Shown here: positions 1 to 64,000 of the stretch, piece by piece
Numbering within the stretch: the stretch's first letter is position 1
How the letters are laid out: each line of letters opens with the position of its first letter
NCBI GenBank assembly: GCA_001600495.1
Contig: BCKE01000030.1
Span: forward strand, 143,306-207,305
Length of the DNA: 64,000 bases
Reading direction: 5' to 3'
Origin: Pilasporangium apinafurcum
Taxonomy: Eukaryota > Oomycota > Peronosporomycetes > Pythiales > Pythiaceae
Notes under the pieces: model-generated
Told to the model about the DNA's origin: nothing
The model's database searches: none
What the model saw: the letters and a program-made list of their open reading frames with translations, nothing else
Program-made: the position numbers and the translations under genes

Positions 1-401
1 CTGCAACGCAGCCACCCCTGTGTTTGCTTACCATTTTACGAACTCTATGCAAGGAGAAACACGATTTATTCAGCCTCACCCAATAAATATATCAGATAAC
101 GCTGCATGCCTTCACTTAGTGGAATTTCGATCTATCATGACGTCAATAAATTGAAACTCTACATTCTCATCTGAGGCTACTTGACCAACATTCGGATCAT
201 CCAAACTCCTCTCCCACTCTATTCACTCCTCCTCCCTCTCCTTTTGTGGGGACTTTCTCCACCCGTTACACCCAGAAACGAGAAGGCTCAATGTAACAAA
301 GTCTGGTCGCTTCAGCGTTATCATTTCACTCCGGCTTTTACAAATCCAACGCTACGCGACAACGAGCGCTACAAAAGGAGGGAAAGAGAACAACCGACGC
401 G
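1..401. other. Upstream region of first ammonium transporter
   Basis: No convincing gene was seen. A short open frame at 181-420 is a shadow overlapping the transporter start. The region holds pyrimidine-rich sequence and the initiator-like box at 321-327. Confidence 0.6.
321..327 (+). promoter_or_regulatory. Initiator-like box (TCATTTC) of first ammonium transporter
   Basis: TCATTTC followed by ACTCC matches the oomycete initiator consensus YCAYTYY and lies about 75 bases before the ATG at 402. The assignment rests on motif and position only. Confidence 0.45.
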
Positions 402-1847
402 ATGTCGAGGCTCTTCATGATGGCGATGGCGATGGCGCTTGCAGTGATCAGTTTAATGATCACCATTGCTTCAGCGAAGGAGACCAGCATGGAATGCAGC
501 AAATCACAATACTTTGACGTCGATACGAATGAATGTATCAACTATGCCAAGCCGAGTCACAAAGCGGCAAAAGATTTGAGTGCTACTCTTGATTCAGGCA
601 ATACGGCGTGGATGCTGGCAGCTGGCGCATTGGTGATGATCATGACGCCCGGCGTCGCATTCTTCTACGCAGGACTGGCAGGTGAAGAGATGGCGTCCAA
701 TACCATCATGATGTCTTTCGTTAGCATCGGTCTCGTTTCGATCCAGTTTTTCACATTCGGGTACTCGGTTTGCTTCGGATCTGATGGGATTTTTGGTTGG
801 GCTGCGTACAATCAAATTAACGAAGTTCCCAGTGGTGTGTATGGCAGTAATGTCCCACACATTTCGTATGCATTTTTCCAGACACAATTTGCGACTATCA
901 CACCGGCCCTCTTGAGTGGTGGTATTGTTGGACGCATGAAGTTCAGCTCATTTGTATTGTTCGTGTTCCTCTGGACATGTTGTGTATACGATCCACTCGC
1001 ACGATGGATTTGGTCTCTGAAGCTTAACGATGACTACAATGTAGAGGCGCTCGGTTGGGAGGGGAGCATGGGGAGTCTGGATTTTGCCGGTGGCACCGTT
1101 ATCCACGTGTCCAGTGGCTTTGGTGCACTCGTCGCCGCATTAGTCGTGGGCAAGCGTTACAACTACGGCGAGCCAGTCAAACCGTACAATATGCCACTTG
1201 TGATGATCGGCTGTTCACTGTTGTGGTTTGGCTGGTTTGGTTTCAATGGGGGATCTGCAGGTGCAGCCAATGGAACCGGTGCCATTGCAGCTATCAATAC
1301 GCATTTGTCAGCATCCACTGGCTTTCTCACATGGACCATTGTGGAATATCTCTTCCACCACAAAATCAACCCATGTGGTGCCGCAAGTGGCGCAGTCGCT
1401 GGGTTGGTGGCCATCACACCTGGGTGCGGATATGTCTACCCTTGGGCGTCAGTCATTTTTGGCTGTCTCAGTTCCGTAGTTTGCTTTTTTGCAGTGCAAT
1501 TGAAAAACTACGCGCGTTATGATGACACACTAGACGCCTTCGCCATCCACGGATGCAGCGGCTTTATTGGTGGATTGTTAACAGGTGTTTTTGCCACGAG
1601 CGACATCAACCCCAGCATTGAAGGAGGAGCGTTGTATGGCAATCCTGGGCAGCTCTGGCACCAATTCATTTCACAATGTGTTACTGCTGCCTACTCATCC
1701 ATTGTGACGTTCATCCTGTTGATGGTACTAAAGTTTACTGTTGGACTACGTGAACCGGAAGTAACGAAAGAAACCTCCGGGTTCTTTGTTTTTGGCACGG
1801 AAAACAGTGATACGGCCTTCGATACACAGAAATATAGTGATTTGTGA
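402..1847 (+). CDS. Ammonium transporter (AMT/AmtB family), paralog 1
   Basis: An intronless 481-residue Amt-family channel that should move ammonium across the plasma membrane. Residues 1-25 form a signal peptide (cleavage near ASA|KE). A short extracellular segment with two cysteines follows, then about 11 membrane spans. The family signature DFAGGTVIHVSSGFGALVAA lies near residues 227-246 and carries the first pore histidine. The second pore histidine is in AIHGCSGF near residue 383. The ATG at 402 was chosen because it gives a clean signal peptide. Unlike its two neighbours, the cytosolic tail after GLR is diverged: it lacks the D-x3-HGG-x-AY motif and ends in an acidic, Thr/Ser-rich stretch. 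It is the most diverged member of the tandem triplet. Family assignment is very secure; substrate affinity cannot be read from sequence. Confidence 0.95.
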   Translation: MSRLFMMAMAMALAVISLMITIASAKETSMECSKSQYFDVDTNECINYAKPSHKAAKDLSATLDSGNTAWMLAAGALVMIMTPGVAFFYAGLAGEEMASNTIMMSFVSIGLVSIQFFTFGYSVCFGSDGIFGWAAYNQINEVPSGVYGSNVPHISYAFFQTQFATITPALLSGGIVGRMKFSSFVLFVFLWTCCVYDPLARWIWSLKLNDDYNVEALGWEGSMGSLDFAGGTVIHVSSGFGALVAALVVGKRYNYGEPVKPYNMPLVMIGCSLLWFGWFGFNGGSAGAANGTGAIAAINTHLSASTGFLTWTIVEYLFHHKINPCGAASGAVAGLVAITPGCGYVYPWASVIFGCLSSVVCFFAVQLKNYARYDDTLDAFAIHGCSGFIGGLLTGVFATSDINPSIEGGALYGNPGQLWHQFISQCVTAAYSSIVTFILLMVLKFTVGLREPEVTKETSGFFVFGTENSDTAFDTQKYSDL

Positions 1848-3434
1848 GTAGATGTGAACGATGTGAGCGTGAGTGTAGTAGATGTATAAAAGACGCCGTA
1901 TCAAGGCAAGCCAAGTATTATAAATAATAAAAAAAGAGCTTTGACAATAGCAGAAAAAGTTGATTTGACAGATGATGATACTGTAGTTGGAAACATCACC
2001 GCGAGAACCGAAATATCGTAAGTTGCTGCTTTATACATCAAACTCTTCCGAGCAGGGAGTGATTGCAATCATGCATCTTTAATCAGCAAACAATAGAAAT
2101 CGAGGAGGAAAAGATGGTCGCTGGCCGTTTCCACTTTCGTCAGTACCACGGCTCAAGTAGCAAACATTAAATGAAGAAATTTCTTAGCTTGTATCTAGCC
2201 AATCCACTAAAGCCAGTAACAATATGAGCACACACTGCTGGAATGAAGCAGTTGGAGAGCAGGCATGCAAGAGCTAATCGATTCCCCTGTGCAGGTATCC
2301 AATAAAACATGCAACTTGCTGACACTTTGCAAGAGAGAGAGAGAGGACAAGAGAGTGAGAGAGAAATAGAAAGGCACTTTATCAGCCATGGGGTTCACAC
2401 TCTAGGAGAGATGGTCAGATTAATTTGAGGATATCTCATCTGTAAAATCTGAAAAATGTGGAAATATCTGCGCGTCGTTTCGGTCTATGGGCTCAACATC
2501 AAAAGATCCGGAATTGCATTTTTATCCAATCATATGGAAGCAGTTCATGCATGTGGCCCAATCAGGTTCGTCATCCGGCCATGTTCTGTTTCTTTTTTTG
2601 TTGCCAATCTACACATAAAACGGCAAGTGGTTAAAACCACTAGTGTCGCAAAGTCTGACTCATTACATGTACAACAGGTGTCTTTTCAATACCAGAGAAA
2701 CGAGATATGGACAGCGACAGGACAAATCCAACGGAGGAATAGCCAATATCCAAATATCCATGCTTATCCATACCGCATCCGCGTGGTCAGCACGGCGAAG
2801 TGAATGTAGTGAGATCGTTGGCTATTCCCTTCATCATCTTCAAATGTTGATGGGTATTGCTGCTGGCAATGGTGCTCAGCCCCTCATACTCTGTTTTCTC
2901 GCAAATCCACTTCGATAATTATGTTTCTGTAAAATGGCTGCCACGTTGCCTTCGTCTCAAATTCATGGCATATGATTGGTTGACCTGTGCGTGTCATCGC
3001 TTCAGATTGGGGAGATGGACCACCAGCAACTGAAGCATCTTTAGACCCATGTTCGTTTCAATTATCAGAGATTGCAGTGCAAAAACTCAACTTAAACAAA
3101 CTTATCAATTATTAAATTAAGAGATGAATGCATTCTGAAAGCTTTTTTTAATCTGGATCAGATCAAGGATGAGTTGTGGGTGGTGCTTTGCCATTGAGCC
3201 GTTAGTGATGTGCAGTGTGGTTCAATAGGTATCTCGAGTTTCATTTCCTTCACCACTCGCTCCGTACCGAGTTTCTCCACACCTTGGCGTGTGACTACTC
3301 TCTTCCTCCTTCTCCATCATTGCGTTAATTTCCGTTGTTTAGTTTTCTGGGATTTGGGCTTTCTGGAAAGTACTTCAACTTGGTTCACTTCAAAATTTGC
3401 AACAGCAAAAACACAACGAAAGAAGTACTTTACG
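1848..3434. other. Intergenic region between AMT paralogs 1 and 2
   Basis: About 1.6 kb with no supported gene. Short open frames at 2456-2803 and 2643-2918 show no domain or splice logic. A GA-rich run lies near 2335-2370 and an initiator-like box at 3241. Nothing else was seen. Confidence 0.55.
3241..3247 (+). promoter_or_regulatory. Initiator-like box (TCATTTC) of second ammonium transporter
   Basis: TCATTTC followed by CTTCACC resembles the oomycete initiator and lies about 190 bases before the chosen ATG at 3435. A similar box precedes each of the three AMT genes. Confidence 0.4.
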
Positions 3435-4997
3435 ATGGTCAGTCGTTCCAGAATATGGCTCTCTCGGTACGCTGTTGCGGCTATTGCAATCGCTACTATT
3501 AGTGCCGTGTTGGCTGCCAGTGTCTCCGCTCAGGAGGAGGAAACTGCCAAATGTGATGTCTGGCAGTATTTGGACTCCGAGACCAACACATGCGTGAATT
3601 TTGACAGTCCAAGCGACAAAGCAGCCCAAGATTTCAGTACCACGGTCAACGCCGGTAACACAGCATGGATGTTGGCTTCCAGCGCGTTGGTGATGATCAT
3701 GACACCTGGTGTTGCCTTCTTCTATGCTGGATTAGCTGGAGAAGGAATGGCATCCAACACTATCATGATGTCATTTGTCAGTATGGCAGTGGTATCACTT
3801 CAATTTTTTGTATTCGGGTATTCGGTTTGCTTTGGTTCTCAAGGTTTGTTTGGCTGGTCTGCGTACAACAATGTCAATGAAACTCCCAGTGGTGTGTATG
3901 GTGGTCAGATCCCTCACATTTTATTCGCGCTCTTCCAGACCCAATTCGCCATGATTACACCTGCGTTGTTGAGCGGTGGCATAGTGGGTCGCATGAAGTT
4001 TGGTACATTTGTGCTGTTCACATTTCTCTGGACATGTTGTGTGTATGATCCTTTGGCTCGTTGGATGTGGTCCTTCAAGCTCAATAGTGAGTATAGCATA
4101 GTCGCGATGGGTTGGGAAGCAGATATGGGGAGTCTTGATTTTGCTGGTGGAACTGTTATTCACGTATCCAGTGGATTTGGCGCTCTCGTCGCTGCACTTG
4201 TCGTCGGTAAACGCTACAATCACGGTGAGCCAGTGAAGCCACACAATATTCCATTGGTCATGATTGGTTGCACATTGCTTTGGTTTGGCTGGTTTGGCTT
4301 CAATGCTGGCTCATCACTTGCTGCAGATGGTATCGCCGCTATCGCTGCTATTAACACACACTTGGCTGCATCCGCTGGGTTTGTGACGTGGGTGGCGGTA
4401 GAATTTGTATTCCACCGTAAAATCGATCCATGTGGCGCAGCTAGTGGTGCGGTTTCTGGTCTGGTCGGTATCACTCCTGCTTGTGGTTTTGTCATGCCCT
4501 GGGCGTCAGTCATCATTGGCATTGTGACGTCATTTATTTGCTTCTGGGCTGTACAGCTGAAAAATTACGCGCGTTATGACGATACGTTGGATTCTTTTGC
4601 CATTCACGGCGTCGGTGGCTTCGTGGGTGGACTATTGACTGGTCTGTTCGCTACCAGCGATGTGAACCCCAACATTAAAGGCGGTGCTTTCTATGGCAAC
4701 GCCGAACAGCTCTGGCACCAATTTATCTCTCAATGCGTTGCTGCGGGGTACTCTACAGCCGTGACGTTCATTCTGTTGATGGTACTCAAGTACACTGTAG
4801 GTCTGCGGGTATCGGAAGACAAGGAAATCAGTGGAATGGACGTATCGTACCATGGCGGAGCCGCCTACACCAATGCCAGCGTTCATGGCGGCCACTCGGC
4901 GGTGTTTAAGGCTGCAAATCCACCTGAGGGTGATTTCTCGTCTCTGATGACTCCACAGTCAGGCTCTCCCGATGGAAAAGGCATGAGCAACATTTAA
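3435..4997 (+). CDS. Ammonium transporter (AMT/AmtB family), paralog 2
   Basis: A 520-residue Amt-family ammonium transporter. The frame is open back to 3210, but the ATG at 3435 is preferred because it starts a proper signal peptide (about 32 residues, ending ASVSA|QEEE), aligned with the starts of both paralogs. The mature N terminus has the paired-cysteine segment C-x-VWQYLDSETNTC. The signature DFAGGTVIHVSSG and the second pore-histidine motif AIHGVGGFVGG are intact. The C-terminal tail keeps GLRVSEDKEISGMDVSYHGG-x-AY, the conserved Amt regulatory tail that couples subunits in the trimer. Long stretches are identical in DNA to paralog 3 (for example 3746-3913), which indicates recent duplication or gene conversion. 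Confidence 0.95.
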   Translation: MVSRSRIWLSRYAVAAIAIATISAVLAASVSAQEEETAKCDVWQYLDSETNTCVNFDSPSDKAAQDFSTTVNAGNTAWMLASSALVMIMTPGVAFFYAGLAGEGMASNTIMMSFVSMAVVSLQFFVFGYSVCFGSQGLFGWSAYNNVNETPSGVYGGQIPHILFALFQTQFAMITPALLSGGIVGRMKFGTFVLFTFLWTCCVYDPLARWMWSFKLNSEYSIVAMGWEADMGSLDFAGGTVIHVSSGFGALVAALVVGKRYNHGEPVKPHNIPLVMIGCTLLWFGWFGFNAGSSLAADGIAAIAAINTHLAASAGFVTWVAVEFVFHRKIDPCGAASGAVSGLVGITPACGFVMPWASVIIGIVTSFICFWAVQLKNYARYDDTLDSFAIHGVGGFVGGLLTGLFATSDVNPNIKGGAFYGNAEQLWHQFISQCVAAGYSTAVTFILLMVLKYTVGLRVSEDKEISGMDVSYHGGAAYTNASVHGGHSAVFKAANPPEGDFSSLMTPQSGSPDGKGMSNI

Positions 4998-5736
4998 TTT
5001 CCTTGATTCTAAAGTGATTTCCATAGATAATGTCTGAGATGTTTTTTCATATTGACAAATGTATAAGCAAAGAAAAACAAAATGAAATTGGAGTGATAGT
5101 GATCAATTTGCTGAGGCAATGCATGAGAAATATAAAAATAGACGTTTGATTACAAAAAATGCATTTTGAGAGGCTGTAACTAGTTTTTGTACGGCGGAGA
5201 GTTTGTACACCAGTTGTTGGTTTGTGGAAAAGGGGAGATGTGTGGCCAGGTGTTTGTGCAATGACATGGCTACTAACATCTATGAGTCAAACGTTTCTGA
5301 ACTTCTTTGAGCAGATTGTAACCGAGTGGAAAGCGCTTTTACAGCGGTGGTGGGTTGATCGATAGCCATCGTCACCATCTAGCGTTGCCACTTCTTCGAG
5401 CAAGCGTGAGAGAGTCGATCAACCAAGTTTTGAACCAAGTTTGTGTTGTTCTTAAATGGAAATGGATATAACCACTCTCTTGACCTCTTTTCTTCTGTCA
5501 ACGATATCCTATCACACCTACCCCCTATAATCTAATCAATCTCCATCACCTGGTTACAGCCATTTTTTGTCTCCTCTTTCACAGGTCGCTCTACCCAGTC
5601 CTACTCCTGCTCCTCTCCTCTGGTGGTATGATGTACCGATTTCTTCCTCTCACTGCCGCTGCATTTTCATTTCTCACTCACTTCATAATTCGCAGTCGGA
5701 CGCACACAAGCACCTAAGAAGGAAGGAAGCCAAACG
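4998..5736. other. Intergenic region between AMT paralogs 2 and 3
   Basis: About 740 bases without a gene. The last 200 bases are pyrimidine-rich and hold an initiator-like box at 5667-5673. Confidence 0.6.
5667..5673 (+). promoter_or_regulatory. Initiator-like box (TCATTTC) of third ammonium transporter
   Basis: TCATTTC followed by TCACTCAC, 64 bases before the ATG at 5737. It fits the oomycete initiator consensus. Confidence 0.45.
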
Positions 5737-7260
5737 ATGTTGAGTCGCTCCAGTCTCTCTCGACTCGCCGTGGCTGTTGCCGCTATCACTGCCGTCAGCA
5801 TCATGTTGACTTCCGTCGTATCTGCTCAAGACGAGACCGTCGAGTGTGGTGCTTGGCAGTATTTGGACTCCGAGACCAACACATGCATTGACTTTGAAAG
5901 CCCCAGTCAAAAAGCTGCAACCGATTATAGTGCGACACTGAACTCGGGCAATACAGCGTGGATGTTGGCATCCGGTGCGTTGGTGATGATCATGACACCG
6001 GGTATTGCCTTCTTCTATGCTGGGCTCGCGGGTGAAGAAATGGCATCCAACACTATCATGATGTCATTTGTCAGTATGGCAGTGGTATCACTTCAATTTT
6101 TTGTATTCGGGTATTCGGTTTGCTTTGGTTCTCAAGGTTTGTTTGGCTGGTCTGCGTACAACAATGTCAATGAAACTCCCAGTGGTGTGTATGGTGGTCA
6201 GATCCCACACATTCTCTTTGCGTTTTTCCAGACCCAATTCGCCACGATTACACCTGCGATGTTGAGTGGTGGCATAGTGGGTCGCATGAAGTTTGGCACC
6301 TACATCATCTTTATCTTGATGTGGACGTGCTGCGTGTATGATCCTTTGGCTCGTTGGATGTGGTCCTTCAAGCTCAATAGTGAGTATAGCATAGTCGCGA
6401 TGGGTTGGGAAGCAGATATGGGGAGTCTCGATTTTGCTGGTGGTACCGTCATCCACATCTCCAGTGGATTTGGCGCTCTCGTTGCTGCACTTGTCGTCGG
6501 TAAACGCTACAATCACGGTGAGCCAGTGAAGCCACACAATATCCCATTGGTCATGATTGGTTGCACATTGCTTTGGTTTGGCTGGTTTGGCTTCAACGCA
6601 GGATCCTCTGGTGCGGCTGATGGTATTGCTGCTACTGCTGCTATTAACACACACTTGGCTGGTTCGGCTGGGTTTGTGGCGTGGATCGCTGTTGAATTCC
6701 TTTTCCACAAGAAGATCGACCCATGCGGTGCTGCCAGTGGTGCGGTTTCTGGTATGGTCGGTATCACTCCTGCTTGTGGTTATGTCCTGCCCTGGGCATC
6801 AGTCATTATCGGTAGTGTGACTGCCATGGTCTGCTTCTTTGCTGTGCAATTGAAGAATTACGCGCGTTATGATGATACCCTAGACTCGTTCGCAATCCAC
6901 GGTGTCGGTGGTTTCGTCGGTGGAATCTTCACTGGTCTGTTCGCTACCAGCGATGTGAACCCCAACATTAAAGGTGGTGCATTTTACGGCAACCCTGAAC
7001 AGCTGTGGCATCAGTTTATTTCGCAATGTGTTGCTGCGGGTTACTCTACAGTTGTGACATTTATCCTGTTGATGTTCCTCAAGTACACAATCGGCCTCCG
7101 TGTATCGGAAGACAAGGAGATCAATGGCATTGACGTGTCGTATCATGGTGGAGCTGCGTACACGAACAACAGCGCCCATGGTCCATCGTCACCTTTGTTT
7201 AAGACAGCCAACCCACCTGCTGGTGACTTTACGTCATTGACCACACCGGCGAACGTCTAA
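5737..7260 (+). CDS. Ammonium transporter (AMT/AmtB family), paralog 3
   Basis: A 507-residue intronless Amt-family transporter. A signal peptide of about 30 residues ends at VVSA|QDE. The paired-cysteine segment C-x-AWQYLDSETNTC, the DFAGGTVIHISSG signature, the AIHGVGGFVGG pore motif and the regulatory tail (IDVSYHGG-x-AYTN) are all present. It is closest to paralog 2, with perfect DNA identity over 6039-6206 against 3746-3913 and again near 6335-6425. The flanking parts (signal peptide, some spans, extreme C terminus) differ more, so the identity is patchy. Confidence 0.95.
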   Translation: MLSRSSLSRLAVAVAAITAVSIMLTSVVSAQDETVECGAWQYLDSETNTCIDFESPSQKAATDYSATLNSGNTAWMLASGALVMIMTPGIAFFYAGLAGEEMASNTIMMSFVSMAVVSLQFFVFGYSVCFGSQGLFGWSAYNNVNETPSGVYGGQIPHILFAFFQTQFATITPAMLSGGIVGRMKFGTYIIFILMWTCCVYDPLARWMWSFKLNSEYSIVAMGWEADMGSLDFAGGTVIHISSGFGALVAALVVGKRYNHGEPVKPHNIPLVMIGCTLLWFGWFGFNAGSSGAADGIAATAAINTHLAGSAGFVAWIAVEFLFHKKIDPCGAASGAVSGMVGITPACGYVLPWASVIIGSVTAMVCFFAVQLKNYARYDDTLDSFAIHGVGGFVGGIFTGLFATSDVNPNIKGGAFYGNPEQLWHQFISQCVAAGYSTVVTFILLMFLKYTIGLRVSEDKEINGIDVSYHGGAAYTNNSAHGPSSPLFKTANPPAGDFTSLTTPANV

Positions 7261-8140
7261 TTTCGTTTAAACATTCAGTATTCACGTATGGGCTACACTT
7301 TCGATGAAAGCGAGTGTAGATAATATTTTTTGCTTTTCTGCTCTATGAGCAATCCCAATAACAAGCCCTGAATAGAACAGGTATACTTGTTTTGTATATC
7401 TATCATGAATCCATGTTTGTCAACAGTTGCAAGATTGTATGCGACGCAGTCTCGTTCCTCACACATGGGTTGTTGAGCAGCTTGTACCACTGTTGGGTGT
7501 AAAAATCTTTTTGTCAGGAAGTCGAGAGCAGGTAGAAATTGCAGGATTGTTGTACTGTTTGTTTTAGAGTCCGGAAGGCTTATTGTTACAGATTACAGGC
7601 AATCGATACATTCAACACGGTAAACTGCAAAATTATGCAGTCGTTGTTCTACTGTCGTCACAGCATCACATAGAGCATTTTATTCTCGTAGCGACACGTA
7701 TTCGCTACATTTCAAACACGCCACATGTCTACTTCATAGCAGCGCTCTTGTCTAAACACATGATGCGATGTAATATCCTAAGTAATATCCACTATAATTT
7801 ATTAGCCTTACAATATGCGTTGACACACGTCAACAGATAAATAATTGGTTGAGAGGACTTGATGTTCCTACCGCTGTGTGGTTCCTTCCAAGGAATCCAT
7901 CTTCTACAAGAGCTCTATCACTACACTGTTACTTCACTACATTAGCCTTCTATATCTATAAATCATTCTGCGCCAGACAGCAGCGACGACATGATATCTT
8001 CATTCAAGGTCGATCATAATAAATATTTAGCCAGCACTGGGCTGATTCTGCGACCTCGGCCAAACAGCATTACGACATGTACGGTAGGAAGCAGGAGGGA
8101 GAGGAGGGGAAGAGAAGAGTGAGGTTAAGCGCTTTCTCAC
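7261..8140. other. Intergenic region after the AMT cluster
   Basis: About 880 bases. No open frame with coding character, RNA gene or repeat could be supported. Confidence 0.55.
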
Positions 8141-8416
8141 TCAAACCCATTCGTTCAAGTAGACTTTGCGAATGTATTCGCAGCAGACAAACTCCCACAT
8201 TTCAAACGGATCGTCTTCGTCATCAAAAGCCACACTACACTCGGAGCAGGTGCTGGCAAAGCTGTACTGGCGCTCACGTGTCGCCTTCTTGGCATCTTTC
8301 CAGTCTTGAAAGTTATCAATCACAGTAGCGGTGGAAGAAGTCCCCAAGCAGTTAACAGCACGTCTCTTTTTCAGTCTGGCTAGGAATCGGCGGACGACAC
8401 GATATAGTGACACCAT
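8141..8416 (-). CDS. Small hypothetical Cys-containing protein
   Basis: A 91-residue single-exon frame. The N terminus is basic (VVRRFLARLKKRR). The C-terminal half is acidic/aromatic with a C-x2-C pair (STCSECSVAF), then DDEDDPFEMWEFVCC. Four cysteines could form a small zinc site, but no family was recognised. The ATG sits in good context (GCAGGATGG) just after a poly-purine run. The composition looks more protein-like than random, and the frame stands alone between gene-poor regions. It could be spurious. Confidence 0.4.
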   Translation of the reverse strand: MVSLYRVVRRFLARLKKRRAVNCLGTSSTATVIDNFQDWKDAKKATRERQYSFASTCSECSVAFDDEDDPFEMWEFVCCEYIRKVYLNEWV

Positions 8417-11400
8417 CCTGCGCGAACGGTATTTTTTTTTGTTTTTTTTTGTTTTTGTCTAGAAGAGAGAAAGAAATAATGGCCAAACAAATCAGCGCGC
8501 AAGCGAAGGCATAGAGAAGGGGGGAGTGTGGCTGTCGTTGGACAGGACGAAGTGGCTTTTCTTCTTTCTCTACCTTCTCCATCGTCGTGCTTCTGCTGCT
8601 GAGAAAACCCGAGTTCAATGGGAGGGAAAACATGGCCTCCTCCTCGTTTTGCTTGTTCTTCCTCGCTTCGGCCAGACAAAGATCCCGTGCAGAGGAGATG
8701 CGTTCATCGCTGCAGTTGACATACCAGCAAAGTATCACTCATGATTGGCTGAAAGCAGATCAGGATGGACGCTCTCTGCGCCAGCAATGTTCCTCGAAAA
8801 GTCGCCTAAGGTGGAGATGAGATCTTCCGCCAGTAGGTATCATCGATAAACCCAGTCTTGTGGCTGGCTCATGGAAATTCTTGGCCGGCATAAACCATTT
8901 TCGCGGCATAAAAGGTCGGATTGAAAACTCGTATGTGTGTATGTTTTTGCTCTTGTTGTAGTTGCAGTTGGAAATGCAAGATTTTTTTTGCTTTTTGTTT
9001 TTTTGTTGGCTTGGAAGAGCGTATCCATTGTGTCCAGTATGGAGTTCTTGAGATTCTTTCTTCAATTGTAATGATGCAGGAAAATATTTGTGTCTGGTTG
9101 ATACCTATCACGACAGATTGGCAAAGACAACCATCCATTTGTGTGCGTACCAGATGGAGCGGAGACATGATCTCGTCGCTTGGTTGAAATTTGACGAATA
9201 CTTGAAGAGCTCTTCCTCTTGTATGGGTACAGTGGGCTTGCATTCCCATGAACGACTTGACAAACTCGACAACATTTCTTTTGATGCCGACGTTAAACAA
9301 CCGACCAGATATTTGTGCTCATGCCTGAGTATGCTTGCTCATATACCACTACCAAAGAAGTGCGTGAACTCATAACAACTGCAAAGTGGAGCTATTTTAC
9401 CAACAACTGTTGCGACGAAACGTTTTGTTGAGACTACCTAATCAATAGAAAGATCGCCCATTTGTCATGGCGCCACAGTGGCCTCGTCTCCTGATTGAAA
9501 ATTTCTCAAGAGGCGACATGTGTACATGGATGAGTGGATTGATCGATCAGTCGCCTTGTGCGACGCCTCATGGATAAACACACTCAGAACGCGGCAACAG
9601 CAATCATTCTCTGCTTCGATATTATATGCAGACAGCATCGTTCCATCAGGGGGTTGTGTAGATCCGAATTATCAGCTCCAATTGAACACCAAGACGCCAA
9701 GTTATCAGCTTTGTTTCTAGATTTATGAAATATGCATGGCTACTAGCTCTTCTTTTTTGTGCGTATCTTTCCATGAATAGGCTGCGTGGATACTTTTGGC
9801 TGCCAAAGTTGGTAATCCAACAAAATTGTGCTTGACGAAATTTTGACAAACATATCCGATCATTCACTGGTACAGTAACCCCGTGACTAGGAGCTATGTG
9901 GATCCATTGTGACATATCTGGCGCGAAGAGCTACTCTGATACGGACACGTTGCACATGCACTGACGCGAGCGTTATATTGGTCTTGTGCGCGGCTGTCGT
10001 CACCAGAAGCAGTGTGGCAAGAAAGGTTGGTGGCCTTTCGTCGTCTCCTATTCTGCCTAGATTCGTCGCGTCACAGCATGAAAAAGCGTGTCTCAGCTGG
10101 ATGGAACGCATTACGTGCTTCCATGTCTTGTATGTACGAGTAAAGCAAATGCAAACAGTCCTACTTTGGAGCCGTGTGTTGATCGACTAAGCCACGACGA
10201 CGCGATGAGAATGCTAAGCGCGTCACAAGTTCAGGTCGTTAGGTGGTCGTAGGCACTCTTGATTCTTGTCTGTACTTCCGACTTGCTTATAAAGTGAGAA
10301 AGTCGCACCAAAGTGATTCTGTTGGTCAAAGGATCGGAGAGTGATGAAAAATCCAATTACCAAGCAGTGGTGGTGATGATGGTGCCTTGCGATCTCGTGA
10401 TTGCATGTTTGTAAGAAGGTCACTTTAGTAGGTCTTCGAAGTACTCCCCCCCCCCCCCCATTAATAGGACAAACTGATACAAAATAGTCTACTATCGTGC
10501 ATGCGTGTCCGAGCATAAACTACAACGGAGATAGAGAGAGTGCAATCGAGTTGATAAAGGCCATCCAAGTAAGGTGAGGTCCAACAGTCTGAGGTCACTT
10601 CGGCTTGGGTACGAATTGTGTCGAGGAGCCTTTAGGATCTTATACTCTCAACCTACAACGACAGCTGTTTGAACCGGATATGCGATTGTAGAGGAATCCA
10701 ATTATGGGTTCATATTGGGCACGTAAATTACGCGTAAATTATATATCAGGCTGATTTACGAAAGTAATCAATGTGTACAAGATGCTTGTGCCATGCGATG
10801 CGATTCTTCTCATCGCTGTGGCTAAACTCGTATGCAATAAGACGAATAGATCCTCTTTCGGCTTCGTCATCATTGAATTCGACTTGTGATTGCAGGTTAT
10901 GGCATATTTTAGCTAATGCCTCGATCCCAGATACAAATATAACGGATGCAAGCGCGTAACCACTTTGAGACAAACAGAAACTACCTCGCCAAAACACACC
11001 ATCGCATCTACATTGGGCCGAGTTAGCGGGCTAATTTATGTACAAACCCACCCGTAGGAGCGGCGTAACCTGCCCCACATGACGCTTTTTAGCAGTACAT
11101 CATTTGGGTGGGTTTGTAATTTTGCACCACTTTGCCCACCTATGACCCGCGTAATTTATCTTTTTATTACCTTCAGTGAGAAAGAAAAAAGAACGGACGG
11201 TTCTTTCATTTCCAAAATCGGCCGAGTGACACCAAACGCAAAAGACGAAGAGCTCCTTCCGATCGGTCGCGTGGTGACTACAGTTCGTACGTGGCAGCCG
11301 CAGTAGGAAGACACATAAGAAGTAAATAGTAAATACACAGAGAAAGGTGAGTGAACATTTCTAGATCACTAGAGAATGTGCGTGGGCGAGGAGCTACGTA

Positions 11401-11455
11401 ATGCTTGTGGTCATTCAGTGTAGCTAATTTTTATTTTTTCTTTGGTTATGTGAAG
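8417..11455. other. Gene-poor region
   Basis: About 3 kb. Homopolymeric T runs occur near 8430-8457 and 8980-9005, and a C run at 10447-10459. Inverted copies of a 12-base word lie at 11043-11054 and 11106-11117. Several open frames of 80-140 codons (for example 8869-9300 minus, 9088-9375 plus) overlap on both strands and show no recognisable domain, so none was called. Confidence 0.5.
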
Positions 11456-12246
11456 ATGCCTATTCAAGCAGCAGAAGCAAAAGAAAAAGCGCGTGCATGC
11501 TGCACAAACCCAAAGCTACTGATCACATATCTATGGTTCATCACGTTGGTAAGTGCTTATCAACACGATAAGAAGATTTTGCAAATGCTGATGGGCTGTT
11601 TTTTCTGATGGATGCAGATCTTTGGGTTCATGTATGCATTGGCTGCGATTGTGGCAGCCGTCAACAATAATGGAAGTGGGGAAGCAGACTCGAAATCGCT
11701 TGGATTCGTAGGCATTTGGGCCATGCTTCTCATTATTGGGCTCTCGGTGGGGGGCACGATGGTGATGCGAAAGTACCAGACACCACTTGCAGTCGGGTTC
11801 TTCATCGGTGTTGTGATCATGATGTCATTCCAGATGTTTTCACTGTCGGTGCTTTTTGCTGGCGCTGCCTACCTCGCTCGTCAAGAAGCTGAAAATGGTA
11901 ACAGTAACACTAGCATCCACTCGAACGAAGCCGGCTCGGTTTTTTCCTTCTTCATGTTTGCACTCTATGTACGTTCACTTCACTCGCAAGCCATCCGATT
12001 TGTTATACTGGATACAGCGAACGCTTATATTAATTTTATTGTTCTGTCTCACTATAGTTGGCGTTCGGAGCTGTGCTAGTGAAGCATCGCAATGTGATCA
12101 TCAAGGAAGGTGGAGTTGTAAACGGAACTGCTACGAACGACCTCTCGGCTGCATCGGAGAAGAATCCCACAGGTGCTACATCTCCAAAGGTCATCCGCAC
12201 CGACTTGGAAGTGGGCAAGTCGCTCGCGCCACCTGTCAGTGTGTAG
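11456..12246 (+). CDS. Four-span (tetraspan) membrane protein, unknown function
   Basis: Joined from exons 11456-11548, 11618-11968 and 12058-12246 (introns GTAAGT..CAG and GTACGT..TAG, both phase 0), giving 210 residues. Four hydrophobic segments are clear: about residues 21-47 (starting LLITYLWFITLIFGF), 62-86 (GIWAMLLIIGLSVGG), 93-123 (GFFIGVVIMMSFQMF) and 140-158 (FSFFMFALYLAFGAV). Both termini are short and hydrophilic, and the C tail is Ser/Thr/Pro-rich. The first intron falls inside the first span. The four-span topology resembles MARVEL-type proteins, but no family motif was recognised. Confidence 0.75.
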
Positions 12247-12625
12247 ACCAACACTGTCAACATTACATTATCATCATAGCAGCATTCGTTTTTTCTCGTC
12301 AGCTTCTCTTCATTTCAGCAGATTTTTAAATTAGGATTCGCTCATTAGTTGTGCTTATGAAAGAAGCGAAGAAAGAAGGCAAGAAGAAAAGGAGACTTTT
12401 CCCTATATAACTTTATCAATGAATCCTCTAATGACAGCGGAAAAAAAGTGTTTCTTTTATTGTTACTTCACTTGTTAAAAAATCCATATCAAGTAAAGGA
12501 CTAGGAAAAAGTGCTTTTCTAAAATGTACTACAGGATGTGAAGTAGCATTATATGATATGGGGTGCTTAGGGGGGGGAAATGACAAGAGCGCCATTCCAG
12601 AAAACGAATAGCAAGCAAATCGATC
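12247..12625. other. Intergenic region upstream of the FKBP gene
   Basis: About 380 A/T-rich bases. No gene or repeat seen. Confidence 0.6.
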
Positions 12626-13186
12626 ATGGGCTTTGAAATTGAAACCATTAAGCCAGGGTGTGTGTACATGTGTATTATCCTCCTGGAGCTCCTTTCTTCT
12701 CTATACTGACTTTAACTGCTTATGACATAGTGATGGCACCAACTTCCCTCCAGTGGGCAGTACTGTGACTGTGCACTACGTTGGCACACTCACCGATGGC
12801 TCCAAGTTCGACTCGAGCCGTGACCGTGGTAGTCCGTTTTCGTTCAAGGTTTGTTAGCCATCAGAATAAGTTTATTGAGTATGACACAGGGATGCAGATT
12901 ATTAAAATATTGTGCTGTGGTTTATTCACTGTAGTTGGGCGCTGGTCAAGTCATTCGTGGTTGGGACGAAGGTGTCGCCAAGGTATCCTTTAGGGGATTC
13001 ATCTTCATATTTGGTCATGCTAGTTACATAGCTTACGTATCGTTGTTGTATTTGTAGTTGAGCCTCGGCCAAGTCGCCAAGCTGACGCTTCCCTATGAGT
13101 ATGCCTACGGTGAAAATGGATATCCACCAGTGATTCCGCCCAAGGCGACCTTGATTTTCGAGGTGGAACTGATCTCCTTTAACTAA
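12626..13186 (+). CDS. FKBP12-type peptidyl-prolyl cis-trans isomerase
   Basis: Joined from four exons, 12626-12657, 12731-12848, 12935-12982 and 13058-13186, giving exactly 108 residues, the size of FKBP12. It catalyses cis-trans isomerisation of peptidyl-proline bonds in the cytosol and is the FK506/rapamycin target in other eukaryotes. The fold is read end to end: [69 protein letters not shown] and a C-terminal [11 protein letters not shown]. The active-site aromatics (Y in VHYVG, FDSS, the W of RGWDEG, the Y of YAYG) are present. Three phase-consistent introns were placed. A decayed duplicate follows about 0.6 kb downstream. Confidence 0.93.
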
Positions 13187-13772
13187 GTTAGGAAGTGCGT
13201 GAAGCTCTCTCTCATTCTCTATCAAAGACAGTCTGGTAATGATGTCAATTGTATGGATTTGAATCCCAAACAAGACTTGTTCATGTTTTTTACATCCAAG
13301 AATGGGCCAATTATTTGTTTCTTTGCTATTGTGGGTTGTATTTACCTGATCATAAAAACTCAGTCAGAGATCGTGGCCATTGCCTTTTGTGTTGTGTATG
13401 TGATATCGGGTGCGTTTAACCGTGAAGGACTGTGTGTATGTTTGTGGCAGCGATTGCTATATATTAGCCGCAGCTACCTGTGTTGCTTCCCTTTGTTTGC
13501 ACCCCTAAAGTCAACATCTTGAACACGTTCTGAGATAGTTTGCATATACTGATCGTTAAACAGGTGGGACTGAGTGTTACCGCTTCATGCAGCACGTTAC
13601 AATTTGGTTGTGTGTATCCATCTCGAAAAATGGTTTATTATACAAAACCCTGCTTGAGGCATGATTTGCTGACGAAGATGAGAGGTATGCGAGCTATTAG
13701 CAAACACCATTCACAAATTTGCAGTGTAAATGAACAATTCAATCGGTCGATCACGGATGTCATAAGAGGAGC
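13187..13772. other. Intergenic region between FKBP and its relic
   Basis: About 590 bases. Open frames here (for example 13199-13522) show no domain. Nothing was supported. Confidence 0.5.
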
Positions 13773-13978
13773 ATGAGCGCGATACACTATGTCGACACAC
13801 AATCTGACTCGAGCTATGACCGTGGGAAACTTTTTACAACTGTGGTCGATATTGAGAGAGTGGGTGGAGATGGAGAAAAAGGGCGTATAGTAAAGTTATA
13901 TATGTGTGTCTTCATGCTGCTACGACTGGACATGGGCAAGGTTACCCGTGCGAGGGATGAAGGTATCGCCAAAGTAAT
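13773..13978 (+). pseudogene. Decayed FKBP duplicate
   Basis: Two separate blocks resemble exons 2 and 3 of the FKBP gene upstream, in the same order and with similar spacing. Block one (13773-13820) reads like [16 protein letters not shown] with a short deletion and shares the word GACTCGAGC followed by ATGACCGTGG. Block two (13932-13978) reads like [12 protein letters not shown], and the end is nearly intact as RDEGIAK. The linking frame is altered, the Trp codon is lost, and no counterpart of exon 1 or 4 was found. This indicates a tandem duplication that has eroded. Confidence 0.6.
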
Positions 13979-14069
13979 GTGGCGGTATTTATTAATGATC
14001 ATGATAACGAGACTCAACGGTTTGACATACCCCAAACTGTCCCGTGATTTAATACTTTTCTTTTCATTG

Positions 14070-15628
14070 TCAATGATGGTGGCGTTGATAATGCTGTGAT
14101 GATTTCTTGGGTGATTTTGAGGATGACTTGCGCATATGTGCCTGGTTACGAAGACTGAGCAGGAGATCACGGCCACCGCAGTGCGCAGATGGAGTGGACG
14201 CAAGCTCAGAGCCACTTGCGAAATTGTTTCTACCGCTTGAACCACTGTGAAAGCTCGCCCGCGTATGCGGCCGAGGTGGAGAGGTTGCTGAAGTTGAAGA
14301 TGCTCCTGGTGACTCAGACCACATGGAGTTGAAATATTTCTTCTCTGTTCGTTGCGGTGATCGCTGTAGATTGGCGGTAGCCGTCTCAGCTCGACGCTCG
14401 TGTTCCTATTAGCAATATTCATGAGATACAACTTTGCAATTCGAATATTGTGTGTGCACTTACGATGACGTTCAACTGATGGCAAGAAGGTGAGTTTGCA
14501 GTCCAATTATATTTTGGCACGTAAGGTTCAGCAGTGAGCACCGAAGATGCATAAGGAGTACCGGAGATGCCCAAACGCGCGGCTGTGTGAGCGTTAGTGG
14601 ATGCCACCGTGGATGAAAACGCGTTACCAACCCATTTCTGTGGATTTGCTTTTCTCCATTGAGGTGAAGCCACGTATTCTGCTGTCGTAGGTGGATCAAA
14701 CTTATCGCCTCGCTGATTGCTGTTCGCGGTGTAAAGTCGTTCGTAGACATTTTTTCCAGCCGCTTCGTCCTCATTTACTGATTTTTTCTTTGGAGATGGA
14801 CATCGAGCAGCACATTTGCGACAAGTCCCATCGCTATTACGGTCATTGTCGTCATTGTTATTACTGCAACTGCAGCTAATAACATCACTGACGAAATACT
14901 TGGCGCAGGAGAGTGGCTTGTTTTTAGGAATTGCCATTGGTGGATGCAATTCTTTCTGTTTGTCGCGCTTAATTTGGAAATTGATGATCCGCTCTTTGTA
15001 TTCTTCACGTGGAAACGTGTCTTCGTAGGTAGGAGTCCGTGGATCCACGAGATGCTGTACGCATGCCCCGCCGCCTTTACACACACTCCGAGGCGAATAT
15101 GTGCTATCCAATACGGCAAAGTGAGCGCTTTGTATATGGTGTTTGTTGATAAAGCAGGAAAGCATCGACCAACTCACCCAATCTTCACGTTTGGCCCACC
15201 ATGTTCCAGTTCTTTCCGTCTCACACGTGGCCTAAATACAACAATGTGATCAACCATTTCGAAAGGCAGACGTAAGATTTGTAAGAGAGTCAGCCTCACA
15301 TGTATGTCTTCGAATAAAATTCCTTTTCATAGTCTGTGGTCCATTGACGTGAAGGTGCTTCCTTCATCCACTGATTCACTCGATCGAGGTACGATTCGTG
15401 CATTTCCTTCCTACAAAAAACATTCACGATAACGTCGCTTGTGTAATTGGTTGTTTGTACAAATATTGCAATTACATACGAGGTTTTGCCGTAGATCTGC
15501 TGTAATTTCTTTTCCTGAAGCATGCGTGGTAGACTAGCATCATCGGGCGCTTTCGATTTGGATTTTTTCTTGACGTTTGGCATCTCTGAGTGTTTTTCTC
15601 GCCATTGTACAACGTCGAGCGAAAACAT
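14070..15628 (-). CDS. Conserved-looking hypothetical protein (429 aa)
   Basis: Five exons on the minus strand (15480-15628, 15300-15410, 15178-15231, 14464-15103, 14070-14405) join in phase to 429 residues. The N terminus is basic and helical (KKKSKSKAPDD..). The middle has a charged helix (FPREEYKERIINFQIKRDKQ), then a cysteine-rich patch with two S-C/C-x2-C clusters (ISCSCSN, TCRKCAARC). The C terminus is Ser/His/Lys-rich and ends in HHH. No family was recognised. The pattern of conserved-looking Trp/Pro motifs (SPQWRKANPQKW) separated by polar linkers suggests a scaffold or structural protein. Splice choices are supported by phase at all four junctions. Confidence 0.65.
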
Positions 15629-16057
15629 CTTAATGCACTACTTCCCAGCTAAATCATCCCCAACCCGAAGGAAGCAAGCTCCTCTCACAGTTATCCCTTG
15701 AAAAGCACAGGAATGCAGTGAAGGAGACATGGCTATCTTTAGCCCTAGAATACTTGATTGGCCGTTGTGTAGAGTAGAATATAAACAGTCTGACAGTGTA
15801 TGGGTGTACATGCTTTTCCTAAAATGCTTTGGCCATCGTATAGGAACTATTCTGTTCACAAAAACGCACAAAGAAAGCGATTCAAGAGTATGTGGCACCG
15901 CTTCAATCCACATGGCTACAGTTTGAACAACACACTATTTGTGTCGCACTAACTTCTACTAGACATACTACCTGTATATGATAATTTATTGATATTTTCA
16001 CCTTGATATGGAATTTATCGTCTAAGTGGTGACGACAATCAATTTTTCCGAGCAAAA

Positions 16058-17043
16058 ATGGATTTCCACAAGTTGATGCGCGAAGAGCGACGACGTCTAC
16101 TGGCGGAGAAGCAAGCGCAAGCCACACCACAACCTTCCATAGAATCCGTAGAGAATAAGGCACATGCATCTACCACACAGCCTTCTTCTAAAGCGCCAGT
16201 GTTGCTCCATCAAACCTTGCGGACCTGGACACAACGGTATAAACACGTCTTGTGTGTGTGTGTGTGTGTAGAAGTCCATATCCACTCGAAGTCAACATGT
16301 TACTGTACTTGTAGATCAGCAGCGTTGGATCTGACAAAGTATCGTGTAGATGGTATTTCCACGGTCTATTACGTCCCCAACTGGCTCTCGGAGGATGAAG
16401 AAAATTCGATTTTGGATTGCGTGTATGCATTGCCGGACCACGAATGGGTGAAACTCAAACACCGCCGACTGCAGATGTGGGGAGGAGAGGTGAAGCCACC
16501 GTTTACACCACAAAAATTGCCAAAATGGCTGTTGCAGATCATTGAATCGCTCGTGGAATCACAAGTGTTTAGTAAAGAGATGGCACCGAACCATGCGCTT
16601 ATCAATGGTGCGTAAACGTTCATATTACCGTCTATCTATATCTGTCATTTGACGATAACATTATTGCTTTGAATTATATAGAGTATGGTGTAGGCGAGGG
16701 CATCATGCCGCATGAGGATGGTCCAAGTTATTGCCCATTAGTGGCGATTATCAGCACTGGCGCTGAAGCGCGGGTGACATTTGCACCTCATCGCAAACTG
16801 ACAGCACTAGCTCCAGATTTAAGCGGAACTGAAACTGTTGTGGATTTATGTCAGCAAAATCAGTTGAATTTTCAACTGCAGCGCCGCAGTTTACTGATTT
16901 TCACAGATGAAGCCTACAAGAAGTATCTCCACAGTATCGACAACGTCGAAGACGGGACCCGTATCTCGCTCACCATCCGACATGTTTATTTGCCAGAAGA
17001 ATCTACGCATATCAACACCATAGACACCACGGCGAGCGCATAA
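16058..17043 (+). CDS. ALKBH6: AlkB homolog 6-like 2-oxoglutarate/Fe(II) dioxygenase
   Basis: Exons 16058-16236, 16315-16607 and 16682-17043 join to 277 residues. It belongs to the AlkB dioxygenase family, and the order and spacing of motifs match ALKBH6 specifically: PNHALINEYGVGEGIMPHED with the iron-binding H-x-D, a third ligand His in YLHSI, and the C-terminal arginine strand RISLTIRHV that holds 2-oxoglutarate. The N-terminal 60 residues are a charged helix (LMREERRRLLAEKQAQ) plus a polar linker. Intron 1 is 78 bases, so it keeps the frame open, and it contains a TG repeat. The second intron splits the NEY motif. The role of ALKBH6 in nucleic acid repair is only partly known; activity here is inferred. 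Confidence 0.88.
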
Positions 17044-17351
17044 AACGAAGGAAGATCACACCAATAGCACTGGAACTCTGTACCCATATATGTCAAAAAT
17101 TTGTTTAGAGTACCTATAGTTGGCAATTGTACTAAGTTCGATTTTGGTACTTGCCAGTGATATATCAGTTAATCTACTTCTATCAACACGTATTTAAAAG
17201 TCGTACTTAACCAGTTTTCGCAAACAAAGTCCTGGCTCAATCGAACTTAAGCGCAGGGAGAGTCGAAGAGCTCCTTATTCCATGCGCATTTTTAGTTGGT
17301 CATCCCATTCCACACATATCTGTCAAAGAAGAACACACGTGTAAAGCAAAC
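17044..17351. other. Intergenic region upstream of homoserine dehydrogenase
   Basis: About 310 bases. A possible initiator-type word CCATTCC lies at 17305-17311, about 40 bases before the ATG. Nothing else seen. Confidence 0.5.
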
Positions 17352-18736
17352 ATGGCTCGCTTGTCGTTGAACATCGGTATGTTTGGCTGCGGTACCGTCG
17401 GTGGCGGTGTGCTAGAGCTGCTGCATAACCCCAAGAAGATCGCGCATCTGCAGGCAATGGGCGTCCAAGCACTCGTGTCCAAAATTTGTGTGCAAAATCT
17501 GAGCAAGAAACGTGATCTGCCGTACTTTTCGCCAGAAAAAACGACGTTCACATCGAAATATCAGGATATTCTCGAGGACAAATCGATCAACTGCATCATC
17601 GAATTGATGGGTGGCGTCACGGATGCAAAGGATATCGTCTTCCAGGCGATTCGTAGTGGCAAACACGTCATCACGGCCAACAAGGCGCTTGTCGCGAATT
17701 ACATGCCAGAGATCGTGCAGCTACTGAAGGAGCACCCGGACGTGCGCTTTGGATATGAAGCATCAGTTGCAGGCGGCATTCCGATCATCCACACGTTACA
17801 AAATGCTTATGGGGGCGATGATATCAAAGAGGTTGCCGGGATTATGAACGGGACGACCAACTACATGCTCTCCAAGGTATGAATAGTAGTATTAGTGAAC
17901 TGATGATTGTCTTTCTAAGCGTATATAACTGATTGCCTATCTGTCAATAGATGGAACATGAAGGTGTGGCGTATGAAGCCGTATTGAAGGAAGCACAGGA
18001 CTTGGGGTTCGCTGAAGCCAACCCAAGCGCAGACGTTGACGGATTTGACGTGCAGTCGAAGATCGCCATTCTTGCGAAATTGGGCTTTGGTAGTGTCGTG
18101 AAACCAGAAGAAATCCCAACTGTCGGTATCTCGCGCATCACGTCGACCGATTTCGAGTACGCCAAGATGATGGATAGCACCATCAAGTTGCTTGGTGTAG
18201 CCAAACTACTGAAAGAAGCCGAAGGCGACAAGCCACAGCAAGTCGCAGTATATGTTTCCCCTGTGGTGGTGCCACGCTCGAACGTCATCGCCAATATCGG
18301 TGGCGCTACCAATCTGGTGAATGTGCGTTCTAGCAATTTGGCCAGCAGCGCGTATGTCGGTCAAGGCGCTGGCCGATTCCCAACAGCCAATTCGGTGGTG
18401 AACGATGTAATTCAATTAGCTAGAGGAGAAAGTCCAGCAGATCCATTCAAGGCAACGACGCCAACGGTGCTGGAGCCCGATTTTGAGGCACATTTCTTTG
18501 TGCGCATTACGATTACTGATGGTGTGGGTATCATTCGCGCGATTGGCCAACTCGCGGAAGAGAATGAGGTTTCGATCTACTCGATCCTGCAATCTCCCAT
18601 CACCGACCGAAAGAACGTGCAATTCGTCGTGACCACCGACCAGACATCCATCTCGCGCGTACGTGCCATGTGCCATAAGATTGCCAAACTGCCGTTTGTG
18701 CAGGAAGAGCCACTTTTCATCCCAATCATGGAGTAA
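17352..18736 (+). CDS. Homoserine dehydrogenase (monofunctional, with ACT domain)
   Basis: Exons 17352-17876 and 17951-18736 join in phase 0 to 436 residues. It reduces aspartate semialdehyde to homoserine on the route to threonine, methionine and isoleucine. The NAD(P) loop GMFGCGTVGGG is near residues 9-19. GKHVITANKAL and YEASVAGGIPII follow, then the substrate-site stretch GIMNGTTNYML and SADVDGFDVQSKIAILAKL. The last 80 residues (HFFVRITITDGVGIIRAIGQ..) form an ACT-type regulatory domain, suggesting feedback control by an amino acid. There is no aspartokinase part, so it is the stand-alone, bacterial-style form rather than the plant fusion. Confidence 0.94.
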
Positions 18737-19134
18737 ATGTTGCTGGGAGAAAAAACGAATGGCTGGAGTCACAAAATTGACCTTTCTAGCTTCTAGCAGT
18801 AAATAGCAGCAATACCGACATGTAGTAGCTTTACCGCTTCATTGACATGTGCAGCAAATAAAGAGTCTATAACATTGAGAAATCGCATCGTTTGTACATA
18901 TTGATCAACTCTTTCCCATGACGAATGAGTGTTGGGGCTAATTGTAGCTCCTTGGAGGTATTGCTACATAAAACTAGTTAATTTCATACCCTTTCTAAAC
19001 CAATTGATCCACACCTTTTGGGTTGCTAGAAATTGGTTGACCTCTTCGTCTTCACCTCTCATTCCATGCACAGTGGCATCGTTCGCATCGTACCGCGCGT
19101 GGTTTCATTCGCTCTGCGCCACCAGATCCGAGTT
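18737..19134. other. Intergenic region upstream of first APT
   Basis: About 400 bases with an initiator-like box at 19059-19065 and no gene. Confidence 0.6.
19059..19065 (+). promoter_or_regulatory. Initiator-like box (TCATTCC) of first APT gene
   Basis: TCATTCC followed by ATGCACA fits the oomycete initiator. Its position argues against the in-frame ATGs at 19033 and 19066 and favours the ATG at 19135. Confidence 0.4.
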
Positions 19135-20299
<1,165 letters not shown>

Positions 20300-20498
20300 T
20301 TTTTTTGGATGATGTTGCACCAACACCGTGACTCTACAAGAAATATTGCGTCTGAGGCAAGTCATTGCCAGCTTGAACAAAGTCAAAGTAAATTCCATGA
20401 AGCAAAGAATGTCTTCTTGTATGGATTTATCCTAGAATAGCTGCCGCATGGAGTAAAATGTAAGTTACCCATCTTACTTTTTTCTCATTTCTTCGTTC

Positions 20499-23400
20499 CT
20501 ATAGTCGCAGCGAGTATCCACTGGAAGAGTGATAGTAGCCACCGTCTTCAGTTGCCGTGGTGGTGGTGCTACTCACCGTAGTAGTGGTAGTAATCCTGCT
20601 ATCACTACTGGTACTCCCCATGATCATCGAAAGCACTCCTTCGCTTTCTTTTTCATTCTCAGCGCGTTTACGCATGCGACGGCGCTGGTTCTTCGTAAGT
20701 TTCAGGGTACTCATGGAAGCAGAGCCACCAGGGATAGCTACCGATTTTGGTGGGTGGTTTTGCTGAGCAGCTGGTGTACTGCTGCTGTTGTTGCCGTTCG
20801 GTTGGATGTTCTCATCGCTGAGAGTATTGCCATTGTCATTAACGTCGCTGGATTTGCTCTTTTTCTCCTCCAGTTCATCGGCTTCATAGTTCTGACGCCC
20901 ACCTCCACGCCGCTGTTGATGCTGCTCTTCCTGCTCTACGAGTTCCTGCACTTTATCTTCCATCACGCTTTTCACCTGCGCAACCTCTTCCTTCGGTCCT
21001 TTCAACGTGATCACATTCTCTCCCCTGCTGATATCAATCTTGACGGTCGGGAATTCTTTCTGTAGCGCTTTGATATTGGCGCCGCTTTTCCCGATCAATG
21101 CACCGATCACTGCGCCTGTGGCGTTCGCTGAGAGTGTCGAGGGCAGCACAATCTTCTCAATCACACATGTTTCCAGTGTGTGTTCAATCTTCTCGACGAT
21201 GCGTTCGCGTTCATCATGGTCACTGCCGTAGATCATGACCTGCAGCGCGCCACTGCCTTGTTTATCTTGGTCGTCTAGCACATGGAATTGTAAACCAGAC
21301 GCTTCTTTGCGGATTGAAAGCACGAGATCTAGTTTCTCTTTGCTCACATCGATAGTAGACGTGAGATTCTGGTGGTGATTGAGTAATTCTTTCACGCTCT
21401 TCACAGCTAGCTGCACAGTCGCGTCATCTCTCGCGCTGATTGTAAGTGTACGATTGTTTTCAGTCTTTTGGTCCGCAGCGGTTGGCAAATCCAGCGTCAG
21501 CTTGGCATTGTTGCAGTCCGCACTCAGTTTCTTGATTGTTTCGCCGTTTTTGCCCACAAGAATCGGCACTAGCCACGACGGAATCGGCAGTTCCACGTGC
21601 TGCTTCTTCCATACTTTCAACTCCTTCTCGAGTGTCTGTGCAATCTCTTTTGTTGTGGCTTTGGAATCTGTAAACACCTTCAAACTGGTTGGGCTCGGTA
21701 GCGAGAAGAACACGGGGAACTCGGCCGAGAGACTTGGTAACAATTCATACAATCGAGAGATCGCCGACCGTGGCAGATTTTCGAGCACGCAGAAGCAGTC
21801 ACCAAAGTAAAATTGCAGCACTTTCTCTACACTCGCTTTGGCCTCGTAGACTTTGGCGGCGTTGGTGCCTTCAATTCGAATCACCCCGTCCTCTTTTGCA
21901 TGAGCGTTATAGCCAGTGGCAGAAGAATTGCGTTTAATTCGAATCTCACACCCGGTTTGCTTGCAGATACGGAGTGCATTTTCGTTCAATTTGCCTTCGC
22001 TTTCACCGCCTTTCACCAGCAACACATTTGCAAACGCAAATGTTGGCAATGGGATCGTTTCTACGAAATGACTGTCCGATGCAACGAGCATCTCTAGAAA
22101 CTTCTTCAACGTGCCGATGCCCATCGCAGGACCGCGAATCTTGGCGGCTTTTCCGTCCTCTTGAATCGTAACTTTCATGTTTTCACCGCCTTCAGCCTCT
22201 AGTTCCTGCAGTCGTGTGGCAATTGCTTCGTTTTTCTGCAGAATCGTATGGAAATTCACCGAAGGAGCAGCTCCCTGATTGATTTTCACGCTTTCTAGCA
22301 CTACCGTCTCACGTAACGTATGCAGAACATGGTCAACGCATTTTTTGAGTGCTTCTTGTGAATTGGCTTTGATTCGCACTTGCCCACGCGTCGGAAAAGC
22401 ATCAAGATTCGCGTCTGGATGTTCAAGGCGCAGCGCTTTGATACGATCCCCTTTTTTGCCAATCAAGCAACCAGTCGCAAACGCATCCAACTGTAGAATC
22501 TGTCGATTCTTGGTCTGTAGAAGTTCATCAATCGCCTTTTGGACATTCGTGAGTTGCTCTTCCGTACCAATCATCTCCAACTCCGATGGCAAGTTCTCCT
22601 CTTTCAACACCTTGAGTTTGGCACCGCTCTTTGATTCCAGTTCTAAAATCGTTTCCCCCTTTTTCCCGATGATCGTCGGGATTTCATCATCATCCAATGG
22701 CAAATATCGGACATGATGGCATTCATCCAACTCTTCCAACTGCCGTTTGGCCTCGGAAATTGCCTCAAGCGTGCCTGTAAGTGTGATTTTGACCTGCTCA
22801 CCTTCGTTGATGCGTGCAGATGTGCCAGTCGCTGGTGGTGGCGGCAGATTCACTTTGCAATCGCTTGTAGATTCGATTTCTGTGAGTTTTGCGCGTTTGT
22901 TGTTGAGCAAAATCGTCACCAAATGTTGTGACGTGAGGAAAACTGACCGCTGGTTTTGGTCCACAAGCTCGAGTATCGTGGTCTTGGCTGCCTCAATCGC
23001 GCCTTCGTTATCGCCAAACACACAGACGTAATTGCCTTGAATGTCGATGCGCACGTTTCCGTCGCCGCCTTCTTCTTCTAACTGCTTAATCTTGCTGCCC
23101 TTCTTGCCGATGATCAAACTAAGCAAGTGCGAGTCTGGTACTTCATACACCCAATGGCGGCTCTCAAATTCACGTAGCCGCTCACGAAGCGCGTCTTCCA
23201 TGGCTTTCAGTTGCGCTTTGTTACCAATGACGTGGATTTTCTTTTCTTTTTTAAACACTTTGATACGCGCGTCAGCGGCATCTGTGCGTAGAATCTTGAG
23301 CTGACTCGCCTTGTTGGCCATGAGAAACTCTGCAAAGAACTCAAATTTGTAGGCAGCATAATCTGGCGAGTCGAAGATGTGCGTATCATTGACCGTGAAT

Positions 23401-24523
23401 TCTTTCTCACGCTGCGATTGCGTATCAATCAGCTCCACAATAAACTTTTTGGCCATTGCGACGCTCTCCCGTGTGCCGCATAACCGCACCGAGTTCGACA
23501 CGCGGTCAATATCGACCAACGCGCCTGTATCTTCCATCAACTGATTGATCGTCTCGCCTTTCTTTCCAATGAGCTTCGGCACGATCTCGGAGGAGAGTGA
23601 GATATCCACTTTGCTCTCTGAGAGTTCCTTGATGGCTTTGTCGAGTAGTTTTGCCTTAGCAGGCGACGCCATGACAGTCAAAATTCCCTCAACCTTGTTG
23701 ATGTCAATTTTCAGCTGCAGTTTCTGTTCCAGTTCCTGCAAATTCTTGGATTTCTGGAACATGAGCACCTTGACCGTGTCTGGGTGAAGACCGATGCTAT
23801 GGTTGGTCGCCAACGTGATGTTTTCAATCGATTCTTTTGCTTTTCGAGCGTTTGTCGGCGCACTGATAATCCGCACGATGTTTTGCTTGTTGTCGATATC
23901 CACCAACACGTCACACTCTTCTTCTAGCTGACGGATATTCGCAAACTGTTTCCCAATGACGCTGCCCATCTTGTCCTTTGGCACATTCACGTCCAACGTC
24001 ACAAAGTCGGTCGCTGCCACACCCAACTTGATCGCGAGCTTTAATTTTTTGATACCAGCATTGAGCTGTTGCACCTGGAGATCATAGTCTTTGTTCTGCT
24101 GAAACCGTTCGTTGCGTTCCTTGCGTGTGGCTTCGACCCACTCTTGGAACGTTTCGACCTCTTGCAATTGTACCAGTTTCTCCTTTAGCTGCTGCACTTC
24201 GCGCAAGATGCGATTTTCTTCGTTCAATGACATGGATGTCGTATTCTGTCGTCGTTCACGATCTCTGATCTCCTCCTGGAGCTTCTCGGCCGACAGGTTC
24301 GGTCGCTTCGGCGGGTTCTTGAACGCAACGCGGAGTTTTTCGTCCAGTCCTTTACCGATCGTCTGCATTAATACAGTGGGTTTATCGGGTAAATGTGTGT
24401 TTATACAATGCTATGACATAGCGAGTAGCATCAACGCACCGCATTGGCTTCTTTGGCCTTGACGACGCTCTCGAGTCGTGTTTGCATCTGCTGCAGCAGT
24501 TCAGAATCGCTCGGTGCCGCCAT
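20499..24523 (-). CDS. Vigilin-like multi-KH-domain RNA-binding protein
   Basis: Exon 1 (24440-24523) and one long exon (20499-24362) join in phase 0 to 1315 residues. It is a chain of KH domains typical of vigilin/Scp160, which bind RNA and associate with ribosomes and the ER. At least seven units keep a GxxG loop: SVIGKQFANI, KLIGKKGETINQL, LIIGKKGSKIKQL, TIIGKKGETILEL, CLIGKKGDRIKAL, ILVGKNGETIKKL and ALIGKSGANIKAL. Other units are degenerate without GxxG. The N terminus (first 150 residues) is a charged coiled coil. The last 150 residues are low-complexity and basic (KNQRRRMRKRAENEKE), then a Thr/Ser-rich tail. It lies between two APT paralogs. Confidence 0.92.
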
Positions 24524-24783
24524 TTTTTAGACAGACAGAGAGGGATGAGGGGAGACACTTAGTAGTGGTAATGAGAGTGTTGTTGTGGCTGTAGAAAGAT
24601 GTGCGCAAAGGAGGGGGGAGAGAGACACTTCCTTCCTCCCTTCCTTGCGATCTTGTTGATGTTGCCAATCAATCTAGAAATAAAATGAAATCCATCAACG
24701 TACTTAAGTGAAGAGATCTTTTAGGTATCCCATTAAGTTCGTTTTTATGCCAAATTGAGGTAAGTACAGGTTACATCTGAGGG

Positions 24784-25932
24784 TTATAGTGATGGTAAAG
24801 TACGATGTAGCCATGTTTTGATATCCTGAAGCTCTTCCTGGCAGAGACTGTGGCCCAAACCTTCATAGACGTGGAAGTCGACATTGTGGACGCCTGAGGC
24901 TTCCAGCTTTTCCTTGGATTGCTGTGCGTAAGAGAAGCGAACAACAGGGTCAGCGGAGCCATGACACATTAACACCGGAACGTTTATGGTCTCAGGAGCC
25001 AAAGCGAATGACTATCAGCCACACAAAAGATGAGACATGAGACAATAGCTCAATGGTTCTAGTGTAATTATCTGGTACCTCTATGCGTGGGATGCGAGAG
25101 GAGAGCACCAAGATACCAGCAAGCGCTTTCTTGATTTGGTATCCAGTGAATAGTGATACTGCTCCTCCCTATAGATGAAGCAATGAGTAGTAAGAATGAT
25201 GCAATGCAGAGAAAACACCATAACCGTTGATACCTGACTGAAGCCACCGAGAACAATGCGCGAATACGGAATACCCGTCTTGACCTATGAATAAGCCCGT
25301 AAAGATTTAAGGATCAGCAAACGCCCTAGTCGGTTAGGAGTTTAACTCTTTATCTCCGGTTTTTGTTCACCTCATTATCAATGATCGATAAAATTCGGTC
25401 ACGAGAGTCTTCAATGCCTTCTGCTCCCGCGTCAGAAGCTCCAAATTGTTTGATGTCAAACTAAATAACGCAAAACCGCCAATCATCATCTTCGTTGTTT
25501 TTATCTAAACACCAAATTGAACCAAGGAAGCGCCATGCAGTCTACACAACGCACCCATGAGGGCATTTTTCTTCCCATATTTACAGTCACAGGCTTGTTC
25601 GAGGCTGGTACAGCATAACAAAGCAGTTTTGTCACAAAAAAAATGTCTTCCATTTTGATCAGCAAAATTCAAACGCACCTGTGGGAAGAATGAATTTGAC
25701 GTGTGAAAAATCCTTTGACAACTCTGTCATTGTATCCGACCATCCACGCGCTGTGTCGCCCAGGCCATGGAGAAACACCACCTACACATATGCATTATGG
25801 GGCATATTACTTTTAAAGCTGTATGCTTGCAAGTGGCTGTATATCTAACAAGTATCGGCTCACTGTAGCAGAGGGTGCAGTAGGTGTAATGACGACCGTG
25901 CCTTCGCTATCAATCGTCACTTTGGCACTCAT
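24784..25932 (-). CDS. Acyl-protein thioesterase / carboxylesterase, copy 2
   Basis: Seven minus-strand exons (25864-25932, 25679-25781, 25555-25604, 25371-25460, 25234-25284, 25079-25168, 24784-25011) join in phase to 226 residues. Exon lengths match copy 1 exactly except exon 1 and exon 4, each one codon shorter. Catalytic parts: VVFLHGLGDTARGWSD, GFSQGGAVSLFTG with the intron again just after GFSQ, CHGSADPVV and GLGHSLC. It probably performs the same deacylation as copy 1. The protein differs at many positions, so the duplication is old relative to the AMT copies. Confidence 0.9.
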
Positions 25933-26457
25933 TCTAGGCGGATTTTAATTCAAAGTCTTTGCAGTGCACAGCTGGTTGTGGTCGACAGATAAAAGTTGAG
26001 ATATGAGGCCAAGCAGATCATGACGCTGTAGATCTCATGTTGCCTGTTTACGCAAACACTCGCATTTTTCATGTGGTGACGTGGCCGATCGCGTGAACAT
26101 CCGCAATCATGTACTTCTGTTACACTTCGTCATGTGGAGGATCCTGCCGTTCCAGTCAGACGACACATCGATCGTAGTTTACTGTTATTGCTCTTTTCTA
26201 ATGGTTGACATTGTGCATGCACCCCTAATCGGAGCATTAGGATTGGTTATATATATATATATATATATGCCCAATGGTTTAATTGTCATCGCTATCTACA
26301 AGCAAATTCATCCATTAGACAACTTCTCATCGCTTTAGACCACGCAATTGCATGCTAAAGAGCACCTAGACAACTCGTGTCGACGCCGACATTGGTGTAT
26401 TGTGTGTATATTTGTTTTCCATGGCATTCGCGCCATCATCCCGATATTCTAGTTGTA
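25933..26457. other. Intergenic region with TA microsatellite
   Basis: About 525 bases between the start of the second APT and the 3' end of the LRR membrane protein gene. A TA repeat of about 20 bases lies at 26248-26268. No gene was supported. Confidence 0.6.
26248..26268. repeat. TA dinucleotide microsatellite
   Basis: About ten TA units in a row. Confidence 0.9.
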
Positions 26458-28647
26458 TCAGACATCCAAATCGTATCGAGACTCGTAGACGAGTGGGTAG
26501 TACGTGTAGTCATCACCTGTGTTGACTATACACGACACACTCTTATAAACGTCTTTTAACTCGCCCAGCACATCCGTTGCGTCTGCTTCACCGGTTTCGA
26601 CTTTTTCAATAAGTTCACACACCTCTGTACCTCCTGCGGTTATCGCAGCGTGGTCAAGAAACTTCGTTGGCATCCACGAAGGGATACCCGCGAGTGTTAG
26701 CTCCGTGTTGGCAAGCCGAACGCGCTTAAGCTTTGGGTTTAAAGTTTCTACGTCCGCCGGTAGTGCTTGGATCGGATTTCCATTGAGCCACAACGTTCTG
26801 CCTCGTGGCTGTACAAACAGTTCCACTGGTACTTCAGAGATCTGATTGTTGCTTAGAGAGAGATAGGACACTTGCATCTTTGGGATAGTAGCTGGAACTT
26901 CTTTGAACTGCGCGTATTCGAGCACAAACACCATGCCTTTAGGCCATTTTGTATGGAGATCTTCGGGTAGTGTTGTAAGATTGGTGACTGAAAACTCCAC
27001 ATCAGTGAGTCGTCGTGGGTAGTCGTCTGTAAGTAGACCGTTCGGAATGCCTGTGAGGTTAACGCGGATGATAAACATGAACGTAATATGGGGTTGATTC
27101 GTGTTGGTCAGTGCGGCATCAGCATCCCACCGCACAAGTGTCGAGTTGTAAATCTTGAAGCCAAAGAGCTGTGTCAAGTGCTGAATATTGGGAGGCATTT
27201 CCAGGTGTGGACAGTGGAGAAACACGATATGCTCTAAATACGGTTCGTTGATGGTGGAAATCAGCGCCTGCATCTCTTGCTTTGCACCTGTGAGGTTATG
27301 CCGGTAGCAATCCACTTCGAGTAGAGAGCAAGATGGCTTGGATTGCAGCCACGGCCGCACCTGGAGATTGCATTGCTCGATGATCACGCGATAGTCGGCA
27401 TGAAGCTGCACGCCTAGCACGAAGACCCCCCACAGCACAAACCCACGATGTACCCATTCTACAACCCGTTCTCTCGTAATGCGACGCAAGGCAACACCTT
27501 TATTCTTGACGGCGACGACGCCATTCAATTTGCTTGGCGATGGACCTGCTAGATTGGGAGAGTCAACCGGAGAGAGCGTGGGGACGAGCGGTTGGAGTGC
27601 GAGGATACTAACTGTGCTTCGTCCTTCCTCACGAAGCAGTGATTTGATGATTATCATCGTACTGAGCAACGCCACAGTAATGACAAATTTACTCGCCATG
27701 TCCAAATATGACGTGGTCATGATGATCTGCATCTCGTTCATCATGTTGATGAGCCACGTGTCGTTGTACCACACATTTCCACCAAAACTGCCACGAGATG
27801 GATCATATTGACCCAAATACGGTCGAATGAGTGCGATTGGGATGCCCATGATCGATACCAAATCCATCAGCAAATTCACGAGAAACACCAGCAGCCGCTC
27901 AAGTGGCGCATTCTTTTGAGCAAAGCATTTCTGGATGAGCGATGTGCACCAGCAATTTGCGATCAATAGCCCCACGTAGCTACGATTGAGCCAAACACGC
28001 GGTAGCCAGCAGCTCATACGGTACGCTTGGATGGACTGCAATATAACTTCGACACCTTCTTGACAGAGAAACCACAAATGAAAGTTCTCGCTTTCAATGC
28101 CCAAAATACCTCGTCGACCAAAGATTTGCATGCGCCATATACGTAGTTGTCGTAGTAGGCGCTTGAAACTATGTGGTGGGTTTTTAAGTTTCCTGCTCAA
28201 TGTAGCCGAACTGTGTGTAAAAGAGTAGGGTCGTTCAAAGACCAGACGTCGATACCAGAGCGAGTTTAGTATCATTTGCAGCGTACAAAAGCCATGTGGA
28301 ATGGCAATGACGATGTAGATATCCGAGATCCACTCGAAATCGGTCACCTTCCATTTCGAGGCGTAGCGAACAAGATTGGAACCAACGCTTCGCGTCATGA
28401 TGTATCGGTAGAGATACGCCACAATCGCGAAGTAAGCTGCGCAAAACACATGTAATGCCAACATACAGCACCAAAACAAAGCGAAGCACCGACGCGAACA
28501 CGTCACATAGAATTCGGACGGTGGGATCAACACAGCAGCATCTGAAGTTTGTTCACTGGATTGCACTGAGGATGGCGATCGTTGTTCACGGCCTATAGCG
28601 TTGATTGTCGTGACTTGTGGACCCACGCGGTTCGTTGTTGTCATCAT
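26458..28647 (-). CDS. Multi-span membrane protein with C-terminal leucine-rich repeats
   Basis: A single exon of 729 residues. Hydrophobic spans lie near residues 50-82 (CFALFWCCMLALHVFCAAYF), 112-135, 255-285 (VFLVNLLMDLVSIMGIPIAL), 320-345 and 408-430. After the last span comes a domain with N-glycosylation-type NLT sites, then leucine-rich repeats (YLSLSNNQISEVPVELF, LWLNGNPIQALPADV, RVRLANTELTLAGIP), probably outside the cell or in a lumen. The final 60 residues are acidic with cysteines. Proteins with several spans plus a late LRR block are a recurring oomycete type. The ligand is unknown; a receptor or adhesion role is inference. Confidence 0.8.
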   Translation of the reverse strand: MMTTTNRVGPQVTTINAIGREQRSPSSVQSSEQTSDAAVLIPPSEFYVTCSRRCFALFWCCMLALHVFCAAYFAIVAYLYRYIMTRSVGSNLVRYASKWKVTDFEWISDIYIVIAIPHGFCTLQMILNSLWYRRLVFERPYSFTHSSATLSRKLKNPPHSFKRLLRQLRIWRMQIFGRRGILGIESENFHLWFLCQEGVEVILQSIQAYRMSCWLPRVWLNRSYVGLLIANCWCTSLIQKCFAQKNAPLERLLVFLVNLLMDLVSIMGIPIALIRPYLGQYDPSRGSFGGNVWYNDTWLINMMNEMQIIMTTSYLDMASKFVITVALLSTMIIIKSLLREEGRSTVSILALQPLVPTLSPVDSPNLAGPSPSKLNGVVAVKNKGVALRRITRERVVEWVHRGFVLWGVFVLGVQLHADYRVIIEQCNLQVRPWLQSKPSCSLLEVDCYRHNLTGAKQEMQALISTINEPYLEHIVFLHCPHLEMPPNIQHLTQLFGFKIYNSTLVRWDADAALTNTNQPHITFMFIIRVNLTGIPNGLLTDDYPRRLTDVEFSVTNLTTLPEDLHTKWPKGMVFVLEYAQFKEVPATIPKMQVSYLSLSNNQISEVPVELFVQPRGRTLWLNGNPIQALPADVETLNPKLKRVRLANTELTLAGIPSWMPTKFLDHAAITAGGTEVCELIEKVETGEADATDVLGELKDVYKSVSCIVNTGDDYTYYPLVYESRYDLDV

Positions 28648-28869
28648 TGAGACACGTGCAAATGTTAACTGCGCTGGATGAGAATAAACTTGCGGGAAAA
28701 CAGTCTGTTGTCTACCCTGCTATATATAGGAGAGAAGCCATGCGGTTGTCACTGTCTTATTTTACCACACGTTCCATGATACGAACAAATGAATTGATCG
28801 TGCGAAAGCGCATCAGGTCAGATTTTCTCCACCCAACGGGATTGATATGTACCTTCGATTTCTGGAAGT

Positions 28870-31800
28870 TCACTTGGTTGTACTCACTTCCGCGGCGTCC
28901 GTATGATTCGCTTTTTTTGTCCACGCAGATTGTATACTTGGCGATAATCTTTCCCATTCTTCCACCTGCCCCTTGTGTTGCCCATCTCTTTGGAATGCAA
29001 CACGTTGTTGTTGCCGTCTCAAGCGCTGCTTGCTGTTTTGCTGAGGATCTAATTTCGTTCGCATATTCATTTCATGCATCTCCATGGCGGTCAAATGGCG
29101 TAGTTCCTGCGCTAACTGGAGCTGCTTGCGCTTCTGCATCTGCTGGCGAAGTTGCAATTGCTGGATATACCGCGCGTGGGAGACTTGGGGAGTTGGTGGT
29201 TCTGATAGTCCTGATCGCTGTTGTAGAAACGGTTGCTTTTCTGTCAAAATTGCAATGTGCTTTTCTAGCTCCCCTATGCGGTGCTTGCCCGCATCTTCTG
29301 TACGCTGCATCGCCATGACTTGCTGCGCCAATTGCTTCAACTGCAACTTCTGCTTGAGCACTTTTCTCTCCAGTTTCCGCTCTTTTAATCGCAGTTTATC
29401 GTTTATATCCTCGAGTTGCACTACTTTCGCCGCGGACTTGTCTGTTTGATCAACCTGAATTTCTAGCTGGGTAATCTGTGCACTCTGTTGCTTTGTTAAA
29501 ACTTCATATTCTGCCTTCTCTTTCTCATACTCTTCCAGTCGACGAGTCAGATTGATGATCTCAGCTTCCAGTTGAGTATTAATGTGCTTCAGAGTCGCTT
29601 GGCACTCCATGCGTTCCTCCAGCGTTTGCTTCATTTGTTGCTGATGATGACGGTGCGCCTTCAGTTCTTCGTTTTCAGCCATGGCGCGTTCAAGTTGATG
29701 TTGTATGTAAGCATTGGCATCGCGTTCTTTTATCAAAGAATCACGAACATGTAATTGCCATAATACTGTGCCAGTGACAATAGAAAGCTGCCTCAAATAT
29801 TCCTGCTTATCTAGTGGTAAACATACCGCAGCGGAATCCAAACATACTGAGCAAATACCTAGGAGGCGGCCATTCCCATCTTCATGTGGCGCAAACATGT
29901 GCAATTTTAGGATGTTGGTCATTTTGAGGAGTTCAGTGGTATCTAAGTCGTCGTTATTATCCGTCTTTGGATCACTCTCGTCCAACCGTAGGCTCGTTCG
30001 CTTGTGATTTAACGATACAAGTCGGAATACAACATTGTCACATCTTAGAAATTGCTTCAGATGGGAGGTGAAATAGGTAACAACCGCAGCAGCACTATTT
30101 AATTCATTGATCGCCGTCATAAATCTGATGAGCGTGGATTTCGCTGCAATTTCTTGCTCTAAACGCTGGTTTGTCGTTGCTACAATGGACGTTTTTGCTC
30201 GATCGACTTCCAGCTGCTCGTTGAGATGCACTGTTCGTACCGTTGATATGATTCGTGTGAGTTGCTGCTCCAACCCCTGGGCAAGCTGCGGTAGATATAC
30301 TTGCATGTCTTCATGATCAAAGACTTTGTCCAAGTTCGAATCCGAAAGAAGTAGGTATCCAGCGACAACGTTCTCTACCTGTTGTTGGCTTGTAGAACCA
30401 TCGCATCGAAACAACTTTACTGCCCTATATTGCCCTATGTCAGCATAGTCTTGAGCATGCGGCTCTTCCAAGTGCAATATGCGATCCTGGTGGCTCTGAC
30501 TGTTAGGCTGGTCCAACATTTCTCGTAGCCATAATGGCATCGATGCTGAATCCATAGCACCAAGATTGTCGTCTGTATGGTGAAATAACTCACATCCCAG
30601 GTTCTGCTTGCGGGTGTCACCCTGCCGAGTCCATATTTTCTTAAATTCGTGTTTCACGACAAACCTCAATGCTGCCATGTCTTTCACCGTTTGGATTTTT
30701 AGCAGAAACGGAACAATTCCAGCATATACATTTACTGGCTGAGGTCTTGAAGAGTCAATGCTTTCAGCATCGTCATCATTATTACCGTTGATGCCACGAT
30801 GGCCATCGTTATGAAAGGCCATCAAAGGAGGAGAAACAACTCCGGAACTATTGTGCGTGTGTGCACATGTTTCAGCGTCACCAATTGAAGAAATGTTGGG
30901 CTCGTATGATCGTTTTAGTGTCGCTTTATCACGTGCACGAATTTGTATCTGATCTCGCCCAGAATCTAGACGTAAATTACCAACCCAACTAACTCCAGTA
31001 GGAGGCTGATTACTTACCGCCGCATGTGTTGATTGTGTGGTTTCCTTGTCATGTTGTTTTCTAGAAACTGCCTCGCAGATCCAAGCGACAAATGGAGCAA
31101 TAGCGCGTAAAAGTTCCTGGATAATTTTTTTCTCTTCATTGCCAATAGCTGCACCGCGCACCGTTATTTCCATTACGCCGACGATTTTATCATCACTTCT
31201 CTGGTTATCAACAGCAAGACTGATTGGGACATAGGAAGCAGTAATCACTTCTGTAGAAGGTTTGGATGAGTTCGCGTGCTCGTCTTCTTCATGAGTTTTG
31301 CTATCAGCAGGTTTACGCTGAATGTCGACTATTTCTCCACTAATATATGCATTCCATAGCTCCTGTGTTGCTGTTGCTTGCGAGATTTGAGTCGATGAAA
31401 ACAATTGTATGGTCCTCTTCCCCGATAGAACAGAAAAGAACCACTTATTTCCTCTGTCGGCGCCATACAATTTAATTTGAGTGACAGATTTGGAACGTTC
31501 CAACGCCGTCTGGATACGATTGAAAACTATGGTTGTCATATCATCCCATTTCTGGGCGAGCTTTTTGGAAGACAGAGACTTAAACGTAACATCTTCAACC
31601 CAGAGGAACGTGTTTGCAAGTTCCTGTGTCAACCCATACAGCATTCGCGTGCGCTGATGCAACGCTTGGTGATTTCGCTTAAGCTTTTGATTTGTGAAAG
31701 TGAGTTGTTGCTGTAAGTTGGATTCATCCTGTGTCTTCCGCTCTACTTGTTGGGTCCAAAGTTTTTCTTGCACCAATTCGTGGCAACGTCTTCGAGTCAG

Positions 31801-34800
31801 ATGACTAAGCAGCTCCATTTGATGGATTTGATAAGCAGGGATTGTATTGTCATTCATCGGAGGGGCGAAAAGGACAATCAAGTACCACATCAGTGGATAT
31901 GAATGTTCCTCTTTCTGTACTTGCACTTCCAAGTCTGTAGGCATACCAATGCAACCCGGAATGATTATCATCTCTAATGATGGAGAATTCTTCGATTGGT
32001 AGTGTTGCGCTTGTTCTGACCTTGCCGAGTTGCTGATTGGAACGCGTATGGTTCGAGCTTTAAAGAGACTTTTCTTACTTGCAGCTCGGACCAGATGCGA
32101 GTCATAAAGATGGTTCCCTTCGGCAGACGCCAGCGAATCATAAACCAAATGGTCATGGCTGTGTTCCATCTGTTCATAAACGTGAACCCTTTTCACATTT
32201 TTTAAACTGGTGACTGCATTTCCCAACGCCATCAATACTTCTTCGCGTTGCTTCGATTTGTTCAGTTTGTCAAGAAAACCGATCGCATGAGAACAAAAAG
32301 GTGCAAAGATATTCTCAATACAATCACGCAAATCCGTGACATTCGATTCATTTTGCATCAGATGATGTTTTATTTCGAGGCAGTTGAGCTCGAGTTGAGC
32401 TTTTTCGACAGTGAGACGATCTCGCTCGTCCAAAAGTGACTTAGACTTGGTCTTCAATGCAGATTGTTGGTTTACGAAGCCCAAAGCATAACCTACGGTT
32501 CCAATGATAGCATCCAGTAGGACTTTGTCTTCCTTTCTTAACAGGTCTTTGTGCTTTATATTAGTTTCCAATACCAATACGCCAACAACAGCCCGTAGAG
32601 CATCAACAAGCACTTCATACCATCGACTAACGCTGTCTCCATCACTCTTTTCCGAAGCTATCTTGTATCGTTTTTGTTGGTACCCGTGACGATGATCATA
32701 CACAAGCTTTGCAGCCTGAATTAACACATCACTTCCATTACAAATGGACTCATGTTTGTTGCCTATTACGCTCAATTGGCTATTCTTGTCCTCATTGCAA
32801 ACGCACAACTGCACATTCACGACGGAATCCCCAAAGAGCGTTGTGATTAGATTTTGTGCCAGAGTAGCAATTCGCTCTTTGTGGTTAGTGCTGTTATCTT
32901 CGACACTTTGGGCGAAACCTTCAATACATTGTGTGATCACTTGATGTAGTACTTTCTGTCGAGTTTGGCTGTCGCTAACTGATAATTGAGTGGATAATAA
33001 TTGGTGATCCAGAGTAGCATATCGGTCTACCCATTCTCGGTGACGATAGATGTGACTGCACGCATCAAGAACACGGTTCGCTGTGATAGTCATGGTATCA
33101 CACCACATATTAGTCTCCTGCGTCTCTTTATGAAATAAGCCCAGCATTATGAGCGGTCCATAGCTCTCACGTTGAATCCAAGATTCATTTTCAAATGCTC
33201 GATTAACGCTTGTAATAACGAGTGTATGCGTTGTGTTATTCGTTTCAGCACTATCACTTGCCTTCTCCACTAAGTGCCATCCGATACGGTCCTGATCATC
33301 AAATTGTTTGCCTTGGCAGGCTGGAAACAATAACGAAATGAGGGGACACAAACTGCGTTGCATCATCATAGCGCAATGATCTCCTGGACACGAACAACGC
33401 GATAGATCCAGTTCGAGGGATTGTACGGATTCGTTATCGCCCATAACTAGTCCGAACTGCTTGAGTAAACTCGTTGTGACAGTGTCCACTGGTGGATGTG
33501 AACACGTAGTCCCGCATGATGTCAATAATTGGGGACTTCCATTCGTATCTGTACTCGATAGACATAAGAGCAAACGTATTGATACAATCTGCCACATGGT
33601 AGGAATGATCTCTCCATTCACCTTGGGCTTCAATATAACTGTATCTTCTGTCGCTCTAAACAGTTTCTCAATGGTAGATTGCGGTTCGAACGTCTCAACT
33701 CCATGATTCGATAGCGTAACGATTGAATTACGAATAGCGTTGTCTACCCGATCCATGAACGCACACTTCGACGCAGCGTGGTGGTTCCAGAGCGTGGCAC
33801 GAATATGATACTCGTCAGCAGTACGCCGCACTTCCTGTTCAACCAAAAGCATATTCTTCATGCTATGTCGCTGTCGAACAAAAATCGTTATGACCGCTAC
33901 CAAGTGCTCAACTTGCGCACTCAGACATCCAGTCGTGGCCTTCAGGTCAGTTGGAACAGATTCGCACGTCAATACGGCAAGTAACCTTGGTTTATGCTTG
34001 CTTGAAGTGGATTCACCGTAAATAGGAAATGAGTGCACATCAGCACCTTCCATTCTGTTCTCATATTGATTTTTCCACTTAGTCAATTCTTGAATACGTT
34101 TGGTTCCATGTGCCATAGTCCAAAGGCTAGCTGAAGGGGTATCGATGATCCATAATGTCACATTAATCCACGTTAATGCATCGATGATTGGAAAAATATC
34201 AGACCAGTATGCATCTTCCCCCTTCAGATTAATTGCGTCAATATGATTGGTGGGATGAGACAGAGCTGTTAGCGACCGCAGAAATGTATGCACTCCATAC
34301 CAATGATCACAAGTCAGTCTGAGAGCATTTAGCTGGCACGTTTGATCATGTATTGTTTCCATTGCTTGTTGATACTCATGATCCTTGTCCCCCAACGCCT
34401 GATCTTTTGAGTTGAGGTACATCAAATGATGAAAGAGATTCTGCAATAATCCACCTAACCACTCCAGTTCTTCAACAACTTCGTGCACTTGATTCTCATC
34501 CAGCGAATCAGTATTCTTTGGCTTCCATGATACGTAGAACATACCAGTAGACGTAACCGACTGCGAATCCAGCAAGCGTTTGGCAAACCAGTGCTCATGG
34601 GATGTCGACTCTTCATTTTCATCATCACACACAGCTCCTTGTTTGATCAGCTCGATCCTTTCAGGGTCGAGCTTCTCGAGAAAAAGATGCACAGCAGATT
34701 TTGGCGATGATTCCACGAGATTTTCTTCTATGATTAATTCCATGTTCACGACATTGACTGCTTCATTCTGAAGGAGCAGAATTTTGCGTGAACAAATCTG

Positions 34801-37800
34801 CTGCATGAGATTTGCTGCATCATTGATAGGGCAACCTGATTCGATCGTTTCAGCCATCTTAGCCCAGAGGCCTCGAGCAAGGTCAAACAATCGATTCCAT
34901 CGTTGCAATCTGTGTCGTTCACGTTGTAGTGAGGAAATTTCATGTTCACATTGGTTTCGCTCTGCATTCAAATCCGATTCTTCTTCTCGTTTTCTGAACA
35001 GTTTGAGTATAGCTGTAATGACCTTTGATGCAAACGCATCATCATAGCATGATTGCGCACCATTTGTCTCAATAAAAAGCAGCAGACCATAAAAATATTC
35101 TCCCATACCTACGTCTGGCATGGGATGGACAATCACACTATTTTGTTGGTCAATTTCTAGCACTTTGGATAGCTTTCGAGGAAGGGTAGCGAACGGTGGT
35201 GCGTGGGTTACAGCAACATGCTTGTCATACCAAAGTTGATCGCCATCATAATCGAGATCTGACGTGAAAACAATAATCTCGCTGCTCGAATTAGTCACAA
35301 ATGTCCATGAATGCGCATCCGCATTTACAAGCAAGCCGCACACTCGAGGCATTGGTTGAGTCCGGTCTCCAGCATTACTTTCCTCCACCATGAGCTGGAT
35401 CACTTTCTCTACGATCTGCGAATTGTCCATCGACTCGAGTGATTCCTCATATGCGAATGCACTAAGTTGCTGCAAGAATTGATTTTGTTTCGCTATCCTG
35501 CTCCATTTCCAAACATCGGTTACTAACTGATCTTGCTCAAGCTGTGCTGCTTTTTGGATTTCATCCATTCTCTTTTGCTCCTCTTCAAAGATCATTTGCT
35601 TTTGTAAAAGCATCGCATGTGTACTGATGAGAGAGGCAGCTAATTTACCGTATTGCATCTCTTCGTCTGTGAACACCACGTTATCTCGCTTCGACAGGAT
35701 CAGCCTTCCAAGAACATTCTTATCATGTGAAGATTCGACACTATTCAGCAGTGGAAACGTCGCGCAACTCTGCAACATAGTCTGGTTCAAAAGACTTAGC
35801 CGCTTGGACAACACAGCTTCATTGTCTGGCGCGATCAAGGTTGCATTGCTATCATTGCCAAATGGACATATCACATTTACACAGTCACAAGTCGGAATCA
35901 ATGCCCGGACCAGTGTAGTTGTCTGTGTCTGCCATGTCTCAATTTCAGTGAGGGGCAAGTATGACCATTCGGAGACAAAATCAACCCACATCTTCCATAT
36001 ATGTGCGTGCTTTTCATCAGAAGCTTTCAGCTGGTGGCTGAGCACTTCGATATCACATTTGAAATGGCGATAAATCTCCAGAAAATCTTGAAGGATATAA
36101 AGTAATCCGTCTTTCAACCATGACTGAGCAATGAATTCATCTGCTTGATTCTGGGAATCAAATGCAAACTCTACGATGCCAATTAATTCGGACTGCCTCA
36201 CCATCAACGGCACTGCATAGAAGAAGCCATGGGAATATCGCGAAGACAGAAATTTTTGCTGCTGTTTGGTGAATTTATTGATGTGGTGGTCACTGGTGTA
36301 CGCTAACGGTTCCTTCAACTGAAGGAAGAGCTGAGACAGTCCCTCACCATGGCTGGCCTCGCCATTACAATTGTCATAAATATTGGTTTTTACATTTTCA
36401 TTCATTGTCCAAATAATTTCAATGTCGTGAGAACGCTCTAAATCCCATTCACTTACAGTTTGTACCATGAACAAAGTGATTTGAGCCATCCTCGCATATA
36501 AATCAGTGTAGTTGTCGACAATATTGTTTACGCATGACACAAAAGCTTCGATCGATTTGCATTTGAGCAGCTGCTTGGTGATCTTTCCCAATAAAGTGTG
36601 CTCTTCCAATTCGCGACTGACATCCGCTTGCTTCTTGGTCAGGTTGACAATTTGACGCTGAGAAGCATGTGCAGATTGGATCTGTGTCACTTTCCACATG
36701 AAATGCTCCAAAAATAACAACAACATCGGAAAGACGTAGTCTTTCATCATTTCTGAAAAATATCCGCTCTCCTTCAAGCTCATTTTGAGTGGATCCACAC
36801 ATAAAACCATTATAGATGCTTGTGGCGTAAAAGCCTCATTCTCAGCAACAGGATCTTGATTTTTTGTACCAGTGATCATTTCCACTCCAATTGGTGCCAC
36901 TAGTATCGTATCATCAGGTTTCAGCGACGTATCCGCCGTCAAAACTTGCTGCAAAACCGTAAACTGTGCTTTTATGCTCAAATATACGTTTGTATGATTA
37001 TTTTCACACTGCTGACCGCAAACTTGCTGACAATACGCTTGTTCAAAGCACTCTATTGTCTCATTTCGGAACAGAAGACGAATTTCAAAGCCAATTTCAC
37101 CATTTACGCGCTCCATAAATGTCTTCATCAAATCTCGCAGTACTGTTCGTTGATGGAATGGATTCCACTCCTCCACTTCGTGAGCCTTAATATCTTCAAT
37201 TCTCCCCCACAACCATTGCAGTGCTTGAAACGACATTGTATGCATACGTCTGTATTGCCTCAGCACTCGCTTTTCAGCACAAATCTTTTGTATTGAGTGG
37301 GCGACCGCATGAAGCACATCTACATCCAGCTCTGGCAGAATTCCCGCCGATTCGAACGCTACAATCTTACCTAAATCCTCGCTCAATGGAATGGTCAACA
37401 TAAGAGGTCGGTCTGGAGATGTCTCCAATGATTCCAAAGATTGTTGACCATTCTCATCTTCGTTCTCAATCACTTGAATACCCATTTCCTCCACCACGGA
37501 CCGACAAATTGTTAGTCGTGTTTCCAAGGCCGTCGATAACAACACGCCAAATGCATCCAAAAATTCAGTATTATACGCCATTTCTTCAGTTAACATCGCT
37601 TCCACAACACCGAGAGGCATGCCATTCTGTGCTACATTCTTCACAACCATCACCAGTAAGTATGCACCGCGATCGGCGTCTTTCTTCTTCACAGTCAAAT
37701 CAATTTCTGTGTGGAAACCTGCGTGATATATGGCTGCATGGGGAAATAGCAACACTAAGTGGCCATTCGTACTTGGCTGAAGATATTCATCCTGCGTCTC

Positions 37801-38691
37801 CAGCCACGCAGAGCGATTTTCATACTCCTGCTTCTCATTTGTTTGCTTTTCCTTGTCCGTGTAGCTACTACTCAGTGAAGAAGAACTAGGTGAATACGCT
37901 TCTGAAATTACTGGTTCAAGCGACGGAAAGCTGTCGTCATCACTGACATGCGGTTGCACAGTCATCATCGCGAATGCAGCATGGCCAGCGATACCCATCA
38001 ATCGACTATTCTCCGTTGCAATTTCCATACTTTGGCCATTTTGCAGGATCAAAAAGCATTTTCCCTCGCTATTTCGTTCAATCTGTAGTAACTGCGCGTT
38101 GCTTGCGGGTAAATACTGACACAATAGCGCTCTTACAGCCGTGAAGAATCGACTTCGCGATGCACAGTGTCGGAAGAGCGTGATGCTGGTAGTGCACATC
38201 GTTTGCGCGAGCGCATCCTTTGCGGCAAGTTCCTCTTGATGCAGTTCTTGCGTGTAAAGCTTTTGCAGCTGCTTCATATGGATCTTGAGATGTTTGATGC
38301 GGTCCACACTTGTGGCAGCCACTGCGGATTGTGGAGCCGTCAGTGGACGTTGCTGTTGTTGTAGCTGCAAAGGAAGTTGCAGTGCGGACGGTCGCCGTCG
38401 TGTGGATGATGATGGTACTGATTGGGGAACAGAAAGTGGATGGACCCGTGCGGATGGGGACGCAGTGGATCTGTGACTAGCAATAGAGGACCGCGCCGTA
38501 CGAGGCCGGACACTGGGAACATCCACATGTGGATGATGGGACGCGAGGCTGTTCGTGCGAGAACGACGACTTAAAGCGAAGATGGGCTCTTCTTCTGCTG
38601 CTACTTTCTTCTCTTCTTCAATAGCATTAGTGCTACCGCAGAAGGTAGCAAAGCTGTCCATAGAACTGAGATCGCAGTCGCTGATACTCAT
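28870..38691 (-). CDS. Giant GAF-repeat / coiled-coil protein (3273 aa)
   Basis: One uninterrupted frame of almost 9.8 kb. The first 140 residues are Ser/Arg/Pro-rich and low complexity. The rest alternates GAF-like sensory folds with helical linkers. GAF-type strands ending in G-[VLI]-x-[EL] show at several places, e.g. GMPLGVVEAMLTEE, SELIGIVEFAFDSQ, FYGLLLFIETNG, VVGVLVLETNIKHK, KIVGVMEITVRGA and RLLGICSVCLDS. Long Gln/Glu/Lys coiled coils fill the final 300 residues (about 2990-3200). There is no recognisable catalytic C-terminal domain. The role may be as a large scaffold or ligand-sensing structural protein. A GTGAGT donor-like site just before the stop (VSTTK) leaves open a small further exon. 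Confidence 0.8.
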   Translation of the reverse strand: MSISDCDLSSMDSFATFCGSTNAIEEEKKVAAEEEPIFALSRRSRTNSLASHHPHVDVPSVRPRTARSSIASHRSTASPSARVHPLSVPQSVPSSSTRRRPSALQLPLQLQQQQRPLTAPQSAVAATSVDRIKHLKIHMKQLQKLYTQELHQEELAAKDALAQTMCTTSITLFRHCASRSRFFTAVRALLCQYLPASNAQLLQIERNSEGKCFLILQNGQSMEIATENSRLMGIAGHAAFAMMTVQPHVSDDDSFPSLEPVISEAYSPSSSSLSSSYTDKEKQTNEKQEYENRSAWLETQDEYLQPSTNGHLVLLFPHAAIYHAGFHTEIDLTVKKKDADRGAYLLVMVVKNVAQNGMPLGVVEAMLTEEMAYNTEFLDAFGVLLSTALETRLTICRSVVEEMGIQVIENEDENGQQSLESLETSPDRPLMLTIPLSEDLGKIVAFESAGILPELDVDVLHAVAHSIQKICAEKRVLRQYRRMHTMSFQALQWLWGRIEDIKAHEVEEWNPFHQRTVLRDLMKTFMERVNGEIGFEIRLLFRNETIECFEQAYCQQVCGQQCENNHTNVYLSIKAQFTVLQQVLTADTSLKPDDTILVAPIGVEMITGTKNQDPVAENEAFTPQASIMVLCVDPLKMSLKESGYFSEMMKDYVFPMLLLFLEHFMWKVTQIQSAHASQRQIVNLTKKQADVSRELEEHTLLGKITKQLLKCKSIEAFVSCVNNIVDNYTDLYARMAQITLFMVQTVSEWDLERSHDIEIIWTMNENVKTNIYDNCNGEASHGEGLSQLFLQLKEPLAYTSDHHINKFTKQQQKFLSSRYSHGFFYAVPLMVRQSELIGIVEFAFDSQNQADEFIAQSWLKDGLLYILQDFLEIYRHFKCDIEVLSHQLKASDEKHAHIWKMWVDFVSEWSYLPLTEIETWQTQTTTLVRALIPTCDCVNVICPFGNDSNATLIAPDNEAVLSKRLSLLNQTMLQSCATFPLLNSVESSHDKNVLGRLILSKRDNVVFTDEEMQYGKLAASLISTHAMLLQKQMIFEEEQKRMDEIQKAAQLEQDQLVTDVWKWSRIAKQNQFLQQLSAFAYEESLESMDNSQIVEKVIQLMVEESNAGDRTQPMPRVCGLLVNADAHSWTFVTNSSSEIIVFTSDLDYDGDQLWYDKHVAVTHAPPFATLPRKLSKVLEIDQQNSVIVHPMPDVGMGEYFYGLLLFIETNGAQSCYDDAFASKVITAILKLFRKREEESDLNAERNQCEHEISSLQRERHRLQRWNRLFDLARGLWAKMAETIESGCPINDAANLMQQICSRKILLLQNEAVNVVNMELIIEENLVESSPKSAVHLFLEKLDPERIELIKQGAVCDDENEESTSHEHWFAKRLLDSQSVTSTGMFYVSWKPKNTDSLDENQVHEVVEELEWLGGLLQNLFHHLMYLNSKDQALGDKDHEYQQAMETIHDQTCQLNALRLTCDHWYGVHTFLRSLTALSHPTNHIDAINLKGEDAYWSDIFPIIDALTWINVTLWIIDTPSASLWTMAHGTKRIQELTKWKNQYENRMEGADVHSFPIYGESTSSKHKPRLLAVLTCESVPTDLKATTGCLSAQVEHLVAVITIFVRQRHSMKNMLLVEQEVRRTADEYHIRATLWNHHAASKCAFMDRVDNAIRNSIVTLSNHGVETFEPQSTIEKLFRATEDTVILKPKVNGEIIPTMWQIVSIRLLLCLSSTDTNGSPQLLTSCGTTCSHPPVDTVTTSLLKQFGLVMGDNESVQSLELDLSRCSCPGDHCAMMMQRSLCPLISLLFPACQGKQFDDQDRIGWHLVEKASDSAETNNTTHTLVITSVNRAFENESWIQRESYGPLIMLGLFHKETQETNMWCDTMTITANRVLDACSHIYRHREWVDRYATLDHQLLSTQLSVSDSQTRQKVLHQVITQCIEGFAQSVEDNSTNHKERIATLAQNLITTLFGDSVVNVQLCVCNEDKNSQLSVIGNKHESICNGSDVLIQAAKLVYDHRHGYQQKRYKIASEKSDGDSVSRWYEVLVDALRAVVGVLVLETNIKHKDLLRKEDKVLLDAIIGTVGYALGFVNQQSALKTKSKSLLDERDRLTVEKAQLELNCLEIKHHLMQNESNVTDLRDCIENIFAPFCSHAIGFLDKLNKSKQREEVLMALGNAVTSLKNVKRVHVYEQMEHSHDHLVYDSLASAEGNHLYDSHLVRAASKKSLFKARTIRVPISNSARSEQAQHYQSKNSPSLEMIIIPGCIGMPTDLEVQVQKEEHSYPLMWYLIVLFAPPMNDNTIPAYQIHQMELLSHLTRRRCHELVQEKLWTQQVERKTQDESNLQQQLTFTNQKLKRNHQALHQRTRMLYGLTQELANTFLWVEDVTFKSLSSKKLAQKWDDMTTIVFNRIQTALERSKSVTQIKLYGADRGNKWFFSVLSGKRTIQLFSSTQISQATATQELWNAYISGEIVDIQRKPADSKTHEEDEHANSSKPSTEVITASYVPISLAVDNQRSDDKIVGVMEITVRGAAIGNEEKKIIQELLRAIAPFVAWICEAVSRKQHDKETTQSTHAAVSNQPPTGVSWVGNLRLDSGRDQIQIRARDKATLKRSYEPNISSIGDAETCAHTHNSSGVVSPPLMAFHNDGHRGINGNNDDDAESIDSSRPQPVNVYAGIVPFLLKIQTVKDMAALRFVVKHEFKKIWTRQGDTRKQNLGCELFHHTDDNLGAMDSASMPLWLREMLDQPNSQSHQDRILHLEEPHAQDYADIGQYRAVKLFRCDGSTSQQQVENVVAGYLLLSDSNLDKVFDHEDMQVYLPQLAQGLEQQLTRIISTVRTVHLNEQLEVDRAKTSIVATTNQRLEQEIAAKSTLIRFMTAINELNSAAAVVTYFTSHLKQFLRCDNVVFRLVSLNHKRTSLRLDESDPKTDNNDDLDTTELLKMTNILKLHMFAPHEDGNGRLLGICSVCLDSAAVCLPLDKQEYLRQLSIVTGTVLWQLHVRDSLIKERDANAYIQHQLERAMAENEELKAHRHHQQQMKQTLEERMECQATLKHINTQLEAEIINLTRRLEEYEKEKAEYEVLTKQQSAQITQLEIQVDQTDKSAAKVVQLEDINDKLRLKERKLERKVLKQKLQLKQLAQQVMAMQRTEDAGKHRIGELEKHIAILTEKQPFLQQRSGLSEPPTPQVSHARYIQQLQLRQQMQKRKQLQLAQELRHLTAMEMHEMNMRTKLDPQQNSKQRLRRQQQRVAFQRDGQHKGQVEEWERLSPSIQSAWTKKANHTDAAEVSTTK

Positions 38692-39103
38692 CTTGCCATG
38701 AACGAGGTTGCACGAGAAACATCATCCATGGTGGATGAACTTGTGTGTTCTGTATGGGTGGGGTGTTGAATTACGACCAATCACGATATGGATCACATAA
38801 AGGAATATAATTATCAGGTTGTGCGGCATGTACCAACAATGGAATTGCTGCTGACATAGTGAAAATGGAGCATCTCCAGTACTTTGTTTGCTTCTTAGAG
38901 GCTATATGTTGCTGACTTGCTTATCACGCAAAACTTACATTTGAAAAGCAAAAAAAAAGACGAATGGAAAGTTGGCCAAATGCTACAGGCTACTTGTTGG
39001 TTCCAACGACTGGCTTGACTGTGTTGACGCTAGTAATACACACACATACAATCACATCAGTGTATTAGCCTGACATGGCTGATTCCCGTAATAACTGCAT
39101 GGC
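38692..39103. other. Intergenic region
   Basis: About 410 bases between the start of the giant gene and the 3' end of its minus-strand neighbour. Nothing recognisable. Confidence 0.6.
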
Positions 39104-39815
39104 TTATAAATTGCAATCGTACTTGATCGTGATCCGCAGATTCGCTCCTTTCGGCAAATCGAATTTCTTTGGATGCGAGCGAAAATGGCGCTGAATGTTG
39201 GAAACATCCAATCCACCAACCACATTCTTCTTGTTCTTGTTATTGACGATCTTGTGCGCGACACGCAGTGCTGACGTGTTTTGGCGGCGCACAGGTTGCG
39301 TGCGTTTCGTGTTTTGTTGCTGTGCGACCACTAAACCAGGACGTCGCTTGTTCATTACAGCTTGACGTTTGCTGGATGATACAGCATTATTAACGCGTGC
39401 CCTCTGTGTCCAACATACACATGAATATCCACGTGAGTTGTCTTTATTGCTCGTTATCATGCATCTATCATAAATCTGTCTTACCATCGCCTTGGATACT
39501 GGTACAACCACGGTTTTCTTGACGTTTTCCTGTTTGCGCTTCATGGTATTCTTCGCAGTCTTTGATTTCTTCAGGTTGACTGTGACCGCAGCTTTCCCAG
39601 TCGCTTCTTTAGCTTTCTTGGTCTTCTTGTTGACTGTTTTGTGCTTCTTGATCAAATCATCTGCATGTCCATGCGTTTTACAGCATCCCATCGTATCAGC
39701 AAAATTGCATAGAAATGCCCATATAGGATCGCAGAGAACATTCGTTCGCACCTAATGGTAGCGCCAGCTTCTGTTCTGGAGAGATCCCAATCGAAAAACC
39801 GCCCTCTGTCGCCAT
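39104..39815 (-). CDS. Basic protein with UAP56-binding-type motif (mRNA export adaptor-like)
   Basis: Three exons (39752-39815, 39485-39660, 39104-39403) join in phase to 179 residues. Joining exon 1 to 2 creates LALPLDDLIKKHK near residue 18, which resembles the LDDIIK motif by which ALY/REF, UIF and similar adaptors bind the helicase UAP56. The rest is Lys/Arg-rich (NKKTKKAKEATGK, MNKRRPGLVVAQQQNTKR) and would bind RNA. The C terminus is a compact segment ending in RITIKYDCNL. No RRM is present, which is closer to UIF than ALY. The role is inferred from one motif plus composition. Confidence 0.65.
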
Positions 39816-40048
39816 TTTGCTCGTCCAGATCGAGATCGTAAGTTTCCTATCTGTCTTGTTGTATGCCCTCGAAAAGGAAAAGAAGAGTGATTAATACCCC
39901 ATGGGGGTTAACTGAGAAAAAATCCTGTCCAAGAGCATAATTTAATATGATATTCAGAAGGATGTAAATAGCATAAACATGCTATTTAAGAGGATATTCT
40001 ATTTGATGAGAACAAGAAGAAAGCTTCAAAATTAAAACGATCAGCTTC

Positions 40049-42101
40049 TCACTTCAACCGCAATTGCTTCTTGAACAACGGCTTTGCCACGCGATTCCAG
40101 TTCTTAGGCCAATGCTGTTTTTTAATCATTCCATGCACTAAGAGTGAGATCTTGAGTAAATTTGAGGATTTAGAACTCATTTGACTTACTTCCACGTTGA
40201 CCAAAGCAGATCGAAGGCGGTTGAGCTTCGCTGTGTTAGTTGGGTACCCACGCAGCAACTCAAGCAGCTGCGATGATAACTCTTCTGAAGAGTTAAAAAT
40301 CAAACCGTTTCTGTTTCATGCACATAGCATCCGTTTGCTCATTCATTCCAGTGATAAACAGACGCAAAGTGTCAAGAGGAGCAGACTTACTTTTCATGGT
40401 GAACCAGCTCACTGAGGCATTTGAACCCAACAGCACAGACTGGGACTCCACAACCAAACATATCCAGGACTTTCATAGGCAAGTCTAGACCCGATGAAGA
40501 GGTATGCAGACATACTCCCAACTCTGCACTACCGAGGATGAGTGGGTAATCGCTTGCTTCCAGCCACCTATTCAGTGACAACATACCAGTCAGATCGTGA
40601 AATATCAAGGTGAAATGGTGGTGAAAATACGTACATGGTTGCAATGCGGATGCGCTTAAAGGCCAGCAACTTGATACGCTCGAGGTACATCTCTTTTTGT
40701 GGCCCCTTACCCGTCACCACAACAAGCAGATTTGGGAATTCAGTGACAGGCATCAAGGCAGTGTGCTTGTCCAAGATCTCGAGAGCGTTTAACAAGATCC
40801 CAAAGTCTTCGTCTGCAGTCCAGCTAGTCGAACTGATGATCATCGCGGGTCGATGCTCTCGCGGAACAATTGCTTTCTTCTTGCCAATGCCCTTGATCTT
40901 TCGAGTCACCAACGTTTCCTCCAAGTTAGCAGCGTTCTCTCCCCATGTGACCAACTAATACATTCGAAGACGAAAGCAACCATAGTTAAGACTCCATGAT
41001 GGTGCAGATATAATCTATACAAAGTATGATACCACCATACATCGTTGCAATAGGCGAGCTGATCTCCAACGCGAGTGAACAGTTCATGCTGAATCTCCAG
41101 TGATGTTGCCTTGAAAAAGAGTGGAGGTTTATCGTGCAGGACTGTGGCTTCAATCTGCCAGTTGTCGTGCAGCCATTCCTTCATGACGTGGGTCACGCAT
41201 AAATTTGCATCCGCTTTTCTACCGAAGACACGCTCGATCCAAGTAGCCAGCTGCCAAAAGTAAACATAAAGATAAATAAATATTTAATGTAATTTTCATC
41301 AGATAAGCACAGACAAGGACATTGAGGCTCTCACCTTCACGAGTGGGTGACTTGGTCCAAGCGATAATGCAAGAATACTATAGCCCAAATTGTGCCAGTC
41401 AATAACAAACTTTGCGCCCTTCAACCGACAACAGATCCAGACGACAATAAACGTTGGTATTCTACATATCATATCGAGATGATGAGCATCACCAAATATA
41501 CCAATAGTTTTCCGTGAACAGAGAATGACACAACTCACGTAGGCGGATTCTGCAACAGGATGAGGTCAACATGTCCGGCTGTAAAGAGAATTATCCAAAA
41601 CAATTGAAGTAGCTATACAAGTGTCGTTGTGGAATAGCAAATATGACCACAAGAGAGGCAGATATTAGCAGACAGACATAGACACAGTTCATGTTCGCAT
41701 CATACCTGGACGATTACTTTGATCGGCGCCAAGAACAAAAAAAGTGATCTGGAAATTCGCTGCATGCGTGGTTGGAAAGTAAGAAACTGGATGTTGCTAT
41801 GTGCGTAGATATCGGGAATACACCGTTCGCCTTCATAACCCAATAGACTCACTGTCAGGTTCGGATCCATTTGAGCCAGCGACAGCGCATGGTATTGCAT
41901 GCGCGGACTTCGTCCGACGTCTCCAAGCACCATAACAATCGCATGACGTTTTGCACTCTTTTTTAAGCGGCTCGGACGCGCAGATTTCGTGGTATTGCCG
42001 GTCGAACGGCGTCGTAATCCTTTGCCACTCCGATCGCCCATGTTGGACAGAGGGTGTGTGTCATTCTGCTGACTTGGAGGTTCCCGCTTATTTTGGGTCA
42101 T
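40049..42101 (-). CDS. ALG1: Chitobiosyldiphosphodolichol beta-mannosyltransferase
   Basis: Eight exons (41706-42101, 41539-41612, 41335-41461, 41041-41250, 40635-40954, 40391-40567, 40190-40310, 40049-40114) join in phase to 496 residues. It adds the first mannose from GDP-mannose to GlcNAc2-PP-dolichol on the cytosolic face of the ER, early in N-glycosylation. Seen: [20 protein letters not shown] near residue 55, [48 protein letters not shown], and the donor-site region [20 protein letters not shown], all characteristic of ALG1. A hydrophobic stretch [20 protein letters not shown] could dip into the membrane. The first 50 residues are basic and polar. The upstream start is uncertain by about 20 codons. 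Confidence 0.92.
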
Positions 42102-42232
42102 TAAGTGCCCAATTCAAAAAAGTGGACGTATAAAATAAGCGTTTATGGTATGTCTGTCTGCCAACCATGATTGCTTTCAAAACATACTTTGGTTGCACAA
42201 CTGGATTGGAAATAGTTAGCGATGACTTCATG
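42102..42232. other. Short gap upstream of ALG1
   Basis: Presumed promoter of ALG1. Nothing specific seen. Confidence 0.4.
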
Positions 42233-42405
42233 GATCATATGAGATACGAAAGCAAGTCAAGGAAGACCTTCTATTTCTTGTTTGGGTCCAATTTAACAAA
42301 AGTTAAGACTAGACAATCGCGAAGTAGGTATCTCCGACACCTGGACTCGATGAGTCCAGGAGAATAGGTATTCATTCCTGAGAAAGATACTTCTAGTGTG
42401 ATGTT
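42233..42405 (-). mobile_element. Solo 3' end of a Fanzor/IS607-type element (copy A)
   Basis: This block aligns with 46300-46460, the 3' end of the element at 46.3-47.5 kb. Both start at GATCATATGA, share AAAGTTAAGACTAGACAA and hold the same hairpin. Read on the minus strand, the coding tail RSIFLRNEYLFSWT matches the Fanzor tail RNIFPKNKHLLSWT of the other copy. No other part of the element is recognisable upstream, so this is a solo end or a deletion derivative. Neighbouring sequence outside the block is unrelated between copies. Confidence 0.7.
42340..42360. repeat. Hairpin in Fanzor 3' end, copy A
   Basis: A perfect 9-base stem, CCTGGACTC paired with GAGTCCAGG, with a 3-base loop. The same stem with a different loop base order occurs at 46406-46426. 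Confidence 0.85.
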
Positions 42406-42924
42406 TGCTTTCCTTTCGCACCGATACTACCGTGCCACGCCTTCTGGACAATCGCTTTGATTTTCCACGCACTGGCATCACTTTTGCGTTTCATTGGATT
42501 CAGAAAGTGCATCTTCAAAAAAAATCCAATGCCAAGTTCAATCACGTGGATATGGTTACCTAAAGGCTGCATGCACGCAGAGCTCATCTCAAGCATGTCC
42601 TGATAATTTGGGTGTGCTGACTATCCATGCAGATAATCAGTTCAGGAACCCATTCGTTCCAAGGAACTCACGAAGAATGAAATCTGATTATCGTGTGAAG
42701 TGATAATTAGACATGTGGCTCATGTTATTTGCAAGGCAAGAGTCTTGTTTTGGGTTTGTCAAACGAATTAATTTTAGGTAACTGTTAATAAAATACATAT
42801 AGGATTCTTCTCACATCAAGTCAACAACAATGACCAACTTCTTTTACTCGACAAATCCGAACGCACACATACGCACATATACGCGCTTTTTTCCATGCCT
42901 CGCATTTGGCATTTCTGTTTCGGC
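42406..42924. other. Intergenic sequence with an unexplained open frame
   Basis: A minus-strand frame at 42393-42596 (67 codons) has fairly protein-like composition at its end (KRKSDASAWKIKAIVQKAWH) and stops just inside the Fanzor-tail block. No family was recognised and no upstream exon could be joined, so it is not called as a gene. Confidence 0.35.
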
Positions 42925-44520
42925 TTACGCTGTCGTTGTACCACGATACAGAAGCTTGTTCATCGAAGGCAAGGAGTCTGCGTCGACTGCACTAGAATAG
43001 CCTGGCTGACTTGGATCTAATTCAACGGATGTTGCTTGAGACGAACCAGCTGTTGATGTCCAATATCTGGACGAATCATCACTCCATTCACTCCAGTCTT
43101 TGTTACCGGAATGGACATGTGTGGTATGGCTCGATATTGGCGCACTTGTGTGTATTGGATAGACCATTTCGTCTCGACGGAAAGTGGAATGGCTATCCAC
43201 TCCATGACTTTGATAGTGACGAGGTTGTTGTTGTTCCAAAAGACTTTTACTCTGTGCTGCTGGACCACCAGTGTACCCAACTTCATAGGACGCGTGTGGT
43301 TGATGCTGATCACTACCTTGGTGACTGACGACGCTAGTATGCAATCCGCTATCCATAAATACTCTTGGTTTCCGTAATAGTGGCGAGGTGCTCTCGTTCT
43401 GCTCATATTTATCTATGTACGTCGGGTCCATCGACCGATGATCCGGGTAATAAGGTACGGCTGTTCGTATCCCTTCATGTTGGTCTGCATATCCATTACT
43501 TGTATATGGATGCTGGCCAGAGAGTGAGCTGTCGCTAGTAATGGTTTCATCACGAAACCGCTTCAGTGTTTGTCGTGGACTGCCATCGCCGCTTTTTCTA
43601 GGAGAAAGTGAGTTGAGCGCGTAGTTAAATGTCGCGTTTGTAGCTGTAGGTGTGACACTTGAGTGACTATTAGCTGCAATCGCCCCTTGTTGGATTAGCC
43701 GACTCCGTTCCTTCATGATTTGCTGCTCGAAATATGGCAGCGTTTGGTTCAACCGCGCGAGTTTTGTAAAGAATTTTTGTGCATGCGTTCGCACTTGTGT
43801 GGATGTCCGTGTACCGATCAGTCGCGCGATTTCACCCCAGGCTGGTCCCTGGAACATCTCGAGTCCTTTGAGGAACCACTTGTGCTCCTCAGCATTCCAG
43901 CGTCCGATAGAGACTTCCTTGGCTTTACGCATGACTGGGGACATCCCAGTGCCATGCATAACACCGCCATGTATCGAAGATTTGGGCATCGATGTCATGA
44001 CTGACAGATCCGAGTGGTAGTGTGGATGGTCTCGATTTGCGAGGAAACGATCCTCCAGATCTGCCATGCTGTGCTGAGAAGTTCCTGCACCCATCCTCAC
44101 CCCTCCAACGTGATCAATACCAAGTGGAGACGTTGTCATTCTGTTGTGATCATCATGCCAACTGTAAGAGGCAGTGTGGTGGTGAAGACCAGCTACCTCC
44201 CCCACATCGTGAGTGGAGCTCCTCGGTACAGATGGGTAGCCACCATGCTGCGTGCTAATCCGCGGACGACTATCCTGTAAATATTCCTGCTCTTGCAGCC
44301 AACCACTTCCTCCTCCTCCTCCTGTTCCACCGCGCATGGTTGAATAATGATGATGATGGTGTTGATCTTGGATTCCCACATTATTTTGCATTTGGAACCA
44401 TCCTGACTGCCGCGTAGGGGACGAAAAGTGATCATGATGGGTTTGTTGTGCTGGGACATGATGCTGCTGTTGATGTGGATCCTGCCACGTTGAAGCCCGC
44501 TCCATGTTAGAAGAGAACAT
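42925..44520 (-). CDS. SHAQKYF-class Myb-like transcription factor
   Basis: A 531-residue single-exon protein. One Myb-type DNA-binding repeat lies near residues 201-256: GRWNAEEHKWFLKGLEMFQG, then WGEIARLIGTRTSTQVRTHA and the class signature in the variant form THAQKFF. The three regularly spaced tryptophan positions are W, W and an aliphatic residue, as in this class. The N-terminal 170 residues are His/Gln/Ser-rich. The C-terminal half is disordered, rich in Ser/Tyr/His, and ends in a conserved-looking SLPSMNKLLYRG. It is likely nuclear. The target genes are unknown. Confidence 0.88.
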   Translation of the reverse strand: MFSSNMERASTWQDPHQQQHHVPAQQTHHDHFSSPTRQSGWFQMQNNVGIQDQHHHHHYSTMRGGTGGGGGSGWLQEQEYLQDSRPRISTQHGGYPSVPRSSTHDVGEVAGLHHHTASYSWHDDHNRMTTSPLGIDHVGGVRMGAGTSQHSMADLEDRFLANRDHPHYHSDLSVMTSMPKSSIHGGVMHGTGMSPVMRKAKEVSIGRWNAEEHKWFLKGLEMFQGPAWGEIARLIGTRTSTQVRTHAQKFFTKLARLNQTLPYFEQQIMKERSRLIQQGAIAANSHSSVTPTATNATFNYALNSLSPRKSGDGSPRQTLKRFRDETITSDSSLSGQHPYTSNGYADQHEGIRTAVPYYPDHRSMDPTYIDKYEQNESTSPLLRKPRVFMDSGLHTSVVSHQGSDQHQPHASYEVGYTGGPAAQSKSLLEQQQPRHYQSHGVDSHSTFRRDEMVYPIHTSAPISSHTTHVHSGNKDWSEWSDDSSRYWTSTAGSSQATSVELDPSQPGYSSAVDADSLPSMNKLLYRGTTTA

Positions 44521-46299
44521 GATGAACGAATGAGCCTGCTTTCAGCTACTGGTGAAGTGATTGATTCTCCTGTACTCGATCGATTTGGGTCCTTCACTTA
44601 TATGTCGTTCTCTGCTCCTCCAGTTGTGTACGTGTGTGGATGTGTGAGAACAAATGCGCTTCCAAGTGTGTGTCCTATAGTGTAGACGGCTGAGTTCCAC
44701 CCCTGTTGCCACGTTTTGTTGTTCTCACCCACTAATCACTACTGCTCGCTTTTGGCTCCTCTGCCCCACTTCAAATCTTGCAAAGTTACTCGTCTTTCGT
44801 ATGGTCTTTGATAGGATCAGATTCGCACCCAGCGGCTCTCCTCTCCGCTCCTCCTCCTCCTCTCTTTTCCCATCTCCTCCAAGGGCAAGTTTATTTTCTT
44901 TCGTTGAGATGGGTGGAAGGAACATAAAAGATGGAATGGATTCCGATTCCAAAACGGTTTCGATCTTTCATCTCTAGCCCAATCAACGCGGAGATTGCTC
45001 TTGACATTGCCGACTGATTGGATGTTCAGGTCCAAGCAAGAGCAACCCATAGAAGAAATATCGAAGCTGCTTCTTCTCTCTGCCACAATGTTACAAATCC
45101 ACGTATTATTTTATTTATTTATTTTTTCTCTTGTCAACGCCAGAGTGAAGAAGAACAATATGTGGGCAATGGCGAAAGAAATGGAAACTTAAGCACTACG
45201 CATCCTTCGACATGAAGAGGAAGAAGCCACCGTTTTCTTCTTTTGCATCGTACACGTACTCTTTTTCCAGAATACAACTTTGTATGGATTGATGTGACTA
45301 AAGACAGGAATAATACAATCAAGAATCAAGATGGATCTTTAACCGTCATGAGATATTTGAGGAATTTTTGTACCTTCATTGATACAATAGTGACGACACG
45401 GATGACATTATGGATTCTTTTTGCTCTACGGTTGGAATGTCGACAGCGATGGCCGTGACTCGTAAGATCCACACAAAACAGGAGATCGAAATGGCACATC
45501 ACTACGCACCTCTTCGTTAGTTTATAAGGATACACTCGTGAAGGAACAGAAAAGATCGGTCGGTGGATGAGTTGGCAACCTACAAGAGAAAGATCTTCTG
45601 CCGCCCTATAAAAAGGATCTCCAGAACAAACTACAACAGAGCAGGGGCGATATCATGCGATCTTTGGGTCACGATGGCTGTTACAAGAGCCACACGCCCA
45701 TTTTAAGGAAAGATCTGTCCTCTGGGTCATTCCTCCTGAATGCGGATGGGCGTAATGCTTTTGTCAGAACAGGCAACTTCTCCTTTATTCACAAATGCTT
45801 GTGGACAATGCAAGATATAGAGACGACTTAATCTTATTATATGACAAACTTCAATAGGAAAGAGTACCTTTATAAAAACCGAAAAAAGCAAACAAAACCA
45901 CTGCCTTCTTCGTAATTGTGCTCGTGTGTTTTGAGAAGCACAGCATGTATGAACGAAGCAACGGTCGTGAACGTCTTTTTAGTAAACACTCTTTGAGGTT
46001 GTTGGTGTCACGCTGGTCATGTCGGGATATTAGTTTAGAGAGATCTTGGTTATGACGGACAGGAACAAAAATCAAAAAAAAGTGATGTACCTGGAGTGAG
46101 TTTGGCTCGGCTTTGTGCGAGAAGCTTCAGATGTTTTCATAGATCTGAGTTAGCCCACACCTGGAATAGATCTTAGTTTGCAAGTGGACGAATACGCTCG
46201 ATGGTTTGTAGTTATATCGAATGCAGTCAATCGTATCGTCTCTTCAAAGCTACAATCATTTTATTTTGGGTTTCTTCGAAAATTATACCTTTACCCAGA
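44521..46299. other. Intergenic region upstream of the Myb gene
   Basis: About 1.8 kb. A possible minus-strand initiator TCACTTC lies at 44554-44560, 34 bases before the Myb ATG. Pyrimidine-rich and TCC-repeat sequence lies at 44840-44880. No gene, RNA or repeat was supported in the rest. Confidence 0.5.
44554..44560 (-). promoter_or_regulatory. Initiator-like box of the Myb gene
   Basis: Minus-strand TCACTTC matches YCAYTYY and sits 34 bases upstream of the ATG. Confidence 0.35.
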
Positions 46300-46437
46300 G
46301 ATCATATGAAATTCGAAAGTAACTCAGGAAAGACCTCCTGTTTCTTGTCTGGGATGACGCAATAAAAGTTAAGACTAGACAACTGCGCAGTAGCTATCTC
46401 TGACACCTGGACTCATTGAGTCCAGGAGAGTAGGTGC
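46300..46437 (-). repeat. Fanzor 3' end block, copy B (candidate guide-RNA region)
   Basis: Homologous to 42233-42370. It spans the last Fanzor codons, the hairpin and about 110 bases beyond the stop. In TnpB/Fanzor elements the guide RNA is transcribed from this part and ends at the element boundary. Function here is inference; homology of the two blocks is seen directly. Confidence 0.6.
46406..46426. repeat. Hairpin in Fanzor 3' end, copy B
   Basis: A perfect 9-base stem, CCTGGACTC with GAGTCCAGG, and loop ATT. The Fanzor stop codon (minus strand, 46413-46415) falls inside it. Confidence 0.85.
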
Positions 46438-46683
46438 TTATTCTTGGGAAAGATGTTTCTGACAGCGTTGACATCTCTGTCGAGGACGAACTTGCAGTGA
46501 GGACAGTTAAAGACTTTCTGGTACCAAATATCTTGCGGAGAAGTTGCTTTTGTCCCTTCGTTGGATACAGCTTCACTTTCAGAGTGTTGTTTGGACTTGG
46601 TTTGTCTATCTCGCGTCGTTTGATCCTCGAGTCTCGGAGATCAGAGTCTTCTAGGCATTCCTGCCATTTCTTTTGACAGCGAA
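46413..46683 (-). pseudogene. Fanzor/TnpB-type RNA-guided nuclease, internally deleted
   Basis: The N-terminal part reads NNTLKVKLYPTKGQKQLLRK followed by IFGT, the hallmark start of TnpB/Fanzor proteins (basic strand, YPT-x-x-Q-x-x-LL-x-x-x-FGT). Directly after it, one frame over, comes the C-terminal zinc-finger half and last RuvC motif: FNCPHCKFVLDRDVNAVRN, with C-x2-C and the catalytic-type DRD-x-N-A. Everything between is missing: RuvC-I, RuvC-II and the first zinc knuckle, several hundred residues in intact relatives. The junction is near 46513-46522. The frame ends with TGA inside the hairpin. The upstream frame overlaps the end of the TnpA relic. It cannot be a working nuclease. Confidence 0.8.
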
Positions 46684-47252
46684 GATGTTAACACGAGACC
46701 AGAGGTCTTCTTGGGGTTCTTGCGCTTTCATGTCTTTATTCTTGTATTGTGAAGTTGTTGGTCAGCGTGAATCACGACTTAGACGCTATGCGCTTTATAC
46801 ATTTGCGCGAAGAGTCCGTATTCAAATCAATATTGAACGGTAACCGCAATTCTTGAAATTTGCTCTCTATATACCATTTCCACCAATCTGGACAGTCCTC
46901 GTTTGCTGTACTTGAAACTGGAACCAATGTCGGCAGCGAATTCACTATCTGGGAAAGCAGTCGATAGCAATACTTTCTGTCGTACAACATCGGACCGTAG
47001 GTTGTTTGATGAGACTTGACAGGAAACGATCGTAGATCTTTGTTGATCCTGGTGTTGAGGTGATGAAATGGCATCCATTTCTTGTTCCAAACGATCGTCA
47101 ATCGATTCAAGATTGTACAACCGTGTTCTGTGCCCGCTACTGCTTGAGATAGCTCCGGCGTTAATCAGCCCTTGAAGATCCCATCCTCTAATGGTTTCAG
47201 GATGGATACCAAATATCTCTCGAAATTTGACAGAGGATACATACTTGGTCAT
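46684..47252 (-). pseudogene. IS607-family serine recombinase TnpA, decayed
   Basis: From ATG 47252 the frame runs 141 codons. Residues 1-50 are a MerR-like helix-turn-helix (YVSSVKFREIFGIHPETIRG, then W and GHRTRLYNLES), typical of IS607 TnpA. Residues 75-140 are the serine-resolvase core: SCQVSSNN holds the nucleophile serine, then RQKVLL, DIGSSFKYSKRGLSRLVE and ISRIAV. The frame hits TGA at 46827, where RLxRFGY is expected; beyond it FEYGLFAQMYKAHSV and, in another frame, EDLWSRVNIFAVKRNG match the usual C terminus. The arginine normally two residues before the serine is Gln (codon 47016-47018). It is therefore inactive. Confidence 0.8.
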
Positions 47253-47264
47253 GCCTTTCACCTG

Positions 47265-47312
47265 AAATTGATGTCGTGAGATTGACAAGTGAAATGGAAG
47301 ACAGTCAATGAA
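47265..47312. repeat. Direct repeat at the left side of the IS607-type element, unit 1
   Basis: Roughly 80 % identical to 47472-47522, with the shared word GAGATTGACAAGTGA. The unit overlaps the region just upstream of the TnpA start. Confidence 0.7.
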
Positions 47313-47471
47313 AAAAGAGCTAGTATCTTGTTTTCATTGATGCCGTTATTAGGAACGAAAAAAATCAAGTACTCTTCGCAGTTACACATATAAAAACACA
47401 ATGAACTTTTCCTATAGATATTGTACACTCGAACTTTGGTAGATGATCTGTACTTGTGTACGTCTTAACTA

Positions 47472-47522
47472 AAATCGATGTCGCGAGATTGACAAGTGAG
47501 ATAGATGATAGTCAGTCACGAA
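47472..47522. repeat. Direct repeat at the left side of the IS607-type element, unit 2
   Basis: The second unit of the pair, about 160 bases beyond the first. It may mark the left end, or a subterminal recombinase-binding repeat. Confidence 0.65.
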
Positions 47523-48234
47523 GCTACACTTGAAAGTTTACAGCTATGGATGATATGCGGAGTAACGTACTAGAGATGAAGAGCCGTCGCACGGCATTAT
47601 TCAAGTGTTGTCGTTGCTTGTTGCGGATGAAGCAGCGCGTCGCTTCCCACAAAGCCGTACAACCTAAATCTGCACAGACTGTCTGACTTGCGTTACATAG
47701 AGTGAGTTTTTTATTGTTCGCATTTATTCGATCGTGGGGATGACTCATTAGTCCGGTCTTACTCGCGATCTTCGCAGGATGGCAGTCAGCAGGATCCGGT
47801 GCAGCCTTTCTTGGACCGTTGAATGGATGTAAGAAAATTCGATAAACTACTCGACTAGAGTGCAAAAGGCGTAGATGCCTTAAGTGGTTGACCTGCTTGA
47901 CGAATACCATTGCGAAACACCGAATGTCGAAAACCTCTCCAATGGCATAACCTTCTCAGTACCCATTTCTTGGTGGTTTTTGAGATTGGTCAACCAATCA
48001 TCGACCAAGAATAACCACAACATGGTGGCGAGACATCAGTGGATATATTTTATCCAATGGAATACGACCAAATCATAATGATATCATATGATTCGCTTAA
48101 AAAAACCTACAACCTCCCAGATGTAGCGGTTGACTTCACATTCCAGACCGACACATTTCCATTATTGCGCGAAGAGCTCCGGTCGGATCATCGTTCGTAT
48201 TAACGCAGAAAGTGATCATCTCTGCAACGTTTCC
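47523..48234. other. Intergenic region with an unexplained open frame
   Basis: A minus-strand frame at 47524-47910 (128 codons) is open next to the element. It contains a Cys/Arg-rich stretch (DLGCTALWEATRCFIRNKQR) but matches no family known to me. The remainder is A/T-rich upstream sequence of the next gene. Confidence 0.4.
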
Positions 48235-49346
48235 ATGGCCGAGTTCTCATTTTTGACCCGTTTGGTGGCATCATTACTATTATTGGCGGTGTCCGCGGTG
48301 GTCTGGCGACTGCTGTACCCATCAACATTGCAAAATCCATCCCAGAAACCACTCTCAACAGCCACAACAAGCAAAAAGGAGAAAAAGAAAACCAAGAAAA
48401 AAGCCGCGAGAAAAGCAAATAAACAGCGGGAAAATCAAGAACAGAACGTGCATTCATCGATACAATTGACGCAACAACAATCTCAGGCTGCCGTTAGTGA
48501 CGATGACGACGACGAATTCGATGAGGATGACGGCTTGACAGCCGCGCAGGTCCTGATGAACCGGCGCTTTCAACCCACAGCGATTAGTGGCGGCAAAAGC
48601 GCAAATTCGGCGCAAATTGATCCACAAGAGACGTTTCGCGTGCAGGATCAAGTTCTTGCGCGGTTTGAAGGCGGCACAGAGTGGTTTCCAGCTACGATCC
48701 TAGTGGTATGAGATAAAAGAAGCGATCACAACGTGAATGGCTTATCATTGAATTGTTGTTGTCTTTCCAGGTGCGCCGAGGACGAGAGTACAATATTAAA
48801 TATGACGACGGCGCGATTGAATACCGAGTACCGCATGCAATGATCAAGGCACGGCCGAAAATAGCAGATGCACAAGCTTCCACTTCAGTGGAAACGTCCT
48901 CACCATCATCCAGTAGATCTTCAACAGACGAAGAGATGAAAAAGAAGAAAGGCAATAAACAACAATTGAAGGAAGAAGCGGTTGCAAATATGAACGAAAA
49001 CGCTGATGTACTCGAAAATAAAGCTGAACAGCAAGTTGAGGAAGATAATGATAATGACGATGAGGAGGATGAAGACGAAGATGATGATGGGTGGCAAATG
49101 GTAGGCAAGACCGCTACAACTAATACGAAGCGAAAGGCTGTAGCTTCTACAAATGAAGAAGCGAAGCAGCTGCCTCATGGTGACGGTCTGACCAAAAGGC
49201 AGCGTGAAAATCGTCGTAAGAAAGAACGACAGAAGGAAATTAAGGAAATGGCGCGGGTACAAGCACAGGCACGTGGACTGCATGCGCGGTGGGGAGGAAC
49301 TTTGAGCCAGATGCGATATGTTCCCCCACCAACAAAGCAAGAATGA
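48235..49346 (+). CDS. Membrane-anchored Tudor-like domain protein
   Basis: Exons 48235-48705 and 48771-49346 join in phase 0 to 348 residues. Residues 5-25 are a strong N-terminal anchor (FLTRLVASLLLLAVSAVVWR). A Lys-rich then acidic linker follows. Near residues 138-187 is a small beta-barrel resembling Tudor/Agenet folds: FRVQDQVLARFEGGTEWFPA, TILV, then the strand YNIKYDDGAIEYRVPH. The domain is split by the intron. The second half is acidic (long D/E runs), then W-Q-M-V and a basic helix (KRQRENRRKKERQKEIKEMA). The combination suggests an ER or nuclear-envelope protein with a peptide- or RNP-binding domain. The role is unknown. Confidence 0.75.
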
Positions 49347-49563
49347 TTTGAACAGATTCACAGTAACTGTTCGATGATTTGGCTCGAAAGTACCTCATTC
49401 TTCATGATCAGCAGCTCTCTTGTTGGCTGAGAGAAAACAACCAAGTGATTTGCAATTGACGCACACATACATACGCGATATTGCCTGATTACAAAAAGGC
49501 GAGTATGTCACGAGGTTCCTGTGTATTGTTGTCCACAAAATCAGGAGAAGATATCAATGTGCC

Positions 49564-50228
49564 TCATAATATAAACACTTGTGGAATTGCCGTGGGTGCC
49601 ATGCGTTTGCCGCTTTTGCCTGTTGCTTCAGGTGATGCGTCGCATTCAGGTCCAATCGGTTCAGACATGAGATTTCGCGGGATTGTACTGATTTGTCTCG
49701 GTTTTGTTACGTATTCGTCCTGTAAGGTCGTTTTGGCGGCGCTGTTAATACCTTTTGTTGGTCGGATGTTGAGTGTGTCGAAGGACTTTCCCACAAATCT
49801 GTTCTCATACTGAATGCTAGCCAATGTCTTGCGTATGGGGCGATGAGAGTTTGTTGTGAGCGCGTTTTGTGACTGTTCTACCTTTCGATACACTTTTGTC
49901 ATCGGCTTGCTTGCAATCTTAGCCTTTGCTTGGCGTTCTGCACGTGTTTCTTCTGGAATATGATCATATGCAACGGCTTCGGCAAGCTACTTGACCATAA
50001 TAAAAGACCAACATCGTCACCTCAAGGTTAAATTGAAAGTAAAAGACTGGAAGAAGAAAAAGACACCTTTTTTCGAAGTAGCTCCAGCTCCTGATTGCTC
50101 AGTTTGCCTTTGACGCCCAGCACAAGGTCATCTCCACTCGATGCACCACTTTTCATTGATTCTAACTGAAAGCAACGTGTCTTCTTTATGTTTGATCGGT
50201 TTACTGCACCGTGTGGACGTGTAGCCAT
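49564..50228 (-). CDS. Hypothetical basic protein (194 aa)
   Basis: Exons 50067-50228 and 49564-49986 join in phase 0 (donor GTGTCT, acceptor TAG) to 194 residues. Near the junction lies GKLSNQELELLRKK, then LAEAVAYDHIPEETRAERQA, which looks like a short conserved helical motif. The C-terminal half is basic and unstructured. No known family. It starts 141 bases from the divergent kinesin-like gene, so the two may share a promoter. Confidence 0.6.
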
Positions 50229-50369
50229 GTCAACCTGCGTAATTATAGCCTCAACGTTGCATTTTTTTGAAGTGGCGCAACGCGTGAAACCACTAGAAAC
50301 GAATCAATTTTCGTGAGTTAAACCTGAGAAAGTAGAATCTCGCATTGGGCGTGGAATTAGCTTGATTCA

Positions 50370-53300
50370 ATGTCACTGCTACAGGAGGCAAAGGATACAG
50401 CTCGTCGGCCGATGCTGTCCCTGGCAGAGAATCCCATGACATCTAATACACATAACTTCAAGCATTCATTTAGTCATCAGTCAAACCGAACACACGATGA
50501 AACACCTTCAACATCGTCAGCTGCTACCAGAAACGGACACGAAGTACATGGAAAAGATGGTGAGAGTGCCTCGTTGGGGCAACTGTTGGTGGACATGACC
50601 GTGCAAGTTCAGGAGGAACGAGCGAAGCGTACTGAAGTTGAGCAGCGCAATCACGCACTTATGCTCGAACTAGAGCAGATACAGAAGGAAATTCTCGAGC
50701 TCAAGACGTCATCAGTAGCTGAGTTGAGACGCCGTGGCTCAACAAGTGAATTGCTGGTGTCGCCTACTCGCAGTGGATCTGAAAGTACGCTGTCTACACC
50801 ATTACCTCGTGACGAACCAGCTGATTATTGGTGGAATGAGCTACAGGAAACCAAGAAAGTGAAGGAAAAAGCGCTTGTTGATGCCCATCAACGAGCACTG
50901 CAGGTGATGGAACTGAATGCATGCATATCAATGCAGCATGACGAGCTGAAGGCCCTACGTACCAGCGAAAGTGACGCCAGACACGCGATGATGCAGGCTG
51001 AGGATCGATGCAAGGACATGATACAACAATCGACGATTCTACAACAAGAGAATCAGCTGTTGAAAGATGATGTTGCGCATTTGAATGGTGAAATCGGTAA
51101 ACGTGGTGTGCATTTCAAGGCGCTGATGGAAAAGTGGACCGAGGCACAAGCACAAAGCGAGCATTATGAGCGCGAGAATCATGCCATGCTTGAGAAAATG
51201 AAGGAAATTCGCCAGCGGTACGATTTGCTGGCTGCAGAGCTAGAAAGTGTTAAAGATGAGCGCGATTGTCTTCAGCATCAGGTGAATCACCTTAAAGGGG
51301 CAGTCGCCGCTAAAGCCGCCGAATCCAAAGCGTTCCAGGCATATGGCACAAATGCACGCGACCACATGCAAACACAGAACGCAGTAATTCAACGGCACCA
51401 GATCTATCGTCGGAAGGTCAACAAACTCGCGCGAGACTCGGTGGTCGTACTCAAGAACATTAAATCCACGCTCTCCAGCATCCGTGCACCAATGGTGTCG
51501 ATTCAAATGGATTTTAACAAGTTTTTGAAAAAATTGAGGTCGCCAGTTTTTAAACTAGTAGCACAATCGCGTCGCTTTGTAGACATCGCGCATGCGGAAC
51601 ATCTACCACTACGAGAAGCGCTACGCACAGCCGAACTGACGCGTCGGCACCTGCACGAACAACTATGGCGATCAAGACGGAATGCGCTCATGATTTGCCA
51701 AATTAGGAACACAAAGGAAATTCGGGACAGTTGCCGTTCAGACAACGATGATGACACAAACCACAATGATGGTATTAATTCCGATAGATTGCAAGCATTA
51801 CGTGCTAATTACTGCACTGGAGAGCTGTTGTGGAAAGAGAGCGATCGTGAGACACTGACTGTGAAGTTGGATGCGATTTATTCGGATCGAGCACGGGAAT
51901 GGAACAATTACGAGTCAATCGCGCCGCTACTGCAGAGTTGTTTGGATGGATATAATGCATGTGTGGTCACGTTTGATGGGCTTGCATCATTAAGGACGTC
52001 CTCAGAATGTCTGGTCCATGAAATTCCAGAGCAGTTACCTCAATCGGATACCCAAACTGTGGCTGCGTTGATTCTGCATGAGCTGTTCGATGCTGTGAAT
52101 GTCTATGGCGCCCACTTCTACCGTGTTAAACTCACGATTAGTTACCTCGCTATCTATAATGAGTGCGTTTATGATCTATTGGGGCTTGATTCTTTGGGTC
52201 AACATGGACACGATGATCTTGGCACCTCTGCCACATCGATGAGCAAGATTGTGGTCCTCGAAGTACAAAATTCAGAAGAAGCCCTGCTTGTGCTCCGTGG
52301 TGGGCAAGAAAACCTCGAAACTGCACATCAGCGCGGCATCATGGACACCGCGTTGACGCACAAGATCATCACAGTCTGCGTTACGTACGATAATCTTCTC
52401 ACCGGAGTAGCCACGACTAAATCCAAATTGCAAATCGTCGAGCTAGCCATGGGTCCACAGGATGCGAATTCTCATCAACTGGATTGGGCCGACCGACAAA
52501 CAGTCAAATCACTGGTGACAATGGAACATGGTGTGAATGCCTTGCTGACGGCACTCGCTGAAGTGCGTGTGAAAGACTCGGCGTTTGTGAGGTATCACAG
52601 CTCGAAAGTTACGACGCTACTGCAGGACACGATCAAAGCCAATGCCAAATTCCTAGCGATCGTCAGTTTAGCATCTAGTGGGATGGAATACGCGGCGATC
52701 ATGCGTCTGCTCCAGCAGTTCCGTAATGCTGTGTGCTTACCAAGTGGTGAAAGCTCTGTTGGTGGCAGTGGACAGCAGTTAATTGCCCATCATGACCGAT
52801 CAGTTGAGGGATTTATGAATAGATTTGCACAGCAAACACAAGTGATCGACGGTAGCAACAGCCTCGTGCTTCCATTTTCATGTACTGATATGCAAGATTG
52901 TGCAAGGCAACGATTAAATGGATGTGTGGAAACAATTCGTTGGGAGAAAGAACTAGATAACATGAACAAACGCTATGGAAACGACACGGCGATTTTGATT
53001 TCATCGTATCTACTAGACCCAAAGGAATCGTCACCGAGGATGATGGAACGAGTACAGGAGATGAACTTTGCACAGCCTCCTACTTCTTCGTCGTCATTAT
53101 ATGCTGTCAAAGACAGTGAAATTAACGGTCAACAGCAGCCAGAAGGATTCATGTCGGAAGAAGACCCATCGCACTTCTCGACATTATCAGACAATTCACC
53201 TCCTGCTCCAACTAATACTACTACTCAGAAAAATCGGAAGAGTAACAAGAATAGCAAGCTTGCCAAAGCCAATGGAGGGCGAGCGATGAGTCGACCGCGA

Positions 53301-53555
53301 GGTCTTTCCGATAAAGAGAAGAAAGCTAATAGCAACAATGTCAGCACGATAACTCGCCGTTCACATAGTAGTACCGTTCCGGTATTAACTCGGGCTGCCA
53401 CTCTGCCTTCATCATCATCAGCAGCAGCAGCCACGGGTGTGCTCAAAATTCGACGTGAAACAGCATCTAGTGCACTGAAGAAATCGCGATTGGCGAACAT
53501 CCTCGCCAGTTCTAACTCACCTTTTACCAAGAAGAAACGCATTCCATTTCGCTAA
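50370..53555 (+). CDS. Kinesin-14-like protein with degenerate (non-ATP-binding) motor
   Basis: A single exon of 1061 residues. Residues 75-320 are coiled coil. A C-terminal motor-like domain spans about 480-800, the arrangement of kinesin-14. The fold is recognisable by SIAPLLQSCLDGYNACVVTF, LTISYLAIYNECVYDLLG, LQIVELAMG, ALAEVRVKDSAFVRYHSSKV and TTLLQDTIKANAKFLAIVSL. The nucleotide motifs are gone: the P-loop GQTGSGKT is replaced by DGLASLRTS (near 533-541), switch I NxxSSRSH by DTALTHKI, and switch II DLAGSE by ELAMGP. The C-terminal 200 residues are Ser/Lys-rich and basic. It should bind microtubules or pair with an active kinesin without hydrolysing ATP, like yeast Vik1. That role is inference. 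Confidence 0.85.
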   Translation: MSLLQEAKDTARRPMLSLAENPMTSNTHNFKHSFSHQSNRTHDETPSTSSAATRNGHEVHGKDGESASLGQLLVDMTVQVQEERAKRTEVEQRNHALMLELEQIQKEILELKTSSVAELRRRGSTSELLVSPTRSGSESTLSTPLPRDEPADYWWNELQETKKVKEKALVDAHQRALQVMELNACISMQHDELKALRTSESDARHAMMQAEDRCKDMIQQSTILQQENQLLKDDVAHLNGEIGKRGVHFKALMEKWTEAQAQSEHYERENHAMLEKMKEIRQRYDLLAAELESVKDERDCLQHQVNHLKGAVAAKAAESKAFQAYGTNARDHMQTQNAVIQRHQIYRRKVNKLARDSVVVLKNIKSTLSSIRAPMVSIQMDFNKFLKKLRSPVFKLVAQSRRFVDIAHAEHLPLREALRTAELTRRHLHEQLWRSRRNALMICQIRNTKEIRDSCRSDNDDDTNHNDGINSDRLQALRANYCTGELLWKESDRETLTVKLDAIYSDRAREWNNYESIAPLLQSCLDGYNACVVTFDGLASLRTSSECLVHEIPEQLPQSDTQTVAALILHELFDAVNVYGAHFYRVKLTISYLAIYNECVYDLLGLDSLGQHGHDDLGTSATSMSKIVVLEVQNSEEALLVLRGGQENLETAHQRGIMDTALTHKIITVCVTYDNLLTGVATTKSKLQIVELAMGPQDANSHQLDWADRQTVKSLVTMEHGVNALLTALAEVRVKDSAFVRYHSSKVTTLLQDTIKANAKFLAIVSLASSGMEYAAIMRLLQQFRNAVCLPSGESSVGGSGQQLIAHHDRSVEGFMNRFAQQTQVIDGSNSLVLPFSCTDMQDCARQRLNGCVETIRWEKELDNMNKRYGNDTAILISSYLLDPKESSPRMMERVQEMNFAQPPTSSSSLYAVKDSEINGQQQPEGFMSEEDPSHFSTLSDNSPPAPTNTTTQKNRKSNKNSKLAKANGGRAMSRPRGLSDKEKKANSNNVSTITRRSHSSTVPVLTRAATLPSSSSAAAATGVLKIRRETASSALKKSRLANILASSNSPFTKKKRIPFR

Positions 53556-53823
53556 TGAAAAATGATAGAACGGTATCCATCGAGTTCTGTGAATCCTGGG
53601 AATAAGTGACTAGTATGTAGCCATCTGTAGTAAAAACGGTTCAGTGGGTTGATAATGGGTTGGCTTCACGTTCTCATAGTATCAGTAAAACTATAACTGT
53701 GAACAGGACAGAATATTAATAGTGCGCATCGTGCAGTTGCTTCAACACTATTCTAGTTTTAGCCTCGACTTTGCAGCATAGATCAAAATCACACAGCGCA
53801 AGTGCCTACTACCAGCGCTTCCA

Positions 53824-56800
53824 TTGCATTACACCTTCACAGTACAGGGAGCAGGTTCAATTGGTTGGTTGAGTGCATTCCACTGTGGTAACATCATGCA
53901 GAGCAATTTCGCTCCTTCCATAATGCCACGGCCCGTGAAGGCAGGCAAAGCACTGACGTCACCTGTTTCTCGATCGGGCCGAATGTACACACCGAGCGTC
54001 TCACCGATCAAAACACCACGAATCGCAAATGACAGCAGCAACCCCTTCGGTGAGTCAGCGTCACCAGACAAAGCTGGGGATTTGCTGCGTCAGCCAGAGA
54101 ACACTTCTCACTCAATTATTCCTACGTTTCGAAAGAAGCCGATCATTCTGAGTGGTGACATCCGTAACTTGGAAAGTAATTTCCAACTCGCAACGAGCAA
54201 CATCCATGTAGAACTCTCGCATGTCATGGACGTTTTCAATAAATACAGCATTCGACTCACTCCTGACGAGGCAAAAACGCTGCTGCATGAGTATGAAGAA
54301 AACAACGACACAGACCTCAAGTACGAGGCATTTGTGGACGATTTGGTGCAAACGCTGCGACAAACGGCGCTCAACAAGAGCGGTACGAGTAGGTACCAGA
54401 TCAAGAAGGTTCGATTAATGAAGCACATGGAGAAGCTGAGTGTGATGCATTCTCTGCTGATGGAAGAAGTCCAAGGGCTGCTGGCCGCGAAACTACGCGT
54501 TTCGTGGTCAAGTGTGAGAGACGCACTCCGAAATGCCGATCAAGACCGGAAAGGATATCTCACCAAGCATGAATTTACTAGTATCTGTACGCAATTGCAG
54601 GTTCCTGTAAGTGAGAATCTGCTGAATGGACTGGTGCTCAAAATGGGTAGAGGAGGTCTTGGTCAATCAAATGTAGATAATGGAGAGATGATTGACTACA
54701 ATGAGTTCCTCGCAGTCTTTGGCAGCAACTTTCAGCATGGCGATACAAATTCTGTTGGCAATTCGCTTGTATTTGCGCGCGGATCCCATAAAGCAGCTCA
54801 GCGGAGTGCCTATGCTTTACAAGTACCAACAAACAGTAATAGCGGAGGAGTTTTGAGCAATACCCTGCATTCTCCAGGCGTAACAAAAGCTTTGGGCGGT
54901 AAACTGAAGAAAACCAATGCTTCTAATTGCACAAGTATTGAAACACCAACCTCACAGTCACTAGCAGCCGATCCGCTCTACATGGAACAGCTTCGTATTG
55001 TTTTGAACGAGAAAGTGTCATCACGCTATTCCGACGTGAAGAAAGCTTTCATCGCGCTCGATAAAGACGGCAATGGTTACATTTCGGCCCTTGAATTTAT
55101 GCAGGTGTTGCAAAATTTCAATCTTACCGTGACGGAAGAAGAACGGGATGTGTTATTGGCATTTTTTGACACAAACCGCGACGGTGTTATTGATTACAAC
55201 GAATTCTTTGCCATTTTCGGTGATGTCATGAAGCCCAGTCCTGCTGCAGCCACCAGGAAAACATATCTGCATGAAAACAGCTCGCCTTTATTTACCAGCA
55301 GCCATTCGGAAGGGGGAAAAGGAATCAACAAGCACCGTGTGACACTGTCTTCACCTGGAAATGAACTGAAAGAAGCATTTTCGCTGCTTTCTGATGAAAG
55401 TTGGCGTACAATCTTCGTAGAATTCGAGATGAGTGACCCAAAAAAGACTGGGGTAGTGACCACCGCTGAAATGCTGCGAGTACTCAGCAAGTATTTGGGT
55501 GATCTGCCTCATCGGCAATTCAATGCGCTCTTTCGTGTCTGCGGCTCACATGTGAACCAGCTGATGAACTACTTCACGCTTGTGAAAAGTTATCGCCCCG
55601 CAGTGATGGATGTCATCGAGTTTTTTCATCAGGATGTGCATTCGCAGACCGACAAGGCTTTTCGCAAATCGCCGACAGAATCACTCGTAATGGTCTGGAG
55701 CATTCGAGTCCAACGCGCACAGATGACGATGAACGAGTGGAATTCATTGAAAGATCAGATCTGGCAGACGGACAGCCGAAGACAAGGACGAGTCACGGCC
55801 TCGGAATTTACTGCTTTGGTACGTAGACACATGAAACTGAGTGAAAGTCAAGCGGCGTTTCTCTGCTTCTTTTACGAAGACAAAAATTTCGCTTCGGATC
55901 AAATGCTGATCCGGTACGGATCGTTTTTGACGGATTATGAAGACCCTGGTCTTGAGAGCTCAGATGCACCCTCTGCTAGTCAGTTGGAAAAGAAGGCGGC
56001 TCGGGTAGAGGGAAAGGGCCGAGTCCGCAATCTAACTGCTGCTGCGTCTTCTTCTAATGGATCCGATAGAGCAGGAAAAGATGTTGAAGAGAAGCAGTTG
56101 CGCGAGTTTTCCCAGTCGAATATCCGCGCATTGGAGACACTACTATTGGAAAAAGATAGCGACAAGAAAGGCTTTGTGCCTCTAGATGTTTTCCAGGGGA
56201 TATACAGGACGTTGAGCGATGGGAAATGGAAAGACACAAACAAATTTGCAGCATTCTTCAGCAAGTACATTGCACAGCAGCAGTTTTACTATCGAGGGTT
56301 TCTCTTGGATTTTGACTCGAAAGCCGGATTGCAAACCCAGGCGTTAGTTGTTCAAGATGATAGATCCGACGATGATGAACAGGACAATTGCGGTGAAAAT
56401 GTAGACAAATTTGACGATACTGTGACTGTTATGAATGTGTATGAGGCAAAAGAAGCACTTCGTTATCATTTGACATCGTCTCTCGGCGCACAAAAAGCGC
56501 TCTACAAGCTCTTTCATCGGATGGACCCAGGCAAATCTGGGCTACTCACCTATCCAGAGCTTCGGCGCGTCTTGGAACGATTGGAGATTGTAATTGATGA
56601 TCCAACAGCTCATATATTGCTTGGTTTATATGAAGATGAAGACGACAATGGCGATAAACTCGGGCGAATCAAGTACTTGCAGTTTCTCCATGCATTGGGC
56701 GGCCGCGATCCCGATAAGCTGGATGGTATGAGCGATTTGTCGAGTCATTGTTCATACTACAGCGCCATCACTATCAGTCCCCGCGCAGTGGTGCGTGCAG

Positions 56801-57534
56801 GAGGGGGGCAAATGACCCCACGTCCTCTGGTCAGTCGCGACTACGCAGTGGCGGCAACTGCTGTCAATAACGCAATTTCCAAACAGCGCATTGGTGGTGG
56901 AGCTGGACCAAACGGACTGAGTGGTGCAGCAGCTGCTGCGGTGGTAGAGAAGAAGATCCAGTCCCAATTGGCAGCGATAGGCAAAACAAAATGGAAACAA
57001 CTGGCAAAGGCTTTTCAGCAGGTTGATAGTGACCGACGTGGTAGTGTCACTTGTGGGTCGTTTAGGAAAGTTCTTGATGGGATGGGCATTGCGCTTACTC
57101 AAGAGGAAATTGTACGACTGCAGCTGAAATATGATATCGAGCAGAATGGCCGACTGAATTACCACGAATTTCTACGGAGTTTGACCGCTTCCATGAGTGA
57201 AATGGAATCAAGTGGAATGGAGGTTAATAGCTCGAATGTGCTACCGAGTCTAGCGACTTCAGTTTCTTCACCCAGCAAACATAGTAGTAGTGGAGCATTG
57301 CCGGACTCGCTTCGCCACGGAGTCAAGGCGAAATGGAAAGCGATCTACTCGTCTTTCAAAACAATCGACAAACAATCGCTTGGCCGCGTGAGTGCGGCAC
57401 ATTTCCGACAATTGCTCGAGTGGTATGCGCTACCGCTAACCGACGACGTATTTCTCAGCATCCTACGGCAGTTTGATCACCAAACGGATGGCTTGGTGGA
57501 CTATAACAAGTTCATGCGTGTTTGTGTGGGCTAG
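53824..57534 (+). CDS. Large multi-EF-hand protein
   Basis: An open frame of 1236 residues. The ATG at 53896 (1212 residues) is an equally good start. EF-hand pairs repeat along the chain, many with lost calcium ligands. The clearest working loops are DKDGNGYISALE (about residue 414) and DTNRDGVIDYNE (about 449). Partial loops include DQDRKGYLTKHE (about 240), DPGKSGLLTYPE (about 901), DSDRRGSVTCGS (about 1068) and DHQTDGLVDYNK (about 1218). The architecture resembles EFCAB6-like proteins. A calcium-sensing structural role, possibly in cilia, is inferred from that resemblance only. Linkers are Ser/Thr-rich. Confidence 0.85.
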   Translation: MHYTFTVQGAGSIGWLSAFHCGNIMQSNFAPSIMPRPVKAGKALTSPVSRSGRMYTPSVSPIKTPRIANDSSNPFGESASPDKAGDLLRQPENTSHSIIPTFRKKPIILSGDIRNLESNFQLATSNIHVELSHVMDVFNKYSIRLTPDEAKTLLHEYEENNDTDLKYEAFVDDLVQTLRQTALNKSGTSRYQIKKVRLMKHMEKLSVMHSLLMEEVQGLLAAKLRVSWSSVRDALRNADQDRKGYLTKHEFTSICTQLQVPVSENLLNGLVLKMGRGGLGQSNVDNGEMIDYNEFLAVFGSNFQHGDTNSVGNSLVFARGSHKAAQRSAYALQVPTNSNSGGVLSNTLHSPGVTKALGGKLKKTNASNCTSIETPTSQSLAADPLYMEQLRIVLNEKVSSRYSDVKKAFIALDKDGNGYISALEFMQVLQNFNLTVTEEERDVLLAFFDTNRDGVIDYNEFFAIFGDVMKPSPAAATRKTYLHENSSPLFTSSHSEGGKGINKHRVTLSSPGNELKEAFSLLSDESWRTIFVEFEMSDPKKTGVVTTAEMLRVLSKYLGDLPHRQFNALFRVCGSHVNQLMNYFTLVKSYRPAVMDVIEFFHQDVHSQTDKAFRKSPTESLVMVWSIRVQRAQMTMNEWNSLKDQIWQTDSRRQGRVTASEFTALVRRHMKLSESQAAFLCFFYEDKNFASDQMLIRYGSFLTDYEDPGLESSDAPSASQLEKKAARVEGKGRVRNLTAAASSSNGSDRAGKDVEEKQLREFSQSNIRALETLLLEKDSDKKGFVPLDVFQGIYRTLSDGKWKDTNKFAAFFSKYIAQQQFYYRGFLLDFDSKAGLQTQALVVQDDRSDDDEQDNCGENVDKFDDTVTVMNVYEAKEALRYHLTSSLGAQKALYKLFHRMDPGKSGLLTYPELRRVLERLEIVIDDPTAHILLGLYEDEDDNGDKLGRIKYLQFLHALGGRDPDKLDGMSDLSSHCSYYSAITISPRAVVRAGGGQMTPRPLVSRDYAVAATAVNNAISKQRIGGGAGPNGLSGAAAAAVVEKKIQSQLAAIGKTKWKQLAKAFQQVDSDRRGSVTCGSFRKVLDGMGIALTQEEIVRLQLKYDIEQNGRLNYHEFLRSLTASMSEMESSGMEVNSSNVLPSLATSVSSPSKHSSSGALPDSLRHGVKAKWKAIYSSFKTIDKQSLGRVSAAHFRQLLEWYALPLTDDVFLSILRQFDHQTDGLVDYNKFMRVCVG

Positions 57535-57602
57535 CAAAGAAACTTCTATTATAAACGAAACATCAGAGAAAAATAAATAGTATACTATTGAGATTGAGGA
57601 TG

Positions 57603-60292
57603 CTAGACGCTCTGTTTCCGAGATGGAATAGATGGTTTCCTTGTCGTAACCTGCTGCTGTTGAGGCTGCGCTTGCTTCTGTAGATCAAAAAAGCCGGGCA
57701 TGAATGAGACACCATTGCTACTTCTTCTGACGCCTGTAGCCGAATTCTTCACAGTGGCCGTAGATACGACTACTTGGGCTGGTGACACCGTGGCCACTTT
57801 GATAGACTGAGGCTTGCTTGGAAGCACAGAGACATTATTTTGAGAAGTTGAGGCTGTGGGTTTGTGATTGACATGAGCCGCAGCATCCGATGCAGAGAAA
57901 AGTAGTCGCCGTTGCTGTTGTTGCTGGTCCATTCGGTCTCTTCTTCGCTTTTCCTTAAAAAATTGATGCACAGTATTTAGCCTTGCTTGCTTATCATACT
58001 TGATTTCAGGCACCAGAAGTTCTTGGGTATTAACTCTCGCTTTATACGTCAACAAACGCTCACTGCTCGTTTTCATCAAAGTTGCGTCTGCGCGCTTAGC
58101 TTTGATTGCTTCAAGCTTCTGCTTCGCATCATACGTGTGTAGTAATGCCTCCACTTGTCGCAGTATCTCTCGCTCATTGCTCTTTATCAACTGACGAGAA
58201 TCTTCTGTTTCATCGTCTTCTTCTTGACGATCTTCATAATCACTTGTATCATCGTCTGTAAGGTTCTCCATTGATTGGTTTAAATCAGTATCATGTGAAT
58301 GAATCGCAGTTTGATAAATGTCGTACTCATCTCCTCTACTTCCTCCTCCTGTGTCTGTTAAACTGGAAGCAGGTACAAGTGATCGCCAATTTCTGACCAA
58401 GTGTCCATCTCTTTGATATTCAGGCACAAATGCTATCAGTTTCTCAACTTGGGTTGTTGTGAAGACAATCGGTGGCTGTGGATTTTGCCTTGCGATATGT
58501 TGGCAGCTCTGGATCAGTTGAAGCATTAACAATGACGCTGTTGCTGCAGCAGATGCTGTTGTAACAGCAGCAGCACCATTGGATGGTAATGTAGCAAATG
58601 ATTGAGCGGTTGGTGAACGCACGCGGTCGTCTAAACACTTGAGAAGCTCCATAATATTCCAAATCCCCTGCTGAACGTCTAAACACAATACAAATTGGAC
58701 ATCAACACATTGTTAATAACATCTAAGAATGAAACTAAACATCGCATACACTTACAAGAAAACGTCTTGATAAACTCCTCTATTTGCTCCTTGGCTCGCG
58801 ATTTCAAGATACGCTTGGTATCGTGCGTATCCTCCAGGAAATCGCGAATGCGTCTGCGTTTCTCAACTTCAGCGGTGCCAGACACCCTTAGTTTCGACAC
58901 GAGGGTTTCATGGGTCTGTCGCTCTCGCTCCAATCGCGCGTTCGATTCACTCATTTCGCGTTCTATCTGTAGCAGCTCGTTCATAGCAGCGTCATACCGA
59001 ACAAACCGTTCTAAGACCACGTGTAAATCTGTCTCATGAGTTTCTTCAATTATTTGTGTGTACTGAGCCTCGTATCGCTGGAAATAGGCCTCACGGTTCT
59101 GTAAATTCTGGACATCCATTGAATTCCGTCGAAACTGACGCGATAGCGATGATGTACATCGCACTATGCCACCAGAATTCTCACCTTGGGAAAAGTGGTT
59201 GTTTGTCGCTGGCATTCGATTCGAGGTACTTGAGCGTTGGCTTTGTACCACCGCTGAGCCCAACGGTCTAGATTCCAACAGCCTGAGCATATCCTGTCTT
59301 CGTCTATCAGCTTCACTGCGTTGCTGCGTCATCTTCATGCGACTGGCTACCTCATGTGTCAATGAATCCAACACTAACTGCGTATTACGTTTGAACGCCA
59401 CACGTGCAGCTTCAAGTTCCTGCTTCTGACGCGTCAGTTCACTGCACAAATTTCGTTCCTGTACAAGTTTGGTCTGGAAAAATGCCTTCTCGCGAATAGC
59501 ACTTGCATGTTTATCCTGTAGAAGCGTAAGTTGGGCGGTCAAAAAATGCACATCCCGCGTCAATCGATCGAGTAAATGATTTAGTTTCTTCTTGTAAAGC
59601 TCCTGTCGCTGAATTTCGTCTTTCAGTCTTGTAATCGCATTCGAAAGCGATAAAGATGAATCATTAGGCTGGTTAGTTTGATGTGCAGCTACCGAAGTCG
59701 AGGTGACCTGCAACGTCGTCGATATTTTCTTGGTGGTGACAGATGCTAGTGGGGATAGAGGTCGACTGATTGGGATCGATGTTGCAAGCCCATTCTCCAA
59801 GGCGTGTAGATGTTTTTGCACCAGCTCTATTTCGTGTTGTCTCTGCGCCAACGTCGTCTGGAGGACCAGAACCTCCTGCTGTGCTTCATGGGTCATTTGC
59901 CGTTGCGCTTCAATCTCCTCCTTCAGCACTCGTTCAGAGATGAGACGGCTACGTAGAGGTTTAGAATGCACAATTTCCTGGGTTTGTGTCTCTGTCCTAG
60001 GCCGAATGCGATGTGGTCGACCATTAGGGCTGAAGCTGTTGGTCAAAAACGCAGATGCTCCAGCGGATGGTGGTCGTGGACGCGATGACCCCACATAGCG
60101 AGCGTGGCTCCCGATTTGGGAATGATGATTGCAATTGGAATTTGGACCATGTAAGAGCAGCGGTTTGCGATTGGTGGCTGGACAAGCCCCAGCAGATTTA
60201 GGTCGTAGATTGCTACGTTGCTGTTGAGATGAGAGCGGTGGGATGACCGGTTGATCCTCATCAGTGTGAATTGCCATATGCGTTCCCGTCAA
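57603..60292 (-). CDS. Coiled-coil hypothetical protein (870 aa)
   Basis: Two exons (58756-60292 and 57603-58678) join at phase 1 (donor GTAAGT, acceptor TAG) to 870 residues; read separately they would look like two genes. The first 120 residues are Arg/Pro/Ser-rich and disordered. Residues 120-260 and 280-510 are coiled coil (KEEIEAQRQMTHEAQQEVLV, LERERQTHETLVSKL). After the junction comes a helical segment (QQGIWNIMELLKCLDD), Ala-rich stretches, an acidic linker and a basic helix (QFFKEKRRRDRMDQQQQQR). No named domain was recognised. The style resembles centrosomal or ciliary scaffold proteins, but this is not evidence of function. Confidence 0.7.
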
Positions 60293-60828
60293 TCGAGTGA
60301 CTTGACTGCCGACGCATGGGCAAAAGTCGGACGCGAAACGATGTCATGGCCCACCAATGTCTCAGAGACGAAGTCTATTTTGATGCAAATGTAACACCAT
60401 GATAGGCACAGGATCCACATTCGGTATCGATTTAGAAAAAAATTTCCTAAAAAGTTTTCTATTCTTTTTTACAAATGTCCGTGTGGGATGAAATTGTGTT
60501 ATATTATAGATGCAACACTGGTTAAGCAAACCACTCATCAGTTGGTAATCCTTACCTGTAAAAGTCGATAATGACTTTTACAAATAGGAGATGATGCAAA
60601 ACACAGGTCTATGTCAAAGTGACTTAAAACTGCCTGTCAGCGGAAGCGGAGTGATTACCGTGGACGCGCGTGCTGACTAAAAACCAACTGCATCGAGAAC
60701 TCTTTTTTTATTACTTTTTCTTAGCAGTAGATAGACATTTATGCACATTGTACCTCCACATCTCATGTTAATGTCTTATTGCACGAGAAAGATCAATGGT
60801 AAAACATCCAGTTGTCATACCTCATTCC
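60293..60828. other. Intergenic region
   Basis: About 540 A/T-rich bases with short T and A runs. Nothing supported. Confidence 0.6.
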
Positions 60829-62256
60829 CTAGACTATCATCATAGCCATCACAACCATTGCCACAATCGTCGACACGAACGAGGTGGTGATGTGGGATCC
60901 AGCGGCGCTATCCGCCAACGCCTTCACCAGAGGATTCGCCACAGAACCACTCGTATCTGTTCCCACGGTCGAGTGCTTGCTCAGTGTACTAGTAGACCCA
61001 CTCGCGTCACTCCCACTGCTCGAGGAACTGTTCTTGGCAATTGACTTCACCTTTGGCAATGACAACGTTGGGAACGTAAAATCCGAGGGTGCAGCCACGC
61101 AATCCGCATCAGCAGAACTGCAGACAGTGCAGATCTGTGCATACAGGTCGCGCTTACAGCCGTATTGAGCTTTGGCACATAATGGACTGTTCATGTAGCA
61201 TGGTGGGTTGGCTTCACTGAGCGTCTGCACCGATGGCAGTTGGGACATCTTACCCACAGAAGCAGACGGCGCCATTTCGTTGTACAAACTCACCATGGCC
61301 TCAAAACGACCAGTGTTGGCGGTCTCATTGCCCGGGTCTTTCCAGAACGGGAGGCTCTTCTTGACCTTGAACCCGCTGCCGGTGTTGGTAGCCGAAAACT
61401 CGACACCACCATCTTCACAGAACTCAGTATAATTGGTATAGTAGTTCCCAAGTGAATCAGTCATCGAAGTGATGCCTACAATGTCATCGATGTTGCTATA
61501 ACCCAGAATCTTGTACGAAAACGTACAGTTGACACCATCAGGCTCGACACCCAAAGCACAGAGACCACCAGGGTATTTCTCGCGACATTCATCGGTCTTA
61601 TCGGCACGCAACTCCATGACACAGCTACTTGGGAAAGAGAACCAGTAGTTACCGGGGTATGGTGCACGTGGGTCTGAGTCTTGTAGATTTGCACCTACAC
61701 ATGGACCTAGATCCAATTCACCATCCAAACCATTGTATTGTTTGCACGCCTGGGGCAAATCATCTCCGGAATCAGTGCATTTCGCACCATCCATTGCCAC
61801 AAACGGACANTACTCNNNNGTNTANNNNTCCTTGCCGTAGTATGCAATTGAATATGTTGGTTGAACGATANTNANTTCGTAGAACACGACNTATTGCATN
61901 TTGTTCTTACGCTGGCATTTTACGGATTGTTCGTTGACGTTGATACCTTCAGCTTGGACGTACATCAATGCACCTTCGACACTCGCGGTGTTGACCGAGT
62001 CCAGTACATTGTCGTACCGCTGCAGAAGCGTATCACCGTAGATCGAGACATAGGTTTTGGATGTGCTGTCCCAGTACGGAGCTGCAGCCTCAATGCGAGC
62101 CTGGATGGATTTGACCTTGCTCATCTCATAGCCATTGTTGGAGCTTGAGGCTGAATTACTGTTGCTACTAATAGACGCAGCGTGAACTGTGGCTTGCGCC
62201 TGGACCTGGGAGCTGCTGAGAAGCGTAGCGAGTGAAAGTACGACGAACGCGCGCAT
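60829..62256 (-). CDS. Secreted, probably GPI-anchored cysteine-rich protein, copy 1
   Basis: A 475-residue frame with ambiguous bases at about 61810-61902. A signal peptide (about 20 residues, ending VQAQA) is followed by a Ser/Asn-rich linker, an extracellular domain with many cysteines (CPFVAMDGAKCT, FSFPSSCVMELRADKTDEC, EKYPGGLCALGVEPDGVNC) and N-glycosylation sites (NCT, NYT). A Ser/Thr-rich stalk and a hydrophobic C terminus (TSFVSTIVAMVVMAMMIV) typical of GPI addition complete it. I recognise no named family. A divergent paralog starts at 63435. Confidence 0.8.
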   Translation of the reverse strand: MRAFVVLSLATLLSSSQVQAQATVHAASISSNSNSASSSNNGYEMSKVKSIQARIEAAAPYWDSTSKTYVSIYGDTLLQRYDNVLDSVNTASVEGALMYVQAEGINVNEQSVKCQRKNXMQXVVFYEXXIVQPTYSIAYYGKXXXXXEXCPFVAMDGAKCTDSGDDLPQACKQYNGLDGELDLGPCVGANLQDSDPRAPYPGNYWFSFPSSCVMELRADKTDECREKYPGGLCALGVEPDGVNCTFSYKILGYSNIDDIVGITSMTDSLGNYYTNYTEFCEDGGVEFSATNTGSGFKVKKSLPFWKDPGNETANTGRFEAMVSLYNEMAPSASVGKMSQLPSVQTLSEANPPCYMNSPLCAKAQYGCKRDLYAQICTVCSSADADCVAAPSDFTFPTLSLPKVKSIAKNSSSSSGSDASGSTSTLSKHSTVGTDTSGSVANPLVKALADSAAGSHITTSFVSTIVAMVVMAMMIV

Positions 62257-63434
62257 CAGTTAAGTACTAGAGCTGTGGTTTCGAGCCGTGAAATTGAAGA
62301 ATGAGATTATGGGTGTGGTTGTTGGTGATAAGGTCGGGCTCGTCTTGTCGTCATGGTAATGGTAATGGTAGAAAAAGAGAATATTTGGTGAAGTAAGTGC
62401 ACGCAAGCGGGTGCGAACTGGTATAATGAAATAGATGGGGCTGCTTTGGACCGAATGGATATTGTGCAAGGATTGGGAGTTGCGTCTAATAAAATCCAAA
62501 TGGGTTTGATTTTCTTTTTTGTATATTTGATATAGACTATACAGATAAGAGTCTAAACAGCAAAATCTTTGGTCTAACCGGACAATGACACTGGTAAGGA
62601 GCAGTTTTTATTGTCTTTAACCAAAAATCCATTGAATAAAATACCTATCCGGATACCGTTAGTCTACTCCTAAACAAATCCTATGAGAACAGACAGGCGT
62701 CTCACCAATCGTTGAGGTCGAGGTGTAAAGCCAGACTATAAAAATATAACTGCTAGTATCCATCTAGATATCGGTTATGAATAGCAAGGCTGTTTCTAAC
62801 CGCTAGTGGAACCGTTGTGGTTCCTATTGACAGAAGAATTCTCACATCGGAAAAGTAGCCATTTGCTCCAGTAAAGAGAAAAATTGGCTTACTGAATGTG
62901 AAAATAAAGGAACAAACCCGGAATAAGAAACTACAACTAGTACTCGAAGCAAACTTCCAAAATAGAGAGGAAGCAGTCAGTTGTGTAATCGTGCCAAAGA
63001 GTCTTCAATGTTTGGCTGGTATCATCAATATCAGGAAGGCATCTTTTTTGTGGTGAGGGAGGGGGCGTTATTGGGAATCGTGATTCACTCAGATCAGCTG
63101 CTGACTGCTTTTATTCGGGATAAGACTCTTCTCCCACTGGGTTAATAATTAATTTCAGTATATTCCCAGTAATGGCTCACATTTGGTATTGATATGTACT
63201 GCCTCATAGAAAATATACTTATTTAAGATATTTTTGTTGAGTCTATTCCGTATTATATACGAAAATCAACCCTTACAAGGGATTTAATCCCGAACTCAGG
63301 TTTTATCACCTGCCCAGAAATCATTGCATCCGCCGCTAATATCCAATGGAGCTGCACACCAAATCTCATTCTGCAATTCACCGCCAGCTACTCAAGTATA
63401 AGCAGCCACCGGAGAGAAAATAAAGAAGGTCGAG
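62257..63434. other. Divergent intergenic region between the two secreted paralogs
   Basis: About 1.2 kb, A/T-rich. It should hold both promoters. No gene or clear repeat was seen. Confidence 0.6.
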
Positions 63435-64000
63435 ATGTTGCGTAGTTTAGGAGTTCTCAGCGCCTTGTTGACCGCTATCGTCAGTGTTGACGGTGCCCAC
63501 ATTCACGTCAAAGTATTCAATGAGAAGGCTACCACCACGACTACCTCCACCTCGAGCACTGATGGCAGTGCCACCGTCGGTACGGTCGCGCCAGCAGATA
63601 CCAGCAGCAGCTCTTCTGATGGTTACCACATGACGACCATCACGTCTGTGCAGGCGCGCGTTCAGGGCGACGCACCAGTGTGGGACGAAACCAACAAAAT
63701 CTGGGTCTCCAAGTACGGGTCGACAGTGGAAGAACAATATGCGAATGTGTTGGACACGGTCAACACCGCGAGTGTCGAAGGTGCATTGATGTACGTCCAA
63801 GCTGAAGGTATCAACGTCAACGAACAATCCGTAAAATGCCAGCGTAAGAACAANATGCAATANGTCGTGTTCTACGAANTNANTATCGTTCAACCAACAT
63901 ATTCAATTGCATACTACGGCAAGGATAAGTACACACCAGAGTATTGTCCGTTTGTGGCAATGGATGGTGCGAAATGCACTGATNCNGGNNANGATNTNCC
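63435..64000 (+). CDS. Secreted cysteine-rich protein, copy 2 (cut by window end)
   Basis: A partial gene; 188 codons are visible. A signal peptide (LRSLGVLSALLTAIVSVDGA) and a Thr/Ser-rich linker precede the same domain as copy 1. From 63758 to the window end the DNA is identical to copy 1 (61997 down to about 61755) apart from N positions, while upstream of it the two differ clearly (for example VWDETNKIWVSKYGSTVEEQ against YWDSTSKTYVSIYGDTLLQR). Ambiguous bases fall at matching places in both copies. Confidence 0.8.
   Translation, partial: MLRSLGVLSALLTAIVSVDGAHIHVKVFNEKATTTTTSTSSTDGSATVGTVAPADTSSSSSDGYHMTTITSVQARVQGDAPVWDETNKIWVSKYGSTVEEQYANVLDTVNTASVEGALMYVQAEGINVNEQSVKCQRKNXMQXVVFYEXXIVQPTYSIAYYGKDKYTPEYCPFVAMDGAKCTDXXXDX

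Follow-up and report, generated by a model that had tools for sequence, protein, structure and literature searches.

A decayed, internally deleted IS607-type Fanzor2 element, one of many related copies in the oomycete Pilasporangium apinafurcum

How the remains of a serine transposase gene and the two ends of a Fanzor gene came to lie side by side, and what has become of the element that carried them, is the question raised by a short stretch of the Pilasporangium apinafurcum genome. The stretch is part of a window of 64,000 nucleotides (contig BCKE01000030.1, positions 143,306 to 207,305), which is the whole of the DNA analysed here and to which positions refer. An initial annotation, made from the letters alone, placed an IS607-type element at 46300-47522, with tnpA and Fanzor parts head to tail on the minus strand. 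Profile searches with TnpA and Fanzor models bear out this arrangement, both parts being matched (NF033518 below its curated cut-off; PF12323 and PF07282 above theirs; proteins P0078 and P0121 in addition), and the Fanzor is a Fanzor2. The element is decayed, and its detectable body, from about 46288 to about 47435 on the minus strand, is close to the extent first given. The features of the locus are:

46288-47435, minus strand: decayed, internally deleted IS607-Fanzor2 element (genomic copies of 74-84% DNA identity over all or part of it; right-end profile; 13-copy alignment)
46617-47252, minus strand: relic of tnpA, IS607-type serine transposase (matches to P0121, NF033518 and P0078; three TGA and one TAA in frame)
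46520-46585, minus strand: N-terminal piece of Fanzor2, HTH_OrfB (PF12323, 24.3 bits against a cut-off of 21)
46510-46528, minus strand: deletion junction, TTTGGTACC joined to AGAAAGTCTT (comparison with copy L039; about 988 bp of Fanzor2 absent; ACC common to both sides)
46452-46520, minus strand: C-terminal piece of Fanzor2, second half of the zinc ribbon and DRDVNAVRN (PF07282, 32.7 bits, profile positions 20-60)
46288-46468, minus strand: conserved right-end region with hairpin-like CTGGACTCAATGAGTCCAG (alignment of 32 right ends; expected place of a guide, or omega, RNA)
47428-47662, minus strand: further stretch with similarity to the type A left region (profile positions 404-612 at 47636-47426, E 1e-47)
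42222-42401, minus strand: lone relic of a right end, belonging to this element family (right-end profile; about 4 kb from the main element)

The tnpB-type gene lies directly downstream of tnpA and in the same orientation, as is the order in the IS607 family. The minus-strand frame 46827-47333 matches the NCBIfam model transpos_IS607 (NF033518) with 45.8 bits (E 4.7e-12), which falls short of the curated cut-off, 110. The frame is 54% identical to the TnpA part of P0078 from Phytophthora infestans over 140 aa, and equally so to P0121 over 138 aa; the latter protein itself scores 137.8 bits on this model, above the cut-off. When P0121 is aligned to the genome, its residues 1-218 of 235 extend over 46617-47252 (C30:189922-190557) at 45% identity, across the four in-frame stops. 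The Pfam match of the relic to MerR is weak (17.7 bits, below cut-off), and the Pfam search of this region gave no Resolvase match. P0078 holds TnpA and the Fanzor N-terminus in one protein; it and P0036 of P. cactorum are annotated proteins in which TnpA, whole or in part, is fused to Fanzor2, either to its start or to its body, so that the pair may be read as one gene.

Fanzor2 survives in the window as two pieces in different frames, the HTH_OrfB match in the minus frame 46394-46687 and the PF07282 match (cut-off 26.3) in the minus frame 46413-46640. The start YPTKGQKQLLRKIFGT and the end CPHC..DRDVNAVRN, taken together in the initial annotation as a single relic, are both present and in the right order; their placement in different frames is due to the loss of about 988 bp between them. 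Copy L039 carries 988 bp between the two ACC sites that are fused in the window, and since ACC is common to both sides, a single deletion at this 3-bp repeat explains the junction. It is because the deletion is out of frame that start and end motifs had been seen so close together. The second CxxC and the DRD motif are retained, the first CxxC falls within the deletion, and the region of the DPG motif and the alternative Glu is likewise gone; in L039 the C4 ribbon is complete.

On the right, the right-end profile stops at about 46288 and assigns the window copy to end type B. On the left, the 13-copy alignment gives a limit at about 47435, with a related stretch continuing to about 47636-47662. 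Position 47435, where the shared type B segment stops, is at most a candidate for the true terminus; 47428-47662 again resembles the type A left region, and 47428-47514 repeats 47219-47307 at 75% identity. As the genomic copies are only 74-84% identical to the window copy, neither its ends nor its target site nor its activity can be deduced from this copy itself.

Searches for intact copies gave an answer that differs between the two genes. Fanzor2 has an open frame of 504 aa at L039 (contig C62), with PF12323 and PF07282 above their cut-offs and PF01385 just below; for tnpA, by contrast, there are stops in each of the 20 genomic matches that span 180 or more of the 235 residues, and the stop-free matches are shorter pieces only (150 of 257 candidates scored). 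The L039 protein keeps the catalytic triad (DPG, alternative Glu, DRDVNAARN), and both markers of Fanzor2, a DPG at RuvC-I and an alternative Glu that precedes the zinc ribbon by six residues, are present. The same markers prevail among the proteins P0001-P0086: a zinc ribbon was found in 71, all 71 with the alternative Glu and 61 of these with DPG by our own pattern, and none was found in the other 15. By sequence the best PDB match is the mimivirus Fanzor2 9b0l (TnpB-like protein L79; E 2e-25), which is also the nearest fold to the AlphaFold model (mean pLDDT 80, pTM 0.66); this closest solved relative is 23% identical to L039 over the structural alignment.

Such elements in eukaryotes had been noted as often linked to giant viruses, with a possible transfer event. 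That Fanzor2/IS607 elements do occur in giant viruses (PMC3627910) and that the nearest solved structure is mimiviral would agree with a recent transfer of this kind into the genome. The relatives of the L039 protein point elsewhere: among them are proteins of Globisporangium splendens (60%), P. nicotianae (58%), P. citrophthora and P. cactorum, and the named eukaryotic ones belong to Globisporangium, Phytophthora, Nothophytophthora and a Pythium, in keeping with the oomycete-like genome recognized at the outset. A 74-row tree, which was built without reference giant viruses, nests L039 in a 29-row clade (100/100) that takes in every one of the 7 named oomycete rows; its nearest bacterial group is made up of cyanobacterial proteins (fork support 83/86), and a cyanobacterial link of Fanzor origins has been proposed (PMC10711439). 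A search of IMG/VR gave three loci of 27-30% identity that group with bacteria in the tree (100/97), and the copies are old, so that against these observations a recent giant-virus origin is hardly credible. The genome holds a second Fanzor2 family (L052, L054 and L057 on contigs C53, C29 and C24), of which the L057 frame groups in the tree with a Phytophthora protein named transposase L79.

Such elements had also been regarded as uncommon in eukaryotes; in this 36.5-Mb assembly the element is not rare. PF07282, with other Fanzor families counted in, is matched at least 150 times (150 of 852 candidates scored), and TnpA likewise at least 150 times (of 257 candidates, 150 were scored). Two open frames of 8140 and 2332 aa from the PF07282 search were rejected as runs of N. 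The junction pattern itself recurs at 108 places (up to 2 mismatches; 0 for the reversed control), and in a DNA search with the window piece (633 candidates) 20 of 40 scored first segments, the window included, cross the junction unbroken, while 9 of the 40 begin at query positions 321-326, that is, at the junction. For 9 of 13 junction-bearing copies the flanks, taken as 600 bp per side, are unrelated on both sides; the exceptions are L019 and L020, which are identical to each other on one side, L013, similar to both on one side, and L012, whose flanks match each other in inverted orientation. Because the junction recurs at 108 places, is crossed in 20 of 40 segments and has unrelated flanks in 9 of 13 copies, the window copy belongs to a large set of derivatives that lack the nuclease. 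Among the 108 places, some sit in inverted or tandem duplications and hence are not independent insertions. Copy L018 combines type A ends with the window-type junction, and since the junction is found with both end types, gene conversion could have aided its spread. In copies L045-L048 Fanzor is joined elsewhere, after TTKTCS, and the right-end core is kept.

The reading we favor, with a probability of roughly 0.85, is that the window copy is a dead, non-autonomous IS607-derived element whose shortened form multiplied, most likely via proteins acting in trans. What has been observed are the parts themselves, the common junction, the number of its places, the unrelated flanks of 9 of 13 copies and the stops in 20 of 20 long tnpA matches; from these we infer spread by transposition in trans and a lineage that is now inactive. 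The ancestor would have carried tnpA, for a serine transposase with a MerR-type HTH, then Fanzor2, for an RNA-guided nuclease, and a right end beside the place where Fanzor2 stops. A single out-of-frame deletion, from one ACC triplet to another, would have taken about 988 bp out of Fanzor2, RuvC-I and the alternative Glu included. The shortened form would then have multiplied, most likely through proteins supplied in trans, and tnpA and the copies would have decayed.

The copies might instead have been carried along as passengers of segmental duplications, without transposing. The whole flank shared by L019 and L020, the palindromic L012 and several inverted pairs of equal-score matches in the PF07282, window-DNA and TnpA searches would fit such a process, which the unrelated flanks of 9 of the 13 examined copies and the presence of junction places on many contigs (100 of 108 listed) render very improbable as the general explanation. 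At L012 (C21:~30700-34760) the inverted repeat has arms that are 100% identical and reach at least 600 bp past the element, and it is either a recent palindrome or an assembly artefact. Pairs of equal score in inverted orientation, about 2-50 kb apart, occur on C1, C3, C22, C23, C44 and other contigs, which suggests inverted duplications or fold-back assembly errors.

While many copies lack most of the nuclease gene, the ends have stayed numerous. The type A left end TTNNCCTTTATTCCCCCACTTCTCC is found at 146 places and the type A right end CCCAAACAATAACGGTTAA at 77 (up to 3 mismatches; controls 0 and 13, respectively), and the type B right end TCATATGATCTCTTGAGG at 233 (up to 2 mismatches; control 1). 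Left and right type A ends form 38 pairs, of which 29 are short forms that span 490-513 bp, and several of the short forms contain a PF07282 match (e.g., C79, C11 and C48). The tetranucleotides at the two ends are TTAA/TTAA in 26 of the pairs, TTAT/TTAT in 2 and differing in 10 (one TTTG/TTTA). This count covers 100 of the 146 left ends and favors TTAA, which the right-end pattern includes. Letters that depart from the consensus coincide at the two ends of a pair beyond what shuffles give (3 letters in common, p 0.0016; 2 of the 38 pairs with a non-TTAA sequence identical at both ends, p 0.008), although two of the pairs, on C65, may be one duplication. Five more two-ended copies lie outside the pair test, with TTAA/TTAA at L018, L042, L043 and L044 and TTCA/TTAA at L040, and a short plus-strand copy, L056, has ATAA/ATAA. 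In 15 copies the left flanks are T-rich (54% T at -1 to -6, against a background of 29%) and the right flanks are not A-rich. TTAA was considered also for the type B right ends and discarded: it follows only 6 of 100 listed (of 218), most being followed by T or C. A search for empty sites, made with the joined flanks of type A copies (13 pairs), found none, so that TTAA could belong to the element.

The transposon piggyBac uses TTAA, and its domain has three matches in this genome. In one of them, L059 on contig C5, the frame that immediately precedes the piggyBac domain resembles a frame encoded by the left region of L039, a region of type A (one-to-one comparison: 37% over 51 aa, E 1.6e-8; 10.8 bits with nhmmer, against at most 2.4 in 60 shuffles). 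A module of 128 aa defined there (L059:1015-1398) has 63 matches in the genome (149 of 149 candidates scored). Two of these adjoin piggyBac matches, at L059 itself and on C40, and 18 lie no more than 1.5 kb from a family feature on our lists, against a chance expectation of 1.2; the lists hold 100 of the 146 left ends, 150 tnpA rows and 12 of the 108 junctions, and are without type B ends. As the other 43 are near no listed feature, the module is not special to piggyBac. Its Pfam match is weak (SH3-like, 15.2 bits, cut-off 26.2), and PDB held nothing better than E 0.63. As judged from the sequence comparisons, the type A left region shares this module with piggyBac genes. The type A terminal motifs were not found at L059, and the piggyBac locus L060 gave no significant family match. 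Near a piggyBac remnant at L061 (C12:~189390-192600) there is a family copy with a type B right end, about 0.5 kb away and in the same orientation.

The evidence is divided on whether type A copies are, or once were, mobile as a piggyBac-like TTAA cut-and-paste element with the IS607 gene pair as cargo, and not through IS607 recombination. IS607 is reported to have a GG target, no target duplication and no terminal inverted repeats (PMC6188088), and TTAA at both type A ends does not fit such a target; the agreement between paired ends beyond the consensus, the further two-ended copies, the resemblance at L059 and the position of the module beside two of three piggyBac matches and, in 18 cases, near family features are all in favor of capture. 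Against it stand the lack of an empty site for the 13 flank pairs, a right-end pattern that itself contains TTAA, the C65 pairs that may count once, the absence of type A termini from L059, the 43 module matches away from any feature in incomplete lists, the rarity of TTAA after type B right ends, and an inverted similarity past TTAACC that is weak (8 of 16 positions). We regard capture as a serious possibility that falls somewhat short of even odds. The retained right end, for its part, is a candidate for transposase binding, for a guide RNA, or for both. Deleted copies might have kept it for a guide RNA that recruited intact Fanzor2 made elsewhere, which would aid their persistence and spread: differently deleted forms (the window-type junction, the TTKTCS joins of L045-L048 and the 490-513 bp forms) retain the right-end core, and the open L039 frame with its triad is in the genome. 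The RNA signal is weak, however, with a consensus fold over the aligned right ends of 32 copies of -2.1 kcal/mol and 7 pairs, 2 of them with two-sided change, with z of -0.8 to -1.9 for single-sequence folds of 4 right ends, and with no Rfam match in window positions 45500-48500; end-binding by the transposase, moreover, would preserve the same DNA. Since decayed copies are poor material for covariation, the weak fold speaks neither for nor against a guide RNA, and on the whole we consider persistence through a guide RNA unlikely. A combined scheme is similarly doubtful, in which a TTAA-inserting element with a piggyBac-type N-terminal module would have carried the IS607 tnpA-Fanzor2 pair, as a step toward Fanzor2*, and nuclease-less derivatives with a guide-RNA end would have multiplied via nuclease in trans.

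Fanzor2 of Phytophthora has been in print since 2013 (Bao and Jurka, PMC3627910); in Table 1 of that report P. sojae, P. capsici and P. ramorum are each listed with a single family. The present element resembles those in being a serine-recombinase element with Fanzor2 in an oomycete host, with related proteins, and differs from what is described there in its hundreds of ends, its common nuclease-deleting junction and its TTAA-flanked branch. It shares with bacterial IS607 (PMC6188088) the tnpA type and the gene order, whereas TTAA at the type A ends departs from the GG target without duplication reported for the latter. Fanzor2*, the name given to Fanzor2 in cut-and-paste eukaryotic transposons, as in Chloropicon primus and molluscs (PMC10711439), is similar in DPG, alternative Glu and a possible target duplication; here, in contrast, tnpA relics are still inside the element, the ends have only a short TTAACC/GGTTAA symmetry, and the duplication is a candidate one. 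Should the TTAA flanks be genuine target duplications, the family would qualify as a possible link on the path from IS607 Fanzor2 to Fanzors of ordinary eukaryotic transposons, a path that has been proposed from other evidence (PMC10711439). Among titles and abstract starts of the open-licence PMC literature, no report was found of mass-amplified Fanzor2 deletion derivatives or of TTAA-flanked IS607 in oomycetes. The family shows, within one eukaryotic genome, the stepwise reduction of an RNA-guided nuclease element while its ends remain numerous, and it cautions that fragments annotated as Fanzor may be what a deletion has left behind.

A different TnpB/Fanzor-like protein, with an open frame of 691 aa, is encoded at L051:2687-4759 on contig C135, with a fragment at L050:2614-3132 on C7, a contig of 875 kb. 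This family has DPG together with a RuvC-II Glu at the canonical position (IFLEKFES) and Ala at the alternative one, and pieces of a DDE_3 (IS630/Tc1-mariner-like) transposase lie near the L051 gene. With a crude pattern, the alternative Glu was found in 0 of its 36 closest relatives (P0171-P0206), 25 of which have the canonical-Glu pattern and 11 not, and in 68 of 84 further relatives (P0207-P0290), which include 6 with the canonical pattern and 10 in which no zinc ribbon was found. In a 69-row tree, whose outgroup label is our own and is matched by the source name only for P0111 (Acidobacteria TnpB), the rows with DPG and canonical Glu form two groups among alternative-Glu rows, with a single origin in 44% of bootstrap trees. 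According to PMC10711439, canonical-Glu Fanzors appear to be mis-annotated prokaryotic TnpBs. We would argue otherwise for the L051 family, because type A ends also occur on C7, and C135 holds a Fanzor2 piece whose place in the tree is with oomycete rows; this side observation may matter more than the window element.
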